From Herbidospora yilanensis (GTDB taxonomy: Bacteria; Actinomycetota; Actinomycetes; Streptosporangiales; Streptosporangiaceae), in NCBI RefSeq assembly GCF_001570565.1, contig NZ_BBXE01000027.1:40006-104005 (forward strand): a DNA stretch of 64,000 nt, in the 5' to 3' direction. The position numbers and the translations under genes were made by a program. Below the pieces are notes generated by a model. It searched no databases and was not told the DNA's origin. It was given only the letters and a program-made list of their open reading frames with translations. Below, piece by piece: positions 1-64,000 of the stretch (the stretch's first letter is position 1; each line of letters starts with the position of its first letter).

Positions 1-37
1 CGTCTTGTGCGGTGACCGACCTCACCGCACCTGTCAT
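1..37 (-). CDS. Possible 5' end of the next conservon gene (partial)
   Basis: An ATG at 37 on the minus strand follows the DUF742 stop (44-46) by six bases and opens a frame that runs off the window edge after 12 codons (MTGAVRSVTAQD). Conservons usually carry a roadblock/LC7 protein and a small Ras-like GTPase besides the kinase and the DUF742 protein, so one of these is expected here. The residues AQD would suit the N-terminus of a roadblock protein, but 12 residues prove nothing. There is no clear ribosome binding site, so the start itself is uncertain. Confidence 0.35.
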   Translation of the reverse strand, partial: MTGAVRSVTAQD

Positions 38-43
38 CAGACG

Positions 44-406
44 CTAGAGCGCGCGCAGTCCGTTGATGACCTCGCGGAGAATGTTCTCCGCGGGGGGCTT
101 CGCCGTGTTCGCGGGGCGGACCAGGATCAGGCCGTGGTCGAGCAGGTCGCCCAGCAGGATCCTGACCACGCCGAGAGGCAGGTCGGCGTCGGAGGCGACG
201 TCGGCCACCTGGCGCGAGCGCGGGATGAGCGCCAGCAGCCGCCGGTGCTCCCGGCCGAGGTCGGCCCCCGCCTGGATCCTGGCGCCGGTGGCGGCGACCA
301 CCGACATGAGGTCGAGGGGCGCGTCTGTCGTGGCCCGGCCCCTGGTGAGCGCGTAGGACCGGACGACCGGTCCGTCGTCGACCCACTCCTCCGACGACGC
401 GATCAT
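44..406 (-). CDS. DUF742 (CvnC-type) conservon protein
   Basis: This 120-residue protein has the DUF742 pattern: an N-terminal segment with VVRSYALTRGR, then a winged-helix-like body ending in a run such as LPLGVVRILLGDLLDHGL. In actinomycetes DUF742 proteins are the third member of Cvn conservons, which couple a membrane sensor kinase to a small GTPase and resemble eukaryotic G-protein signalling modules. The start ATG (404-406) overlaps the stop of the kinase gene by four bases (ATGA), so the two are translationally coupled. A roadblock/LC7 gene normally sits between the kinase and DUF742 genes; here it does not. Family assignment is good, but the biochemical role of DUF742 is only inferred. 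Confidence 0.85.
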   Translation of the reverse strand: MIASSEEWVDDGPVVRSYALTRGRATTDAPLDLMSVVAATGARIQAGADLGREHRRLLALIPRSRQVADVASDADLPLGVVRILLGDLLDHGLILVRPANTAKPPAENILREVINGLRAL

Positions 407-2307
407 GCGCGGACCCCTTCCAGCACCGGCTCCGGCGCGAACGCCGAGGACGGGATGAGCACAATGGCGGTGGTTCCGCCGAACGGCGACTGCCGCAGTT
501 CCACACGTACTCCCAGTCGGGTGGCCAGCCGTCCGACGACGACCAGGCCGAGCCGGTCGGTGTCGGCCAGATCGAACTCCGGCGGGCTGGCCAGTCGTGA
601 ATTGATCTTTTCGAGCTCGGCCGGGCCGAGGCCCAGGCCCCGGTCCTCGATCTCGACCGCGAACCCCTTGGCGACCGTCTCGCCCCGGACCGAGACCTCG
701 GCCTGCGGCGGCGAATAGGTCGTGGCGTTCTCGATGAGCTCGGCGAACAGGTGGATGTAGTCGGCGACGGAGGAGCCTTGGACGGCCACCTCCGGCATCG
801 GGTAGATCCGTACCCTCGGGTAGTCCTCCACCTCGGCCACGGCGCCCTGGAGCATCTCCGCGACGGCCACCGCCTGCCGGTAGGTCCGGCCGGGGGTGCC
901 GCCCGACAGGACGATCAGGCCTTCGGCGTGCCGCCGCATGCGGGTGGTCAGGTGGTCGAGCCGGAAGAGTTCTTCCAGAGTGCCCGGGTCCTCGGTACGG
1001 CGCTGCATACCGTCGAGCAGTTTGAGCTGCCGCTGGAGCAGCCCCTGGCTCCGCCGGGCGAGGTTGCGCAGCGCGAGGCCCACGCTCTCGCGCAGCCGGG
1101 CCTGGTCGACGGCCGCGTCTATGGCGGTGTGCTGCACGGCGCTGAAGGCGTGCGCGACGTCGGCGACCTCGCCCGTGGTCCCCGGCGGTTCCAGCGGGGG
1201 CGCCTCGGCGGCCACGTCGACCTTGTCGCCGCGCCGCAGGCGCTCCACCACCCGGGGCAGCCGGACCTCGGCCAGTTGCCGTGCCGCGTTGCGCAGCGCG
1301 GCGAGTTCCCGGGTCAGGGCGCGCCCGAGGCGTACCGACACGACGAGGGTCAGCACGACGGCGACCAGCCCGAGCAGCCCGGCGACGCCGGCGCGAACGA
1401 ACGTGCTCACCGCCACCGGTTCGGCCCGCACCGACAACCGCTGCTCGCTCGACAGGAGGGCGTCGCGGAAGGCCTTCTCGGTGGCGTCGACGGCCCGGCG
1501 CCACGCCGTGTGGCTGACCGGCGCGGCGCTCACGAGCCGCGTCTCCAGCCGGATGTACGACCGGTAGGCGTCGGAGACCAGCATGTCCTCGAACGGCTTG
1601 CGCAGTTCGGGGTCGAGCTCCTTCATGCCCTGGAGGAACAGGAAGTCGCGGGTGCCGGAGTAGCGGATGAAGGCCCGGCTCTCCTCGACGCTGAACGGCC
1701 GGTCGTTGATGAGCACGCCGGCGCCCAGGGCGCTCTCGCGGGCCAGGAAGTCCTTGGCGAACGACAACAGGCCCAGGCTGCGCGACTGCTGGTAGAGCGG
1801 CACGTCGTTGTTGAGCTTGATGGTGTGGTCGAGCGCCTGCATCGCGGTCGGCAGCAGGCCGAACCGCTCGCCGAGGGCGGTCAGCCCGACCGCCTTGGTG
1901 TCGATGTCGTTGCGCAGGTCGTCGAGTTCGTCGACGGCCGCCATGACGTCGCTGAAGCGCCCGGCCGTGGCCGGGGTGAGCGCGTCCTGCACGTCGGGGG
2001 TGGCCGCCAGGCGGCGCAGGTTCTTGCGGGCCTGGTCGGTGACCAGGCGCTGTTCCACCAGGGAGTCGAAGGCGTCACGGGTGCCGGTGGCGGCGTACTC
2101 GGCCGACAGCAGGTGCTCCCGCTGGAGGGCGAGCACGAGGGTGTCGCCGGGGCGGCCGAGGCCCTCGTAGAGGCGTTCCACCTTGAGCAGGTCGAGCGAT
2201 TCTCCGGTCGTGATGACCGCCGCGAAACCCCAGAGGCCCACCAGGGAGACCAGTGGAATGATCAACAGCGTGGAAATCTTGAACCGGATGGATCTGCTCG
2301 AAGCCAT
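403..2307 (-). CDS. NIT-domain sensor histidine kinase (CvnA-type)
   Basis: This 634-residue membrane sensor starts with a transmembrane helix at about residues 13-33 and continues with a long extracellular helical NIT (nitrate/nitrite-sensing type) domain to about 300. A second membrane helix lies at about 305-330, followed by a HAMP-like linker with conserved GTTGEVADVAHAF. The C-terminal HATPase_c domain has the N-box ELIENATTYSPP and the G-box EDRGLGLG. The dimerisation segment (LRNLARRSQGLLQRQ) lacks an obvious phospho-acceptor histidine in a canonical H-box, as is usual for CvnA proteins, which may not phosphorylate a response regulator. The gene is coupled by ATGA to the downstream DUF742 gene. 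The ligand is unknown. Its ribosome binding site lies inside a strong hairpin (2311-2340). Confidence 0.88.
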   Translation of the reverse strand: MASSRSIRFKISTLLIIPLVSLVGLWGFAAVITTGESLDLLKVERLYEGLGRPGDTLVLALQREHLLSAEYAATGTRDAFDSLVEQRLVTDQARKNLRRLAATPDVQDALTPATAGRFSDVMAAVDELDDLRNDIDTKAVGLTALGERFGLLPTAMQALDHTIKLNNDVPLYQQSRSLGLLSFAKDFLARESALGAGVLINDRPFSVEESRAFIRYSGTRDFLFLQGMKELDPELRKPFEDMLVSDAYRSYIRLETRLVSAAPVSHTAWRRAVDATEKAFRDALLSSEQRLSVRAEPVAVSTFVRAGVAGLLGLVAVVLTLVVSVRLGRALTRELAALRNAARQLAEVRLPRVVERLRRGDKVDVAAEAPPLEPPGTTGEVADVAHAFSAVQHTAIDAAVDQARLRESVGLALRNLARRSQGLLQRQLKLLDGMQRRTEDPGTLEELFRLDHLTTRMRRHAEGLIVLSGGTPGRTYRQAVAVAEMLQGAVAEVEDYPRVRIYPMPEVAVQGSSVADYIHLFAELIENATTYSPPQAEVSVRGETVAKGFAVEIEDRGLGLGPAELEKINSRLASPPEFDLADTDRLGLVVVGRLATRLGVRVELRQSPFGGTTAIVLIPSSAFAPEPVLEGVRA

Positions 2308-2310
2308 GGC

Positions 2311-2340
2311 ACCTCATCGGCCGTACGTAGCCGATGAGGT
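2311..2340 (-). promoter_or_regulatory. Perfect inverted repeat covering the kinase RBS
   Basis: ACCTCATCGGC (2311-2321) and GCCGATGAGGT (2330-2340) are perfect 11-base arms with an 8-base loop. On the minus strand the 3' arm ends three bases before the kinase ATG (2307) and contains its only Shine-Dalgarno-like stretch (GAGGT). It could act as a translational lid, as a DNA operator, or as a terminator for the upstream DUF998 gene; no T-tract follows, which argues against a simple terminator. Confidence 0.6.
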
Positions 2341-2387
2341 TAGCAGTTTGCCCCGGTTTGATTCATTCGTGGATCACGATTGTCTGA

Positions 2388-3065
2388 TCACGCGGCGTGA
2401 GCGTGCGGGCTCACGGCCTCGGACGTGGCGTTTTGGGTCGGCTCGGCAACGGGCTGACGGACGACTCCCGGAACTGTAGTGATCACGGTCATGAGCCCGA
2501 CTCGCAGAAGCTGCCAGGCGATCGAGGCCACCAGCATGAACTCGACGACCAGCAGACCACGCTCGGCCGCGCCGATCAGCATGCCCCGGCCGGGCAGCGC
2601 CGCGTAGGTGACGGCGGCCAGGCCGAGACCCGCCAGCAGGGTCAGCCATTCGAGCGTGCGGGCCACCGGCCGCCACTCGTCGTGGTCGCCGAACCGGCCG
2701 GCGAGTTGCGCGGTCGCGACGGGCAGCGCCAGGAACGCGACCGCCACGAGGTAGTCCTGCGCGCGTGCCCACGGGATCACGGCGACGCCGAGCAGGGTGA
2801 GGGACCAGAGGAGGATCAACCGCTCGGGCCAGCCGTCGATCGGCGCCGCGGCGGCCTTCAGCCCGGCGAGCAGGGCCAGGGAGGCCAGGCCCAGCATCGC
2901 GAGGGCGAACTCGGTCAGCACGCCGCGCTCCTGGGCGGCGTACTCGCTGATCGACAGCGCGACCGGGTCGAGGTGGGGGGAGGGATCAAGCTGACCGGCC
3001 ACGACGGCGGCCATCGCGAGCACCAGACCGGAGATCGCGATCACGGGAGAGAGCCTCTTGACCAT
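2388..3065 (-). CDS. DUF998 family integral membrane protein
   Basis: This protein of about 225 residues is almost entirely hydrophobic, with six likely membrane helices, and has the DUF998 pattern: first helix (LSPVIAISGLVLAMAAVVAG), then a short extracytoplasmic loop with SISEYAAQERGVLTEFA, then further helices. DUF998 proteins are widespread bacterial membrane proteins without an established biochemical role. I place the start at the ATG at 3065 (MVKRL), just before the first helix; an in-frame ATG at 3101 would add 12 basic residues and cannot be excluded, since neither has a strong ribosome binding site. The gene lies upstream of the sensor kinase on the same strand, separated by the hairpin at 2311-2340. 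Confidence 0.75.
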   Translation of the reverse strand: MVKRLSPVIAISGLVLAMAAVVAGQLDPSPHLDPVALSISEYAAQERGVLTEFALAMLGLASLALLAGLKAAAAPIDGWPERLILLWSLTLLGVAVIPWARAQDYLVAVAFLALPVATAQLAGRFGDHDEWRPVARTLEWLTLLAGLGLAAVTYAALPGRGMLIGAAERGLLVVEFMLVASIAWQLLRVGLMTVITTVPGVVRQPVAEPTQNATSEAVSPHAHAA

Positions 3066-3163
3066 ACTTCGAGAGTGCCTCTTCGGCCGCCGGATATGCA
3101 TCCGGTTAAGACCCCATTCGCCCCTGATGCATTCCCCCTAGGGGAGCTCAGGGTCGCCCCAGG

Positions 3164-3193
3164 GCCGGGGGTGGGCCCAGGCCCACCCCCGGC
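3164..3193 (-). terminator. Hairpin terminator downstream of xylB
   Basis: GCCGGGGGTGGG (3164-3175) and CCCACCCCCGGC (3182-3193) form a perfect 12-bp stem with a 6-base loop, starting four bases beyond the xylB stop on the minus strand. No T-run follows, as is common for actinomycete terminators. Confidence 0.7.
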
Positions 3194-3197
3194 GGGG

Positions 3198-4559
3198 TCA
3201 CGCCGCGGCTTCTCTGTACCGGTCGCGCAGGCCCGGAATGGGGTCGCCCTCGAAGACGGTGACCTCACCGGAGGCCCACTCCGGCGGCTCCTCGCCACCG
3301 GCGAGCAACCAGGCGGCCTGGCGGGCGGCGCCGTCGGCGACGTACTCCCCGGGCGGGGGCACGTGCACCGGCACGCCGAACACGCTCGGCGCAATGGTGC
3401 GCACGGCCTCCGAGCGCGCGCCGCCCCCGATCAGCAGCACCCGGTTGGGCGCCAGGCCGAGGGCGTCGAGCGCGTCCGCGAGACCGCAGAGCATGCCCTC
3501 GACGGCCGCGCGGGCGAAGTGCCCCGGCGTCGCGTTGGCCAGCCGCAGCCCGTGGAAGGAGCCGGTCGCGTCGGGCCGGTTCGGGGTGCGCTCGCCCTCC
3601 AGGTACGGCACCAGCGTCAGCCCTCCGGCCCCGGGAGGCGCCCCCAGGGCCAGATCGCTGAGCTCGGCCGGACCGACGCCCAGAACCCTGCCGACCGCGT
3701 CGAGCGTGCGGGCGGCGTTCATGGTGGCGACGAGCGGCAGGAACCGGCCGGTGGCGTCGGCGAAACCGGCGACGCCTCCGGAGGAGTCCGCCGACGCGTG
3801 CTCGGCGACGGCGAAGGCCGTGCCGGACGTGCCGATGGAGACGATCACGTCGCCGGGGTGGGCGCCGACGCCGAGGGCGGCGGCCATGTTGTCACCGGTG
3901 CCGGGCGCGAGCCGGGCCTGGTTGTACGTCCCGGCCTGCTCCTTCGGCCCGAGGACCGTGGCGACCTGCGGAACGTGGCCGATGGCCAGCTTCAGCAGGT
4001 CGAGCCGGTAGGCCCCGGTGGCCGGGGACCAGTAGCCGGTCCCCGACGCCTCCCCGCGGTCGGTGGTGACGGTCGCGGGGGTGCCGCCGAGCTTCCAGGT
4101 CAGCCAGTCGTGCGGGAGGCAGACCGACGCGGTGCGCGCGGCGTTCTCCGGCTCGTGCTGGGCCAGCCAGCGCAGCTTGGTGACGGTGAACGACGCGACG
4201 GGCACGCTGCCCACCGCTTCCGCCCACTTCTCCGGGCCGCCCAGCTCCGCGATCAGGTCGCGGGCCGCCTGGGCCGACCGGGTGTCGTTCCACAGCAGCG
4301 CCGGACGGACCACCTCGCCGTTCTCGTCGAGGCAGACCATGCCGTGCTGCTGGCCGCCCACCGAGACCGCCGCGACGTCGTCGAGGCCGCCCGCCTGGGC
4401 GATGGCCTCCTGCAACGCCGTCCACCAGTGGCTCGGGTGGACCTCGGTGCCGTCGGGGTGCTTGGCCCGGCCTTCGCGGACCAGCGCGCCGGTCTCGGCG
4501 TCGCGCACCACGACCTTGCAACTCTGGGTCGACGAGTCGACCCCCGCGACGAGTGTCAT
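3198..4559 (-). CDS. xylB: Xylulokinase
   Basis: This 453-residue FGGY-family kinase phosphorylates D-xylulose to xylulose 5-phosphate with ATP, feeding the pentose phosphate pathway. The N-terminal phosphate-binding motif is [10 protein letters not shown] (residues 6-15). GGQQHGM (68-74) and WNDTR (90-94) match the sugar-binding region of xylulokinases. The expected catalytic aspartate is D223 in [11 protein letters not shown], and the second ATP-binding segment contains SIGTSGTAF (241-249). Length fits the family. The ATG at 4559 shares one base with the xylA stop (TAATG), so xylA and xylB form a tight operon. It should be repressed by the divergent ROK regulator through the palindrome upstream of xylA. 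Confidence 0.95.
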
Positions 4560-5701
4560 TACCGCACGCCGAGCAGGTGCTCGAGGGCGAGCTGCGACAG
4601 GCGGGTGAAGTGGAAGCCCTGGGCCGCCACGCCGTCGAGGTCGAACTCGTCGTTCAGCAGGTCCTGGAGGGTCTCGCCCTCGCCGAGGGTGCGGGCGCCC
4701 AGCTCGTCGACCTTGCTGGCGGCCAGCGCCTCCTGGACCTCCGGGTCGGCCCGGTAGGCCTTGGCCTTCTCCTTGAGGATCAGGTAGGTGCGCATGTTCG
4801 CCGCGACCGAGTCCCAGGCGTCCTGCTTGTCGTCGGTCCGGACCGGCTTGTAGTCGAAGTGGCGGGGGCCCTCGTAGCCGCCGTGCTCCAGCAGGTCGAC
4901 CAGGAAGAACGCGTTCTGCACGTCGCCGTGACCGAAGATGAGGTCCTGGTCGTACTTGATGCCGCGCTGCCCGTTGAGGTCGAGGTGGAACAGCTTGCCG
5001 TGCCACAGCGCCTGCGAGATGGCGTGGAAGTAGTTCAGGCCGGCCATCTGCTCGTGACCGGTCTCGGGGTTGAGGCCGACCATCTCGGGGTGCTCAAGCT
5101 CGTTGATGAACGCCAGCGCGTGGCCCACGGTCGGGAGCAGGATGTCGCCGCGGGGCTCGTTCGGCTTGGGCTCGATCGCGAAGCGGATGTCGTAGCCCTT
5201 GTCGATGACGTACTGGCTCAGGATGTCCATGGCCTCCTTGTAACGGGAGAGCGCGGCGCGGATGTCCTTGGCGGCGTCGGACTCGGAGCCCTCGCGGCCA
5301 CCCCAGCAGACGTAGGTCTTGGCGCCCAGCTCGGCCGCGAGGTCGAGGTTGCGGATCACCTTGCGGATGGCGTAACGGCGGATCTCGCGGTTGTTGCTGG
5401 TGAAGCCGCCGTCCTTGAACACCGGGTGGGTGAACAGGTTGGTGGTCGCCATGGGCACCTTGAGACCGGTGTCGGCCAGGGCCTTCTTGAAGTTCTCGAT
5501 CGCCCTGTCACGGTCGGGCTCCACGGCGAGCAGGTCGTCGTCGTGGAAGGTCACGCCATAGGCCCCGAGCTCGGCCAGTTTGTGCACGGTCTCGACCGGG
5601 TCGAGCGGGGCACGGGTCGCGTCACCGAACTGGTCGCGCGCCTGCCAGCCGACGGTCCACAGGCCGAATGTGAATTTGTCCTCGGGTGAGGGGGTGTACA
5701 C
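4559..5701 (-). CDS. xylA: Xylose isomerase
   Basis: This 380-residue TIM-barrel enzyme interconverts D-xylose and D-xylulose (and glucose/fructose) in the cytoplasm using two divalent metal ions. It starts [19 protein letters not shown], the usual opening of actinomycete xylose isomerases. Catalytic H53 and D56 lie in VTFHDDDL. The metal ligands appear as E177, E213, H216, D241, D251, D253 and D283, with the catalytic lysine K179 in IEPKPNEP. I choose the GTG at 5701 because GGAGG lies six bases upstream and the resulting N-terminus matches the family; an in-frame ATG at 5764 would add 21 unconserved residues. It is the first gene of the xylAB operon, divergent from the repressor. Confidence 0.96.
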
Positions 5702-5715
5702 GGGGCGCCTCCGAA

Positions 5716-5736
5716 TTAGTCTATGTTGTGGACTAA
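5716..5736. promoter_or_regulatory. Palindromic operator in the xylA/ROK intergenic region
   Basis: TTAGTC (5716-5721) and GACTAA (5731-5736) are perfect arms around a 9-base spacer, 15 bases upstream of the xylA start. Its position between a xylose operon and a ROK-family gene makes it the likely binding site of that repressor. The match to any published motif was not tested. Confidence 0.6.
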
Positions 5737-5784
5737 ATATGGAACGGGGACTCGTGCCGGTCAAGTAGGCGTGTCTAGGATTTC

Positions 5785-5800
5785 GTCCAGATTTCTGGAC
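5785..5800. promoter_or_regulatory. Second inverted repeat near the ROK regulator start
   Basis: GTCCAG (5785-5790) and CTGGAC (5795-5800) form perfect 6-base arms around ATTT, 20 bases before the regulator ATG. It could be a second operator for autoregulation or a small leader hairpin. Confidence 0.4.
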
Positions 5801-5820
5801 CGGCAGTCAGGAAGGTGCGA

Positions 5821-7023
5821 ATGGCCCAGGCCGTACGGCACGACGCGATGCGGGCGCGCAACCTCTCCCTCGTCCTGCGGGAGGTCCGGACGCATGGCTC
5901 GCTCACGCGCGCGTCCCTGGCCGAGGTCACCGGACTGACCAAGACGACCGTGTCGAAGCTGGTGGGAGACCTGCTCGACGCCGGGCTCGTGGTGGAGGCC
6001 GGCGCCGTCAGGGCCGGCGAGCGCGGTCGTCCCGGGGTCGAGGTGCGGGTCAGCGGAGACCGCGTCGCGGCCCTCGGCCTGGAGCTCAACGTCGACTATC
6101 TGGCGGTCAGGGTCGTCGATCTCGCCCGCCGGGTCAGGCTCCGGCTTACCCAGACGGTCGACAACCGCCTGTCAGAACCGCTCGACGTCATCGGCGACCT
6201 CCGGCGCCTGGCGCTGTCGGCGCTCGCCCAGGCCGAGGGCACCGGGCTGCGGGTCGTCGGCGCCGGTCTCGCCGTGCCCGGCCCGGTCGACGTCGAGTCG
6301 GGCGAGATCCACAACGCCCCCAACCTCGGCTGGCGGAACGTGCCCGTCGGGGCCGCCCTCGACCTCGGGGTGCCGATCAGGGTGGAGAACGAGGCCAACC
6401 TGGCCGCCCTCGGCGAGCTCTGGTTCGGCGTCGGCCGGGCCGACTTCCTCTACGTCTCGGGCGAGATCGGCATCGGCGCCGGCCTGGTCGTCAACGGCGC
6501 CCTGTTCCGGGGCGCGCGCGGCTTCGCCGGCGAGCTCGGCCACGTGGTCGTGACCCCGGAGGGCCCGCAGTGCCGCTGCGGCGCCAGAGGTTGCCTGGAG
6601 CAGTATGCCGGCCAGGACGCCTTCTTCGACGCGCTCGGCGACCGCGGCCCCTATGCCCACGGCATCGACGCCATCGTCGCCCGGCTCGAACACGGCGACC
6701 CCGCCACCCTGGCGGCCTGCGACAAGGCGGGCTGGGCGCTCGGGGTGGCGCTGTCGTCGGCGATCAACCTGGTCGACCCGCACACGATCGTCTTGGGCGG
6801 CATCTACGCCCCCCTGTTCCCGTGGATCGGCGGGGTGGTCGCCGAGACGATGGGCGGACGCCTCGCCCAACTGCGCGCCCAGGCCCCGCCGGTCGAGGTC
6901 TCCCGGCTCGGTTCGGAGGCGGCGGCGCTCGGCGCGGCCGGTCAGGTGCTGGAGACCGTCGTCGCCGACCCGGCCGCGCTCTCGGAGCGCCTCACAGACC
7001 GGAGGGATCCCGCCCCACGCTGA
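5821..7023 (+). CDS. ROK-family transcriptional repressor of xylose genes
   Basis: This 400-residue protein has a winged helix-turn-helix at about residues 15-70 (TRASLAEVTGLTKTTVSKLV) followed by a ROK sugar-binding domain. The ROK part shows the zinc-binding cluster CRCGARGCLEQYAG and the conserved GELGHVVV segment. XylR-type ROK repressors bind operators next to xylA and are released by xylose; the divergent arrangement with xylAB supports this role here. AGGAAGG lies five bases before the ATG at 5821; an in-frame GTG at 5815 is less well placed. The 3' end overlaps a small convergent gene by 32 bases. The name xylR would be reasonable but rests on context. Confidence 0.88.
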   Translation: MAQAVRHDAMRARNLSLVLREVRTHGSLTRASLAEVTGLTKTTVSKLVGDLLDAGLVVEAGAVRAGERGRPGVEVRVSGDRVAALGLELNVDYLAVRVVDLARRVRLRLTQTVDNRLSEPLDVIGDLRRLALSALAQAEGTGLRVVGAGLAVPGPVDVESGEIHNAPNLGWRNVPVGAALDLGVPIRVENEANLAALGELWFGVGRADFLYVSGEIGIGAGLVVNGALFRGARGFAGELGHVVVTPEGPQCRCGARGCLEQYAGQDAFFDALGDRGPYAHGIDAIVARLEHGDPATLAACDKAGWALGVALSSAINLVDPHTIVLGGIYAPLFPWIGGVVAETMGGRLAQLRAQAPPVEVSRLGSEAAALGAAGQVLETVVADPAALSERLTDRRDPAPR

Positions 7024-7204
7024 TCTGCTCGGCGATCCTGCGCACCTCGTCGCCCGACAACCTGGGCGCCGGAGGGAGGTTGCGCAGCAGCGCCGCCACC
7101 ACGTCGTCGACCGCGGCTCCGGCATGGTCGCGCGCGACCTCGTGGACCGCCTGGAACAACATCTGGTTCTCCGCGCGCTCCCGCGCCACGCGGTCGACGA
7201 TCAT
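6992..7204 (-). CDS. Small hypothetical protein (70 aa)
   Basis: This 70-residue, mostly helical, charged protein (starting MIVDRVARERAENQMLFQAV) has no signal peptide, membrane segment or motif I can name. The start at 7204 is preceded by AAGGGGG about nine bases upstream, which supports expression. It is convergent with the ROK regulator and overlaps its last 32 bases. It has regular spacing of leucines and RR pairs that would suit a small helical bundle or DNA-associated protein. Function unknown. Confidence 0.6.
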   Translation of the reverse strand: MIVDRVARERAENQMLFQAVHEVARDHAGAAVDDVVAALLRNLPPAPRLSGDEVRRIAEQISVGRDPSGL

Positions 7205-7302
7205 CGTTCACGTCCCCCTTAGAAATGGCCGCCGACCACCCTAGGACCTCGGACCGACAGTTTCCCGGGAACAAGCTGAGATCCCCGGTTGCTGCTGGAG
7301 GC

Positions 7303-9539
<2,237 letters not shown>

Positions 9540-9556
9540 GCCCGCCTCCTTCGACG

Positions 9557-9585
9557 GCGGGCCGCGCCCGTCGGACGCGGCCCGC
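9557..9585 (-). terminator. Hairpin terminator after the LPMO gene
   Basis: GCGGGCCGCG (9557-9566) and CGCGGCCCGC (9576-9585) form a perfect 10-bp stem between the LPMO stop (9600) and the DUF305 start (9539). Confidence 0.7.
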
Positions 9586-9599
9586 GTTCACTCACGGGG

Positions 9600-10457
9600 T
9601 CAGACGCGCAGCCAAAGAGCGGGCACGTTCGGGGGCTCCCAGCCGACGAGCGAGGTGTGCGGCTGGCGGCACTCGTAGGTCAGACCGCCGTAGGTCACCC
9701 GGTTGCCGGTCTGGTAGGCCACACCCGGCGCCCAGGTGCCGCCCGGGTTCTGGGTCGGGGTGACGGTCGGGGTGGGGGTGGGCGTCCGCGTCGGGGTGAC
9801 GGTCGGCGTGGGCGTCGGGGTGGGGTTGCCGCCGCCGAAGACCACGTCGGAGCAGGTGTAGAACGCCTCGTTGGAGCCGACCACACGCTGCCAGATGGAG
9901 TAGAGGATGTGGCGGCCGGTCCGCTGCGGGATGTTGATGGTCCAGTTGGTGAACGTGGTCGGGTTGAAGTTGTTGAACGTCTGGATGTGCACCAGGTCCG
10001 ACCACTTCAACGGCATCGACGGGTTCCAGCCCTCGCGGGTGATGTAGAACTCGAAGTTGCTGTTCGAGTGCGGCGCGGTGGCGTGGTAGGTGATGGTGCG
10101 CGGCCCCGCCGAGAACGGCGTGGCCGGCCAGTCGGTGCGCTGGAGGTCCAGGCCCCGGTACTTGTCACGGCCCGCGCTGCACAACTTCCCGTCGGGGATG
10201 AGCTGGCGGTGTCGTCCACCCGCTTCGAGCAGGCTGACCTCGTTCCAGTCGTAGAAGGCCTGGGTGCCGCCCGCCGCGACGGCCGCGGCGCAGGCGGCCG
10301 AGTCGGGCGACTCGGGGCCCTCGTTCTTGCACTGGTAGACCCGGCTCGGGGGGTTCGACATGGTGCCGTGGGCGCTGGCCGGCGCGGACGGCAGGACTAC
10401 GAGCAGCGAGCCGGCCATCAGACCGGCGGCGGCTGCTGCCACCTTGTTACGTAACAC
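9600..10457 (-). CDS. Secreted AA10 lytic polysaccharide monooxygenase with CBM5/12
   Basis: This 285-residue secreted copper enzyme cleaves crystalline chitin or cellulose oxidatively. A Sec signal ends in APASA, leaving H30 as the mature N-terminal histidine (HGTMSNPPSR), the first ligand of the copper histidine brace. The second is H130 in TYHATAPHS, and the axial aromatic is F207 in SDVVF. A Pro/Thr linker (212-236) precedes a C-terminal CBM5/12 (240-285; WAPGVAYQTGNRVTYGG, then HTSLVGWEPPN), which favours chitin as substrate. I choose the GTG at 10457 because GGAGGA lies about seven bases upstream. The 198-base upstream region contains a weak dyad TTAGGAA/TTTCTTTA (10588-10604, minus strand). 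A GH18 chitinase lies at 27.5 kb. Confidence 0.93.
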   Translation of the reverse strand: MLRNKVAAAAAGLMAGSLLVVLPSAPASAHGTMSNPPSRVYQCKNEGPESPDSAACAAAVAAGGTQAFYDWNEVSLLEAGGRHRQLIPDGKLCSAGRDKYRGLDLQRTDWPATPFSAGPRTITYHATAPHSNSNFEFYITREGWNPSMPLKWSDLVHIQTFNNFNPTTFTNWTINIPQRTGRHILYSIWQRVVGSNEAFYTCSDVVFGGGNPTPTPTPTVTPTRTPTPTPTVTPTQNPGGTWAPGVAYQTGNRVTYGGLTYECRQPHTSLVGWEPPNVPALWLRV

Positions 10458-10655
10458 CTGGCTCTCCTCCGTGGAGCTCCGTGGAGCGGATACGCGAACT
10501 CCGGCCACCTCAGGAGGAGAGCCGGAGCCCATGGCGGAAGGATCAGCGGGGGAACGCGGGGTGACGGCCGCGAACTTGAGCTTTCTATAAAGAAACCTTC
10601 CTAAGAGAAGGATCACCCAGACTTCCTGACTCCGCAAGTCATCTGAGGACATCGT

Positions 10656-12113
10656 CTAGAAGTCGAAGTTCTCCAGGTGGATCTGCCGCTTCGGCACACC
10701 CGCCCGCCGCAATGCGTGCAACGCCTTCCGCGTCATCCCGCGCGGCCCGCACACGAACACGTCGTGGTCCGCCAGATCGGGGATCGCGCGTGACAACGAA
10801 CGGCCCGTCAGCGGGACCGTCAGGTCCTCGTTCACCGTGTAGTGCACCCGCGCTCCCCGTGCCGCCGCGATGGCGTCGAGTTCCCCCCGCAGCACCAGGT
10901 CCTCGACCGTGCGGGCCAGGTAGAGCAGCGTCACCTGGCCGGGCATCGACTCGAACAGCGCCCGCAGCGGGCTGATGCCCACGCCGCCCGCGATCAGCAG
11001 GATCCGGCTGGAGCGGCTCCGGGCGGCGGTCAGCGCGCCGTAGGGGCCCTCGGCCCAGACGCGGGTGCCGGGGGTCAGGGAGAACAGGGCCCGGCTGTGG
11101 GCGCCGGCCGCTTTCACGGTGATGCGCAGGTGCCGGCCGCTGGGCACCGCCGACAACGAATAGGGGTTGGCCGCCCACCACATGCCCTCGGTCAGGAAGC
11201 GCCAGCGGAAGAACTGGCCGGGCTCGGCGCCCAACCGGGCCAGGTCGTCGCCCGCGATGTAGACCGAGACCACGTCGTCCGACTCGCGGCGGAGGCCGGC
11301 CACCCTCAGGCGGTGCCGCCGGGATCGCATCACCGGGACGGCGAAGCGGTGCCACAGGAGGAGCGCGGCCACGCCCAGGTAGAGGCCCCGCCACGCCCAC
11401 GCGCCGACGCCTCCGAAGGACGGCCCGGTGAGCTGGTGGGCGAAGCCCAGATAGATGGCCAGGTAGGTGAGGAAGTGGGCGTGGTGCCAGGCCTCGTATG
11501 ACATCCGCGACCGGATCGCGCGGGCCGAGATCAGGCCCACGGCCAGCAGCAGCGCCAGGGAGACGGTCGCTTCGAGGATCCCGGGGCCGTACAGGACGAG
11601 ACCGAACGTGCCCTCCCACACGCCCGACCCGACCGCGCGGGCGGCCATGGCGAAGACCATGTGCGCGACCGACAACGCCAGGGTGCCGCGGCCGCCCAGG
11701 GCGTGCCAGCGGGAGAGGCGGTCGGAGCCGATCGTCCGGTCGAGGTAGGGGATGCGGGCCATGAGGGCCACCAGGATCGCCGCGCCGTAGCCGGCCAGGA
11801 GGCCGGTCAGGCGGCCGAGCCAGGCCAGGCCGTCGGCGGTGGAGGCCACGTCCGGCAGGTCGGCCCAGCAGCCGGCGGTGGCCACCGCGGCGCCGGTCCA
11901 GAGCAGGCCCGCCACGAAGCCGCCCGGACGACGCCGGAGAGCGGGCTTCCGCGGGGCGGCGTCGGGCGGGCTGCCGGGTGTGCGTGAGCGGCGGCCGCCG
12001 GCACGGGCCCGGCCGGAGGGGCGACGGCCGGTGGCCGGGCCTTCGTCGTCGAGGAGCGACACCCAGCGGGCTTCCGACGGGGGGCGGAGCAGGGACTCCC
12101 AGTGGGTCGTCAT
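10656..12113 (-). CDS. Ferric reductase-like transmembrane oxidoreductase
   Basis: This 485-residue protein carries a basic, disordered cytoplasmic N-terminus (1-65), a six-helix ferric-reductase-like heme domain (about 67-245) and a flavodoxin-reductase module (about 265-485). Candidate bis-heme histidines are in SRWHALGG, LSVAHMVF, EAWHHAHFL and GFAHQL. FAD binding is shown by NPYSLSAVP. NAD(P)H binding is shown by LIAGGVGISPLRAL and VFVCGPRGM, and the protein ends in the aromatic tail LENFDF. It should move electrons from cytoplasmic NAD(P)H across the membrane to an external acceptor, such as ferric or cupric ions or a quinone. Its start overlaps the DUF4142 lipoprotein stop by four bases, so the pair is an operon. 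Confidence 0.85.
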   Translation of the reverse strand: MTTHWESLLRPPSEARWVSLLDDEGPATGRRPSGRARAGGRRSRTPGSPPDAAPRKPALRRRPGGFVAGLLWTGAAVATAGCWADLPDVASTADGLAWLGRLTGLLAGYGAAILVALMARIPYLDRTIGSDRLSRWHALGGRGTLALSVAHMVFAMAARAVGSGVWEGTFGLVLYGPGILEATVSLALLLAVGLISARAIRSRMSYEAWHHAHFLTYLAIYLGFAHQLTGPSFGGVGAWAWRGLYLGVAALLLWHRFAVPVMRSRRHRLRVAGLRRESDDVVSVYIAGDDLARLGAEPGQFFRWRFLTEGMWWAANPYSLSAVPSGRHLRITVKAAGAHSRALFSLTPGTRVWAEGPYGALTAARSRSSRILLIAGGVGISPLRALFESMPGQVTLLYLARTVEDLVLRGELDAIAAARGARVHYTVNEDLTVPLTGRSLSRAIPDLADHDVFVCGPRGMTRKALHALRRAGVPKRQIHLENFDF

Positions 12114-12673
12114 CTCAGGTCGGCCAGCGTCGCTTCGCGGGCGGCCGAGAGGGTCTTGGCGTACTGCTTCGTCGCCTCGTTCGCGCCGGATGTCTGTTCG
12201 CCTTTCGCGACCAGCAGGGACTGGGTCAGGAAGTCCTTCAGGTGTTTCCGGAACAGCTTGTCGAACGGCTCCGCGTTGAGACGTTGCGCTATCAACAGGT
12301 CGCTCTTCGTCACCATACCGGGCATGTCATGACCCTCGTGGACGTTTGTCGGCGGAAGCCCCGCTTCACGCAACAACCCACGTAGCCCCGCAAGTTGCTG
12401 CTGCTGTTGGGCCGCGACCTGGGACGCCAGCGCCAGCACCGACGGGTTCGCCGTGCGTTCAGGCGCCAGGTCCGTCAGTGCCAGCACCGACTCGGTCATG
12501 GGGATCTCAAGCTGGATCCAGGCCACGTCCGTCGGGTTGAACGCGGCCGAGGGCTTCGCCACCACAGAGGGCCGCGCCGCCGCCGCGGGACCAGGAACCT
12601 GCGGGGCGGCGCAGCCCGACACCAGGAGGGCCGCGAGCGCGACCGCCCAGGGTGCGCCGGTTGTCAGTCGCAC
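12110..12673 (-). CDS. DUF4142 lipoprotein
   Basis: This protein of 187 residues begins with a lipoprotein signal (LAALLVSGCAAP) and a Pro/Ala-rich spacer, then a helical DUF4142 domain with TDVAWIQLEIPMTESVLALTD, a Gln-rich helix and the HEGHDMPGM loop, which resembles metal-binding His/Met motifs. I place the start at the GTG at 12673, with GGGAGG eight bases upstream; longer in-frame readings cross the divergent promoter. The gene overlaps the ferric-reductase-like gene by ATGA, so the two probably act together at the outer face of the membrane. The exact substrate is unknown. Confidence 0.82.
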   Translation of the reverse strand: MRLTTGAPWAVALAALLVSGCAAPQVPGPAAAARPSVVAKPSAAFNPTDVAWIQLEIPMTESVLALTDLAPERTANPSVLALASQVAAQQQQQLAGLRGLLREAGLPPTNVHEGHDMPGMVTKSDLLIAQRLNAEPFDKLFRKHLKDFLTQSLLVAKGEQTSGANEATKQYAKTLSAAREATLADLR

Positions 12674-12820
12674 TTCACGTACCTCCCAGGTCTCTCCTGT
12701 TACCGGAGACCCGCAGGTCACGGCAGAACAACAAAAATCCCCCGAAAAGGTCAGTAGATTTTCGTAACCCCGGCCCCGCCACGGGGTCTCCGAAGCACGG
12801 CCCTCAGAAGGGGATGCAGC

Positions 12821-14626
12821 ATGCCAGCGAGGAGCGGACCCGACACGGCGATGGTCGCGGCGGCACGCGACGGGGATCAGGCTGCCCTCGACCGCCTGGT
12901 CGCCGACTCGTTGCCGCTGGTCTACAACATCGTCGGCCGGGCGCTGAACGGGCACAACGACACCGACGACGTCGTCCAGGAGACCCTGATCCGGATGGTC
13001 CGCGGGCTGCCGGGGCTGCGCGACCTCGACGCCTACCGGTCATGGCTGGTGGCCATCGCGGTGCGGCAGGTACGCGACCACGAAGCCGAGAAGCGCACCG
13101 CCCAGCACCGCCGGACCGATCTCGACACGGCGACCGAGGTGGCCGACCCCGCGTCCGACTTCGCCGGGCTGACCATCCTCCAACTCGGGCTGACCGACCA
13201 GCGGCGCGAGGTCGCCGAGGCGACCCGCTGGCTCGACCCCGACGACCGGGCGCTGTTGTCGTTGTGGTGGCTGGAGGAGACCGGGGAGCTCGGGCGGGCC
13301 GACCTGGCGTCGTCGCTCGGGTTGTCGGCCAAGCACGCGGCCGTGCGGGTGCAGCGCATGAAGGAGCAGATCCAGATCGCGCAGTCGGTCGTGCGCTGCC
13401 TGAACGCGCAGGCCCAGTGCCCCGAACTGCGGGGCATGTTCCTGGGCTGGGACGGGGTGCCCTCGCCCTTGTGGCGCAAACGGTTCGCCCGGCACATCCG
13501 GGGGTGTACGTTCTGCGGCCGCCGCACCCAGGGCATGGTCCCCCTGGAGCGGCTGCTGCTCGGGCTGCCCCTGGTGGCGGTGCCGGCCGGGTTCATGCTG
13601 ACCAAGCTCGTGCCGGTCACGGTCAAGGCGACGGCCGTGGCGGCCAAGAACGTCTGGATCCCCCTCACGGCCGCGGGCGCGGCGGCGGTGACGGCCGGGG
13701 TGTTCGTCCTGCAACCCTGGACGAGCGCCGCGCCGCCGAAACCCATCGCCGTTCCACCACCCATGGTGGTCACCGAGAGCGCGTCGCCGGCGAAGACGCC
13801 CGCCCGCGAGACGAGCCCGAGCCCGTCGCCGAAACCGTCGAAGAAGCCCTCGCCCAAACCGTCGAAGAGCCCCGAGCCGCCCGCCGCCCCCGCCGTGAAG
13901 AAGGGCGTCGGGGTGTGGCCGATGAACGGGGTCAGCAACTCCCTGGCCAAGTCGGGGGCACGCTGGTACTACACCTGGGCGACCCACCAGAACGGCGTGC
14001 GGACCCCGCGGAACGTGGAGTTCGTCCCGATGATCTGGGGCGCCGACAGCGTCACGCCGCAGGCGCTGGCGGAGGCCAGGAAGGCGGGGCCGTACCTGCT
14101 GAGCTTCAACGAGCCCGACCTGGCCCAGCAGTCGAACATGACCGTCGAACGCGCGCTGGAGTTGTGGCCGCGACTGGAGAAGGCCGGGAAGATCCTCGGC
14201 TCCCCCGGCGTGGCCTTCGGCGGCGACACCCCCGGCGGCTGGCTCGACCGCTTCATGAAGGGCGCCAAGGAGAGGGGCTACCGCGTCGACTTCGTCACCC
14301 TGCACTGGTACGGCGGCGACTTCCGCGCCGCCGCCGCGACGCAGCAGCTCAAGAGCTATCTCCAGAACGTCTGGCAGCGCTACGGGAAGCCGATCTGGCT
14401 GACCGAGTACGCCCTGATCGACTTCTCCGACGGCGCCCGCTACGCCTCGGACGCCGAACAGGCCGCCTTCCTCGCCGCCTCGTCGAAGATGCTCGCGTCA
14501 CTGCCCTATGTGCAGCGGTACGCGTGGTTCGGCCTCCCCGCCAAGGAGGCCGAACCCAACAGCGGTCTGTTCACCGAGGACGGCGTCGCGACCCGGGCCG
14601 GCAAGGCGTTCCAGCAGGCCCGCTAG
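12821..14626 (+). CDS. Membrane-anchored ECF sigma factor with extracellular GH128-type domain
   Basis: This 601-residue protein is a chimera. Residues 1-190 are an ECF sigma factor: sigma2 (DTDDVVQETLIRMVRGL), then sigma4 (LASSLGLSAKHAAVRVQRM). A zinc-finger-like H-x3-C-x2-C motif (HIRGCTFC, 225-232) follows, as in anti-sigma domains. Hydrophobic segments lie at 245-264 and 280-298. A Ser/Pro/Lys linker (about 320-357) leads to a GH128 (Glyco_hydro_cc) domain at 362-601, with catalytic-type glutamates E431 in SFNEPD and E529 in LTEYA. Family knowledge: actinobacterial ECF groups with membrane extensions exist. Inference: a cell-wall or glucan signal seen outside could control the tethered sigma part. 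GAAGGGG precedes the ATG at 12821. It is convergent with the TROVE gene (4-base overlap). Confidence 0.88.
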   Translation: MPARSGPDTAMVAAARDGDQAALDRLVADSLPLVYNIVGRALNGHNDTDDVVQETLIRMVRGLPGLRDLDAYRSWLVAIAVRQVRDHEAEKRTAQHRRTDLDTATEVADPASDFAGLTILQLGLTDQRREVAEATRWLDPDDRALLSLWWLEETGELGRADLASSLGLSAKHAAVRVQRMKEQIQIAQSVVRCLNAQAQCPELRGMFLGWDGVPSPLWRKRFARHIRGCTFCGRRTQGMVPLERLLLGLPLVAVPAGFMLTKLVPVTVKATAVAAKNVWIPLTAAGAAAVTAGVFVLQPWTSAAPPKPIAVPPPMVVTESASPAKTPARETSPSPSPKPSKKPSPKPSKSPEPPAAPAVKKGVGVWPMNGVSNSLAKSGARWYYTWATHQNGVRTPRNVEFVPMIWGADSVTPQALAEARKAGPYLLSFNEPDLAQQSNMTVERALELWPRLEKAGKILGSPGVAFGGDTPGGWLDRFMKGAKERGYRVDFVTLHWYGGDFRAAAATQQLKSYLQNVWQRYGKPIWLTEYALIDFSDGARYASDAEQAAFLAASSKMLASLPYVQRYAWFGLPAKEAEPNSGLFTEDGVATRAGKAFQQAR

Positions 14627-16230
14627 CGCACGAAGCCGTTCACGATCAGCGGCAGCGACGCGTCGAGGCCGGCCACGTTGAGCGCGTTCGGGTCGTCGTG
14701 GTCGACGATCGAGTAGCCGGCCGCCGTCATGGCGGCCACGACCACCCGGGCGTCGCGGTTGACCGTCTTGCGATAGCGCGCCAGCGCGTCGGCCGGCGCG
14801 CCCCGGCCCGCCCACGTCTCGTTGTCGGTGAAGACGACGACGCCGTCCACGTTCATGCGCTCGCCGAGCAGGTGCTTGAACGGCAGCGACAGGTCGGTGC
14901 CGCCGCCCGACGCCCGCCACTTGGCGATGTCGCGGAGGTTGGTCCGCGCGGTCACCTTCGAGGCGTGCACCTTCGTGTCGACCTCGATGGCGTGCACGTT
15001 GCCCTTCTCGATGCGCGCCAGCATGACCGCCATGGCCGAGCCGACCTCGTAGGGCGTGCCGACGGGCGAGCCGCCGACCACACACTGCGCGTACGTCATC
15101 GAGCCCGACGAGTCGACCGCGAGCAGCAACCTCTTGCCGGTGGGCTCGACGAAGCCGAACGACTTCTCGTACGCCTCCTCCAGCGCGTCGAGGATCGCCG
15201 GGACCGGCGTCCACGTCGCGCCATTGCGGCCCTGGCCCGAGGCGTAGACGCGCATCGCCAGCCACACGTCCAGCGGGTGGATGCGCGCCTTTCGGAGCTG
15301 GTGGAAGGCGGTGAGCCGGGCGACCGCGCGCCGGGTGGCGTCGCCAAGCGGCACGAGCGTGCCGACGCGGGTCATCCGGGCGAGGTTGCGCAGCAGCGCG
15401 GTCAGGCCGATGGTGTCGACGAGGTGGTCCCAGACCTTCGGCTCGGTCAGCATCGCGTCGGGCAGGAACTCCCACGGCACGTCGAGCCGGGTCGCCTCCT
15501 CGACCGTGGTGACGGCCTTGGCGGTGAGGAACCGGTCGACCGAGGGCAGCGCCGCGCGGGCCGCGTCGTCGTCCACGTTGCCGGCGATCCAGCCGAACAG
15601 CACCTTGCGCTGGTCGGTGTCGCCCGCCGGGTGGGCCATCCGCAACACGTCGCGCAGCGCGAACGACTCACCCGACGGGGTCCTGCGCTGACCGGCCTTG
15701 CAGACCTTGAACGCCACGTCGTCGGCCTCGCCCTGCAGGAACCAGGAGCCGAGTGCCGACCGCAACGAGCGGCCCATCACGGGGGCGGTGCCCCGCGAGG
15801 TCCGCTTGCCGCCGAGGTTCTTGTAGTAGCCGAAGAAGGTCGCGAGGTGGTCGGTGGTGCGGGCGACCTTGGGCAGCGCCGACTTGGCGGCCCGGCGGGT
15901 CGCCTCGTCACCGCGCGCGTACGCCGCCGCGAGGGCGAACAGGGCGGGCCGGTTCTTGGGGGCGCGGGGCGGCCGGGCGGTGGAGATCTCGGTGAGCATC
16001 TCGACCACGCGCGGGCCGTCGGTGTGCAGCGCCTTGTAGAGGACGCCGACGTTGATCTCGGTCAGCTTGCCGCCGTCGACGTAGTAGGTGCCGCCGGTCG
16101 TGCCGAGAATCAGGAAGTCCTCGACCCGCTGCCACAGGTCCTTCTCGTACACGACGCCGCCGGCGGCGTCGCGCACCTTCTTCGCGCCGATCTCGGAGAC
16201 GTCGGCGAGGGGGTCACGAATGTCGTTCAC
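14623..16230 (-). CDS. rsr: TROVE-domain Ro60 orthologue (Rsr)
   Basis: This 535-residue protein has an N-terminal TROVE HEAT-repeat ring domain (about 10-360) and a C-terminal von Willebrand A domain with the MIDAS motif AVDSSGSM and later VVFTDNETW. Ro60 proteins are ring-shaped and bind misfolded RNAs and Y RNAs; in bacteria they work with polynucleotide phosphorylase or other exonucleases in RNA quality control and stress recovery. The GTG at 16230 has GGAGG seven bases upstream. Two tandem tRNA-mimicking RNAs lie directly upstream on the same strand, with the last ending only about 24 bases before this start, exactly the genomic context reported for bacterial Y RNAs. The 3' end overlaps the sigma-GH128 gene by four bases. 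Confidence 0.94.
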   Translation of the reverse strand: MNDIRDPLADVSEIGAKKVRDAAGGVVYEKDLWQRVEDFLILGTTGGTYYVDGGKLTEINVGVLYKALHTDGPRVVEMLTEISTARPPRAPKNRPALFALAAAYARGDEATRRAAKSALPKVARTTDHLATFFGYYKNLGGKRTSRGTAPVMGRSLRSALGSWFLQGEADDVAFKVCKAGQRRTPSGESFALRDVLRMAHPAGDTDQRKVLFGWIAGNVDDDAARAALPSVDRFLTAKAVTTVEEATRLDVPWEFLPDAMLTEPKVWDHLVDTIGLTALLRNLARMTRVGTLVPLGDATRRAVARLTAFHQLRKARIHPLDVWLAMRVYASGQGRNGATWTPVPAILDALEEAYEKSFGFVEPTGKRLLLAVDSSGSMTYAQCVVGGSPVGTPYEVGSAMAVMLARIEKGNVHAIEVDTKVHASKVTARTNLRDIAKWRASGGGTDLSLPFKHLLGERMNVDGVVVFTDNETWAGRGAPADALARYRKTVNRDARVVVAAMTAAGYSIVDHDDPNALNVAGLDASLPLIVNGFVR

Positions 16231-16253
16231 GACGATTCCTCCGTAATGAAAAG

Positions 16254-16385
16254 GGGACGGATATGGGTGCGCCGACCGATGTCGCGGTGCTCTGCCATTT
16301 GAGCTAGAGCTCGATTTCTCGAACCCGCGGGATTCGAACCCGCAACCGCCGCGTTAGAGGTAACCGACCGACTTCGACCCGTCCC
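16254..16385 (-). ncRNA. YrlA-type Y RNA B (permuted tRNA mimic)
   Basis: GGGACGG (16385-16379) pairs perfectly with CCGTCCC (16260-16254), closing an RNA of about 132 nt; TTTT follows at once. Next to the closing helix is GTCGAAG, resembling the conserved Ro-binding strand of bacterial Y RNAs. Inside, GTCG-gt-CGGT pairs with ACCG-CGAC (16288-16281). Then come, in permuted order, a T arm (GCGGG, loop TTCGAAT, CCCGC; 16343-16327) and an acceptor-like stem GGGTTCGA/TCGAGCTC capped by a GAAA tetraloop (16318-16315). TA and a D arm follow (GCTC, loop AAATGGCA with GG, GAGC; 16304-16289). A small hairpin GTTA/TAAC replaces the anticodon arm. This is a tRNA cut open between D and anticodon arms and closed at the acceptor end. 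Confidence 0.85.
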
Positions 16386-16397
16386 GCGCCGGCCCGG

Positions 16398-16539
16398 GAA
16401 TGGCGCGGATATGGCATGTCAACCGGTATAAGCGCTCTGGCCGCTGAGCTACCGGGGCAGGTGGCTCCCCGGGCGGGATTCGAACCCGCGACCTCTCGAT
16501 CCGAAGTCGATAACCGATTGTCTTCGACCCGCGCCATTC
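16398..16539 (-). ncRNA. YrlA-type Y RNA A (permuted tRNA mimic with anticodon-like arm)
   Basis: GAATGGCGCGG (16539-16529) pairs perfectly with CCGCGCCATTC (16408-16398), closing about 142 nt. GTCGAAG (16528-16522) follows as in RNA B. CAATCGGT (16520-16513) pairs with ACCGGTTG (16427-16420). Between them lie a hairpin TCGA-CTTCGGA-TCGA (16510-16496), looking like an anticodon arm with a 7-base loop. Next are a T arm (GCGGG, TTCGAAT, CCCGC; 16489-16473), an acceptor-like stem CCGGGG/CCCCGG (16472-16467 and 16457-16452) joined by the loop AGCCACCTG, then TA and a D arm (GCTC, AGCGGCCA, GAGC; 16449-16434). Both RNAs share CCATATCCG near the 3' end. The order T arm-acceptor-D arm rules out a normal tRNA gene. 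A promoter lies just upstream. Confidence 0.86.
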
Positions 16540-16547
16540 GCGAACCG

Positions 16548-16577
16548 ACGTTAAAGACGGTACAGATCGGCGTTCAA
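16548..16577 (-). promoter_or_regulatory. Sigma70-type promoter for the Y RNAs
   Basis: On the minus strand TTGAAC (16577-16572) and TAACGT (16553-16548) are separated by 18 bases and match -35 and TAnnnT -10 hexamers. The predicted start, about 7 bases further on, falls at 16541-16539, exactly where the closing stem of RNA A begins. There is no other gene start nearby on this strand, so the promoter supports the RNA 5' end. Confidence 0.65.
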
Positions 16578-16699
16578 TTAGCCCACCCGTTTTCTGCGCC
16601 CTGCCGGGCGTGCGGTAGGGTGATGGCGTTTCGTAGTCAGCTCTCGGATGAGGAGGTGAGACCCATTCCCGCCCAGTTCCGCCCAGGAAGGCAGGTCTC

Positions 16700-17467
16700 G
16701 TGTCCCTCTCATCAGTCGTCTCCGAACTGCGCACCGCCGGCTGCGTCTTCGCCGAAGACGAAGCGCGGCTGATCCTCTCCACCGCCGACTCCCCCGAAGA
16801 ACTGCGCCGCATGATCGGCCAGCGGGTGGCGGGTCTCCCTCTCGAACAGGTGCTGGGCTGGGCCCGGTTTCGCGACCTGCGCGTCCTCGTCGATCCCGGG
16901 GTGTTCGTGCCCCGGCGGCGGACCGAGTTCCTGGCCGGTGAGGCCATCGCGCGGTCCCGGCCGGGATCGGTCGTGGTCGACCTCTGCTGCGGCACCGGGG
17001 CCGTGGGGGCCGCCGTCGCCGCCGAGGTGCCCGGCGTGGTCCTGCACGTCTCCGACATCGACCCGGCGGCCGTCGCGTGCGCCCGGCGGAACGTGCCGCG
17101 GGCGCTGGCCCATCAGGGCGACCTCTACCAGGCGCTGCCGCTCCTCCTCCGGGGGCGCATCGACGTGCTGGTGGCGAACGCGCCCTACGTGCCGACCGAA
17201 GAGGTCGACTTCCTGCCGTCCGAAGCGCGGCTGCACGAACCCCTGGTGGCCCTCGACGGGGGTGAAGACGGACTGGAGCTGATCAGGCGGGTGTTCCGGC
17301 TGGCGCCCGAGTGGCTGGCGCCGGGGGGATCCGTGCTCGTCGAGACCTCGGAGGAACAGGCGGCCGGGGCCTGCGCGGCGGCGCTGAAGGCCGGGCTGGA
17401 GCCCTTCATCACCTCTTCCGAGGAGCTTGACGCGACTGTCATCGTCGGGCAAATGCCGATTCGATAA
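16700..17467 (+). CDS. HemK/PrmC-like N5-glutamine methyltransferase
   Basis: This 255-residue SAM-dependent methyltransferase has a short N-terminal helical domain with LPLEQVLGWARFRDLRV and PGVFVPRRRTEFLA, as in PrmC. The Rossmann SAM-binding site is VVDLCCGTGAVGAAVA, and the catalytic signature is NAPYVPTEE, a variant of the family NPPY with Ala in the second position. PrmC/HemK methylates the GGQ glutamine of release factors; actinomycetes often have paralogues annotated as putative protein N5-glutamine methyltransferases, so the substrate may differ. The GTG at 16700 has AGGAAGG about ten bases upstream. It is divergent from the Y RNA/Ro60 unit. Confidence 0.85.
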   Translation: MSLSSVVSELRTAGCVFAEDEARLILSTADSPEELRRMIGQRVAGLPLEQVLGWARFRDLRVLVDPGVFVPRRRTEFLAGEAIARSRPGSVVVDLCCGTGAVGAAVAAEVPGVVLHVSDIDPAAVACARRNVPRALAHQGDLYQALPLLLRGRIDVLVANAPYVPTEEVDFLPSEARLHEPLVALDGGEDGLELIRRVFRLAPEWLAPGGSVLVETSEEQAAGACAAALKAGLEPFITSSEELDATVIVGQMPIR

Positions 17468-17508
17468 CAGGTGTTTCCGGCTGTCCCCAACAACGTCAGA
17501 TTGTCTGC

Positions 17509-17868
17509 ATGAACGACACCGCCCCGCCGCTCCGCGAGCGCGACCGCTCCTCTGTGATCATGGCCTTGGTGCTCGCGACCCTCATCCTGGTCGGCGGGTG
17601 CGGTGTGCTGATCAGCTCCGTCGACGGCTACTACAACAGCCGCGCCGGAGCCCGCGAACTGCTGGTCAGGAAGGGTGGGACGTTGCCCGACGTGACCGGC
17701 ATGAAGTGGGCGGAGGCCGTCGAGCGGCTCCAGGAATCGGGTTACTGGCTGCTCGACCGGACCCAAGTGACGATCTCGGACGAGTCCCGGTTCGTCACCG
17801 GGCAGGATCCGGCGGCGGGGACCCAGGTGCCCTTCTCGTCCCGGATCACCCTGCGCACCGACAACTAA
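17509..17868 (+). CDS. Single-pass membrane protein with one PASTA domain
   Basis: This 119-residue protein has a short cytoplasmic N-terminus, one membrane helix (about 17-38; SVIMALVLATLILVGGCGVL) and an extracellular PASTA domain at about 57-119. The PASTA part reads LPDVTGMKWAEAVERLQESGY, with the closing DPAAGTQVPFSSRITL. PASTA domains bind peptidoglycan fragments or beta-lactams and usually occur in Ser/Thr kinases and PBPs; this is a free-standing unit without a kinase. It starts 41 bases after the methyltransferase on the same strand and overlaps a convergent gene by four bases. A role in sensing or anchoring to cell wall is inferred. Confidence 0.82.
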   Translation: MNDTAPPLRERDRSSVIMALVLATLILVGGCGVLISSVDGYYNSRAGARELLVRKGGTLPDVTGMKWAEAVERLQESGYWLLDRTQVTISDESRFVTGQDPAAGTQVPFSSRITLRTDN

Positions 17869-18488
17869 CCGAGCACCGCTTGGCCGGCTCTGACCAACTG
17901 CCAGGCCTGCGGCGTCCTCTCCGTCTCGCGCGGCTCCCACCTTCCCTGGGCGACCGGCGCGAACCCCGCCTCGGCGAGCAGACCCGCGATCACCGCCGGA
18001 TCGAGGCGGCGGAAGTCGATGTCCCGGAGGCGCAGGATCTCGTCACCGACCTGGAAGGCGACCAGGAGCAGCCCGCCTGGTGCCAGCACCCGCCGGAACT
18101 CGGCGAGGACGCCGGGCAGGAACGCGGCCGGGATGTGGATGATCGAATACCAGGCGACCAGGCCGCTCAGCGACGCGTCGGGGACGTCGAGCGAGCGCAT
18201 GTCGCCTTCGGTGAACACGATGTCGGGAAATGTCGCCCGAGCGTGGGCGAGCATTCCGGGCGACAGGTCGACGCCCGAGATGTCCAGGCCCTGCCGGTGC
18301 AGCCAGGAGGTGACGCGACCCGGCCCGCAGCCGACCTCCAGGACCTTGCCGGGTGGGACGAGGTCGGTGAACAGTCGCAGCACCGACTGGTCGAAGGGGT
18401 TGGTCTTCAGGTCGTCCATGAAGAGGTCGACGTATTCGGCGACGAGGGCGTCGTATCCGGCGCGGGTCTCGGTGAGGAAGTCGGGCAC
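17865..18488 (-). CDS. Class I SAM-dependent methyltransferase
   Basis: This 207-residue protein has the Methyltransf_11/25 pattern: motif I VLEVGCGPGRVTSWL, an acidic strand-2 end ISGVDLSPGMLAHAR, EGDMRSLDVPDASLSGLVAWYSIIH and the post-motif RVLAPGGLLLVAFQ. It is cytoplasmic and of typical small-molecule methyltransferase length. The substrate cannot be read from sequence. It is convergent with the PASTA protein gene (four-base overlap), and the upstream hairpin at 18502-18528 separates it from the next minus-strand gene. Confidence 0.85.
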   Translation of the reverse strand: MPDFLTETRAGYDALVAEYVDLFMDDLKTNPFDQSVLRLFTDLVPPGKVLEVGCGPGRVTSWLHRQGLDISGVDLSPGMLAHARATFPDIVFTEGDMRSLDVPDASLSGLVAWYSIIHIPAAFLPGVLAEFRRVLAPGGLLLVAFQVGDEILRLRDIDFRRLDPAVIAGLLAEAGFAPVAQGRWEPRETERTPQAWQLVRAGQAVLG

Positions 18489-18501
18489 ACCGGCACCCTA
18501 A

Positions 18502-18528
18502 GGGCGGACCGGCCCGGCCGGTCCGCCC
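18502..18528. terminator. Hairpin terminator
   Basis: GGGCGGACCGG (18502-18512) and CCGGTCCGCCC (18518-18528) form a perfect 11-bp stem, six bases beyond the stop (18535) of the minus-strand gene upstream. Confidence 0.7.
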
Positions 18529-18534
18529 CCGGGG

Positions 18535-18921
18535 TCAGTCGAAGACCGGCAGTTCGACCGTCTTGCGCCATTCGCGCTGGCGGTGGGTCACGTAGCTTCC
18601 CGGCGCGAGCCCGGTCGCCCCGTGTTCGGGGTGCATCAGATAGACGGGAGCGGTGGCGGCGAACGACCGACCGTCGGGGCCGTCGGTCCAGCGGCAGGTG
18701 CCGGGGTCGGCCACCAGCACGTGCGGGTGCACCCCGTCGAGCAGGACGAGTCCCTCCGGCGGCACCGGACGCCAGTCGGAGGCCCCCAGCAGAACGGCCG
18801 GGATGACCAGGAGGTCTCCCTGAGCCTGGAGCCCGTCGAGGACCGGGATGGTCAGGCGCCGGTCGAGATGGTCGTCGAACGTGTGTCCGGTACGCGCGGA
18901 CAGGGTGGCGAGTGTGATCAT
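18535..18921 (-). CDS. Hypothetical protein coupled to a DUF6745 gene
   Basis: This protein of about 128 residues has no signal peptide or membrane helix. It is rich in beta-forming stretches (GDLLVIPAVLLG, GLVLLDGVHPHVLVAD, APVYLMHPEHGATGLAPGSYVTHRQREW). The end, with a glycine-rich turn and YVTHRQREW, resembles small proteins that accompany DUF6745 genes. The ATG at 18921 has AGGAGG five bases upstream; the ATG at 18924 is also in frame but too close to it. The gene overlaps or abuts the stop of the upstream DUF6745 gene (18921-18923), so the two are co-translated. I do not recognise a function. Confidence 0.7.
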   Translation of the reverse strand: MITLATLSARTGHTFDDHLDRRLTIPVLDGLQAQGDLLVIPAVLLGASDWRPVPPEGLVLLDGVHPHVLVADPGTCRWTDGPDGRSFAATAPVYLMHPEHGATGLAPGSYVTHRQREWRKTVELPVFD

Positions 18922-19901
18922 CATGTCCTCCTCACGAGCTGCTTGTAGAGCGGGGCGGTGATTCCGTAGGTCCAGGCGGCCGCCTCGACGGGGTCGGCGA
19001 CGTCTTCGGGGACGATCAGCCCGTAGCGGCGGCGGGTGCCGTCGCGTTCGACGGTCCCGTTGACGACGATCAGGACGGTGTGCTCCATGGCGTCGTACAG
19101 GCGAAGTTCGGCGTCGTTCCCCGGGTCGGGGGCGGTGGCGATGAGGCGCGCGGCGGACTGGTCGACCCATTCCGGCCAGCCCATCCGCTGGATCGCGGCG
19201 AGGCGGACCTCGGGGTCGGGTTCGTTCCTGATCCGGTCGGCCGTCGGCTCCTCGATGACCCAGCGCGGCACACGCAGGCCGCGCCAGGCGTAGGCGGGCC
19301 GGCCGTCGCGGTAGACGACCGCCGGTCCGTCGTCTCGGTGCACGACCACCTCGCCGTCCTGGGGACCCGGTTGGGTGTGGACGACCGCCGGGCGGTCCAC
19401 CACCACGCACACCTGCCGGTAGGGCACCCACCAGCCGCCCGCGCGGGCGGCCCGATCCCACAGGTCGATGCCGTCGACGCCGGGCGCCCAGGGCAGGGAG
19501 TCGTAGTAGGCCAGCCACGACACGTCGTGGACGTCCGGCCAGTCGCGGTCGTGGTCGTACACGACCAGCCTGAAGGGGAGGCCGCTGCGGTCCAGCGGTC
19601 TGGCCACCTGGCGGCGAACCTGTTCCCTCCGGTGCCGCGTCACCAGGATGGCGGCGTCGAGGTCCCGGATCAGCTGCCCCCGTCGCAGACGGAACAGGTC
19701 GGTCAGCGGTTCACCGTGGACATGCGGGAGGTCGGCCGGGGACGGGACCCAGTGAAACCTGGGCGGGGGAAGCCCGTTCAGCCGGTAGAGGCCCGTGATG
19801 GCGGCTTCGGCTTCGGGGCGGTCGGCGGGCTCGGTCGACAGCGCGACCCGGAGCCAGTCTTCGCGGATGGAGGCGGCGTCTCGCCGCGTCGTGACACTCA
19901 C
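18921..19901 (-). CDS. DUF6745 domain protein
   Basis: This 326-residue cytoplasmic protein has the actinobacterial DUF6745 pattern. It starts with SIREDWLRVALSTEPADRPEAE and GLPPPRFHWVPSP. A central block carries AARAGGWWVPYRQVCVVVDRPAVVHTQ and DGPAVVYRDGRPAYAWRGLRVPRWVIE. The C-terminal segment is LRLYDAMEHTVLIVVNGTVERDG. The function of the family is unknown; the proteins are often found with leucine-rich-repeat or hypothetical partners. The start is a GTG at 19901 with only a weak ribosome binding site. It is divergent from a small membrane protein across a palindrome (19940-19960), and its stop overlaps the next gene. Confidence 0.78.
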   Translation of the reverse strand: MSVTTRRDAASIREDWLRVALSTEPADRPEAEAAITGLYRLNGLPPPRFHWVPSPADLPHVHGEPLTDLFRLRRGQLIRDLDAAILVTRHRREQVRRQVARPLDRSGLPFRLVVYDHDRDWPDVHDVSWLAYYDSLPWAPGVDGIDLWDRAARAGGWWVPYRQVCVVVDRPAVVHTQPGPQDGEVVVHRDDGPAVVYRDGRPAYAWRGLRVPRWVIEEPTADRIRNEPDPEVRLAAIQRMGWPEWVDQSAARLIATAPDPGNDAELRLYDAMEHTVLIVVNGTVERDGTRRRYGLIVPEDVADPVEAAAWTYGITAPLYKQLVRRT

Positions 19902-19939
19902 CTGATGGAGGTGGTGTCGTCCTTTCCAACGATCATGTT

Positions 19940-19960
19940 TTCGATCATAACCTGATCGAA
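19940..19960. promoter_or_regulatory. Perfect palindrome in a divergent promoter
   Basis: TTCGATCA (19940-19947) and TGATCGAA (19953-19960) are perfect 8-base arms with a 5-base spacer. A third GATCAT lies just upstream (19931-19936). The right arm ends on the first base of the ATG at 19960, so a bound regulator would block that gene directly. The site probably serves both divergent genes. Confidence 0.55.
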
Positions 19961-20388
19961 TGCGCTCGAACTTAACGATTTACCTCATCCTCGGGCTCGT
20001 CGTCGTCGCCGGGGTCATCTCGTTCGGCACGCTGACGTCGCAGACGATGACGTCGTTCGGGGTCGGCTCGGGTGTGGTGACCTCGATGAGCGCCCTCATC
20101 TCCTCCCTCGCCGCCGGCATCTCGGCCGTCGCGGCCTGGCGGACCAGCCTCCGGCCACCCGCCGAGGACGACGAGGCCGTCGTGCGGCTGCTCGACATCG
20201 CCGAACGGGCCGACGGCGAGATCAGGAAGCTGGCGCTCGCCGAGCTGAACCGGGCGATCCCGCCGCTGCTCCGCAAGCGCCTGGCCGGACGCGACCGGAC
20301 TCCCGCCATGGCCATGCTCGACGGGCTGCTCACACGAGAGGACGTACCGCGCCTGCGGCTGTTCCTGGCGGTCTACGGGATCTCCTGA
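19960..20388 (+). CDS. Small membrane protein of unknown function
   Basis: This 142-residue protein has a membrane helix at about 5-24 (TIYLILGLVVVAGVISFGTL), a second hydrophobic stretch at about 33-58 (VVTSMSALISSLAAGISAVAAW) and a charged cytoplasmic helical tail (AEDDEAVVRLLDIAERADGEIRKLALAELN). No known domain is evident. There is no Shine-Dalgarno sequence before the ATG at 19960, and a palindrome runs into the start, so translation may be leaderless. It is divergent from the DUF6745 gene and may share control with it. Confidence 0.6.
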   Translation: MRSNLTIYLILGLVVVAGVISFGTLTSQTMTSFGVGSGVVTSMSALISSLAAGISAVAAWRTSLRPPAEDDEAVVRLLDIAERADGEIRKLALAELNRAIPPLLRKRLAGRDRTPAMAMLDGLLTREDVPRLRLFLAVYGIS

Positions 20389-20715
20389 GGAACCGTAGCG
20401 AATCGAGCAGAGGCGTGGCGGCGACGGACCGACCTCACGCCGACGGGCGCGCGGGCACCCGGCGGGCCTCCACGGCGCCCGCGCGCCCTCACCAGGAAGG
20501 CGTCCTCGATGGCGCGGCCGGGCGACATGAACGTTTCCGGGCGATTGACGGCCCCGTAGCACATATGTAACATTCGACCAGCACTACGCAAGAATCTTGC
20601 AATTTGTCGTCTATTTCTTATCTGATTCTCGCAACTCTTCAGGGAATGCACTGCGTCCGTGCTCCCGCCCCCATCCGTGTCTCCACCTGTCGACCCTGAC
20701 GAGAGAAGAACGCGA
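20389..20715. other. Long AT-richer intergenic promoter region of the GH87-like gene
   Basis: This 327-base gap between the small membrane protein and the secreted glucanase holds no credible gene. Its right half (about 20560-20650) is clearly less G+C-rich than the surroundings and contains a LacI-type palindrome at 20588-20600. No tRNA, repeat array or terminator hairpin was seen in it. Confidence 0.6.
20588..20600. promoter_or_regulatory. LacI-family-type operator upstream of the glucanase
   Basis: GCAAGA (20588-20593) and TCTTGC (20595-20600) are perfect arms around a single A, lying about 115 bases before the glucanase ATG. GCAAG/CTTGC half-sites are typical of LacI-family sugar repressors such as MalR-like proteins in actinomycetes, which would suit an alpha-glucan-degrading gene. 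The regulator is not in this window. Confidence 0.5.
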
Positions 20716-23700
20716 ATGAGAAAGCTGCACGGACCCTTGAGGCTGGTGGCGACCGTCGTCGCCGCCGGCCTTGTCGCGTCTGGGCTCCTCGCCCCGCCCG
20801 CGTCCGCCGCCGGCGGACCCAACCTGTCGTTGGGCAAGGCCACCGCGGTCTCCAGCTCCACCGCAGGCCAGCCCGCCTCCGCCCTCAACGACGGCAACCA
20901 GTCGACCTACTGGGAGAGCGTCAACAACAACTTCCCGCAGTGGGCGCGCATCGACCTCGGCAGTGCCACCGCCGTGGACCAGATCGTGCTCAAGGTGCCC
21001 GGCGACTCCGCCTGGCAGACCCGCACCCAGACGCTGACCGTCCAGGGCGGTTCTGACGGCAACACCTTCTCCACCGTCGTGGCCTCGGCGAACTACACGT
21101 TCAACCCGGCCACGGGGAACTCCGTCACGATCAACTTCGGCTCGGCCACGCACCGCTACTGGCGGGTCAACGTCACCGCCAACACCGGCTGGCCCGCCGC
21201 CCAGATCTCGGAGTTCGAGATCTACGCCACCGACGGTGGCGGCAGCACCGGTGGGAATCTTGCCTCCGGCCGTACGATGAGCAGCAGCTCCGTGTCGCAG
21301 AATTACGTTCCTGCCAACGCGAACGACAACAACCAGGCCACCTACTGGGAGAGCAACAACAACGTCTTCCCCGAGTGGCTCCAGGTCGACCTGGGCGCGT
21401 CCACCTCGGTCAACCGGGTGGTGCTGAAGCTCCCCGCCTCCGGCTGGGCGACGCGGACACAGACGCTCGCCGTCCAGGGGAGCACGAACGGGACGTCGTT
21501 CTCCGACATCGTCGGATCGACGGGCTACGTCTTCAACCCGGCCACCGGGAACACGGTGACGATCAACTTCACCGCGACCTCGACCCGGTACGTGCGCCTG
21601 AACATCACCGGCAACACCGGCTGGGCCGCCGGGCAGATCTCCGAGTTCGAGGTCTACGGCCCCACGACCCCCGGTGACACCCAGGCGCCCTCCACTCCGG
21701 GCACCCTGAGTTTCACCGAGCCGGCCACCAACCAGATCAGGCTCGCCTGGGGCGCCTCGACCGACAACATCGCGGTGACCGGTTACGAGGTCTTCCGCAA
21801 CGGGACCTCCATCACCACCGTCGCGGGCAACGTGCTGACGTACACGGACACCCAGCCCTCGACCGCCACGGTGACCTACACCGTGCGCGCCCGCGACGCC
21901 GCCGGGAACACCTCGGGCAACAGCAACCCGGTGACCCGCCAGGGGCAGTCGGGCGGCGACACCCAGGCGCCCTCCGCGCCGGGCACGCTGAGCTACACCG
22001 AGCCCGCCTCCGGCGAGATCCGCCTGGCGTGGGGCGCCGCCACCGACAACGTCGGCGTGGTCGGATACGAGATCTTCCGGGGCGGCAACTCCATCGCGCA
22101 GGTGGGCACGGGTTCGCTCACCTACACCGACAACCAGCCCGCCACGGCCACCGTCACCTACCAGGTGCGGGCCAAGGACGCGGCCGGCAACAACGGCCCG
22201 TTCGGCAACTCGGTGACCCGGACCGGCACCAACCCGCCCGCGGGCAGCAACCTGGCCCAGGGCAAGGAGATCACCGAGTCGGGCCACGTCCACACGTTCG
22301 TCGCGGCCAACGCCAACGACAACAACCTGGACACCTACTGGGAGGGCGCGTCGGGCGTCTGGCCGAGCGTGCTGACCGTGAAGCTCGGCTCGAACGCGAA
22401 CATCACCTCGGTGGTGCTGAAGCTCAACCCGTCGTCGGCGTGGGGTTCGCGCACGCAGAACATCCAGGTCCTCGGCCGTGACCAGGCCGCCACCACCTAC
22501 ACCAGCCTGGTCGGCGCGACCGGCTACACCTTCAACCCGGCCTCGCAGAACACGGTCACGATCCCGGTCACCGCCACCACGGCCGACGTGCAGCTCCGGA
22601 TCACGAGCAACACCGGCGCTCCGGCGGGCCAGATCGCCGAGTTCCAGGTGTTCGGCACCCCGGCGCCCAACCCCGACCTGCAGGTCACCGCGCTGAGCTG
22701 GTCGCCCACCTCGCCCAACGAGACGCAGGCGATCACCGTCACCGGCACGGTCCGCAACAACGGCACCTCGGCCTCCCCGGCCGACAGCGTGAACGTCACC
22801 GTCGGGGGCAGCCTCGTCGGCACGGTCAGCATCCCGGCCCTCGCGGCCGGCGCCCAGGCCACGTTCACCCAGAACGTCGGCGCCCGGCCGATGGGCACCT
22901 ACACGGTCGCCGCCACGGTCGACGCCGACGGCACCGTGTTCGAGCAGAACGAGTCGAACAACACCTTCACCGCGCCGACCCAGCTCACGGTCGCCCAGGC
23001 TCCGGGCCCCGACCTGCAGGTCACCGGCGTGACCTCCAACCCGGCGAACCCGGCCGTCGGCCAGGCAGTCAGCTTCACCGTCTCGGTCAACAACCGCGGC
23101 ATCGACCCGGCGGGCGCGAGCACCACCCGCGTCACGGTCGGCTCTACCACCCTGAACGGCTCCACCGGCACGATCGCGGCGGGGGCCACGGCCACCGTGT
23201 CGATCAGCGGGACCTGGACGGCCACCAGCGGCGGCGCGACCATCACCGCCACGGCCGACGCCACCGGCACGGTCGCCGAGACCAACGAGTCGAACAACAC
23301 GTTCACGCAGGCCATCGTGGTCGGGCGCGGCGCCGCGGTGCCGTACACCGAGTACGAGGCCGAGGCCGCTCAGCACAACGGGACGGTCCTGACCGCCGAC
23401 GCGCTGCGCACCTTCGGGCACACGAACTTCGCCTCGGAGTCGAGCGGCCGCAGCTCGGTCCGCCTGAACAACACCGGCCAGTACGTCGAGTTCACCTCGA
23501 CGGTGCCGTCGAACTCGATCGTCATCCGCAACTCGATCCCCGACGCGGCCGGCGGCGGCGGCCAGGACAAGACGATCAGCCTCTACATCAACGGCACGTT
23601 CAACCGGAAGATCACCCTGTCGTCGAAGCACTCGTGGTTGTACGGCTCCACCGACGACCCCGAGGGCCTCGTGCAGACCCCCGGCGGCGACGCGCGGCGC

Positions 23701-25068
23701 CTGTTCGACGAGTCGAACGCCCTGCTCAGCCAGACCTACCCGGTCGGCACCAAGTTCCGCCTCCAGCGGGACGCCGGTGACGACGCCGCGTTCTACATCA
23801 TCGACCTGATCGACCTGGAGCAGGTCGCTCCCCCGCTGAGCCAGCCCGCTGGCTGCACCAGCATCACCCAGTACGGCGCGATCCCGAACGACGGCCAGGA
23901 CGACACCCAGGCCATCCAGCGCGCGGTCACCGACGACCAGAACGGCGTCATCGGCTGCGTGTGGATCCCGGCGGGCCAGTGGCGGCAGGAGCAGAAGATC
24001 CTGACCGACGACCCGCTGAACCGCGGCAACCACAACCAGGTCGGCATCAGCAACGTGACGATCCGCGGCGCCGGCATGTGGCACTCGCAGCTCTACACGC
24101 TCACCGAGCCGCACCTGGTCCAGGGCGGCATCAACCACCCGCACGAGGGCAACTTCGGCTTCGACATCGACAACAACACCCAGATCTCGGACATCGCGAT
24201 CTTCGGCTCGGGCCGCATCCGCGGCGGACCCGGCGGCGCCGAGGGCGGTGTGGGCCTGAACGGCCGCTTCGGCCAGAACACCAAGATCACGAACGTGTGG
24301 ATCGAGCACGCGAACGTGGGCGTCTGGGCCGGCCGCGACTACACGAACATCCCCGAGCTCTGGGGTCCCGGCATCGGGGTGGAGTTCAGCGGCATGCGCA
24401 TCCGCAACACCTACGCCGACGGCATCAACTTCGCCAACGGCACGCGCAACTCCAAGGTGTTCAACAGCTCGTTCCGCACCACCGGCGACGACGCGCTGGC
24501 CGTCTGGGCGTCCAAGTACGTCAAGGACCAGTCGGTCGACATCGGCTCCAACAACCAGTTCATCAACAACACGATCCAGTTGCCCTGGCGTGCCAACGGC
24601 ATCGCGGTCTACGGCGGCTTCGGCAACAAGATCGAGAACAACCTGATCTACGACACCGCGAACTACCCCGGCATCATGCTGGCGACCGACCACGACCCGA
24701 TCCCCTTCACCGGGACGACGCTGATCGCCAACAACGGTCTCTACCGGACCGGCGGGGCGTTCTGGAACGAAGACCAGGAGTTCGGCGCGATCACCCTGTT
24801 CGCGCAGGGCGCCGGCATCCCGGGCGTGACCATCCGGGACACCGACATCGTCGACTCGACCTACGACGGCATCCAGTTCAAGACGGGCGGCGGCGAGGTC
24901 ACCGCCCAGATCACCAACGTGAAGATCGACAAGTCCAACAACGGCGCGGGCATCCTGGCGATGTCCGGAGCCCGGGGCTCGGCGACCCTCACGAACGTGA
25001 CCATCACCAACTCGGCCGACGGAGACGTCGTCCGCGAGCCGGGCACCCAGTTCGTCATCAACCAGTGA
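20716..25068 (+). CDS. Secreted multimodular GH87-like alpha-glucanase (mycodextranase/alpha-1,3-glucanase type)
   Basis: This 1450-residue secreted protein has a Sec signal ending in PPASAAG. Modules in order: two discoidin/F5-8C-like domains (about 33-170 and 180-315), two fibronectin III domains (about 317-410 and 413-505) and a third discoidin-like domain (about 510-650). Then come two CARDB-like domains (652-760 and 763-870), a CBM-like domain starting YTEYEAEAAQHNG (875-1040) and a right-handed beta-helix catalytic region (1045-1450). The catalytic part has CVWIPAGQWRQEQKI, VGISNVTIRGAGMW, FGFDIDNNTQISD and FRTTGDDALAVWAS, matching GH87. GH87 enzymes hydrolyse alpha-1,3 linkages in fungal cell-wall glucan, nigeran or mutan. 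A LacI-type operator lies upstream and a strong terminator follows. GH family from memory; the module boundaries are approximate. Confidence 0.8.
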   Translation: MRKLHGPLRLVATVVAAGLVASGLLAPPASAAGGPNLSLGKATAVSSSTAGQPASALNDGNQSTYWESVNNNFPQWARIDLGSATAVDQIVLKVPGDSAWQTRTQTLTVQGGSDGNTFSTVVASANYTFNPATGNSVTINFGSATHRYWRVNVTANTGWPAAQISEFEIYATDGGGSTGGNLASGRTMSSSSVSQNYVPANANDNNQATYWESNNNVFPEWLQVDLGASTSVNRVVLKLPASGWATRTQTLAVQGSTNGTSFSDIVGSTGYVFNPATGNTVTINFTATSTRYVRLNITGNTGWAAGQISEFEVYGPTTPGDTQAPSTPGTLSFTEPATNQIRLAWGASTDNIAVTGYEVFRNGTSITTVAGNVLTYTDTQPSTATVTYTVRARDAAGNTSGNSNPVTRQGQSGGDTQAPSAPGTLSYTEPASGEIRLAWGAATDNVGVVGYEIFRGGNSIAQVGTGSLTYTDNQPATATVTYQVRAKDAAGNNGPFGNSVTRTGTNPPAGSNLAQGKEITESGHVHTFVAANANDNNLDTYWEGASGVWPSVLTVKLGSNANITSVVLKLNPSSAWGSRTQNIQVLGRDQAATTYTSLVGATGYTFNPASQNTVTIPVTATTADVQLRITSNTGAPAGQIAEFQVFGTPAPNPDLQVTALSWSPTSPNETQAITVTGTVRNNGTSASPADSVNVTVGGSLVGTVSIPALAAGAQATFTQNVGARPMGTYTVAATVDADGTVFEQNESNNTFTAPTQLTVAQAPGPDLQVTGVTSNPANPAVGQAVSFTVSVNNRGIDPAGASTTRVTVGSTTLNGSTGTIAAGATATVSISGTWTATSGGATITATADATGTVAETNESNNTFTQAIVVGRGAAVPYTEYEAEAAQHNGTVLTADALRTFGHTNFASESSGRSSVRLNNTGQYVEFTSTVPSNSIVIRNSIPDAAGGGGQDKTISLYINGTFNRKITLSSKHSWLYGSTDDPEGLVQTPGGDARRLFDESNALLSQTYPVGTKFRLQRDAGDDAAFYIIDLIDLEQVAPPLSQPAGCTSITQYGAIPNDGQDDTQAIQRAVTDDQNGVIGCVWIPAGQWRQEQKILTDDPLNRGNHNQVGISNVTIRGAGMWHSQLYTLTEPHLVQGGINHPHEGNFGFDIDNNTQISDIAIFGSGRIRGGPGGAEGGVGLNGRFGQNTKITNVWIEHANVGVWAGRDYTNIPELWGPGIGVEFSGMRIRNTYADGINFANGTRNSKVFNSSFRTTGDDALAVWASKYVKDQSVDIGSNNQFINNTIQLPWRANGIAVYGGFGNKIENNLIYDTANYPGIMLATDHDPIPFTGTTLIANNGLYRTGGAFWNEDQEFGAITLFAQGAGIPGVTIRDTDIVDSTYDGIQFKTGGGEVTAQITNVKIDKSNNGAGILAMSGARGSATLTNVTITNSADGDVVREPGTQFVINQ

Positions 25069-25086
25069 CGCGCTGACCATCCGACA

Positions 25087-25123
25087 GAACCAGCCGTGGG
25101 CCCGGGGGGCGCACGGCTGGTTC
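25087..25123 (+). terminator. Strong hairpin terminator after the glucanase
   Basis: GAACCAGCCGTG (25087-25098) and CACGGCTGGTTC (25112-25123) form a perfect 12-bp stem with a 13-base G-rich loop, 18 bases after the stop codon. Confidence 0.8.
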
Positions 25124-25142
25124 CGTTATGTACGTTGATGCG

Positions 25143-26186
25143 ATGGACCTGCGCTGCTCCTCGTGTGACGTGGCCGCCGACCCCCTGTCCTGGGCCTGCC
25201 CCTCCTGCGGGGGCGTGCTCGACGTGCCCCCGATTCCCCTCGGAGGGTCGCCCTCCGGTGAGGGCGTGTGGCGTTATCGCGACTGGCTGCCGGTCGACGA
25301 CGGGATCTCGCTCGGCGAACCGGTCACCCCGCTGGTCCCGATGCCGTGGGACGGGCTCGACCTGACCCTCAAGCTGGAGGGGGCGTTGCCGACGGGCTCC
25401 TTCAAGGACCGGGGCACCGCCGTGCTGGTGTCGTGGCTGAAGGCCCACGGGGCGTCGTCGGTCGTGATCGACTCCTCGGGGAACGCCGGGGCCTCGCTGG
25501 CGGCGTACAGCGCGCGGGCCGGGTTGAAGTGCCACGTCTTCGCGCCCGCGTCGGCGTCGCCGGGGAAGCTGCGGCAGATCGCGGCCTACGGCGCCGAACT
25601 GCACGCCGTTCCCGGCACCCGCCAGGCGGTGGCCGACGCGGCCGTCGAACACGCCCGCGCCACCGGAGACGTGTACGCCTCCCACGCCTGGCACCCGATG
25701 TTCATCGCGGGGACCAGGACGTTCGCGTTCGAGGCGTGGGAGCAGATGGGGGTGCCCGACGCGGTCGTGCTGCCGGTCGGGGCCGGGACGTTGATGCTCG
25801 GCATCGCCCACGGGTTCGCCGACCTGCGGGCCGCCGGGCTGACCGACCGGGTGCCGGAGATCTACGCGATCCAGTCGACGGCCTGCGCCCCGCTGGTGAC
25901 CGACGGGGACGAGCCGGTCGAGGTGGCCGTGGGGGACACGGCGGCGGAGGGCGTCAAGATCGCCCGCCCGCCCCGGGGGCGGGCCGTCATCGCGCACGCG
26001 ACCGGCGTCCTCGCCCTCGACGACACCGCCCTGTGGACGGCGCACGCACGCTTCCGCCTCGCGGGCGTCTACACCGAACCGACGTCGGCGATCGCCCTGG
26101 CGGGGTTGACCGAACTCGCCGATCGGCTGGCCGGGAAGAAGGTGCTGGTCCCCATCACGGCCACCGGCCTCAAGTCACCGGTCTGA
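25143..26186 (+). CDS. Threonine synthase-like PLP-dependent enzyme
   Basis: This 347-residue fold-type II PLP enzyme has an N-terminal zinc ribbon (CSSCDVAADPLSWACPSCGG), the PLP lysine in LPTGSFKDRGT, the phosphate-binding glycine loop DSSGNAGASLA and the C-terminal ITATGLKSP typical of threonine synthases. Threonine synthase converts O-phosphohomoserine to threonine. The gene stands alone, not with hom or thrB, so it could be a paralogue with a different beta-replacement role. The start at ATG 25143 puts the zinc ribbon at the N-terminus; an in-frame ATG at 25128 is possible, and neither has a clear ribosome binding site. Confidence 0.82.
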   Translation: MDLRCSSCDVAADPLSWACPSCGGVLDVPPIPLGGSPSGEGVWRYRDWLPVDDGISLGEPVTPLVPMPWDGLDLTLKLEGALPTGSFKDRGTAVLVSWLKAHGASSVVIDSSGNAGASLAAYSARAGLKCHVFAPASASPGKLRQIAAYGAELHAVPGTRQAVADAAVEHARATGDVYASHAWHPMFIAGTRTFAFEAWEQMGVPDAVVLPVGAGTLMLGIAHGFADLRAAGLTDRVPEIYAIQSTACAPLVTDGDEPVEVAVGDTAAEGVKIARPPRGRAVIAHATGVLALDDTALWTAHARFRLAGVYTEPTSAIALAGLTELADRLAGKKVLVPITATGLKSPV

Positions 26187-26189
26187 GAA

Positions 26190-26633
26190 TCACGCGGCGG
26201 CGGAGTCGCCCGTCTCCAGGTGCAGGCCGAGCTGGGAGTACAGCTCCAACTGGTCGAAGTACTCCCGGTGCGTGACGATCTTTCCGTCTTCGACGAAAGA
26301 GGCGCAGGTGCCGCGCAGCGTGATGCGGCGACCTGTCGGTTCCAGGTCGCGTCCGTCGGGCAACAGGAACGGCCCGGTGTGCGTGCCGATCGCCGTCCAC
26401 TCGACCACCAGGGGATTGTCGGTCTCGGTCCCCTCGTACCAGACCGCAAGGTGAAAGTCCGGAAACCCCCTGAAGAACTGCTCGAAGAGCCACACGATCT
26501 GCTCGGATCCCTCCGCCACTCCTGCGGGCGAGACATAGGTGGCGTCCTTGGCGAAAAGATCGAGCATCCGGGGCACGTCGTGGTCGTTGATCGCGTCGGC
26601 CAGGTCGCGCTTGACTTGCCACTTGTCGACCAT
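26190..26633 (-). CDS. SnoaL-like/NTF2-fold ester cyclase family protein
   Basis: This 147-residue protein has the cone-shaped NTF2/SnoaL pattern: a first helix (VKRDLADAINDHDVPRMLDLFAKDATYVSP), FFRGFPDFHLAVWYEGTE, VVEWTAIGTHTGPFL and GKIVTHREYFDQLELYSQLGL. SnoaL-type polyketide cyclases and many small hydrolases or isomerases share this fold; the genomic context gives no pathway. It is convergent with the threonine-synthase-like gene, leaving only three bases between their stops. Confidence 0.8.
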   Translation of the reverse strand: MVDKWQVKRDLADAINDHDVPRMLDLFAKDATYVSPAGVAEGSEQIVWLFEQFFRGFPDFHLAVWYEGTETDNPLVVEWTAIGTHTGPFLLPDGRDLEPTGRRITLRGTCASFVEDGKIVTHREYFDQLELYSQLGLHLETGDSAAA

Positions 26634-26871
26634 GGATGTTCCCTTTCCTGGTCACGGCATCAACCCATGGATCACGTTACCTATGGGCAGGCAGACCACG
26701 TCCCACGAGTCCGTCGCGGGCAGACCAGGGAATGCCCGCGAAGGCAAACTCAGCCCTTTCCGGTCGGCAGCGGCCAGCGGAACCGGCCAGGAACGTGGGC
26801 CGGATCCGCCACCTGTCGAACGCCAGGGCCCCGCCCGGCCGAGGACGTCATCGTGGACGCGGGCCGCAGCC

Positions 26872-27417
26872 TCATCGAAGGCGGCTACGTGTGACCCGGC
26901 CTCCGGTCAGGGGCTCGGCGAAGAGACCGTCGGTGAAAGGCACGCCGGTCACCTCGGCGGCCAGCACGAGGGCCGCCGCGTCCGGGTCGGGGTGGTCGTC
27001 GGGATAGATCAGGTCGCCGAGCGCGTCCGGTGCCACGCCCCAGCGGGTGCCCGGTTCTCTGACCAGGAAATGGGTCTGCGACCTGCCGGCGACACTGTGG
27101 GCGAAGTGTCCGTGGGAACGGTCGTGCCGCATCACCGAGACGGCCTCGCCGCCATCCCGGGTCACCTCGTTCAGGTCGCCGTCGAAGGCGAACCACCAGC
27201 CGCCCGCTTGAAGGGCCAGCGCCCAGTCACCCGCCGCCGCGACCACGACGAGGTCGCTGTGCCCGTTCGTCTCGGAATCGCGCCGGTACAGGTCGTCCCA
27301 GGTAAAGGTGGCCACGTCGGCCACACCGAGGCGTTTCAGGGTCTCGTGTACGTCCCATCCGCGCACCCAGGTGATCGTGTAGATCGGGGTGATCATGGCG
27401 CGCAGTCTGGCAGTCAC
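26872..27417 (-). CDS. DUF6461 domain protein
   Basis: This protein of about 181 residues has the DUF6461 pattern of actinomycetes: YTITWVRGWDVHETLKRLG near the start, WALALQAGGWWFAFDGDLNEVTRDGGEAVSV in the middle, and HFAHSVAGRSQTHFLVREPGTRWG later. It is probably a cytoplasmic protein of unknown function, perhaps a member of polymorphic toxin immunity-type families, which share the GW...FEDNG-like core. I place the start at the GTG at 27417 because GGAGG lies about 11 bases upstream; a TTG at 27426 and an ATG at 27396 are alternatives. The 238 bases between this gene and the SnoaL-like gene hold no recognisable feature. Confidence 0.72.
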   Translation of the reverse strand: MTARLRAMITPIYTITWVRGWDVHETLKRLGVADVATFTWDDLYRRDSETNGHSDLVVVAAAGDWALALQAGGWWFAFDGDLNEVTRDGGEAVSVMRHDRSHGHFAHSVAGRSQTHFLVREPGTRWGVAPDALGDLIYPDDHPDPDAAALVLAAEVTGVPFTDGLFAEPLTGGRVTRSRLR

Positions 27418-27555
27418 GTCCGACAAATCCTCCTATGGACGTATCCACGATCAACGTCAGATAATTCGACTGCTGTTGCTCGCGAGCCCCAGTCACCGTG
27501 GCCCGCACCCCACCCCCGGTGATCTGCGCTGCCCGGGCGACAGAAGGGTTTCCTC

Positions 27556-29046
27556 GTGAAACGTGCTGTGTTCCTGGCGCTGGCCCTGGTGGCCGCGCTG
27601 TTCATCCCCTCGCAGGCCAACGCTGCCAACCTGCTCGCCAACCCCGGGCTCGAATCGGGATCGCTCTCACCCTGGACGTGCACGGGAGGCCTCGGCTCGG
27701 TGGTGACCTCCCCTGTGCGTACCGGAACGAGAGCGCTTGCCGGTGCGGCCGGCGCCTCCGACAACGCCCGATGCAGCCAGAACGTGTCGGTGCGCCCGAA
27801 CACGGCCTACGTGCTGACGGCGTGGGTCCGGGGGAATTACGTCTACCTGGGCGTGCAGGACGGCGGCTCGGTCTGGACGTCGTCGGCCGACTGGCGGCTG
27901 CTGACCCTGAACTTCACCACCGCCGCCGGGCAGACCACGGCACAGGTCTACCTCCACGGCTGGTACGGCCAGGGCACCTACCACGCCGACGACATCAGCT
28001 TCGACGGCCCCGGCGGCACCGGCCCAAGCCCCTCACCGTCTCCTTCGCCTTCCCCCTCTCCGACCCCGACGGTCACACCCACAGGGGGGCCGACCTGCGC
28101 GGTCAAGGGCAAGCCCGCCGGGAAGGTGCTCCAGGGTTACTGGGAGAACTGGGACGGCGCGGTCAACGGCGTGCACCCGCCGCTCGGCTGGATCCCCATC
28201 ACCGACACGCGTATCAAGCAGCACGGCTACAACGTCATCAACGCCGCCTTCCCGGTGATCCGGTCCGACGGGACGGTCCTGTGGGAGGACGGCATGGACG
28301 CGACCGTGAAGGTCGCCACCCCGGCCGAGATGTGCGCCGCCAAGGCGGCGGGCGCGACGATCCTGATGTCGATCGGCGGAGCCACGGCGGGCATCGACCT
28401 GTCGTCGGCCACGGTGGCCGACCGGTTCGTCGCCACGATCGTGCCGATCCTCAAGCGCTACAACTTCGACGGCATCGACATCGACATCGAGACCGGCCTC
28501 ACCGGCAGCGGCAACATCAACCAGTTGTCGACGTCGCAGGCCAACCTGATCCGGATCATCGACGGCGTGCTCGCGCAGATGCCGTCGAACTTCGGCCTCA
28601 CCATGGCCCCCGAGACCGCCTACGTCACCGGCGGCAGCGTCACCTACGGCTCCATCTGGGGCTCCTACCTGCCGATCATCAAGAAGTACGCCGACAACGG
28701 GCGGCTGTGGTGGCTCAACCAGCAGTACTACAACGGCTCCATGTACGGCTGCTCCGGTGACTCCTACTCGGCCGGGACGGTCCAGGGCTTCGTCGCCCAG
28801 ACGACCTGCCTCAACAACGGCCTGGTCATCCAGGGCGTGACGATCCGGGTGCCGTACGACAAGCAGGTCCCCGGCCTGCCCGCCCAGATCGGCGCGGGCG
28901 GCGGCCACATGTCGCCGGCGCTGGTGTCGCAGGCGTGGAACAGCTTCAACGGCCAGTTGAAGGGCCTCATGACCTGGTCGATCAACTGGGACGGCGCCCG
29001 CAGCTGGACCTTCGGCGACAACGTGAAGGCGCTGCAGGGCCGTTAG
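27556..29046 (+). CDS. Secreted GH18 chitinase with N-terminal carbohydrate-binding module
   Basis: This 496-residue secreted enzyme has a signal peptide ending in SQANA, a CBM16/CBM4_9-like jelly roll (about 24-152; NLLANPGLESGSLSPW), a Ser/Pro/Thr linker (157-178) and a GH18 barrel (188-496). The barrel carries LMSIGGATAG (SxGG) and the catalytic signature DGIDIDIE with proton donor E312; MAPE and the final MTWSINWDG are also typical of bacterial subfamily A chitinases. It hydrolyses beta-1,4-linked N-acetylglucosamine polymers outside the cell and would act with the LPMO at 9.6 kb. The GTG at 27556 has AGAAGGG about eight bases upstream. No DasR-type site was recognised upstream. Confidence 0.93.
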   Translation: MKRAVFLALALVAALFIPSQANAANLLANPGLESGSLSPWTCTGGLGSVVTSPVRTGTRALAGAAGASDNARCSQNVSVRPNTAYVLTAWVRGNYVYLGVQDGGSVWTSSADWRLLTLNFTTAAGQTTAQVYLHGWYGQGTYHADDISFDGPGGTGPSPSPSPSPSPSPTPTVTPTGGPTCAVKGKPAGKVLQGYWENWDGAVNGVHPPLGWIPITDTRIKQHGYNVINAAFPVIRSDGTVLWEDGMDATVKVATPAEMCAAKAAGATILMSIGGATAGIDLSSATVADRFVATIVPILKRYNFDGIDIDIETGLTGSGNINQLSTSQANLIRIIDGVLAQMPSNFGLTMAPETAYVTGGSVTYGSIWGSYLPIIKKYADNGRLWWLNQQYYNGSMYGCSGDSYSAGTVQGFVAQTTCLNNGLVIQGVTIRVPYDKQVPGLPAQIGAGGGHMSPALVSQAWNSFNGQLKGLMTWSINWDGARSWTFGDNVKALQGR

Positions 29047-29063
29047 GGGGTACGTCCCCTGAC

Positions 29064-29660
29064 ATGCGGATCATGTGGGGTACGACCGCGCTGGCCTGCT
29101 GCGCCGGCGCGGTCGACCTCTTCACCTTCCTCGAACTCGGCGGCGCCTTCGCCGGCATCATCACGGGCAACGTGGTGACGGCCGCCTCGGGCAAGTGGAT
29201 CGCCGCCCTGACGGCGGTGGCCGCTTTCGGCGCCGGAGCCTACGCGTGGGCGGTGACCTTCCGCGACCGGCGAACCCTCGGCCTGATCGCCGAACTGGTG
29301 CTGCTCGTCGTCGTGGCGATCGGCTGGATCGGCACCGGCACCCGCCCCGACCTGTCCGGGCGACTGGTCCTGCTGGCCCTGGCCGCGATCGCGATGGGCG
29401 GCCAGAGCGTGATGATGCTGAGCCTCCACCCGAACACGACGTACATGACCGGAGTGCTGACCACCTCCCTCAACGACCTGGCGACCGGCCGGAGGGACAC
29501 CTTCGTGACGGCCCTCCGGCAGATCGGCGCCCTGGCGGTCGGCGCGGCCTCGACCGCCATGCTGCTGACGACCGCCCGCCCGTTCGCCCCGGTCCTGGCG
29601 GTCCTCCTCCTGATCACCGCGATCTTCCTGCTACCGCGTATCCCGCCGGTCTCGTCGTGA
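29064..29660 (+). CDS. DUF1275 (YoaK-type) membrane protein
   Basis: This 198-residue integral membrane protein has about six helices and the DUF1275 pattern: [27 protein letters not shown] at the start, [33 protein letters not shown] in the middle and a hydrophobic end. YoaK-family proteins may be transporters, but the function is not established. It starts 17 bases after the chitinase stop on the same strand, so read-through co-expression is possible, although a small GGGG/CCCC hairpin lies between. Its end overlaps the convergent EF-G-like gene by 47 bases. Confidence 0.85.
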
Positions 29661-31410
29661 AGGCGCCGCGGCCCTGGGTGCGGCTGCGCAGGCGCGTGGC
29701 GTAGCCGAAGACCTCGGCCAGGGGCACCGTCGCCGTGATGACGACCGTGCCCGGCCTGGCCTCGGTCCCGGAGACCTGGCCCTTGCGTGCGGCCAGGTCG
29801 CCGAGGACGCCGCCCGCCAGGTCGTCGGGCACCGTCACCGTCACCTCGGTCACGGGTTCGAGGACCGCCATCCGGCACGAACGCAGCGCCTCGCGCAGGG
29901 CGAGGCGGCCGGCCGTGCGGAACGCCAGTTCCGAGGAGTCCTTCACGTGGGTGGCGCCGTCCGTGAGGATCACCCGCAGGCCCATGACGGGGTGGCCGCC
30001 GAGTGGTCCTTCGGTCAGGGCGTCGCGGCAGCCCTGTTCGACCGCCTTCACGTACTCCTTCGGCACGCGGCCGCCGACGACCGTGCTCGCGAAGGCGAAC
30101 GGCTCGTCGCACGGTTCGACGTCGATGCGGACGTGGGCGTACTGGCCCGCGCCGCCGTCCTGTTTGACGTGGCGGTAGAGCACGCCGGTCACGCCCGCCA
30201 CGACGGTCTCCCGCAGGGCGACCTGCGGTGCGCCGACGCGGATGGTGAGGCCGCGGTCGCGGCGGATCTTCTCCACGGCCACCTCCAGGTGGAGTTCTCC
30301 CAGGCCGGACAGGATGGTCTGGCCGGTCTCCGGGTCGGTTCGTACCCGAATGGAAGGATCTTCGTCGGCCAGGCGGGCCAGCGCGACGGCGAGCCGCTGG
30401 TGCTCGGCCCCGGTCGCCGCCTCGACCGCGACCGAGACGACCGGTTCGGTCGTCGACGGCGGCTCCAGCACGAGCGGCGCGGCCGGGTCGGCCAGCGTCG
30501 TACCCGTCCGCACGGATCTGGGTCCGGTGACGGCCACGATGTCGCCCGCCTCGGCGCGGTCGATGTCGGTGTGCCGGTCGGCCTGGATCCGCAGGATCCG
30601 CGAGACGCGCTCGGTCTTCCCGGTCGTGGTGTCGAGGACGGTGTCGCCCTTGCGCAACGTGCCCGAGTAGACCCGCAGGAACGCGGCGCGCTCGGCCACC
30701 TTGAACACCAGCCCCGAGAACGGCCGGGCTTCGGCACGCGGCTCGGGCAGGTAGGCCACCACGGCGTCGAGCAGCGCCTCGATGCCCTGGTCGCGGTAGG
30801 CCGACCCGCTCAGCACGACGACCGCCTCGCCCGAGAGGGTCAGCTCGCGCAGCGCCCTCTGAAGGGTCGCCGGAGAGACGTCGGGGTATTCGTCCAGGAC
30901 GTCCGGATGTCGCTCCGCGACCTGTTCGACCAGGCCGGGACGCCCGAGCACCAGCGGCACCGGATGCAGCCGCCGCCGGATCGCCTCGACGGTCGCGTCG
31001 AGGTCGGCCCCGGGCCGGTCCATCTTGTTGACGAACACGATCCGCGGCACGCCGTACCGGTCGGCCCGCCGCCAGACCGCCTCGCTCTGCGGCTCCACCC
31101 CCGCCACCGCGTCGAACACCGCGACCGCGCCGTCGAGCACCCGCAGCGACCGCTCGACCTCGTCGGAGAAGTCGACGTGCCCGGGGGTGTCGATCAGGTT
31201 GATCTGCGTGCCCTGCCAGTGGCAGGTCACCGCCGCCGCGAAGATCGTGATCCCGCGGTCGCGCTCCTGCGGGTCGAAATCCGTGACGGTGGTGCCGTGG
31301 TGCACTTCACCCTGCTTGTACGTCGCCCCGGTGGCGAACAGGATGCGCTCGGTGACAGTGGTCTTGCCGGCGTCGACATGGGCGAGGATGCCGATGTTAC
31401 GAAGAGTCAT
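29614..31410 (-). CDS. EF-G-like translational GTPase (possible ribosomal protection protein)
   Basis: This 598-residue GTPase has an EF-G/TetM layout. G1 is AHVDAGKTT, followed by switch [15 protein letters not shown]3 DTPGH and G4 NKMD. Domain II contains [24 protein letters not shown], and domains III-V include [16 protein letters not shown] and a final [36 protein letters not shown]. It is about 100 residues shorter than true EF-G (small G' insertion missing) and near TetM length, so it may displace antibiotics or stalled factors from the ribosome rather than catalyse routine translocation. A 31-codon arginine-rich leader peptide with its own strong ribosome binding site lies upstream, suggesting ribosome-mediated attenuation. 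The antibiotic, if any, is unknown. Confidence 0.86.
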
Positions 31411-31458
31411 GGCCGTTTCTCTTTCGAGAGGTGAATCCGGAAAGGACGGCGCGATTGA

Positions 31459-31479
31459 GCCCGACCGAAGAGGTCAGGC
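31459..31479 (-). promoter_or_regulatory. Hairpin spanning the leader-peptide stop
   Basis: In the minus-strand RNA, GCCUGACC (31479-31472) pairs with GGUCGGGC (31466-31459) around the loop UCUUC, including one U-G pair. The leader stop codon UGA lies inside the stem, so ribosome position on the leader would decide whether it forms. Confidence 0.5.
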
Positions 31480-31569
31480 CAGCCGGAATCGGGCGCGCAG
31501 CCGAAGCCGGGCACCGGAAGACACGCGGATCACCTGGAAGGTACGGAGGGGCACGGCGGCGTACCGCAT
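31474..31569 (-). CDS. Arginine-rich leader peptide (31 aa) upstream of the EF-G-like gene
   Basis: An ATG at 31569 preceded by AGGAGG (about seven bases away) opens a 31-codon frame ending at TGA (31474-31476), 63 bases before the GTPase ATG. The second half is SSGARLRLRARFRLA, with repeated Arg-X-Arg units. Family knowledge: Arg/Lys-X-Arg/Lys motifs in leader peptides stall macrolide-bound ribosomes and induce resistance genes. The very strong ribosome binding site, position and hairpin at the stop make a regulatory leader more likely than an independent protein. Which drug, if any, is sensed is not visible. Confidence 0.65.
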   Translation of the reverse strand: MRYAAVPLRTFQVIRVSSGARLRLRARFRLA

Positions 31570-31658
31570 GACGTCCCCTCCTGTTGATCGGCCTCGCTGG
31601 CAGAGCGACGGTAGCAAAGGGGGCCTACTGCGATAAACCGATTTATTACCGAGGGAAG

Positions 31659-31698
31659 ATGCAGCGAACGCTACAGCTTAATGTAGCATTCGCTGCAT
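31659..31698. promoter_or_regulatory. Large inverted repeat, probable AbiEi autoregulatory operator
   Basis: ATGCAGCGAACGCTACA (31659-31675) and TGTAGCATTCGCTGCAT (31682-31698) are 17-base arms with one mismatch and a 6-base centre. The right arm overlaps the first two bases of the abiEi ATG (31697). AbiEi antitoxins are known to repress their own operons by binding inverted repeats at the promoter, and this fits that arrangement. It also lies just upstream of the divergent EF-G-like leader. Confidence 0.75.
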
Positions 31699-32485
31699 GA
31701 GGCGTCATCCGGCGCTCAAGGCCGTGAGCGCGATCGCGACCGACCAGTGGGGCCTGGTGACCACGGCACAGGCCAAACTGGCCGGGCTCAGCTCCGTCGA
31801 CCTCGCGCGGCTCCACGAGGCCGGTCTCATCGAGAGCGCTGGGCGAGGGGTCTATCTAGTGGGGGGCGCGCCGACGCCCGACCATCTGGAGATCAAGCTG
31901 GCCTGGCTCCGGCTTGATCCAGCCCGGCCCGCCTGGCAGCGACACCATCCCGGCACCTACGGGGGCGTCGCCTCCCACACCTCCGCATGCGAACTGCGCG
32001 AACTCGGCGACATCCCGGCATCGAGCGTGGAGATCACGGTTCCCGCCCGGCGGACCACCCGCGAGCCGGGAGTCAAACTCCACCAAGCCGCCGTCGATCC
32101 TTCGGACGTGACCATCGTCGACGGGCTTCCGGTGACGACGGCCGAGCGAACGGTGGCCGACCTGCTGGCCGCGCGCGCCGATGGTGGGCATGTCGGCAAG
32201 GTGGTCGCGGACGCGCTACGGCTGGGTCAGGCCGACCGGACACGTCTGGCCACCCGGATCGCCCCTTTCACCAAAGCCTATGGACTGCCCCGTTCAGCGT
32301 CAGGCCCGGATTTTCTGACATACCTTCTCGAATCAGCGGAAACAACGCTTCCAGCCATTGATCGGGAAGCCACCAGACGCGCCCTCGACATCGTCGCGAA
32401 GGTCTTCGAAGAACACGGCGAGTCGGGCGGACTCACTGCGATAAAAAGGCTGCTGGACGAACGCTCCCTGGAGGACGGAAGTTGA
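31697..32485 (+). CDS. abiEi: AbiEi-type antitoxin/transcriptional repressor
   Basis: This 262-residue protein has an N-terminal winged-helix domain (about 8-60; ATDQWGLVTTAQAKLAGLSSVDLARLHEAG, GRGVYLV) and a C-terminal AbiEi antitoxin domain with ASHTSACELRELGDIP, TVPARRTTREPGVKLHQA and the TTAERTVADLLA motif. AbiEi represses the operon and counteracts AbiEii in a type IV toxin-antitoxin phage-defence system. There is no Shine-Dalgarno; the ATG lies within the operator arm, so the message may be leaderless. Its stop overlaps the toxin start (TTGA). The gene looks less G+C-rich than its neighbours, consistent with transfer. Confidence 0.86.
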   Translation: MRRHPALKAVSAIATDQWGLVTTAQAKLAGLSSVDLARLHEAGLIESAGRGVYLVGGAPTPDHLEIKLAWLRLDPARPAWQRHHPGTYGGVASHTSACELRELGDIPASSVEITVPARRTTREPGVKLHQAAVDPSDVTIVDGLPVTTAERTVADLLAARADGGHVGKVVADALRLGQADRTRLATRIAPFTKAYGLPRSASGPDFLTYLLESAETTLPAIDREATRRALDIVAKVFEEHGESGGLTAIKRLLDERSLEDGS

Positions 32486-33408
32486 GCCGGCCCTATGCCA
32501 GTCCGCGGGACTTCGAAAAGGCGATGAAGAGCAGAGTCACCGCACACGCCAACGAGCACGGGTTGAACCCCACAATGGTGTTCCGCGCTTTCTACTTCAG
32601 CCGCCTGGCCGCCCGCGTCTTCCATCATGATCCACAGGGCTGGCTGCTCAAAGGAGGTCAGGCGCTGCTGCTGAGATACCCGGCCGCCGCCCGGCTGAGC
32701 CGGGACATCGATCTTCAGCGTCCGTCCGCCGAAGACACGGGAGAAGCTCGCGACGCACTTCTCACGGCCGCCCGGATGGATCTCGGCGACTTCTTCCGCT
32801 TCGTGCCGACCGGGTATGTCGAACACGCCGATGAAATAGGCGGCGCGAAACAGTCATTCGAGGTGACGCTGGGAACTCGCAGACTCGATTCGGTGGCCGT
32901 CGATTTCGTCACCGGCCGTCACCCGACGAGTGTTCCCGAGATCGTTCCGCTCTCCGCCGGAATCGTGTTGCCCTGGCCGGTCGATTGGCCGGAAGCGCGG
33001 CTCTACCCGCTGGCCGACCATGTCGCGGACAAGATCTGCGCCATGTACGAACTCCACAGGGGGATAGCGTCGAGCCGATGGCGTGACCTCGCGGACCTGT
33101 TGCTGATCAGCCAACGCGAACGGCTGAACGGCAGGGCGGTTCGGATCGCGCTCGACAGCGAGATCCGGCGACGGACCGGACTGGGCGTCGACTTACGGAT
33201 ACCGGAGCAGTTCCGTGTCCCTGGGCCGTCCTGGGAACGCGGCTACGCGTCCGTGGCCGGAGACGTCTCCGGTCTGCGCGGATGCCGGTCGTTGTCCGAG
33301 GCCGCGGCAGCCGCCGACGCCTTCGTCACGCCCTTGCTCAGCGGGCCCGATCCCGGTGACTGGGATCCCGTCGCGTCGAGGTGGTCGGCTCAGGTCCTCC
33401 AGCGGTAG
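32482..33408 (+). CDS. abiEii: AbiEii-type nucleotidyltransferase toxin
   Basis: This 308-residue protein has the AbiEii/AbiGii (DUF1814) nucleotidyltransferase core: WLLKGGQALLLRYPAAARLSRDIDLQ (the KGG and RxSxDID motifs), VDFVTG, and the later LADHVADKICAMYELHRG and SSRWRDLADLLLI. Such toxins transfer nucleotides from NTPs to RNA or other targets and arrest growth on phage infection. It begins at a TTG overlapping the antitoxin stop, with GGAGG seven bases upstream. The end overlaps the convergent response regulator by 19 bases. Both abiE genes are complete, so the system is probably functional. Confidence 0.87.
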   Translation: MSRPYASPRDFEKAMKSRVTAHANEHGLNPTMVFRAFYFSRLAARVFHHDPQGWLLKGGQALLLRYPAAARLSRDIDLQRPSAEDTGEARDALLTAARMDLGDFFRFVPTGYVEHADEIGGAKQSFEVTLGTRRLDSVAVDFVTGRHPTSVPEIVPLSAGIVLPWPVDWPEARLYPLADHVADKICAMYELHRGIASSRWRDLADLLLISQRERLNGRAVRIALDSEIRRRTGLGVDLRIPEQFRVPGPSWERGYASVAGDVSGLRGCRSLSEAAAAADAFVTPLLSGPDPGDWDPVASRWSAQVLQR

Positions 33409-34055
33409 CGGTGTTCCGGGCGGCCCGCCGTCCCGTATCTCGGTCTCAGTTCCGCCTGTCCCGTCGCGCACAGATACTCCAGGTATCGCCGCGCGCTCAC
33501 CCGTGACAAGCCCGTCGCCGCCGCCGTCTCCGCCGCCGACAGGTCTCCGCCGTTGGTGCGCAGCGCGTCGGCCACCAGCGCGCACGTCGCCGTCGACAGT
33601 CCCTTGGGCAGCACCGCCGCGCGGTTCGTCCCGCCGAAGAGGCGGTCGATGTCTTCCTGGACGGCCGGCCCGGCCATGGCGAGTCGCCGTCGGGACTGGG
33701 CGTACTGGTCGAGGCGTTCGGTCAGTTCGGCCGCCGTGAAGGGCTTGACCAGGTAGTTCACCACGCCTGCCCGCAGGGCGGCCCGGACCGTGTCCATGTC
33801 GTTGGCCGCGGTGATCATCAGGATGTCGACGGGGTGGGCGAGGCCCCGCAGGTGGTGGAGCACGTCCAGGCCGGACATGTCGGCCATGTACACGTCGAGC
33901 AGCACGAGGTCGGGCCGTAGTTCCTCGACCGACGTCATGGCCTGACGTCCGCCGTGGGCCGTACCGACGACGGAGAAGCCGGGGACGCGGCCGACGTACC
34001 CGACGTGGATCCGGGCCACCATGAAGTCGTCGTCGACGACGAGAACCTTGATCAT
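33390..34055 (-). CDS. CitB/DcuR-type response regulator
   Basis: This 221-residue protein has an N-terminal receiver domain (VLVVDDDFMVARIH, phospho-acceptor D in LVLLDVYMADMSG, K in LVKPFTAAEL) and a C-terminal helix-turn-helix (LSAAETAAATGLSRVSARRYLEYL) typical of the CitB/DcuR family, which controls di- and tricarboxylate uptake. The kinase stop overlaps its start by ATGA. The divergent tricarboxylate transporter operon is the obvious target. Confidence 0.9.
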   Translation of the reverse strand: MIKVLVVDDDFMVARIHVGYVGRVPGFSVVGTAHGGRQAMTSVEELRPDLVLLDVYMADMSGLDVLHHLRGLAHPVDILMITAANDMDTVRAALRAGVVNYLVKPFTAAELTERLDQYAQSRRRLAMAGPAVQEDIDRLFGGTNRAAVLPKGLSTATCALVADALRTNGGDLSAAETAAATGLSRVSARRYLEYLCATGQAELRPRYGTAGRPEHRYRWRT

Positions 34056-35614
34056 CCTGACCGCCTCGGCAGCAGCGCGGTGAAGACGGCGCCGCGCTCA
34101 TTGTGCACCTTTACCCAGCCGCCGCGTCGTAGGCATGCCTGCCTGGTCAGCGCCAGGCCGAGGCCGCGGGGGCCCGACTGGGCGGCCTTGGTGGTGAAGC
34201 CCTCACGGAACACCTCTTCGGCCAGGTCGGCCGCTATGCCGGGGCCGTCGTCGCTGACCCTCACGTGCAGGCCCTCGTCCGAGGTCCGGACGCAGACCTC
34301 CACCGTCCCGCCCCGGCCGTCGAGGGCGTCGAGGGCGTTGGCGACCAGGTTGCCGACGACGAGCACGGCGTCGTGGGGGTCGCCCAGGGTGCCCTCTTCG
34401 ACGCAGGCGTCGTCGGCCAGGCGCAGCGCGGCGCCGCGTTCGGCCGCCTGGGCCGACTTGGCCAGCAGCAGGGCCGCCAGGGTCGGGTCCTTCACCTGTT
34501 CGCGGAGGTCGGTCGCGTACTGGCCGCCGGCCGATTCGGTGATGTAGCGGACGGCCATCTCCTGTTCGCCCAGTTCCAGCAGGCCGACCACGGTGTGCAT
34601 GCGGTTGGCGAACTCGTGGGCCTGGGCGCGCAGCATGTCGGTGGTGTTGGTGGCCTCGTCCAACTGGTGGGAGAGGCGGATCAGCTCGGTGCGGTCGCGC
34701 AGCGTCACCACCCAGCCTCGGTGCTGGCCGCGCACCTCGACCGGGGTGCGGTTCAGCACGAGCGTGCGGCCGTGGCGCAGCACGATCCGGTCGTCGCCGA
34801 CGTCGTCGCCGGCCATGACGTCGCGGAGGCGGTCGTTCGAGGGGAGGTCGTCGAGGGAGCCGCCCACGTCGCCGAGGAGGTCGTGCGCGGCGTCGTTGAT
34901 CAGGGTCATCCGGCCGTCGAGGTCGAGGGCGACCACGCCCTCCTTCACACCGTGCAACACGCCCTCGCGCTGTTCGAGCAGGCCGGCGATCTCCTTGGGT
35001 TCCAGGCCGAAGGTCTGGCGGCGGACCCGGCGGGTGATGAACCCCGCCGCCGCCGAACCCAGGACGAGCACGCCGAAGACCGTCCAGATGAGCGGCGGGA
35101 GGGCGTCGCCCAGTTCGGCGGCGACCGTCTGTTCCAGTATTCCGACGCTGGCCAGGCCGATGACCTCGCCGTTCAGGCCGAAGATGGGGGCCTTGCCGCG
35201 GACGGAGGTGCCGAGTGTGCCGGTCTGGACGCCGGTCCACTCCTGGCCCGTGGTCATCACCTCGGTGCCGTCGGTCGACAACTTCTGGCCGATCAGGGCG
35301 GCGTTCGGGTGGGCGTAGCGGATCTCGTCACGGTTGGCGATGACGACGTAGTCGGCGCCGGTGGCCTTCTGGACGCTCAACGCGATCGGCTGGAGCGTCC
35401 GCTCCGGATGGGGGTCGTCGAACGCCTCCCTGACCCCGGGCAGGCCGGCGACCGACTCGGCGATGGCGAGGGCCCGCTGCTCGTGCTGCTCGTTGAGCTG
35501 GCGGCGGGTGTGGCCGACCCAGACGGTCGCGGTTCCGACGACCGTGAGGAGCACGATCACCATTTGGAGGACGAAGAGCTGGGTGCCCAATGAGGCGTTG
35601 AGCAGCCGTTTCAC
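34052..35614 (-). CDS. CitA/DcuS-type sensor histidine kinase
   Basis: This 520-residue kinase has a first membrane helix (about 12-34), an extracytoplasmic CitA/PASC-like sensor (about 40-175; ADYVVIANRDEIRYAHPNAALIG, GKAPIFGLNGEVIGLASVGI), a second helix (about 178-198) and a cytoplasmic PAS domain (about 215-310). The kinase core has the H-box RAQAHEFANRMHTVVGLLEL and the ATP-binding motifs NLVANALDAL, SDDGPGI and GPRGLGLAL. This family senses citrate, malate or related carboxylates. It heads the kinase-regulator operon. The region shared with the divergent tctC gene contains a direct repeat ATGAC (35650 and 35668, 18 bases apart) that could be a regulator site. Confidence 0.91.
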   Translation of the reverse strand: MKRLLNASLGTQLFVLQMVIVLLTVVGTATVWVGHTRRQLNEQHEQRALAIAESVAGLPGVREAFDDPHPERTLQPIALSVQKATGADYVVIANRDEIRYAHPNAALIGQKLSTDGTEVMTTGQEWTGVQTGTLGTSVRGKAPIFGLNGEVIGLASVGILEQTVAAELGDALPPLIWTVFGVLVLGSAAAGFITRRVRRQTFGLEPKEIAGLLEQREGVLHGVKEGVVALDLDGRMTLINDAAHDLLGDVGGSLDDLPSNDRLRDVMAGDDVGDDRIVLRHGRTLVLNRTPVEVRGQHRGWVVTLRDRTELIRLSHQLDEATNTTDMLRAQAHEFANRMHTVVGLLELGEQEMAVRYITESAGGQYATDLREQVKDPTLAALLLAKSAQAAERGAALRLADDACVEEGTLGDPHDAVLVVGNLVANALDALDGRGGTVEVCVRTSDEGLHVRVSDDGPGIAADLAEEVFREGFTTKAAQSGPRGLGLALTRQACLRRGGWVKVHNERGAVFTALLPRRSG

Positions 35615-35755
35615 GCGTTCACTATAGGAGTCCGCCGGAAAACCGGGTCATGACCAATACGACCTATATGACGTCAATCACATAAAGGATCGACGGATCG
35701 TGCGGGTTCGCTCAGCATCCTCACCACGTTCAGGTAACCAGTGTGGGAGTCGGCG

Positions 35756-36718
35756 ATGCGACGAACTCTGATATTGGCGGCGGCGCTGCTGGCCGCCGTC
35801 GCGGCATGTGGGGCCCCGTCGTCCGGCGGCGGGACCTCGGCCATCAAGATCATGGCTCCGGCCGCGCCCGGCGGCGGGTGGGACACCACGTCCAGGACCG
35901 CCGAGCAGGCCTTCAAGGCGGCCGACCCGAACCTCAAGGTCGAGGTCTACAACGTGCCGGGCGCCGGTGGCACGATCGGCCTCACCCAGCTCGTCGGGGA
36001 GAAGGGCAACGGCAACCTCCTCATGACGATGGGCCTGGTCATGGTGGGCGCCATCGAGCAGAACAAGTCCCAGGTCACGCTGGCCGAGACGACGCCGATC
36101 GCCAAGCTGACCGAGGAGTACGAGATCGTCGTCGTGCCCGCCGACTCGCCCCTCCAGAACCTCCAGGACCTCGCGACCGCCTGGAAGACCGACCCCGCCA
36201 AGGTCGCCGTCGCGGGCGGTTCGGCCGGCGGCACCGACCACATCCTGGCCGGGCTGATGGCCAAGGCGGCCGGGGTCGACCCGAAGCGGGTCAACTACAT
36301 CGCCCACTCGGGCGGCGGTGAGGCGCTGAACTCGCTGCTCGGCGGCAAGGTCGCGATCGGCATCTCCGGCATCGGCGAGTTCGCCGAGCACGTGAAGTCG
36401 GGCAAGCTGCGCGCCCTGGGCGTCTCGTCGCCGGATCGTCTGGACACCATCGACGCGCCGACGCTGAAGGAGGGCGGGCTCGACGTCGAACTCGCCAACT
36501 GGCGCGGGTTCGTGGCCCCGGGCGGCCTCGACGACGCCGCCAGGCAGTCACTCACCGACCTGGTGACCAAGATGCACGACTCGGCGGCGTGGAAGGACGC
36601 GGTGGCCAAGAACGGCTGGATCGACGTCTTCCAGACCGGGCAGCCGTTCGCCGACTACCTGAAGTCGGAGGAGACCCGGGTCAAGGGCATCGTCGCCGAG
36701 ATGGGGCTCGTGTCCTGA
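35756..36718 (+). CDS. tctC: Tripartite tricarboxylate transporter substrate-binding lipoprotein
   Basis: This 320-residue extracytoplasmic protein starts with a lipoprotein signal (LLAAVAACGAPSSGGG), then the TctC two-lobed fold: IKIMAPAAPGGGWDTTSR, VPGAGGTIGLTQL, VAVAGGSAGGTDHILAGLM, VNYIAHSGGGEALNSLLGGKV and GVSSPDRLDTI. It captures a tricarboxylate or other carboxylate and delivers it to the TctAB permease. The ATG at 35756 has GGGAG seven bases upstream. Its stop overlaps the tctB start (TGATG). The control is probably by the divergent CitA/CitB-type system. Confidence 0.93.
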   Translation: MRRTLILAAALLAAVAACGAPSSGGGTSAIKIMAPAAPGGGWDTTSRTAEQAFKAADPNLKVEVYNVPGAGGTIGLTQLVGEKGNGNLLMTMGLVMVGAIEQNKSQVTLAETTPIAKLTEEYEIVVVPADSPLQNLQDLATAWKTDPAKVAVAGGSAGGTDHILAGLMAKAAGVDPKRVNYIAHSGGGEALNSLLGGKVAIGISGIGEFAEHVKSGKLRALGVSSPDRLDTIDAPTLKEGGLDVELANWRGFVAPGGLDDAARQSLTDLVTKMHDSAAWKDAVAKNGWIDVFQTGQPFADYLKSEETRVKGIVAEMGLVS

Positions 36719-37200
36719 TGAAGTGGAAGAACCCGGAGCTGCTGCTCGCGGGGGCCGTGCTGGCCCTCGGCGTGTTCGTCATCGTCGGCACCGCCGACGT
36801 GACGGCGGCGGCCTCGACGCTCGGGCTGGGACCGCGGTTCTTCCCGGTCATCGTCGGCTCCGCCATGATCGCGACCGGCGTGTTCTATGTGGCCGACGTG
36901 CTGCGCGGCGGTCAGGGCGACCCCGAGGAGAGCGAGGACGTCGACCCGTCGGCGACCTCCGACAAGAGGTCGGTCGCACTGATCAGCGTGATCTTCCTGG
37001 CGTTCGCCGTGTCGGTCGACCTGCTGGGCTGGATCATCGCCGGCGCGCTGCTGTTCTTCGGGGTGTCGTGGGTGCTCGGGGCCGAGAACCGGCTCCGGGC
37101 CGGGGCGCTGGCGATCGTGCTGGCCGTGGCGTCCTACCTGGCCTTCGTGAAGGGTCTCGGCGTCACGCTGCCCGGCGGGCCGCTGGAGGGGCTGATCTGA
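36718..37200 (+). CDS. tctB: Tripartite tricarboxylate transporter small membrane subunit
   Basis: This 160-residue membrane protein has four helices in the TctB pattern: a first helix ([17 protein letters not shown]), [22 protein letters not shown], an acidic cytoplasmic loop ([12 protein letters not shown]) and a final hydrophobic pair. TctB is poorly conserved and pairs with TctA. It sits between tctC and tctA in a tightly packed operon. Confidence 0.9.
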
Positions 37201-37201
37201 G

Positions 37202-38701
<1,500 letters not shown>

Positions 38702-38703
38702 TT

Positions 38704-38721
38704 TCCACAGGCTGTGGATAA
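38704..38721 (-). other. Small palindrome containing a perfect DnaA-box sequence
   Basis: TCCACAG (38704-38710) and CTGTGGA (38712-38718) are perfect arms around one G, just after the tctA stop. On the minus strand the right half reads TTATCCACA (38721-38713), identical to the DnaA-box consensus. A cluster of such boxes would mark an origin; here only one perfect copy and loose partial matches are seen, so it may be a chance site, a titration site or a weak terminator. Confidence 0.45.
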
Positions 38722-38835
38722 CAATCGCGTCCACAAGATGCGACCGGCCGACGGGAAACTGTCAGCCGGTCGGGAGAACCTGGTCCCGCCCCCGGGTGGG
38801 TGGGCCACCGATCTCCGGGCGTCCGCTGCGTTCGG

Positions 38836-39780
38836 TCACGCCAGTGGGCGCACCGGATGTGATGCGACGGCGTGGCAGGCGCCGAAACCCTCGGCCCTGG
38901 CCACGATGCGGCCGTTCGTGACCCGGACGGCCGTCTCCGTCGTACTCACGCCCTCGGGCCCGTAGACCACCCGCAACGGCGGCGCGGCCTTGAGGGGCTC
39001 CAGGCAGTTCAGGGTGTCGCCGATGACGAGTTCGGCCAGCAGCGCCAGTTCCTCGCCGGCCGCCACGATCATCGTCACGTCGTCCGACGTGGCCCTCAGC
39101 GCCTCTTCGACGGCCGGCGCGCGATGGGGCGCGAGGGTGACCACGACGCCGTCGGGCAGGTCGCCGGCCGGTTCGTCGACCACGTCGACCTTCGCCGCGA
39201 AGGCCAGGTGGGGCGGCGGCCAGGAGTCGTCGAGGTCGAGGGCGGCGAGGTGTTCGCAGGCCCGGACCACGTCGAAGAGGTCGGCGAAGCCGCTGAACTG
39301 GCCGGCGCCGTGGAGGATCGTGAGGGCCTGCTCTGCGACGCGGACCTGCCGGCCCGCGCCGGGGTCGAGGCGTTCGAGGGTCAGGCCGAGCAGGATCGCG
39401 CTCAGCTTCACGAGCTGGGCGAACGGCTTGCGGGTCGCCTCGTCGGCCATGACCTCGGGCAGCAGGTCGCGGCCCAGCCAGGGCTCGGAGCTGATCGGCA
39501 CCCCGGCCAGCCAGGCGCGGGCGAACTCGTGGAGGGCCTCGGCCCGGGTGGTCGCGGGCACGGCGGTCACGGCGGGCCGCCCGGCGGCCAGCACCGCGAA
39601 GTAGAGTGCCCGTTTGCCGGGGAAGTTGGAGTAGACCGCGCCCCGGGTGAGCTCGGCCCGCTCGGCGATGTTGTCGATCTTCGTGTCGCGGAAGCCGTAC
39701 AGGAGGAATTCGGCGCGCGCGGCGGCGAGCACCTTCTCGCGGGTGAGCCGCTGGTGCTCCACACGGGACAACCGAGCCAT
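38836..39780 (-). CDS. TetR-family regulator
   Basis: This 314-residue protein has an N-terminal TetR helix-turn-helix (about 10-55; REKVLAAARAEFLLYGFRDTKIDNIAERAELTRGAVYSNFPGKRALYFAVL) and an unusually long effector-binding part, about 100 residues more than typical TetR proteins. The extra C-terminal portion (VVVTLAPHRAPAVEEAL, DVTMIVAAGEELALLAELVIGDT) may form a second ligand-binding unit. The ATG at 39780 has GGAGG four bases upstream and gives a standard N-terminus; a longer start at 39828 is unlikely. It is divergent from a cytochrome P450 gene, its likely target, with a small palindrome between. Confidence 0.87.
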   Translation of the reverse strand: MARLSRVEHQRLTREKVLAAARAEFLLYGFRDTKIDNIAERAELTRGAVYSNFPGKRALYFAVLAAGRPAVTAVPATTRAEALHEFARAWLAGVPISSEPWLGRDLLPEVMADEATRKPFAQLVKLSAILLGLTLERLDPGAGRQVRVAEQALTILHGAGQFSGFADLFDVVRACEHLAALDLDDSWPPPHLAFAAKVDVVDEPAGDLPDGVVVTLAPHRAPAVEEALRATSDDVTMIVAAGEELALLAELVIGDTLNCLEPLKAAPPLRVVYGPEGVSTTETAVRVTNGRIVARAEGFGACHAVASHPVRPLA

Positions 39781-39844
39781 TTCGCCTCCGCCTTGCCGGA
39801 CCGACACCGTCCAGGATAGCGTCGCCATCCAGATGTTCTCATCA

Positions 39845-39857
39845 TTTGAGTGTCAAA
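39845..39857. promoter_or_regulatory. Candidate TetR operator between regulator and P450
   Basis: TTTGA (39845-39849) and TCAAA (39853-39857) are perfect arms around GTG, 17 bases upstream of the P450 ATG. On the minus strand the site includes TTGACA, a consensus -35 for the TetR gene, so binding would block both promoters. An outer pair TCCAGATG/CATCTGGA (39828-39835 and 39860-39867) flanks it. Confidence 0.55.
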
Positions 39858-39873
39858 AGCATCTGGAGTGCTG

Positions 39874-41004
39874 ATGTACGAGATCGACCTCGCCGCCACC
39901 ATGGGCGACCCGTTCGGCGTCTACGGCCAGGCCAGGGAGGCGGGCCCGCTCGCCGTCCTCCGGATGCCCGGCGCCCCGGAATGGATGGTGGTCACCCGCT
40001 ACGACGACATCCGGGCGGCGCTGGCCGATCCGCGACTGGAGATCCGGCCGGAGAGCTTCATGCGTCCCGACGTGCCCGACGACTGTCTTCCGTACATGCG
40101 GACCATGAGCGAGATGAATGGGGCCGAGCACGCCCGCCTGCGCAAGGCCGTCGCCCCGGCCTTCACCCCGCGCCGGGCCGAGGCGTTCCGCGCCCGGATC
40201 ACCGAGATCGTCGGCCGCCTGCTCGGCCCGCTCGACGGCGAGACCGACCTCATCCCCGCCGTCACCCGCCCGCTGCCCATGGACGTCATCTGCGCCCTGG
40301 TCGGCGTCCCCGAGGAAGACCGCGAGCAGTGGCGCGCCTACGGCCGGGTCGTCGACACGCCCGGCGGACCCGGCTTCGCGGCGGCGATCCCGGACATCAT
40401 GGCCGGCGCGAAGGCGGCGGTGGCCCGGCGGCGCGCCGAGCCGGGCGACGACCTGCTGTCCGACCTGGCGGACTCGGAACTGACCGACCGGGAACTCGTG
40501 ACCCTGGTCTGGCATCTGGTCCTCGCCGGTCAGACCCCCACGAACCTCATCGCCAACGCCGTGCTGGCACTGCTCGCCCACCCGGGGCAACTGGCCGTGC
40601 TCCGCGAGCGCCCCGCCCTGATGCCCAGGGCGGTCGAGGAACTGACGCGGTTCTGCGGCCCGACGATGTTGTCGATCCCCCGGTACGCCCGCGAGCCCAT
40701 GGACGTGTGCGGGGCCGAGATCGCCGCCGGCACCCCGGTGACCTGCGCGCTCGTGGGCGGCAACCGCGACCCCCGGGTGTTCGACGACCCCGAGGAACTC
40801 GACGTCACCCGGGAACGCGCCCCCCACCTGGGCTTCGCGCACGGCCCGCACTTCTGCGTCGGCGCCTCGATCGCCCGGGTGACGACCCAGGTCGCGCTGA
40901 CCGAACTGCTCAAGCGCGACCTGGAACTCACCGCCGACCCGGCGACGCTGCGCACCCCCGACCCGGGCACCTACCGCCTGACCTCACTGCCGGTCCGGCT
41001 CTAA
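39874..41004 (+). CDS. Cytochrome P450
   Basis: This 376-residue soluble bacterial P450 has the I-helix oxygen-binding motif LVLAGQTPT, the K-helix ExxR in AVEELTRF, and the heme-thiolate loop FAHGPHFCVG with the proximal cysteine. It is short for the family (usually about 400) but all core motifs are present. It hydroxylates an unknown small molecule and needs a ferredoxin and reductase, neither of which is adjacent. GGAG lies about six bases before the ATG at 39874; a GTG at 39850 is the alternative. It is divergent from, and probably controlled by, the TetR protein. Confidence 0.92.
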   Translation: MYEIDLAATMGDPFGVYGQAREAGPLAVLRMPGAPEWMVVTRYDDIRAALADPRLEIRPESFMRPDVPDDCLPYMRTMSEMNGAEHARLRKAVAPAFTPRRAEAFRARITEIVGRLLGPLDGETDLIPAVTRPLPMDVICALVGVPEEDREQWRAYGRVVDTPGGPGFAAAIPDIMAGAKAAVARRRAEPGDDLLSDLADSELTDRELVTLVWHLVLAGQTPTNLIANAVLALLAHPGQLAVLRERPALMPRAVEELTRFCGPTMLSIPRYAREPMDVCGAEIAAGTPVTCALVGGNRDPRVFDDPEELDVTRERAPHLGFAHGPHFCVGASIARVTTQVALTELLKRDLELTADPATLRTPDPGTYRLTSLPVRL

Positions 41005-41285
41005 CGCCTGCGTTTCCCGCCGATGACGATGATCTTCTGCCTGCCGTTGCCGAAGATGGAGGCGACCGAGGCGTTGACGCTGTTGGACGAGCCGTTCACG
41101 TTGGCGAAGTTGCCGTTGTTCACGCCGTTCTTGAGATTGCGGTAATTGCCGCTGCTGTAACTGTTGCCGACGTTGGAGACGGCGCCGAGGTCTTTCGTGA
41201 CGTTGGTGATGCCGGCCGACGCGACCGGCCCCGGGCCGCCGCTCATCAGGGCCGGGACGATGACCAGCGTTGCGATGATCATCAT
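41001..41285 (-). CDS. Small secreted Asn/Gly/Ser-rich protein (paralogue 1)
   Basis: This 94-residue protein has a short hydrophobic N-terminus (IIATLVIVPALMSGG) that could be a signal peptide, then a region of NSGN-type repeats: GNSYSSGNYRN, NNGNFANVNGSSNSVN, and the end NGRQKIIVIGGKRRR. It aligns through these with the next upstream gene (paralogue 2), so the pair arose by duplication. The start at ATG 41285 overlaps the stop of paralogue 2. Such repeats may fold as a small beta-solenoid, but I know no family for it. The 3' end overlaps the P450 gene by four bases. Confidence 0.7.
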   Translation of the reverse strand: MMIIATLVIVPALMSGGPGPVASAGITNVTKDLGAVSNVGNSYSSGNYRNLKNGVNNGNFANVNGSSNSVNASVASIFGNGRQKIIVIGGKRRR

Positions 41286-41677
41286 TTGACCAGTCCCTCG
41301 ACCTTCGTCTTCTGCCGCCCGTTGGCGAGGTTCGCGCTGTTGGTGGAGTTGTTGCTGCTGTTCGACCCGTTGGCGTTGGAGAAGTTCCCGCTGTTCACCG
41401 GGTTCCCCTTGTTGTTGTAGTTCCCGCTGTCGACCGAGTTCCCGCTGGCGATGGGCCCGTTGACGCAGAGCGTCGGCGAATTGTCGACCGGTGAGTTGTA
41501 GTTGATCAGCCGGTTGCCGCAGACGAGGCTCGGCACCAGCCCGACCACCGTGCCGAGGTCGGCCCCGACGAGCCCCCCGAGCAGCGACCCCTCAGGGTCG
41601 GCATGGGCCGCGGGAGCGCTCAACGCCACCCCTCCGGCGGCCACGAGGGCCACGAGAGCCCGAAGCAAGAACCTCAT
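41282..41677 (-). CDS. Small secreted Asn/Gly/Ser-rich protein (paralogue 2)
   Basis: This protein of about 131 residues has a clear Sec signal (RFLLRALVALVAAGGVALSAPAAHA), then a short segment with two cysteines (VCGNRLINYNS, TLCVNG) and the same repeat block as paralogue 1: GNSVDSGNYNNKGNPVNSGN, FSNANGS, ending NLANGRQKTKVEGLVK. The shared order SGNY-N, GNF-N-NGS, NGRQK shows common descent. I place the start at ATG 41677, giving a normal signal peptide; 41707 is in frame but adds an atypical extension. It is presumably exported to the cell surface; the role is unknown. Confidence 0.72.
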   Translation of the reverse strand: MRFLLRALVALVAAGGVALSAPAAHADPEGSLLGGLVGADLGTVVGLVPSLVCGNRLINYNSPVDNSPTLCVNGPIASGNSVDSGNYNNKGNPVNSGNFSNANGSNSSNNSTNSANLANGRQKTKVEGLVK

Positions 41678-41737
41678 GGACCGGCACCATAGCGACCTCA
41701 CGATCACTCAGGGTGACGGGATGCGAGGATCATGTAC

Positions 41738-41895
41738 ATGTCCACCGCCGATCTTTACGACGAGCATGGCCTTCCACGGTCTGATCACGACGCTCCGCTG
41801 CCACGAGGACAACATGCTGCTCAAGTCGACCCTGCGGAACCCGGCGACGGCCAAAGCGACGACGACGGCATTCTCGTCACCACCACAGGAAGATG
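41738..41895 (+). pseudogene. Decayed remnant of an rraA-like gene
   Basis: Frame 1 from the ATG at 41738 reads MSTADLYDEHG, the typical opening of RraA-like proteins (ribonuclease E activity regulator/HMG aldolase fold). From 41769, the +1 frame reads AFHGLITTLRCHEDNMLLKSTL, which matches the next conserved RraA block (FxGxITTVRCHEDNxLxK). Frame 1 then resumes with EPGDG and ILVTT, resembling the following EPGDGxVLVV. An internal deletion, at least two frame changes and loss of everything downstream make this a relic. It runs into the start of the DinB gene. Confidence 0.55.
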
Positions 41896-41901
41896 ACCGA
41901 C

Positions 41902-42393
41902 ATGACCACTGACCGTGAACGCGCCGACCTCCTCGAATCCCTCGCCGCGCAACGCCGCCTCCTCCGCCGCGCCGTCGACGGCCTGACCGACGACCAGGCC
42001 CGCCTCCGCCCGACGGCGAGCGACCTGTGCCTCGGCGGCATCGTCAAACACCTCGCCCTGATGGAGGCGGCCTGGGCCCGCTTCGCGTCGGGCGGCGCCG
42101 AAGCGATGCAAGCCGTCCAGGTCGACTGGGCGAGCCAGTTCCGCATGGAGGAGGACGAGAACCTCGACGACCTCCTGGCCATCTGGGAGGGCACCGCCAC
42201 CGCGACCGACGACCTTGTCCGCACCCTCGACCTCGACCAGGTCCACGAGTTGCCCCGCGCACCGTGGTTCCCCCCGGGCGCGACCCGCTCGGCCCGACGC
42301 GCCTTCACCCACCTGATCGCCGAGATCGCCCAGCACGCGGGCCACGCCGACATCATCCGCGAGACCATCGACGGCCAGAAGACGATGGGCTGA
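41902..42393 (+). CDS. DinB-like (DUF664) protein
   Basis: This 163-residue protein is a DinB/YfiT-type four-helix bundle: RADLLESLAAQRRLLRRAVDGLTDDQA, LGGIVKHLALMEAAWARF (first metal-ligand histidine) and AFTHLIAEIAQHAGHADIIRETIDG (later histidines). The superfamily includes metal-dependent thiol S-transferases using mycothiol or bacillithiol; this branch is mostly uncharacterised. I choose the ATG at 41902 with AGGA about 11 bases upstream; an in-frame ATG at 41893 sits too close to it. It is followed by a hairpin terminator. Confidence 0.87.
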   Translation: MTTDRERADLLESLAAQRRLLRRAVDGLTDDQARLRPTASDLCLGGIVKHLALMEAAWARFASGGAEAMQAVQVDWASQFRMEEDENLDDLLAIWEGTATATDDLVRTLDLDQVHELPRAPWFPPGATRSARRAFTHLIAEIAQHAGHADIIRETIDGQKTMG

Positions 42394-42420
42394 CCCGGCG
42401 AGCCTCCGGCTCTCGCCGGG
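42394..42420 (+). terminator. Hairpin terminator after DinB-like gene
   Basis: CCCGGCGAG (42394-42402) and CTCGCCGGG (42412-42420) form a perfect 9-bp stem immediately after the DinB-like stop codon. Confidence 0.65.
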
Positions 42421-42444
42421 CGGCGCGGCAGAGCATTGACGACC

Positions 42445-42834
42445 ATGACATGGACACAGGCCGAGCTCACCGCCATCGGAGAGGCCGAGGAGCTTGAGAT
42501 CTCGCCCCAGCGGGCCGACGGCGGCTACGTCAAGCCCGTCACCGTCTGGGTCGTCCGGCACGGCGACGACCTCTACGTCCGCTCCTACAAAGGCGTGGAC
42601 GGCCGGTGGTTCCGCGCCGCGCGCCAGCGGGGCGAGGGGCACGTCACCGCCGGTGGTGTCAGCAAGGACGTCGGTTTCGTGCGGGAGGACGACTCGACGG
42701 TCAACGACGGGATCGATCTGGCGTACCGGACGAAGTATCGCGGCCAGGACGCCGCCTACGTCGACCCGATGGTCGCCGCCCCGGCGAAGGAGACGACCAT
42801 CCGGCTCGTGCCCCGTCAGGCGGCCACGCGGTAG
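42445..42834 (+). CDS. DUF2255 family protein
   Basis: This 129-residue protein has the DUF2255 pattern: LTAIGEAEELEISPQRADG, VTVWVVRHGDDLYVRSYKGVDGRWFRAA and the later VREDDSTVNDGIDLAYRTKY. The fold resembles nitroreductase/FMN-binding split-barrel families, but the function is not known. The start at ATG 42445 has only a weak ribosome binding site; a TTG at 42436 is in frame. Its end overlaps the convergent NlpC/P60 gene by 19 bases. Confidence 0.82.
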   Translation: MTWTQAELTAIGEAEELEISPQRADGGYVKPVTVWVVRHGDDLYVRSYKGVDGRWFRAARQRGEGHVTAGGVSKDVGFVREDDSTVNDGIDLAYRTKYRGQDAAYVDPMVAAPAKETTIRLVPRQAATR

Positions 42835-44105
42835 AAGCCGGGCAGGCGGTCTCTGCTCACGTCGATCGGGTCGACCCTGATCATCGTTCCGGTGCGCAGG
42901 GCGTTGATGACCTTGCCGTCGCCGATGAAGACGGCCACGTGGCGGGTGTCCGAGGGGCCGCGGCCGTAGAAGACGAGGTCTCCCGGGCGGCCCGTCGCCG
43001 ACCTGGTCAGCTTCCTGAGCTGGCCGTTGGTGTTCTCGCCGCCGAGGACGTCGCGGCCGAAGGCCAGGTGGTAGACCCAGCGGGCGAAGCCCGAGCAGTC
43101 GACGCCGAAGGTGACGTCGGCCCGGCACGGCAGCGGGCCGGTGTACCAGTTGCAGGTGCCGAACGACGGGCCGGGAGCCGAGCCGTGGCCGCCGCCCCAC
43201 GCGTAGGGGACGAAGCCGCCGGGCCAGCCCGGCACGGCCTGGCCGTCCTTGATCGCGGTGGCGATCTTCACGATCTCCGAGCCGGGGGTGGGCTCGGGCG
43301 GGACGCAGTCGGCGGCCGTCGTGACGGCGTTGCCCATGAAGCCGTCGGCGCCGAAGGTGAAGACCGCGCCGTCGCCCGCCGCGAGGGTGTAGCCGTCGGC
43401 GGTGGCCGCCGCGACGCCGATGATGGGCTTGGCCAGCCGCAGCGCGGCCGCGGAGCCGTGGAACGCGGCTCCGGCCAGGGTGAACACCGCGCCGTCCGCG
43501 CCCGCGAGGACCAGCCCGGCGCCCGCCGAGGTGGCGGAGACGATGGGCGCCTTCAGATTCGAGGGCTTCTTCGGCACGGCCGCCGCGTCCCCGTATCCCC
43601 AGACCGAGCCGTCGGCGGCGACGAGCCAGTAGCCCTTCCCCGACGCCGTGGCCACGATGTCGACGACCGCGTGTTCGCGGGCCGTGACGGTGCCGTCGGG
43701 GGCGACCACGGTGCCGTCGGCGGTGGTCAGCCACAGGCCGGTCTCGGTGCGGGTCGACCCGACGACCGGCGAGGTCAGCGCGGGTGTGGCGGTACGGGCG
43801 ACCTTCGCGTCGCCGTACGCCCAGACGGTGCCGTCGGCGGCGGCGAGCCAGTAGCCCTCCCCTGACGCGGTCGCCTCGATGGTGACCGCGGGCCGGCCGG
43901 GGGAGCCGAAGAGTTTCGCGGTGCCGTAGGCGTGCACGCGGCCGTCGCGGCCGGCCAGCCAGTAGCCGCCGTCGAGGGACGTGACGCCGGCGATCTCGCC
44001 TGGCGGGCACTCGTCGGGCGGGGCGGCGGCGTGGGCCGGGACCCCGACGAGCGTGGCGAGCAGCAGGACACAGGCGAGCACGATCCTTCGCATGAAGCGG
44101 AGCAT
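42816..44105 (-). CDS. Secreted NlpC/P60 endopeptidase with six propeller-like repeats
   Basis: This 429-residue protein has a signal peptide ending in PAHA, then six repeats of the type GYWLAAADGTVWAYGDAK spaced about 42 residues apart (about 35-285), probably a six-bladed beta-propeller. A C-terminal NlpC/P60 domain follows (about 300-429) with the catalytic cysteine in GVDCSGFARWVYH and histidine in DTRHVAVFIGDG. NlpC/P60 enzymes cut peptidoglycan stem peptides, usually between D-gamma-glutamyl and a diamino acid. The propeller may bind cell wall or proteins. The start at 44105 is preceded by GGTGATGG only; 44093 is an alternative. Confidence 0.86.
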   Translation of the reverse strand: MLRFMRRIVLACVLLLATLVGVPAHAAAPPDECPPGEIAGVTSLDGGYWLAGRDGRVHAYGTAKLFGSPGRPAVTIEATASGEGYWLAAADGTVWAYGDAKVARTATPALTSPVVGSTRTETGLWLTTADGTVVAPDGTVTAREHAVVDIVATASGKGYWLVAADGSVWGYGDAAAVPKKPSNLKAPIVSATSAGAGLVLAGADGAVFTLAGAAFHGSAAALRLAKPIIGVAAATADGYTLAAGDGAVFTFGADGFMGNAVTTAADCVPPEPTPGSEIVKIATAIKDGQAVPGWPGGFVPYAWGGGHGSAPGPSFGTCNWYTGPLPCRADVTFGVDCSGFARWVYHLAFGRDVLGGENTNGQLRKLTRSATGRPGDLVFYGRGPSDTRHVAVFIGDGKVINALRTGTMIRVDPIDVSRDRLPGFYRVAA

Positions 44106-44313
44106 GCCGGGCCATCACCGGCCTTAAGGGTCAACTGATGACGATTGGTATGACAGGGAACCGGGCGGACACGTCACGACGTCTGACCCGGAGCGCATAG
44201 GGCATGCCCGTCGGCTCGGCCCGGCAATCAGCGGAGGCGGCCACCGCGGCTGGTCGTCCATGGGGCTCAAGGCATAGGTTTCGGTTGAATCTTCAAGTCA
44301 CAAAGGAAGCCCC

Positions 44314-44688
44314 ATGAACATAGCCCTGTGGGTCGTCACGGCCCTCCTCACTCTCGCCTTCCTCGGCGCGGGCGCGATGAAGATCGGCCGGCCCAAGGAG
44401 GAACTGGCCAAGTCGGGCCTCCCGTGGACCGAGGACTTCTCGGCCGGGCAGGTCAAGGCGATCGGCGTGGTCGAGGGGCTGGGGGCGCTCGGGCTGGTGT
44501 TGCCGGGGGTGACCGGGATCGCGCCGGTCCTCGTCCCGATCGCGGCGACCGGGCTGGCCGTCGCCATGGCGGGCGCGGTGCTCGTCCATGTGCGCCGTAA
44601 GGAGTTGCCGGCCGCCGCTCCGGCGGCCGTGTTGCTGGTGCTGGCGGCGTTCGTCGCCTGGGGCCGCTTCGGCCCCTACCCGCTCTGA
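44314..44688 (+). CDS. DoxX-family membrane protein
   Basis: This 124-residue protein has four membrane helices and the DoxX pattern: VVTALLTLAFLGAGAMKIGRPKEELAKSG, VKAIGVVEGLGALGLVLPG, and a final helix ending WGRFGPYPL. DoxX proteins include quinone-linked subunits and regulators of redox stress; the small actinobacterial ones have no fixed function. GGAAG lies seven bases before the ATG. It overlaps the convergent PAP2 gene by 13 bases. Confidence 0.85.
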   Translation: MNIALWVVTALLTLAFLGAGAMKIGRPKEELAKSGLPWTEDFSAGQVKAIGVVEGLGALGLVLPGVTGIAPVLVPIAATGLAVAMAGAVLVHVRRKELPAAAPAAVLLVLAAFVAWGRFGPYPL

Positions 44689-45305
44689 GTCTCCCCCAGG
44701 CTGGGGACGGCCTCGCGGGACGCCCTGGGTCGAGGCCGCCCGCCGTCGAGGACGATGATCGACGACGCGGCCACCGCGATGACCGCCGCCAGCACGTCGG
44801 TGGGGTAGTGCACCCCGAGATAGACGCGGGCCAGCATCTGCCCCACCACGAGCACCACTCCGACCGCGATGACCCAGCGCCGCCCGACCAGCACCCAGGC
44901 GGCGACGGCGACGGCGGCCGTGAGGCAGACGTGTCCCGACGGGAAACTCGTGTCGCCCAGGTCGCCGAGCATCGAGAAGGCGGCCGGCGGCCGGGGCCGG
45001 TAGAACACGACCTTGAGCAGCGCCCCGAGTCCCCACCCGGCCAGCACCACCAGCAGCGCCCGCACCGCCAGGGGCGTCCGCACGACCAGCGTGTACACCG
45101 CCATGACCAGGGAGATGACGACCCCCGCCTCGGTGCCGAACCCGAGGTTCAGGAACAGGGCGACCCCGGTGAGGAACGGGTTCCGCACGTCCTGTACGAC
45201 CTGGGCCGCCGCCCAGTCGGCCGCGGTCCAGCCGGGGGTCTCCGCGACGAACCCGAGCACCGTCACGAGCACCAGCAGCGGCAGCCCGGCGACAATCCTG
45301 ATCAC
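44676..45305 (-). CDS. PAP2-type membrane phosphatase
   Basis: This 209-residue integral membrane protein carries the three PAP2 phosphatase motifs: KVVFYRPRP, SFPSGH and RVYLGVHYPTDV, with about six helices. It may dephosphorylate undecaprenyl pyrophosphate or a lipid phosphate at the outer face of the membrane. It is divergent from a sensor kinase with a palindrome between (45342-45360), so it may belong to that regulon. Confidence 0.9.
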   Translation of the reverse strand: MIRIVAGLPLLVLVTVLGFVAETPGWTAADWAAAQVVQDVRNPFLTGVALFLNLGFGTEAGVVISLVMAVYTLVVRTPLAVRALLVVLAGWGLGALLKVVFYRPRPPAAFSMLGDLGDTSFPSGHVCLTAAVAVAAWVLVGRRWVIAVGVVLVVGQMLARVYLGVHYPTDVLAAVIAVAASSIIVLDGGRPRPRASREAVPSLGETQSG

Positions 45306-45341
45306 CGTACAACGCTATGGAGCACCTGGTCAGCGGCCGAT

Positions 45342-45360
45342 GAGGGTTTGGTTAACCCTC
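45342..45360. promoter_or_regulatory. Palindrome between PAP2 phosphatase and sensor kinase
   Basis: GAGGGTT (45342-45348) and AACCCTC (45354-45360) are perfect 7-base arms around a 5-base spacer, 34 bases before the kinase start. A regulator-binding site for the divergent pair is likely, possibly that of the convergent OmpR-type regulator. Confidence 0.5.
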
Positions 45361-45394
45361 CGTTCACTTTCCAGGGAGCTGGGACGATACCGAC

Positions 45395-46624
45395 ATGACG
45401 CCCGAAGGGACCCCGCTCCGGCAGCGTGCCCTCGCCGCGATCCTCGGGGTGACCGCCCTGGCGATCGTGTTGTTCGCGGTGCCGCTGGCGGTGCTGACGA
45501 ACGACCGCTACCACGACCGGACCGCCTCCGAACTGGCCCGCAGCGCCGCCCGCCACGCCACCGCCCTGCGCGACGACCCCACGGTGCTGCCCAGGGAGGA
45601 CGACGAGGACATCGTCATCGGCATCTACTCCCACGAGGGCAGGCTCACCCGGGGCGCGGGCCCGGCGACCTCTCCCCTCGCCGAGCGCACCGTCCGCGAC
45701 GGCCTACCCCACCAGGGCGAGGAGGGCGCCGACTACGTCGCGGCGGCCCCGATCCCGTCCGGGACCGGCGTGGTCCGGGTGTCCACCCCCTCGGAGGAGG
45801 TCACCGAGGAGGTGTACGAGGCCTGGCAGCTCATCGCGATCCTCGCGCTGGCCGCGCTGGGCGTCGGGGCGGCCGTGGCCATCTACCTGTCGCGGCGGCT
45901 GGCGATCCCCCTCGAACGGCTCACCGGCGCCGCGCAGGCCCTGGGCGACGGCGACTTCACCGTACGGGCCCCCAAATCGGGTGTCCTGGAGGTCGACCAG
46001 GCGGGCGACGCCCTCGCGGCCACGGCCGGGCGGCTCGGCGAGGTGCTGGCCCGGGAGCGGGCGTTCAGCGGTGAGGTGTCCCACCAGCTCCGGACAGGCG
46101 TGACCGGCCTGATGCTGGGCCTGGAGTCGGCCCTCGACCGGCCCTCGCGCGAGAAGGTGGCCAGCGCCATGGCGCGGGCCGAACGGCTGCAGACCATCAT
46201 CGAAGACCTGGTCACGCTCTCCCGCGACACCGGTCACGCCCCGCTCGACCTGCCGGTCCTGATCGCGGAGATCCGCGCCGACTGGGAGGAGGTGACGATC
46301 CGCGTCGACGACGACCTCCCGGAGGTGACGGCCTCGACGGCGGCGGTCCGCCAGATCCTCCTCGTCCTCCTCGACAACGCCCGCCGGCACGGCGCGGGCG
46401 AGATCACCCTGACGGTGACCGACGTCGGCGCGGGCATCGCCGTGAACGTGTCGGACGAGGGCGACGGCGTGCCCGAGGGCCGCGACATCTTCGGCCGCAT
46501 CCCCCGCGACGGCCACGGCATCGGCCTGGGCCTGGCCCGTTCACTCGCCGAGGCGGAGGGGGGCAGGCTGATCCTCAGGCGCGAACGTCCGCCGACCTTC
46601 AGCCTCCTGCTGCCGAGCCGCTGA
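45395..46624 (+). CDS. Sensor histidine kinase (convergent with its likely regulator)
   Basis: This 409-residue kinase has two membrane helices (about 12-33 and 148-168) around an extracytoplasmic sensor, a HAMP domain (about 169-220), a HisKA domain with phospho-acceptor in GEVSHQLRTGVTGL, and an HATPase domain with VLLDNARRHG, VSDEGDGV and GHGIGLGLARSL. The OmpR-type regulator next to it is on the opposite strand, with the two stops only four bases apart, an unusual arrangement for a cognate pair. Confidence 0.9.
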   Translation: MTPEGTPLRQRALAAILGVTALAIVLFAVPLAVLTNDRYHDRTASELARSAARHATALRDDPTVLPREDDEDIVIGIYSHEGRLTRGAGPATSPLAERTVRDGLPHQGEEGADYVAAAPIPSGTGVVRVSTPSEEVTEEVYEAWQLIAILALAALGVGAAVAIYLSRRLAIPLERLTGAAQALGDGDFTVRAPKSGVLEVDQAGDALAATAGRLGEVLARERAFSGEVSHQLRTGVTGLMLGLESALDRPSREKVASAMARAERLQTIIEDLVTLSRDTGHAPLDLPVLIAEIRADWEEVTIRVDDDLPEVTASTAAVRQILLVLLDNARRHGAGEITLTVTDVGAGIAVNVSDEGDGVPEGRDIFGRIPRDGHGIGLGLARSLAEAEGGRLILRRERPPTFSLLLPSR

Positions 46625-46628
46625 CCGG

Positions 46629-47312
46629 TCAGGCCTCCATCCGGTAGCCGCGCCCCCGGACGGTCGTGATCCGGGGGGCCCTCCCGCCGGGCTCCTCCAG
46701 CTTCCGCCGCAACGCGAACACGTGGACGTCGAGGGTCTTGGTCGAGCCGAACCAGTTCTCGTCCCAGACGCGGTCCATCAGCTCCTCGCGCGTCACGACC
46801 TCGCCCGGCTGCCCGGCCAGCACCGCGAGCAGGTCGAACTCCTTGGGCCGCAGCGACAGTTCGACCCCGTCGAGGTAGGCCCGCCGGGCCGCGACGTCGA
46901 GCCGCAACCCGCCGACCGACAACGCCCGCCCCGGCGACACCACGGCCTGCCGCCGCAGGTGGGCCCGCAGGCGGGCCATCAGCTCCGCCAGCCGGAACGG
47001 CTTGGTCAGGTAGTCGTCGGCCCCGGCGTCGAGGGCCACCACCACGTCGAGCTCCTCGGTCCGGGCGGTCAGCACCACGATCACCGCCTCGGGCGCGGCC
47101 AGCCGCAACTTCCGGCAGACCAGCACGCCGTCGACGTCGGGCAGCCCGAGGTCGAGCAGCACCAGATCGGGCGCGCCGTCGTGGGCGAGCTCGATGGCCG
47201 ACCGCCCGGTGACGGCCAGCACGGGGACGTACCCGTTGACGCCCAGGGCCTCGACCAGTTCCGCCCCGATCACCGGGTCGTCCTCGACGACGAGGACCTT
47301 CGCAGCAACCAC
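46629..47312 (-). CDS. OmpR-family response regulator
   Basis: This 227-residue regulator has a receiver domain (LVVEDDPVIGAELVEALG, phospho-acceptor in LVLLDLGLPDVDG, K in LTKPFRLAEL) and a winged-helix DNA-binding domain (LSLRPKEFDLLAVLAGQPGEVVTREELMDRVW, TLDVHVFALRRKL, TVRGRGYRM). The GTG at 47312 has AGGA about seven bases upstream. It is convergent with the kinase at 45395 and divergent from the next kinase at 47395, so its partner cannot be decided by position alone; OmpR-type fits the first kinase. Confidence 0.9.
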   Translation of the reverse strand: MVAAKVLVVEDDPVIGAELVEALGVNGYVPVLAVTGRSAIELAHDGAPDLVLLDLGLPDVDGVLVCRKLRLAAPEAVIVVLTARTEELDVVVALDAGADDYLTKPFRLAELMARLRAHLRRQAVVSPGRALSVGGLRLDVAARRAYLDGVELSLRPKEFDLLAVLAGQPGEVVTREELMDRVWDENWFGSTKTLDVHVFALRRKLEEPGGRAPRITTVRGRGYRMEA

Positions 47313-47394
47313 CCGTTCATCCTGCCGGATCACGCTCGTGACCCCTACCTGAGAGTGACGCGGACGAGCCGCCCGGCTTCCTACCGTTGGAGCC

Positions 47395-48417
47395 ATGAGG
47401 TTCGGACCGCTTCTCCGGGCACTGGTCGTCGTGGCCGCCGTGCTCCTGGCCATGACGGGCGACGACCGGTTCGCCCAGATCGTGGCCGTCGCGCACGCCG
47501 CGATGCTGGTCGCCGCCCTGTGGTGGCCGGTGCCGGCGTGGGCCGCGTCGAGCGTGCTGCTCGTCTGGGTGCAGCTCACCCATCCGCCCGGCGCCACCGA
47601 CGTGATGTACGGCTGGCTCGTGCAGGCCGGCATCGTCCTCCTGCTGGCCCTCCGGCTCGACCTCAGGAAGACGGCCTTGTTCACCGCGGCCGGCGTGTTG
47701 CCGGTGGTGTTCGGCGGCCCGGTCGCCGTGGCCGCCGTCGCGGGGGCCGGGGCGGCCGGGTGGCTGGTCCGCAGCCGCCGTGACGCGCAGGCCGCGCTCG
47801 CCGAGGAGCGGGAGCGGCGGGCCCTCCTCGAAGAGCGGGCCCGGATCGCCCGGGAGCTCCACGACGTGGTCGCCCACCACATGTCGGTGATCTCGATCCA
47901 GGCCGACGCGGGGCCCTACCGGGTCGCCGACCCGCCGCCGGAGCTGGCCGAGGCGTTCGCCACGATCCGCTCGACCGCGCTGGAAGGGCTCGGCGAGTTG
48001 CGCCGCCTGCTCGGGGTGCTGCGGGCCGAACCCGGCGGCAGCCCGCAGCCGTCGCTGGCCGACCTCGACCGGCTGGCCTCCGGCGCCACCCTGGAGACCA
48101 CCGGTGACCTGGGGAACCTCTCCCCCGGGGTGGGGCTGAACGCCTACCGGATCGTGCAGGAGGCGCTGACCAACACGATGCGGCACGCGCCCGGCGCGGC
48201 CGTCACGGTGCGGGTCGTCCGCGACGACCGGGAGCTCCGGATCGGCGTCACGAACACCCGCCCGCCGGCCGCGCCCAAGGCGTCGCCCGGGGCCGGGCAC
48301 GGCATCCTGGGCATGCGGGAACGCGCGGCCATGCTGGGCGGCACCCTCGTCACCGGACCCACCGCCGACGGCGGCTACTCCGTCAGCGCCGTGTTGCCCC
48401 TCACGGAGACACCATGA
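47395..48417 (+). CDS. NarL-type sensor histidine kinase (HisKA_3)
   Basis: This 340-residue kinase has a membrane-embedded N-terminal sensor with about five helices and no extracellular domain (residues 5-125), a HisKA_3 dimerisation domain with RARIARELHDVVAHHMSVIS and a short HATPase domain with NAYRIVQEALTNTMRHAPG and GHGILGMRERA. Such intramembrane kinases often sense membrane or envelope stress. Its stop overlaps the start of the LuxR-type regulator by four bases. Confidence 0.92.
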   Translation: MRFGPLLRALVVVAAVLLAMTGDDRFAQIVAVAHAAMLVAALWWPVPAWAASSVLLVWVQLTHPPGATDVMYGWLVQAGIVLLLALRLDLRKTALFTAAGVLPVVFGGPVAVAAVAGAGAAGWLVRSRRDAQAALAEERERRALLEERARIARELHDVVAHHMSVISIQADAGPYRVADPPPELAEAFATIRSTALEGLGELRRLLGVLRAEPGGSPQPSLADLDRLASGATLETTGDLGNLSPGVGLNAYRIVQEALTNTMRHAPGAAVTVRVVRDDRELRIGVTNTRPPAAPKASPGAGHGILGMRERAAMLGGTLVTGPTADGGYSVSAVLPLTETP

Positions 48418-49082
48418 CCATCCGCGTGCTCATCGCCGACGACCAGGCCATGGTCAGGGAGAGTTTCTCCGTCCTGCTGGGCGTCCAGCCCGGGATCGAG
48501 GTCGTCGGCACGGCCGTCGACGGCGCCGACGCCGTGGCCAGGGCCGCCGAGCTGACGCCCGACGTGATCGTCATGGACGTCCGCATGCCCGGGATGAACG
48601 GCATCGAGGCCACCCGGGAGATCACCCGCACCCTCCCGGCCCGCGTGCTCATCCTCACCACGTTCGACCTGGACGAATACGTCTACGAGGCGCTCCGCGC
48701 CGGAGCGAGCGGCTTCCTGCTGAAGGACGCCTCCGGGAGTCGGCTGGCCGAGGCGATCAGGGTCGTGGCGGCCGGTGACGCGCTGCTCGCGCCGGGCGTG
48801 ACCCGCCGCCTGATCACCCAGTTCGCCCGCCAGGGCGGCGTGCCGGTGCCGGAGGTCACCGAACGGATCGCCGGGCTGACCGAACGGGAGACCGAGGTGC
48901 TCGTGCTGGTCGCCCAGGGCCGGTCGAACAGCGAGATCGCCGCCGCCATCCACGTGGCCGAACAGACCGTGAAGTCCCACGTCGGCCGCATCCTGTCCAA
49001 GCTCCACCTGCGCGACCGCACCCAGGCGGCCGTCTTCGCCTATGAGACCGGCCTGGTCACCCCCGGCCGGATGACCTTCTAA
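48414..49082 (+). CDS. NarL/LuxR-type response regulator
   Basis: This 222-residue regulator has a receiver domain (VLIADDQAMVRESFSVLLG, phospho-acceptor in VIVMDVRMPGMNG, K in FLLKDASG) and a C-terminal LuxR helix-turn-helix (LTERETEVLVLVAQGRSNSEIAAAIHV and TVKSHVGRILSKL). It is the cognate partner of the upstream kinase and precedes an alpha/beta hydrolase gene by 11 bases, a possible member of the same transcript. Confidence 0.93.
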   Translation: MTIRVLIADDQAMVRESFSVLLGVQPGIEVVGTAVDGADAVARAAELTPDVIVMDVRMPGMNGIEATREITRTLPARVLILTTFDLDEYVYEALRAGASGFLLKDASGSRLAEAIRVVAAGDALLAPGVTRRLITQFARQGGVPVPEVTERIAGLTERETEVLVLVAQGRSNSEIAAAIHVAEQTVKSHVGRILSKLHLRDRTQAAVFAYETGLVTPGRMTF

Positions 49083-49093
49083 GGAAGCCCCTC

Positions 49094-50239
49094 ATGACAA
49101 GAGTTCTCTTCGGCATGCTCAAAATCCTCATCGCCCTCGTGGCCTCGCTGCTCGCCTTCGTGGCCGGGTCGCTCGTCCTCGGCGGCTACGTCCCCGCGAT
49201 CCCCAAGGCCGGCCTCATCGGCCCGGTCCTGACCGGCCAGTATCCGCTGCACGTCGCCCTGATCGGGCTGGCCGGCCTGCTGCTCGGGCTGCTGGCGCTG
49301 CGGCTGGGCCTGCGGCGGTGGGGCCGCGTGCTGACCGTGGTCACCTCGGTCTCGACCGCCGGGGCGGTGATCGTGGCGGGCCTCCAGGCCAAGGCGGCCT
49401 ACGAGGCCGGGACCGACGTGCAGTGGGCGGAGATGTTCACCCAGATCGCCTACCCCGGCGTGAAGCCCGATGTCACCGAGACGTTCGCCGGAGACCTCCA
49501 GGCCGACGTCTACCTGCCGCGCGGCGCCTCGGCCAGGACGCCCGCCATCGTGCTGGCCCACGCGGGCGGCTTCCACACCTTCGACCGCGGCGACCTGCGC
49601 GGCACCGGCCGCTGGCTGGCCGACCACGGCGTGGCCGCCATCGCCGTCGACTACCGCCTGTCGGCTCCGGGCGCGCCCACCTGGGGCGAGGCCCCGCAGG
49701 ACTTCGTCTGCGCCCTCGCCTGGACCCGCGCCAACGCGGCCCGCTTCAACCTCGACGTCGACCGGTTGTCGATGGGCGGCATGTCGGCCGGCGGCGGCCT
49801 GGCGCTGAACGCCGCCTACCGGCTGCGGGCCGGGGAGATCACGTCGAGCTGCGGCGACGTGCCGCCGCCCCCGGCGAGCGTCGTGGGGTTCTACCCGGTC
49901 ACCGACGTCTCGGAGATGTGGACCCGGAACATCGACGGCAGCCGGAACGCGGCGGTCCTCTACACCGGCGGCAGCCCGGCGGAGTTCCCCGGCCGCTACC
50001 GCGAGGTCTCCCCGAAGACGTTCGTCCGGCCGGGCCTCATGCCGACCCTGCTGGTCGTCGGAGACCGCGACCGCAGCGCCCGCCCTCAGGACGTGACCGC
50101 CTTCGCCCGGCTGCTGGAGGACAACGGTGTCCCGGTGACCACGGAGATCCTCCCGTTCGCCGAGCACGCGCCCGACGACGCCTACGGCAGCCTCCCCGCC
50201 CAGCACAGCCGTCAGCTCCTCCTGGACTTCCTTTCGTAG
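49094..50239 (+). CDS. Alpha/beta hydrolase with N-terminal membrane helices
   Basis: This 381-residue protein has three N-terminal membrane helices (about 8-32, 53-72 and 78-98) and an extracytoplasmic alpha/beta hydrolase domain. The hydrolase shows the oxyanion-hole motif LAHAGGFH, nucleophile S in GGMSAGGG, a candidate acid in VVGDRDRSA and the histidine in LPFAEHAPDDAYG. It is probably an esterase or lipase working at the outer membrane face. It is 11 bases after the response regulator and probably cotranscribed with it. A strong bidirectional hairpin follows at 50276-50306. Confidence 0.85.
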   Translation: MTRVLFGMLKILIALVASLLAFVAGSLVLGGYVPAIPKAGLIGPVLTGQYPLHVALIGLAGLLLGLLALRLGLRRWGRVLTVVTSVSTAGAVIVAGLQAKAAYEAGTDVQWAEMFTQIAYPGVKPDVTETFAGDLQADVYLPRGASARTPAIVLAHAGGFHTFDRGDLRGTGRWLADHGVAAIAVDYRLSAPGAPTWGEAPQDFVCALAWTRANAARFNLDVDRLSMGGMSAGGGLALNAAYRLRAGEITSSCGDVPPPPASVVGFYPVTDVSEMWTRNIDGSRNAAVLYTGGSPAEFPGRYREVSPKTFVRPGLMPTLLVVGDRDRSARPQDVTAFARLLEDNGVPVTTEILPFAEHAPDDAYGSLPAQHSRQLLLDFLS

Positions 50240-50275
50240 CCTTATTGATTTGGTTACCATACAAACAAAGACGTC

Positions 50276-50306
50276 GGGCCCCGCCGCACTCTCCCCGGCG
50301 GGGCCC
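50276..50306. terminator. Bidirectional hairpin terminator
   Basis: GGGCCCCGCC (50276-50285) and GGCGGGGCCC (50297-50306) form a perfect 10-bp stem between two convergent genes (stops at 50239 and 50313). Confidence 0.8.
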
Positions 50307-50312
50307 CGCCCG

Positions 50313-51065
50313 TCACTCGTCCGGCAGCAGATACCGCCACGACAGGACGAACACGCCCGACTTCGTCTCGAAGATCGGCAGACCGGCGTCCGGGACCGGC
50401 GGCGCGGCCTTGACCAGGGCCGGGACCTCGGCGCCCGTCAGGTCCTTCTGCCACACGGGGTCGATCTGGCCCGACGGCTCGGGCACGCCCGCCGGCCACG
50501 GCGTGCGCTTGCCCTCGGCGGTCGGCACCGACTCGGCGACGACGCGGACCCGGTCGGAGGTGTAGGCCTCCTTCTTCTCGGCCGCCTTGGCCGCCAGGCC
50601 GTCGAGCAACTTCTTGGCCTCGACGAGCTCCTTGGGGTAGAAGTCGGCGACCTGGTCGAGCGCCTCGGCGCGGACCTCGATCAGCTTGCCGTCGTCACCG
50701 GCCACGGCCAGCACGGTCGCCGGGATGTCGGTCACCATCGGCGCGCCCGGCTTCGGCGTGGCGGTGGGCGGCTGACCGGTCAGGTACTTCCGCAACGCGT
50801 CGACGGTCTGGGTGACCTCGGCCGCGGGGATGGTCATCCGGTACGCCGCGTCGGCGATCACCAGGCCGTCGCCGTAGACGACGACCCGAGGGGCACGCAG
50901 CACGTTCATGCCGGCCGTGACGAACCCGCCTTCGGCCCGCAGAACCGCGACCGGCGTGGCCGGGGCGCTCTGCTCCGGCTCGGCCGCCGTCGCCGTGGGT
51001 TCGCCGCCGCCACAGGCCGTGACCAGCGACAACAGGGCCACCAGCAGGGTGGTTCTCAGTCTCAT
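50313..51065 (-). CDS. Hypothetical lipoprotein
   Basis: This 250-residue protein has a lipoprotein signal (LLVALLSLVTACGGG) and an acidic/alanine spacer, then a mixed domain with GGFVTAGMNVLRAPRVVVYGDGLVIADAAYRM. A DALRKYLTGQPP segment follows, and the end is FVLSWRYLLPDE. The central pattern recurs in actinomycete lipoproteins of unknown function. It is convergent with the hydrolase gene and upstream of nothing obvious on its strand; its start lies 68 bases from the stop of the next two-component kinase gene. Confidence 0.8.
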   Translation of the reverse strand: MRLRTTLLVALLSLVTACGGGEPTATAAEPEQSAPATPVAVLRAEGGFVTAGMNVLRAPRVVVYGDGLVIADAAYRMTIPAAEVTQTVDALRKYLTGQPPTATPKPGAPMVTDIPATVLAVAGDDGKLIEVRAEALDQVADFYPKELVEAKKLLDGLAAKAAEKKEAYTSDRVRVVAESVPTAEGKRTPWPAGVPEPSGQIDPVWQKDLTGAEVPALVKAAPPVPDAGLPIFETKSGVFVLSWRYLLPDE

Positions 51066-51132
51066 GCCCCAGAGACGTAAGGCCGGTCACGGCGGTTCAG
51101 GCGCGAGTCGCATGTCACAGGATCGGGTCTGA

Positions 51133-52242
51133 TCACGTATGGAGCCGCGACAACCGCACGGTCACCACGAGCCCGCCGCCCTCCCGGGGCCGGGCGTCGA
51201 CCGTGCCGCCGTGGGCGGTGGCGATGGCCCGCACGATCGACAGGCCGAGTCCCGTGCCGCGCCCCGACCGGCGGCGGAACGGCTGGAAGAGCGTCTCGAC
51301 CTCGTACGCCGGCACGACCGGCCCGGTGTTCTCGACGGTCAGCACGACCTCGGTCCCGTCGGCACGTGTGGTCAGCCAGGCCCGCCCGCCGGGCGTGTTG
51401 TGCCGGACGGCGTTCTCGAAGAGGTTCTGGACCAGCCGTTCGACCAGCACCGGATCGCCCTCGGTCATCGCCTCGGCCACGTCGTGGCCGACGGTCACCT
51501 CGCGGTCCAGGGCCTCGGCCGCCCCCAGGTCCACGACGTGTTCGACCACGTCGGCCAGGTCGAACGCGGTCGTGTCGGTGACCGCCTGCTCTCCCTGCGC
51601 GAGCGCGAGCAGCCCGTCGATGAGCCGTTCGTGGCGTTCGTTGACCAGCAGCAGCGACTCCCCCAGCCGCACCACCTCGTCACCGGCCCCGGCGCGGCCC
51701 ACGGCCACGTCGACGAGGGTCCGGTTGACCGTGAGCGGGGTGCGGAGTTCGTGGGAGGCGTTGGCGATGAAGCGGCGCTGGCCGTCCTGGGCGCGGGCCA
51801 GCCGCCCGAGCATCCCGTCGAAGATGTCGGCGAGTTGCCGGATCTCGTCGTCGGGGCCGTCGTAGCCGATGCGTTCGGTCAGGTCGTGGCCGAGCGCGAC
51901 CCGCCGGGCCGCGACGGTCACCTGGCGGGCCGGGCGCAGCGCCCACCCGGCCGCCCACCAGCCGGCCGCCGCCGCGATCAGGGTCGCGGCGAGCACGGCC
52001 AGGCCGCCCAAGTCGCGGACCCGGTCCTGGGTCTGCTCCAGGTAGGTGCGCTTGACGGCCAGCTCGTAGAGCCCCGACAACGACGGGTTGCCGCCGTCGG
52101 AGGAGAAGACCAGCGTCGTCATCTCCTGCGGCAGCGGGCCCATCGTGCTCCGGACGACGAGGAACACGCAGCCCAGCAGCGCCGCGCCGATGACCAGCAT
52201 CGACGCGCCGAACAGCAGCGCCGTCCGGGCCCTGATGCTCAG
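51133..52242 (-). CDS. Sensor histidine kinase, possible CTG start
   Basis: This kinase of about 369 residues has two membrane helices (near the start and around 100-120), a HAMP linker, a HisKA domain with FIANASHELRTPLTVNRTLV, and an HATPase domain with LFENAVRHN, VENTGPVV and RGTGLGLSIVRAI. The natural N-terminus (LSIRARTALLFGASM) begins at a CTG at 52242 that overlaps the regulator stop as CTGA. No ATG, GTG or TTG lies in frame near it; the nearest ATG (52362) is 120 bases upstream inside the regulator gene. A non-canonical coupled CTG start or the long overlap must be used. Confidence 0.87.
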   Translation of the reverse strand: MSIRARTALLFGASMLVIGAALLGCVFLVVRSTMGPLPQEMTTLVFSSDGGNPSLSGLYELAVKRTYLEQTQDRVRDLGGLAVLAATLIAAAAGWWAAGWALRPARQVTVAARRVALGHDLTERIGYDGPDDEIRQLADIFDGMLGRLARAQDGQRRFIANASHELRTPLTVNRTLVDVAVGRAGAGDEVVRLGESLLLVNERHERLIDGLLALAQGEQAVTDTTAFDLADVVEHVVDLGAAEALDREVTVGHDVAEAMTEGDPVLVERLVQNLFENAVRHNTPGGRAWLTTRADGTEVVLTVENTGPVVPAYEVETLFQPFRRRSGRGTGLGLSIVRAIATAHGGTVDARPREGGGLVVTVRLSRLHT

Positions 52243-52886
52243 GGCAGGCGATAACCGACGCCGGGCACGGTCTCGATCACCGCCGGTTCGCCCAGCTTGC
52301 GGCGGAGCTTCATCATCGTGGTCCGCACCGTGTTGGTGAACGGGTCGGTCTGTTCGTCCCACACCTTCTCCAGGAGTTCCTCGGCCGACACCACGCCGCC
52401 CCGCGCCCGCAGCAGCACGGCCAGCACGCCGTACTCCTTGCGCGCCAGCGGCACGTACCGCCCGGCCCGGAACACCTGCCGGTGGGCCGAGTCGAGGCTC
52501 AGGTCGCCGCGCCGCAGCACCGGCGGGTCGGCCGGGCCCGACCGGCGGCCGAGCGCCCGGACCCGGGCCACCAGTTCGGCGAACACGAAGGGTTTCGGCA
52601 GGTAGTCGTCGGCGCCCAGGGCGAGCCCGGCGATCCGGTCGTGGACGCCGCCGAGCGCGGTCAGCATCAGCACCCGCACACTCCCGGCGACCGCGCGGCA
52701 GATCTCGTCGCCGTGCACGCCGGGCAGGTCGCGGTCGAGCACCAGCACGTCGTAGTCGCCGGCGGTGAGCAGGGTCAGCGCGGCGGCCCCGGTGTAGGCG
52801 ACGTCGACCGTCATCGTCTCGGCCCTCAATCCGGCCACGACGGCGTCGGCGATCATTCGTTCGTCTTCGGCGACCAGAACCCGCAT
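52239..52886 (-). CDS. OmpR-family response regulator
   Basis: This 215-residue regulator has a receiver domain (VLVAEDERMIADAVVAGL, phospho-acceptor in VLVLDRDLPGVHG, K in LPKPFVFAEL) and a winged helix (LARKEYGVLAVLLRARGGVVSAEELLEKVW, TVRTTMMKLRRKL, ETVPGVGYRLP). It precedes the kinase on the same strand with a four-base overlap. Direct repeats at 52911-52926 in its promoter region suggest autoregulation. Confidence 0.92.
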   Translation of the reverse strand: MRVLVAEDERMIADAVVAGLRAETMTVDVAYTGAAALTLLTAGDYDVLVLDRDLPGVHGDEICRAVAGSVRVLMLTALGGVHDRIAGLALGADDYLPKPFVFAELVARVRALGRRSGPADPPVLRRGDLSLDSAHRQVFRAGRYVPLARKEYGVLAVLLRARGGVVSAEELLEKVWDEQTDPFTNTVRTTMMKLRRKLGEPAVIETVPGVGYRLP

Positions 52887-52910
52887 CCGGCCCAGGATGT
52901 CAGAGGGCGA

Positions 52911-52942
52911 ATAACGCGGGCATAACCGATTCTGTTTATGCC
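52911..52942. promoter_or_regulatory. Direct and inverted repeats in the regulator/MBOAT promoter
   Basis: ATAAC occurs at 52911-52915 and 52922-52926, 11 bases apart, the spacing typical of OmpR-family binding sites. GGCATAA (52919-52925) and TTATGCC (52936-52942) also form a perfect inverted pair. The site lies between the divergent regulator and MBOAT genes and may serve both. Confidence 0.5.
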
Positions 52943-52975
52943 GCCCAGATGAGAATGCTGGTGGACTGCGCGGCG

Positions 52976-54325
52976 ATGTCATTCGCCTCGCCACTGTTCC
53001 TGTGGTTCTTCATGCCGGCCACCCTCGTGGCCTATTGGCTGCTGCCCCGGTTCCGGAACGGGATCGTCGCGGTGGCCAGCCTGGTTTTCTACGCGTGGGG
53101 CGCGGGGGCGTACACGCCGCTGCTGTTATCGGCCATCGTGGTGAACTACGCCGCGGGCCGGGTGCTCGACCGGATCGAACGCCGCCGCACGGCGGTACTC
53201 GTCGCGGCCGTCGGATGGAATCTGGCGATTCTGGCGATTTGGAAGTACGCCGGATTCGCCACCGAGCAACTCCGCGCCCTCGGGATGGACGGTGTGCCGC
53301 TGGTCGAACTGGCGTTGCCGATCGGCATCTCGTTCTTCACCTTCCACCACATCTCCTATGTCGTGGACGTTTACCGGCGCAGCACGCCGGCGCAGACCAG
53401 CGTGGTCGGCTTCGTGACGTACATCGCGATGTTCCCGCAGCTCGTGGCCGGTCCGATCGTCAGATATCACGAGATCTCCGAGCAGTTGGCGAAGCCCGTC
53501 CAGGGCGGGCTCGCGGCCGGGTTCCCCCGGTTCGCGCTGGGGCTGGCGAAGAAGGTCGTCATCGCCGACTCGCTCGCGCCGATCGCCGACGCCGCGTTCG
53601 CGCCCGGCGCGGAGATGTCCACCGCGACGGCCTGGGCGGGCGCGCTGGCGTACACGCTGCAGATCTATTTCGATTTCTCCGGTTACTCGGACATGGCGAT
53701 CGGCCTGGGGCTGATGATCGGATTCCGGCTTCCGGAGAACTTCGACCGGCCCTATTCGGCCCATTCGATAACCGATTTCTGGCGGCGCTGGCACATGTCG
53801 CTGTCGCGGTGGTTCCGTGACTACGTCTACATTCCGCTCGGCGGCAACCGGCACGGCCGGTGGAAGACCCATCGGAATCTGCTCACCGTTTTCGTGTTGT
53901 GCGGCCTGTGGCACGGCGCCGGCTGGACCTTCCTCGTGTGGGGCGTCTATCACGGCGTTCTCCTGGTCGCCGAACGGGTGCTGCGCTTCCGGCCCGGACG
54001 ACTGGTCACACTCCTGCTGGTCGTCTTCGGCTGGGTGGTGTTCCGCGCCGAGAACATGGGCGCCGCCTGGCGCATGCTCGGCGCGATGGTGACGTGGCGG
54101 CCCGGCCCGCTCGACGAGTTCGTCGCGCACGCCGCCAACCCGCAACGTCTGGCCGTCTTCGTGCTCGCGCTGGTCGTCGTGGTCCTGCCCGGCCGCCCGC
54201 TCGGCCCGCTGGTCGCGACCGGCCCGCGCCCGCTCCGCGCGGCGGTGACCTGGGTGGCGGCCCCCTACGCCGCGCTGCTCGTCGCCGCCGGCACGTTCAG
54301 CCCGTTCCTCTACTACCAGTTCTGA
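52976..54325 (+). CDS. MBOAT-family polysaccharide O-acyltransferase (AlgI-like)
   Basis: This protein of 449 residues has about 11-12 membrane helices and the AlgI/DltB pattern: SFASPLFLWFFMPATLVAYWLLP at the start, LPIGISFFTFHHISYVVDVYR, FPQLVAGPIVRYHE and DFWRRWHMSLSRWFRDYVYIPLGG. The catalytic histidine lies in LCGLWHGAGWTF. MBOAT proteins pass acyl groups through the membrane to extracellular polysaccharides or teichoic acids. It is followed 11 bases later by an AlgJ-like SGNH protein, together forming an O-acetylation unit. The start at ATG 52976 matches the family; an ATG at 52949 is also in frame. Confidence 0.92.
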   Translation: MSFASPLFLWFFMPATLVAYWLLPRFRNGIVAVASLVFYAWGAGAYTPLLLSAIVVNYAAGRVLDRIERRRTAVLVAAVGWNLAILAIWKYAGFATEQLRALGMDGVPLVELALPIGISFFTFHHISYVVDVYRRSTPAQTSVVGFVTYIAMFPQLVAGPIVRYHEISEQLAKPVQGGLAAGFPRFALGLAKKVVIADSLAPIADAAFAPGAEMSTATAWAGALAYTLQIYFDFSGYSDMAIGLGLMIGFRLPENFDRPYSAHSITDFWRRWHMSLSRWFRDYVYIPLGGNRHGRWKTHRNLLTVFVLCGLWHGAGWTFLVWGVYHGVLLVAERVLRFRPGRLVTLLLVVFGWVVFRAENMGAAWRMLGAMVTWRPGPLDEFVAHAANPQRLAVFVLALVVVVLPGRPLGPLVATGPRPLRAAVTWVAAPYAALLVAAGTFSPFLYYQF

Positions 54326-54336
54326 GGTGTACGCCC

Positions 54337-55308
54337 ATGCGGACCCGTCTGGCCGCACTGCTCTTCTTCTTCGCCCCGGCCCTCGCCTTCGCGGCCGGGG
54401 AACGCGCCGTGGAGATGGAGAACAGGCCGCTGCCGCCGGTGCCCGCGCTCGACGGCGACTGGACCGCGTGGGCCACCGCCCACCTGCCGTTACGCGACGA
54501 GGCCGTGCGCGCGAACGTCTTCCTGACCGAGTCGTTGTTCGGCCACGCCCCGGCCTACGGCTTCGGCTATCCGAAGGTCATCGAAGGCGAGGACGGCTGG
54601 CTCTACTTCGGCGACGACGTGACCGAGGCCTGCCGGCCGAAACGCCCGATCGCCGACACGATCGAGGCGCTGCGCCGCCTGGGCGAACGCGTCGAGGCGG
54701 CCGGGAAACGCTTCGTCCTCACCGTCGCCCCCGACAAGACGACGGTCTCCCCCCAGTGGCTCCCGTCGCGTTTCCCCGGCCGGGACTGCCTGCGGAAACG
54801 CAAGGAGGAGTTCTGGGCCGCACTCCGGCAGGCCGGTCTCCCCTGGTACGTCGACCTGCGCGCCCCCTTGGAGGAGCTCCAGCGCACCACCGGGCAACCC
54901 GCCTACTGGCGTACCGACAGCCACTGGACCGACCGCGCCGCCGCCACCTACGCCGCCGAGTTGGCCCGCGTCCTCGACCCGGCCCTCGCGGCCGGCACCC
55001 GCCTGGAGTTCACCGGCCGCCAGGAGCGCCACGGCGACCTGGGCCTGCTGCTCGGATCTCCTCGGGAGGAGACGATCGACCGCCACCGGCTCGACCGCGC
55101 CGGCGCGGCGCTCTACGAGCCGAAGACCGTGCTGATCGGCGACTCGTTCACCCGCAACTCGATGCCGTGGTTGCGCCCCTACTTCGCGAACCTGACCTAC
55201 CAGCGCAACGACGGCCCGGTGACGTGGGACGACGCCGAGACGGTGATCGTGGAGATCGTCGAACGCCACCTGGTCGGCGGCAGCTCGCCCATGCTCGGCC
55301 CGAGCTGA
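54337..55308 (+). CDS. AlgJ/AlgX-like SGNH acetyltransferase partner
   Basis: This 323-residue protein has an N-terminal signal or anchor (LAALLFFFAPALAFA) and an SGNH-hydrolase-like domain of the AlgJ/AlgX type. Motifs are VIEGEDGWLYFGDD, YWRTDSHWTDRAA (catalytic Asp and His) and VLIGDSFTRNSMPW (catalytic Ser in GDSF). Such proteins work with an MBOAT partner to acetylate extracytoplasmic polysaccharide. GAGG lies just upstream of the ATG and the gene is 11 bases after the MBOAT gene. The polymer modified is unknown; no biosynthetic glycosyltransferases are in the window. Confidence 0.88.
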   Translation: MRTRLAALLFFFAPALAFAAGERAVEMENRPLPPVPALDGDWTAWATAHLPLRDEAVRANVFLTESLFGHAPAYGFGYPKVIEGEDGWLYFGDDVTEACRPKRPIADTIEALRRLGERVEAAGKRFVLTVAPDKTTVSPQWLPSRFPGRDCLRKRKEEFWAALRQAGLPWYVDLRAPLEELQRTTGQPAYWRTDSHWTDRAAATYAAELARVLDPALAAGTRLEFTGRQERHGDLGLLLGSPREETIDRHRLDRAGAALYEPKTVLIGDSFTRNSMPWLRPYFANLTYQRNDGPVTWDDAETVIVEIVERHLVGGSSPMLGPS

Positions 55309-55386
55309 AATTTTCACCCCCGCTCCCAGGTCAGCGCGGTGTTCCGGGGACCCGTCGTGTACACCTCCACCACCCCCGGCCAACCA

Positions 55387-55400
55387 TGTGAGCGCTCCCG
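55387..55400. promoter_or_regulatory. CebR-like operator upstream of the cellulase gene
   Basis: TGTGAGCGCTCCCG matches the actinomycete cellobiose repressor consensus TGGGAGCGCTCCCA at 12 of 14 positions, with the full GAGCGCTC core. It lies 22 bases before the cellulase ATG, so binding would block the promoter or start. Cellobiose-induced control is therefore likely. Confidence 0.75.
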
Positions 55401-55421
55401 ACAGCCCATGGAGGCTCGACG

Positions 55422-57455
55422 ATGAAGAAATTACGGCTCGCGGTGGCCGCGCTGCTCGCGACCCTCGGGGTGGCCGTCATCCCGCCCCCGGCCCAGGCGG
55501 CGGTCGCCTGCTCGGTGACGTACACCAAGACCTGGGACAGCGGCGGCGGCTTCGGCGCCAACCTCACCATCAGCAACGTGGGCGACCCGATCGGCCCGTG
55601 GACCCTGCGCTTCACCTGGCCCGGCGCCCAGCAGGTGGGCCAGGGCTGGAACGGGACCTGGACCCAGTCGGGCCAGAACGTGACCGTGACGGCGCCGTCC
55701 TACGCGCAGTCGCTCGGGTCGGGCGCGAGCGTGACGGTCGGTTTCAACGGGACGTACAGCGGGACCAACACCGCGCCGAGTTCGTACACCCTGAACGGGG
55801 TGACCTGCGGCGGCGGCCCGTCGCCGTCGCCTTCGCCGTCACCCTCGCCGTCGCCTTCGCCTTCGCCTTCGCCGAGCAACGCGCTGGCTGTGGTCACGGC
55901 CATGCAGCCCGGCTGGAACCTGGGCAACTCGTTCGACGCGACCGGCCAGGGCGAGACCTCCTGGGGCAACCCGACGGTGACCCCGCAACTGCTGGACAAC
56001 ATCCGCGCCCAGGGCTTCAACAGCATCCGCATCCCGGTCACCTGGGGCCAGTACCTCGGCGGAGCGCCCAACTACACGATCAGCTCCGCCCATCTGAACC
56101 GGGTGAAGGAGGTCGTCGACTGGGCCCTCGCCGACGGCTTCTACGTCATGATCAACGTTCACCACGACTCGTGGCAGTGGATCAACACCATGCCGACGGA
56201 CCGCACGAACGTCCTGGCCAAGTACAACGCCGTCTGGACCCAGATCGCCGCGGCCTTCCGCGACCACTCGCCCAAGCTGCTCTTCGAGAGCGTCAACGAG
56301 CCCCAGTTCACCGGCAGCTCCGGCGACGCCCAGAACGCCACCCTGCTGAACGAGCTCAACACCTCGTTCCGCACCATCGTCCGGAACTCCGGCGGCGGCA
56401 ACACGAACCGCCTGCTGGTGCTGCCGACCCTGCACACCTCCGCCGACCAGGCCAGGATCGACGAGCTGAACAGCACGTTCCTCGCCCTGGGCGACCCCAA
56501 CCTGATCGCCACCGTGCACTTCTACGGCTACTGGCCCTTCAGCGTGAACGTCGCGGGCGGCACCCGCTTCGACACGACGGTCCAGCAGGACCTGACCGGC
56601 GTGCTCGACCGGGCCTACAACGGCTTCGTCAGCCGGGGCATCCCCGTGATCATCGGTGAGTACGGCCTGCTCGGCTTCGACCGCCACACCGGCACCATCC
56701 AGCAGGGCGAGAAACTCAAGTTCTTCGAATATCTGGGCTACCACGCCCGCCAGCGCGGCATCACGACCATGTTGTGGGACAACGGCCAGCACTTCGGCCG
56801 CACCTCGTTCCAGTGGTCCGACCCCGAACTCGCCGCCCAGATCAAGTCGAGCTGGACGACCCGCTCGGGCACCGCCTCCTCCGACCAGGTCTACGTCCCC
56901 CGGACCGGCACGATCACCTCGAAGTCGCTGACCCTGAACCTCAACGGCACGACCTTCCAGGGCATCAACGGCCTGACCCAGGGCTCCGACTACACGGTCT
57001 CCGGCTCCACCCTCACCCTGACCGCCTCGGCCCTGACCCGCCTGGTCGGCTCCCGCGCCTACGGCGTGAACAGCAGCGTGACGGCGCGCTTCTCCACGGG
57101 CGTCCCGTGGCGGATCAGCGTCATCACCTACGACACCCCGCAGGTGGCCGGGGCCACGGGCACGACGAGCGCCTTCACCATCCCGGCGAGCTTCCGGGGC
57201 GACCAGCTCGCGACCATGGAGGCGAAGTACGCCGACGGCACCTTCGCCGGTCCGCACAACTGGACCTCGTTCAAGGAGTTCGACGTCGCCTTCGCGCCCG
57301 ACTACACGGCGAACACGATCACCCTGACCCCGGCCTTCTTCGCCGAGGTCGCCGACGCCCGGAAGGTGACGCTGACCCTGCACTTCTGGAGCGGCGCCCA
57401 GGTCACCTACTACGTCACCAAGTCGGGCACGACGGTAACCGGCACGACGAGCTGA
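55422..57455 (+). CDS. Secreted GH5 cellulase with CBM2 and a C-terminal CBM
   Basis: This 677-residue secreted endo-beta-1,4-glucanase has a signal peptide ending in PAQAA, a CBM2 cellulose-binding domain (28-130; WNGTWTQSGQNVTV) and a Ser-Pro repeat linker (132-150). The GH5 barrel (about 152-480) has WNLGNSFDA, IRIPVTW, acid/base E291 in SVNEPQF and nucleophile E411 in IIGEYG. A C-terminal CBM_X2/CBM46-like module follows (about 495-677). It cuts amorphous cellulose or other beta-glucans. GGAGG lies seven bases before the ATG. A CebR-like operator lies upstream and a very strong hairpin downstream. The linker is encoded by a CCGTCG/CCTTCG hexamer repeat (about 55818-55876). Confidence 0.93.
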   Translation: MKKLRLAVAALLATLGVAVIPPPAQAAVACSVTYTKTWDSGGGFGANLTISNVGDPIGPWTLRFTWPGAQQVGQGWNGTWTQSGQNVTVTAPSYAQSLGSGASVTVGFNGTYSGTNTAPSSYTLNGVTCGGGPSPSPSPSPSPSPSPSPSPSNALAVVTAMQPGWNLGNSFDATGQGETSWGNPTVTPQLLDNIRAQGFNSIRIPVTWGQYLGGAPNYTISSAHLNRVKEVVDWALADGFYVMINVHHDSWQWINTMPTDRTNVLAKYNAVWTQIAAAFRDHSPKLLFESVNEPQFTGSSGDAQNATLLNELNTSFRTIVRNSGGGNTNRLLVLPTLHTSADQARIDELNSTFLALGDPNLIATVHFYGYWPFSVNVAGGTRFDTTVQQDLTGVLDRAYNGFVSRGIPVIIGEYGLLGFDRHTGTIQQGEKLKFFEYLGYHARQRGITTMLWDNGQHFGRTSFQWSDPELAAQIKSSWTTRSGTASSDQVYVPRTGTITSKSLTLNLNGTTFQGINGLTQGSDYTVSGSTLTLTASALTRLVGSRAYGVNSSVTARFSTGVPWRISVITYDTPQVAGATGTTSAFTIPASFRGDQLATMEAKYADGTFAGPHNWTSFKEFDVAFAPDYTANTITLTPAFFAEVADARKVTLTLHFWSGAQVTYYVTKSGTTVTGTTS

Positions 57456-57460
57456 TCCAC

Positions 57461-57494
57461 GCCGGGATGGGCCGTCGTGGCGGCCCATCCCGGC
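57461..57494. terminator. Bidirectional hairpin terminator
   Basis: GCCGGGATGGGCCG (57461-57474) and CGGCCCATCCCGGC (57481-57494) form a perfect 14-bp stem between convergent stops at 57455 and 57499. Confidence 0.85.
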
Positions 57495-57498
57495 CCGG

Positions 57499-58212
57499 TC
57501 AGACGACGCGCTTCTCCCCCGCCGTCACCTTCACGTCGAGGCGGTTGCCCGGGGGAGGGAAGAAGCAGAGGAAGTGGTCGGTCAGGGCGCACGGCGGCAG
57601 ATGCGCCTTGTTGAAGTCGGCCTCCAGCGTCCCGTCCGGGCCCGGTGCGGGCAGCGGCAGGGTCCGGAAGCGGAAGGTCTCCTCGCCGTTCGTCAGGTCG
57701 CCGAACTGGGCCGACAGGCCGCCGGGGGTCTCGGTGACCGCGAGGGTCCGGCTGCCGCCCGGCAGGTCGACGACGACCTCGCCGACCAGGAGCAGGTCGC
57801 GGTCGCGGCCGTCGGCGGTGGGCACGGTCTCGGGGCGCGTCTCCCCGTAGGGGCGGAAGACGGCCGGGCGGATCCACGCCGGGTCGTGGGCGAACGACTC
57901 GATGCCGGTGAAGGCGCGCAACGTCTCGGCGTCGGGGTCCCAGGTGCGGATCGCGGGCAGGCCGTCGCGGATGACGAGCTGGATCCTGACGCGGCCGTGG
58001 AACAGGGCCGGCACGTCAGGGGTGATGACGACCGAACCGGCCACGGGTTCGCCGTCGATGGTGAGGCCGTCGTCGAGGCCGGCCTTCAGCTCGACGCCGC
58101 CGCCGGTCGGGCTCCACACGCCCGGCACGCCCGGGACGACGGTGTCGCCGTCGATCCAGGTCGTGCCGGTCAGGGTGAGCAGGTCTCGCACCTCGTCCTC
58201 GCGGGTGGTCAT
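57499..58212 (-). CDS. DUF1684 family protein
   Basis: This 237-residue protein has the DUF1684 pattern: [44 protein letters not shown], and the C-terminal [27 protein letters not shown]. The family has no known reaction; its conserved Cys and DFN motif suggest an enzyme or metal-binding role. It is the last gene of the monooxygenase operon, with its start overlapping the upstream gene stop by ATGA, so it probably acts in the same pathway. Fully cytoplasmic by sequence. Confidence 0.86.
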
Positions 58213-59333
58213 GAGAGCTCCTTCCAGGCCTGGCCGAGCAGCTCGGCCGAGCGGACACGGTCGGCGTGGTCGTGGGTGATGGTGGTGACGAGCAGTTCGT
58301 CGGCGCCCGTGACGTCACGGAGGACACGCAGGCGCTCGGCGACGTGGGCGGGCGTGCCCACGAACTGGGTGTCGAGTCGGTCGGCGATCAGTTCGCGGTC
58401 TTCGGGCGACCACTCGTGCGCGAGCGCCTCCTCGGGGGTGGGGAACGGGATCGCTCCGTCCCCGGTGCGGATGCTGCGCACCCACAGGCCGTAGGGTGCG
58501 GCGATCCGCTTCGCCTCGGCTTCGGTCTCGGCCACGACGACGTCGGCCGAGACCATCACATGGGGCTTGGGGTGCAGCTCCGAGGGCTTGAACGCGTCGC
58601 GGTAGGCCTCCACGGCCTCCAGCACCGCCGAAGGGCTGACGTGGTAGTTGGCCGCGAACGGCAGGCCGCGTTCGGCGGCGACCTGGGCGCTCTGGCCGCC
58701 GCTGCTGCCGAGGATCCACAACTCCAGTTCGGCGCCCTCACCCGGGTTGACGTGGGCTTCGACGCCCTCGGCCGACCGGTAGGTGCCGGCGATGAAGGCC
58801 CTGATGTCGTCGACCTGCTCGGCGAAGTCGGGGGACTCGGCGCCGGGCTGCTGGAGGAGCTGCGCCCACAGGGTGAAGATCGACTTGTTGGCGATCGAGG
58901 CGAACGAGAACGGCTTGGGGATCAGCAGGCCGTCGACCACCCGCGCCTCCTGCGGCGGTGGCGGGGGCGCGTCGGCGGCGGCGCGGAACTCCTTGGCCCG
59001 CTGGCCCGACCGGCCGAGGCCCAGGTCGATGCGGCCCGGGTGGAGCGCGTCGAGGGTGCCGAACTGCTCGACGACGCCCAGCGCGGTCTGGTGGCCGAGC
59101 TGCACCGCGCCCGAGCCCACGCGGATGGTGCTGGTCGCGGCGGCGACCGCGCCGATCAGCACCGCGGGGGCCGAACTCGCCACGCCGGGGGTGAAGTGGT
59201 GCTCGGCCAGCCAGTAGCGGTGGTAACCGGCCGCCTCGGCCTTGCGCGCGAGGTCGAGGGTGTTGGCGAGGGCCTGCCGGGCGTCGCCGCCGGAGACGAT
59301 CGGGGCCAGGTCGAGGATGGACAGCCGGGTCAT
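58209..59333 (-). CDS. LLM-class flavin-dependent oxidoreductase
   Basis: This 374-residue bacterial luciferase-like monooxygenase has an N-terminal [18 protein letters not shown] segment, [40 protein letters not shown] and [26 protein letters not shown], all typical of the two-component FMNH2-dependent group. The substrate is unknown. Both ends overlap neighbours by ATGA: it follows another LLM gene and precedes the DUF1684 gene. Confidence 0.9.
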
Positions 59334-60364
59334 GCGAGCCCTCCCAGGGGTCTGCTGGGGATTTCGGCGCGGAGCACGGGTGCGATCTCCGCCTGGAACA
59401 GTTCGAGTGAGGCCCGGTGCCGCGCGTCGGGGAGCCCTTCGGCCTCGGCCGAGATGTGCATCACCTCGTGGCCGAGCAGGTCGTGGTAGCGGTGGACCTT
59501 GTCGATGATCTGCTGGGGGCTGCCGACCAGGATCGAGCTGCGCTCGATGGCGTCCTCCAGGTTGTGGAAGACCGGGTCGAGGCCGCGCGAGGCGAAGAAC
59601 TTCAGCCGCGCGTCGAAGATCGGCCGGTACGCCTCGATCGCGTCCTGCGACTTCGGGGCGCTGTGGTAGCCGGCCGTCCCCGCTCCGACGACCACGTCCT
59701 TCGGGTCGTGGCCGTGGTGCTCCCAGCGTTCCCGGTAGTAGGCGACGAGTTCGGCGTACGGCTCGACCGGGTTGGAGACGTTCGCGGAGAACAGCGGGTC
59801 GCCGTAGAAGGCGGCCAGGTCGACCGACTCGCGGCTGGTGGCGCTGCCGTGCCACACCCTGATCGGCCGCTGGAACGGGCGGGGCAGCACCTCGGCGTCG
59901 TCGAGCGAGGGGCGGAACCGGCCCTCCCAGGTCACCCGGTCCTCCCGCCAGAGGCGGCGGAACAGTTCGTAGCCCTCCCGGTTGCGGTCCCACTGGTCGG
60001 CCTCGGTGACGTGGAACAACTCGGCCTGCGCGGTGCCGTTGCCCTTGCCGATGATCAGCTCAAGGCGGCCGCCCGACAGGTGGTCGAGGGTCGAGTAGTC
60101 CTCGAAGGCCCGGACGGGATCGAGCAGCGCGAGCGTGGTGACGGCGGTGAAGAGCCGGATCGTGGACGTCTTCGCGGCGATGTGACTGAGCACCACGGTC
60201 GGCGACGACGACAGGAACGGGCGCTCGTGGCGTTCCCCGAACGCGAAGCCGTCGAAGCCCAGTTCCTCGGCCACGACCGCGCTCTCGACGATCTCGCGGA
60301 AACGCCGGTTGACCGACTTGGCGGGGTCGTTGTGGAAGCCCAGCGTGAGCGCGAGGAACTTCAC
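59330..60364 (-). CDS. LLM-class flavin-dependent oxidoreductase
   Basis: This 344-residue luciferase-like protein starts [14 protein letters not shown] and shows [59 protein letters not shown], and [18 protein letters not shown]. Reduced FMN must come from a separate reductase, not seen here. It is coupled to both neighbours by four-base overlaps in the operon. It is distinct in sequence from the flanking LLM genes, so the cluster probably carries out several steps or handles several substrates. Confidence 0.89.
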
Positions 60365-61485
60365 GACACCCTCGCATACCGGCTGGCCGGGCGGCCGAGC
60401 CCGAGCCGTCCACGCAGATCGGGGGTCTCGTACGCGGTCCGGAACGCCCCCCGCGCCTGGAGCTCGGGCACCAGGCCGCGGGTGATGGCGGTCAGGTCGT
60501 GCGGCAGGACCCCCGGGCGGAGCCGGTACCCCTCGAAACCCCAGTCGAGCAGCAGGTCGGCGAGTTGGGCCGGGGTGCCCTCGAAGACGTGGGCGTCCGA
60601 CTCCAGCGGGGCGCCGTCGAGCTCGTCGAGGCGGGCCTTGTGGTCGCCGAGGAAGACGACCAGGTCGGCGAAGACCTTCAGACCGGGGTTGAGCTCGCGC
60701 ACCTCCTCGACGATCCGCCGCGCGTCGTCGCGGTCGGTGGGGGTCACGTAGAGGACGTCGGCGTTCTCGGCGGCGAACTCGTACGGCCGGGTGGAATGGC
60801 CCAGCGCGGTGATGAGCGGCTGGCCCTGCGGCGGGCGCGGGGTGATCGACGGGCCCTTGACCGAGAAGAACTCGCCCTGGAAGTCGATGTAGTGCAGCCG
60901 GTCGCGGTCGATGAACCGGCCGGTCGTGGCGTCGCGGATCTCGGCGTCGTCCTCCCAGCTGTCCCAGAGGCGGCGCACCACCTCGACGGCGTCGGACGCC
61001 TCCCGGAAGAGCGCGTCGACGAACTCACTGTTGCCGGGGTCGAACGGCGGGAACTCACGCCGGCCGAAGTGCGCCGCCTCGTCCGGACGCCCCGACACCC
61101 GCGGACGCCAGCCCGCGCGGCCCTTGCTGGCGTAGTCGAGTGAGGCGATGCCGATCGCCACGTGGAACGGCTCGGTGTGGGTCACGCTGGTCGTCGGGAT
61201 GAGGCCGATCTTCGAGGTCAGCGGGGCGACCGCGGCGGCCAGCAGCACGGCGTCGAGCCGGCCGCGCACCTGGTCGAGGCGGTCGTCGGGGGCGTCGTAC
61301 CGGGACGACTGGAGGCTGAGGGAGTCTTCGAAGGTGACCCAGTCGAGCAGGCCGCGTTCGGCCTCGATGACCAGGTCGGCCCAGTAGCCGGCGGTGAACA
61401 GCCGGTCGGGCTCGGCCCCTTCGGCCCGCCAGGCGGCCGGGTGCCAGCCGGCGCCGTCGAGGGCGACCGCGAGATGCAGGCTCAT
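60361..61485 (-). CDS. LLM-class flavin-dependent oxidoreductase
   Basis: This 374-residue luciferase-like protein shows LHLAVALDGAGWHPAAWR at the start, LIPTTSVTHTEPFHVAIGIASLDYASKGRAGWRPRVSGRPDEAAHFGR, and PSITPRPPQGQPLITALGHS. This is the NtaA/SnaA/DszA-like branch, which oxidises sulfur- or nitrogen-containing organics. The start at 61485 overlaps the upstream monooxygenase stop. It may act in sequence with that gene. Confidence 0.89.
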   Translation of the reverse strand: MSLHLAVALDGAGWHPAAWRAEGAEPDRLFTAGYWADLVIEAERGLLDWVTFEDSLSLQSSRYDAPDDRLDQVRGRLDAVLLAAAVAPLTSKIGLIPTTSVTHTEPFHVAIGIASLDYASKGRAGWRPRVSGRPDEAAHFGRREFPPFDPGNSEFVDALFREASDAVEVVRRLWDSWEDDAEIRDATTGRFIDRDRLHYIDFQGEFFSVKGPSITPRPPQGQPLITALGHSTRPYEFAAENADVLYVTPTDRDDARRIVEEVRELNPGLKVFADLVVFLGDHKARLDELDGAPLESDAHVFEGTPAQLADLLLDWGFEGYRLRPGVLPHDLTAITRGLVPELQARGAFRTAYETPDLRGRLGLGRPASRYARVS

Positions 61486-62804
61486 GAGAGCTCCTTCAGT
61501 CCGAGGTGGTGGCGCAGGGTCGGGCCGGTGTAGTCGGCCCGGAAGACGCCCTTCTCCTGGAGCAGCGGCACGACCTTGTCCACGAGGTCGTCGAGGCCAC
61601 CCGGGGTGAGGTGCGGCACGAAGATGAAGCCGTCGGCGGCGTCGGTCTGCACGAAGTGGTCGATCTCCTCCGCGACCGAGAGTGCGGTGCCGACGAAGGT
61701 CTGCGGGGCGGCGGTCTCGATGACGAGCTCGCGGATCGAGAGGTTCTTCTCCTCCGCCAGCGCCCGCCACTTGGCCGCCGTCTCGGCGCGGTCGCGGCGG
61801 AACTGGGCCCGGCCCTTCGAGACGTCGGTCGACAGGTCGGGCTCGACGTCGGGGAGGGGGCCGTCGGGGTCGTACTCCGACAGGTCGCGGCCCCAGATCG
61901 CCTCCAGGAACAGGATCGCGGTCTGCGGGCCGACCTGGGCGCGGCGGATCTCGGCCGCGCGCTCCTCGGCCTCCTCCTGGGTGTCGCCCAGCACGTAGGT
62001 GACGGCCGGGAGGATCTTCAGGTCGTCGGCGGTGCGGCCGTACTTGGCGAGGCGGCTCTTGACGTCGCGGTAGAACGTGCGGCCCTCCTCCAGCTTGCTG
62101 TGCCGGCTGAAGATGACGTCGGAGGAGGAGGCGGCGAACTCGCGGCCCTCCTCCGAGTCGCCGGCCTGGATGATCACCGGGTTGCCCTGCGGCGGCCGGG
62201 GCACGTCGAACCGGCCCCGGATGTCGAAGTGTTGCCCGGTGTGCTCGAAGAAGCCGATGCCGCCGGGCCGGACGAACCGCCCGTCGGCCCGGGGCAGCGC
62301 GTCGGAGGCCCAGGAGTCCCACAGTTCGCGGGCCGTCTGGAGGAACTCCTTCGCGCGGGTGTAGCGGTCGGCCTCGGCCAGGTAGCCGCCGCGCCGGAAG
62401 TTCTCGCCGGTGAAGGCGTCCCAGCTCGTGACGACGTTCCAGGCGGCCCGGCCGCCCGAGAGGTGGTCGAGGGTGGCCAGCCTCCGGGCCACCTCGTAGG
62501 GCTCGTTGAAGGTGGAGTTGACGGTCGCCGCGAGTCCCAGGTGCGTGGTCACGGCCGACAGTGCCGACAACACGGTCAGCGACTCGGGCCGCCCGACGAC
62601 GTCGAGGTCGTGGATGCGGCCCTTCATCTCGCGCAGCCGCAGTCCCTCGGCGAGGAAGAAGAAGTCGAACTTGCCGCGTTCGGCGGTCTGCGCGAGGTGC
62701 TTGAAGGAGTCGAAGTCGATCTGGCTACCCGACCTGGGGTCGGACCAGACGGTGGTGTTGTTGACGCCCGGGAAGTGCGCGGCGAGATGGATCTGCTTGG
62801 TCAT
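61482..62804 (-). CDS. NtaA/SnaA/DszA-family FMN-dependent monooxygenase
   Basis: This 440-residue enzyme matches the NtaA/SnaA/DszA group: [80 protein letters not shown] and PPQGNPVIIQAGDSEEGREFAA. Members oxidise nitrilotriacetate, dibenzothiophene sulfone or similar substrates with FMNH2 from a partner reductase. It follows the ABC ATPase gene with an 80-base overlap, an unusually long one, and is coupled to the next LLM gene. Together with a peptide-type ABC transporter, this suggests import and oxidation of an organosulfur or amine compound; the substrate is not known. Confidence 0.9.
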   Translation of the reverse strand: MTKQIHLAAHFPGVNNTTVWSDPRSGSQIDFDSFKHLAQTAERGKFDFFFLAEGLRLREMKGRIHDLDVVGRPESLTVLSALSAVTTHLGLAATVNSTFNEPYEVARRLATLDHLSGGRAAWNVVTSWDAFTGENFRRGGYLAEADRYTRAKEFLQTARELWDSWASDALPRADGRFVRPGGIGFFEHTGQHFDIRGRFDVPRPPQGNPVIIQAGDSEEGREFAASSSDVIFSRHSKLEEGRTFYRDVKSRLAKYGRTADDLKILPAVTYVLGDTQEEAEERAAEIRRAQVGPQTAILFLEAIWGRDLSEYDPDGPLPDVEPDLSTDVSKGRAQFRRDRAETAAKWRALAEEKNLSIRELVIETAAPQTFVGTALSVAEEIDHFVQTDAADGFIFVPHLTPGGLDDLVDKVVPLLQEKGVFRADYTGPTLRHHLGLKELS

Positions 62805-64000
62805 GGTGCCCTCCTGGCACGGCTGCGAGCAGTTCTTGGGTGTACGGGTCGGCCGGCGCCGTGAAGATCTGGTGCGCGTCGCCCGACTCGACGGCCCGGC
62901 CGTCCTTCAGCACGAGCACGTGGTCGCTGACGTGGCGCACCACCCCCAGGTGGTGCGAGATGAACAGATAGGCCACCCCGAGTTCGGCCTGTAGCCCGGT
63001 GAGCAGGTCGAGCACCTGCGCCTGGATCGACACGTCGAGCGCCGACACCGGCTCGTCGCAGACGATCACGCGGGGACGCGGGGCCAGCGCGCGGGCGATG
63101 GCCACCCGCTGCCGCTGCCCGCCGGACAACTTCAACGGCCGCCGGTCGAGCACGCTCTCGTCGAGCCCCACCTGTTCCAGCAGCTCGACCGCCCTCTTCG
63201 CGCGCAAGCTCCCGGGTTCCCCGCCGACTTCGAGCGCCTCGTCGAGGATGCGGCGTACCGAGAACCGGGGATCGAAGGAACTCAGCGGGTCCTGATAGAT
63301 GACCTGGATGTGGCGGCGCAGCTCGCGCTGCCGCGCGCGGGTCAGGCCCGCCCACGGCTGACCGTCGATCTCGACCGACCCCTGGTCGGGCGTGAGCAGG
63401 CCGAGCACCAACCGGGCCGTGGTGGTCTTGCCCGACCCCGACTCCCCGACGACGCCGAGCGTCTGCCCGGCCCGCAGCTCGAAGGAGACCCCGTCGACCG
63501 CGGTCCGGCCCTTGAACGTCTTGACCAGGCCCTCGGCCCTGATCACCACGTCACCGGCGACGGTGTTCCGCGAGCCCGGCCCCGGGATGGCGTCGAGCAG
63601 GCTTTTCGTGTACGGGTGTCCGGGCGCCCCCAGCACCTGCGCGGCCGTACCGTCCTCCACGACGACGCCGTCCTTCATGACCAGGATCCGGTCGGCCAGC
63701 TCGGCCACCACCGCGAGGTCGTGGCTGATCAGCAGCAGCGCCTGACCGGCCCGTTTGCGTTCGGCCAGCAGCCGCAGGATCTGCGCCTGCACGGTGACGT
63801 CGAGCGCGGTGGTCGGCTCGTCGGCGATGAGCAGCCGGGGCCCGCAGGCGATGGCCGAGGCGATCAGGGCCCGCTGCCGCAGGCCGCCGGAGAGCTCGTG
63901 CGGATACTGCTTCGCCCGCACCTCCGGCTCGGGCACGCCGACCTCGGTCAGCAGGTCGATCACCCTGCGGGGGATCTCGTGCCGGGGGGCCGCGCGGTGC
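62725..64000 (-). CDS. Dual ABC transporter ATPase (peptide/nickel type), 5' end outside window
   Basis: This is the C-terminal part of a protein with two fused OppD/OppF-like nucleotide-binding domains; at least 425 residues are visible and the frame runs off the window edge. The first NBD shows its signature [17 protein letters not shown] and Walker [13 protein letters not shown]; its Walker A lies outside. The second NBD is complete, with Walker [11 protein letters not shown]-loop [12 protein letters not shown], signature [15 protein letters not shown] and Walker [13 protein letters not shown], then [11 protein letters not shown]. It energises import of peptides, nickel or similar solutes. 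Its end overlaps the monooxygenase start by 80 bases; the final 25 residues are not family-like and may not matter. Confidence 0.9.

Follow-up and report, generated by a model that had tools for sequence, protein, structure and literature searches.

Two short segments in tandem directly upstream of a Ro60 gene in Herbidospora yilanensis raise the question of what kind of RNA they encode and whether Ro60 is its partner. In the window, by which we mean the whole 64-kb stretch of DNA that was analyzed, the sequence-only reading had described two RNAs in a row with the order T arm, acceptor-like stem, TA and D arm, whose ends are joined by perfect closing helices of 11 bp and 7 bp. This anatomy was confirmed in both copies on the minus strand. 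Copy 1 (16398..16539), which is distal from the gene, rests on its 11-bp closing helix, a YrlA match and covariation, and copy 2 (16254..16385), which is proximal, on its 7-bp closing helix and a YrlA match. As read from the sequence, the closing helix of copy 1 pairs 16529-16539 with 16398-16408 (GAATGGCGCGG/CCGCGCCATTC), and that of copy 2 pairs 16379-16385 with 16254-16260 (GGGACGG/CCGTCCC). The tRNA-like module of copy 1 (16434..16489, minus strand) consists of a T arm (16473-16489), an acceptor-like hairpin (16452-16472), TA and a D arm (16434-16449); that of copy 2 (16289..16343, minus strand) has the same parts at 16327-16343, 16307-16326 and 16289-16304. The acceptor-like hairpin forms 7 of 8 pairs in copy 1 and 8 of 8 in copy 2, with G-U pairs counted. 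GTCGAAG, which had been noticed beside the closing helix, and CCATATCCG flank this helix in both copies. A putative Ro60-docking motif, CGAAG-N5-CGGUUA, lies at 16511..16526 in copy 1 and at 16361..16376 in copy 2 and is near-invariant in an alignment of 54 sequences, while CCATATCCG, the 3' partner strand of the docking stem (16406..16414 and 16258..16266), has a core that is invariant in the same alignment; all four lie on the minus strand. Eight nucleotides before the closing helix of copy 1, a possible promoter, TTGAAC-N18-TAACGT (16548..16577, minus strand), was recognized by eye, and it recurs in six Herbidospora loci, some with base changes. A sigma-70 scan did not call it, and neither a promoter nor a terminator was called by the scan at the pair.

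The gene beside the pair is rsr, a Ro60 orthologue (14623..16230, minus strand) of 535 aa with TROVE and vWA domains. Its product matches the Pfam families TROVE (68 bits) and vWA_Ro60 (127 bits) as well as the PDB chains of Rsr (2nvo, E 3.2e-68), 60-kDa SS-A/Ro (1yvp, E 2.4e-66) and RO60 (9nen, E 1.5e-63), and residues 13-535 align with Rsr. Thus, the TROVE protein that had been proposed at this place is indeed Rsr/Ro60. The NCBIfam Rsr equivalog model matches at 313 bits, which is below its cut-off of 900. The nearest fetched relatives are Herbidospora proteins with 90-96% identity. This is the sole TROVE gene found in the genome, and its listed GTG start lies 23 nt after the closing helix of copy 2. 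Convergent with rsr, at 12821-14626 on the plus strand, one open reading frame fuses sigma-70 region 2 with a glycosyl hydrolase catalytic core (PF11790).

Several analyses revealed that the permuted fold is real. A scan for the T-acceptor-TA-D pattern on both strands of the window found only these two places, also with relaxed settings. The motif CGAAG-N4-8-CGGTTA, a pattern picked after the copies had been seen, occurs twice, whereas 0.07 occurrences are expected. Folded as single sequences, the copies stand out only moderately (z −2.86 and −1.88; opposite strand −1.58 and −1.19). Covariation was analyzed in the 54-sequence alignment (A2), which, like the covariance model R1, includes both window copies. 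A2 holds 54 of 60 candidates, as six with early-cut 3' ends were left out; the 60 had been picked from 96 scanner matches by part of the docking motif, and the invariance of this motif is therefore partly a result of selection. Double changes were found in 23 of 36 pairs of this alignment, which supports the permuted arms. Its paired cells amount to 97.1%, compared with 78.4% in shuffled and 37-46% in slid alignments, and none of 500 shuffles reached the observed value on any of five covariation measures. R1 scores copy 1 at 131.6 bits and copy 2 at 116.3 bits, although both sit in its own alignment.

To which class do the two RNAs belong? The earlier proposal was two YrlA-type Y RNAs, to be checked with the YrlA covariance model. 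This search was run, and YrlA is the best Rfam match of both copy 1 (36.3 bits, E 2.2e-5, span 16402-16517) and copy 2 (33.3 bits, E 1.6e-4, span 16285-16351), though both fall short of the gathering score of 69 (RF02553), and this large gap counts against the explanation that we prefer. Weak Rfam matches to group-II-D1D4-4, tRNA-Sec and MIR1437 were set aside, as they are below their own cut-offs. The copies do not qualify as ordinary tRNAs: with the Rfam tRNA model they score 20.8 and 19.2 bits, where the cut-off is 29, and ARAGORN called no tRNA at either copy. The YrlA assignment is thus borne out by anatomy, best Rfam match, position and co-occurrence with TROVE, but not by the gathering score. 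Because both RNAs are below that score, they are a divergent subtype, YrlA-like rather than members of RF02553. In other words, the window holds a real pair that is a divergent member of an already known kind.

Comparison with known systems is consistent with this. Like YrlA of Salmonella and Mycobacterium smegmatis, the window RNAs carry a T arm, a closed acceptor-like hairpin, TA and a D arm on an end-joining stem, and thus have the module that marks the YrlA subtype. They also adjoin rsr, and several Y RNAs per rsr are known from Salmonella, where excerpts of PMC7790460 give the operon order rsr-yrlBA-rtcBA. They differ from YrlA not only in score but also in being located upstream of and near rsr in most relatives, and in loci that reach three longer units plus one short unit. 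With the Deinococcus radiodurans Y RNA (RF01053) and its RYPER complex they share the docking motif CGAAG..CGGUUA, a T-arm-like hairpin in the consensus and, presumably, Rsr as partner; the overall sequence is different, and the RF01053 model (cut-off 80) gives just 17.4 bits for one relative (L091) of the window RNAs. In A2, the stem is near-invariant in its 5' strand at CGGGUCGAAG..CGGUUA and in its 3' strand at CCGG..CAYAUCCG, and the 5' motif of the window also occurs in the RF01053 consensus (CCgaAGuGGuCaCGGUUaC). Both RNA ends form, as in Y RNAs, a stem with a conserved, putative Ro60 site, as judged from covariation and from the motif common to RF01053. Going by its sequence, this shared stem is likely the Ro60 dock. 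Bacterial Y RNAs have been reported to be separate RNAs, to whose lower stem Rsr binds (PMC4726728, in excerpt).

Taken together, it is very likely that the window RNAs are two tandem YrlA-type Y RNAs before rsr, probably co-transcribed, each with an Rsr-binding docking stem and a permuted module. The putative docking stem consists of the closing helix, an internal loop GUCGAAG/CAUAU and an inner UCGG/CCGG helix, and Ro60/Rsr is predicted to bind this stem in each RNA. The far end of each RNA carries the permuted T arm, the closed acceptor-like hairpin and the D arm, with the anticodon arm absent. In published excerpts, the tRNA-like domain of YrlA is modified by TruB and DusA, and in RYPER a Y RNA tethers Rsr to PNPase (PMC8394870). 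By analogy, the RNA docked on Rsr might offer a tRNA elbow to another factor; the module could tether or gate this factor, PNPase if D. radiodurans RYPER is a guide, and Rsr might thereby feed structured RNA to a nuclease. Since copy 2 ends just 23 nt before the rsr start, feedback is also proposed, in which Rsr on its own leader could limit rsr translation or direct leader processing.

The sequence-only reading regarded one pair per Ro60 gene as worthy of note. We examined this in 51 fetched TROVE loci (L071-L121), with two R1 matches below 31 bits left out of the counts. At least one R1 match lies within 700 nt upstream in 47 of the 51, the match at L087 being weak and overlapping the gene, so that being encoded beside an rsr/TROVE gene, as Y RNAs are, holds for the relatives too. 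At least two matches are present at 44 loci and four at 12, and three or more units remain at 21 of the 51 after removal of a DUF7873-type unit at L083. All six Herbidospora loci have exactly two. Together with the Salmonella operon, this shows that a Y RNA pair is normal in this group, and the pair is not remarkable in itself. In addition, R1 matches of at most 95 nt occur in 27 of the 51 loci (e.g., L084:2364-2441); the 18 short units whose sequences were printed are 74-83 nt long and keep the docking stem, and the tRNA module is absent. This indicates that the stem and the tRNA-like module are separable, and fits the prediction of a modular dock.

The RNA and the protein are also inherited together. 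Among 150 family genomes, in which the searches for TROVE, DUF7873, R1 and R3 (a model of a second RNA class, below) were taken as one set by agreeing genome labels, 65 have both R1 (E<=1e-8) and TROVE, 79 have neither, 4 have TROVE only and 2 have the RNA only. R1 and TROVE thus agree in 144 of 150, the RNA being found in 65 of 69 TROVE-positive and in 2 of 81 TROVE-negative genomes; at least four of the 150 had supplied sequences to R1. The four TROVE-positive genomes that lack an R1 match at this threshold count against the preferred explanation. Most of the loci L011-L040, from other family lineages, also carry permuted RNAs linked with TROVE; their docking sequence is another one (CCCGGUGCGCAGG..CGGUUACUUC / ..UGAUCUCGGG) and mostly has just CGGUUA in common with the window type.

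Could the pair instead be a purely cis-acting leader of rsr, an attenuator or translational switch with no separate RNA? The short distance between copy 2 and the start codon fits this, and in 41 of 47 loci the nearest unit lies 20-74 nt away from the protein match. However, the number of units (one to four) and their spacing differ among TROVE loci. The nearest unit is 186 nt away at L111 and 405 nt away at L109, and the matches at L118 lie behind the gene; a tight leader is therefore not universal, which also weighs against the preferred explanation. As bacterial Y RNAs are moreover known as separate Rsr-bound RNAs, we regard a purely cis-acting leader as improbable, although the window RNAs may have an additional cis role on rsr. 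Still less probable is that they are true circularly permuted tRNA genes, whose products would be spliced and circularised to tRNAs that decode, as happens in certain algae and archaea. Permuted tRNA genes exist (PMC3978253 and PMC3218864) and the arm order matches theirs, but the consensus fold has an end-joining stem without an anticodon arm, its docking sequence is near-invariant, and the same stem is retained in the short units that lack T and D arms.

Besides the window pair, the YrlA search of the same genome found a second tandem pair, at C39:33004-33103 (20.0 bits) and C39:33144-33243 (38.4 bits), also below the gathering score; no tRNA was called there. The gene that precedes it encodes a DUF7873 protein (PF25283, 389 bits), so that this locus (L006:699-1740 on C39) consists of a DUF7873 gene followed by two tandem permuted tRNA-like RNAs. 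The 29 aligned downstream regions of DUF7873 genes (A1, i.e., 29 of 30 family loci, with L058 left out) fold into a composite of ~370 nt, in which two permuted units, A and B, stand on long interrupted stems and are followed by a 3' hairpin. Double changes occur in 60 of 107 pairs of the composite, a raw count without shuffling. In the unit alignments (A3 with 27 and A4 with 25 of the 29), unit B has double changes in 27 of 37 pairs, and none of 500 shuffles is as high; unit A has them in 10 of 27 pairs, and one of its five measures does not exceed the shuffles (109 of 500). Like the window pair, this RNA has two tandem permuted T-acceptor-D units on long stems; it differs in the stems themselves, in its position 3' of a DUF7873 gene, in the absence of the Ro60 docking motif from the composite, and in its occurrence in phages and in 12 genomes without detectable Ro60. 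R1 and R2 scores separate the Ro60-linked from the DUF7873-linked class (R2 models unit B, and R3 unit A).

The link between DUF7873 and its RNA is tight. R3 matches of at least 58 bits were found in 46 of the 150 family genomes, which are exactly the 46 with a full DUF7873, and 104 have neither; the 58-bit line was drawn after the scores had been seen, with the next match at 49.0 bits and 55 of the 150 genomes matching at E<=1e-5. The nine genomes between these thresholds have no full DUF7873, and their best R3 match is at most 43.0 bits. Of 49 genomes with a reported DUF7873, 46 count as "full"; the other three are G073 and G102, where the match has 21 bits, and G048, where a weak R3 match (38.8 bits) overlaps with a DUF7873 match that is broken and 38 codons long. 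Sequences for R3 came from 25 of the 46 genomes and not from the other 21. TROVE is absent by the family search from 12 of the 46, where a protein search found no credible match either (best E 0.13), and R1, which matches 67 genomes, matches none of these 12. In a phylum sample of 346 genomes, DUF7873 was found in six, and R2 matches of at least 70 bits in the same six, five of which are outside the R2 model. R2 also gave weaker matches (42-51 bits), in three genomes of this sample that lack DUF7873 and, as the second match of the genome, in two that have it; L170, L171 and L172 were examined, and those of G342, G387 and the second match of G310 were left out. L171, the other weak match of G172, holds two TROVE-type units (R1 81.2 and 59.0 bits). 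In G121, the Y-RNA array and gene of Ro60 follow immediately after the DUF7873 cassette.

The other two of these weak matches bear on whether tandem or decayed ordinary tRNA genes explain the window, since the 3' half of one and the 5' half of the next would mimic the T-acceptor-D order. This artefact is real: L170 (G172; 2968-3119) and L172 (second match of G277; 2583-2734), with R2 scores of 50 and 51 bits, are each a pair of neighbouring tRNA-Asn genes that share their anticodon; they were rejected as units, and such gene pairs are a trap for pattern and model searches of the permuted order. Yet at the window units ARAGORN calls no tRNA, and the closing helices and docking stem covary and are not tRNA parts. 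The ARAGORN searches covered every family DUF7873 locus (30) and every TROVE locus (51), 25 of the 28 viral loci (all except L128, L131 and L145) and 10 of the 11 phage or plasmid loci (all except L159), and the calls overlap a unit just at L043 (2270-2360) and, as the one case among the TROVE loci, at L096 (2643-2721). This excludes imitation by tandem tRNAs at nearly all units run, and the tandem-tRNA reading of the window pair, to which we give next to no weight, is largely refuted. Just as little weight goes to the idea that the window RNAs serve the DUF7873 system of this genome instead of Ro60: both RNA classes are present here and have the permuted module in common, but R2 gives 149.3 bits for the DUF7873-linked units of L083 and L173 compared with 43.3 for the window and at most 54.1 for other scanned TROVE loci, R1 gives at most 50.0 bits on DUF7873-linked units, and 34 of the 150 genomes have R1-type RNA without strong R3-type RNA.

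The DUF7873 system extends to viruses. DUF7873 matches 73 of 50,697 phage records, among them phages of Vibrio, Gordonia, Rhizobium, Klebsiella, Serratia, Arthrobacter, Pseudanabaena, Rhodococcus and Microcoleus. At 28 viral-contig loci, which contain three near-copy pairs, the scanner found a unit just 3' of DUF7873 in 22, and scanner or R2/R3 (E<=0.01) found one near DUF7873 in 24. Some results run counter to this link: in L130 and L131 no unit was detected 3' of the DUF7873 gene, L145 ends 119 nt past it, and L134 has a strong DUF7873-type RNA cassette (4931-5255) on the strand opposite the gene, ~1.2 kb away. The protein alignment A5 holds 24 of the 28 viral DUF7873 proteins; left out were L132 (internal stop) and L128, L131 and L138 (duplicates of L127, L130 and L139). 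At L132:3001-3726, the DUF7873 frame with one early internal stop is followed 3' by two permuted units. Eleven phage or plasmid loci were examined, ten from the 73 phage records and one from the four plasmids. Of these 11, 10 have at least one unit by scanner, and five phages have two; the scanner found none in phage L159. R2 or R3 (E<=0.01) agrees at 9 of these 10, the Vibrio phage unit (L162) being found by scanner only; L155 and L129 are the same phage. As a control, the scanner gave 2 matches in 162,400 nt of upstream strand. None of the examined phage or plasmid units is annotated as RNA, and those of L155, L157 and L162 overlap with predicted genes. tRNA arrays enclose the cassette in GodonK and some others; many viral loci have no tRNA. 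Rhodococcus phage NiceHouse (L156:1501-3729) carries DUF7873, two permuted units, tRNA-Lys and then a Band-7-like membrane protein; Band-7 proteins are linked with Ro/Y RNA systems. Some jumbo phages have a TROVE protein, whose partner in cells is tRNA-like (PMC7824862, in excerpt).

From these results, we consider it fairly likely that permuted tRNA mimicry extends beyond Ro60, and that DUF7873 and the ~370-nt two-module RNA form a second, Ro60-independent RNP in actinobacteria and in phages of actinobacteria, proteobacteria and cyanobacteria, encoded in some of these phages inside tRNA arrays. Binding of the DUF7873 protein to its RNA, and a function as RNP, are proposed here; the RNP may act on tRNA metabolism, e.g., as a tether or decoy for tRNA-elbow-binding enzymes. 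DUF7873 had no match in PHROGs, NCBIfam or PADLOC, and none in the PDB by profile. The DUF7873-linked RNA class is apparently undescribed and is the surprising part, found by following the window pair; its link with DUF7873 was not found in titles and abstracts among the literature matches listed and may be in print elsewhere.

In summary, the window pair widens the Rsr-linked YrlA RNAs to an actinobacterial subtype that is missed by the Rfam cut-off and has a clean modular docking stem. More important is DUF7873, a second protein family inherited with permuted tRNA-like RNAs, including in genomes without detectable Ro60 and in phages. If this is true, it would give the unnamed family DUF7873 a partner and a first functional clue, and the role of a tRNA elbow without an anticodon would become testable in tractable phages such as Gordonia phage GodonK.
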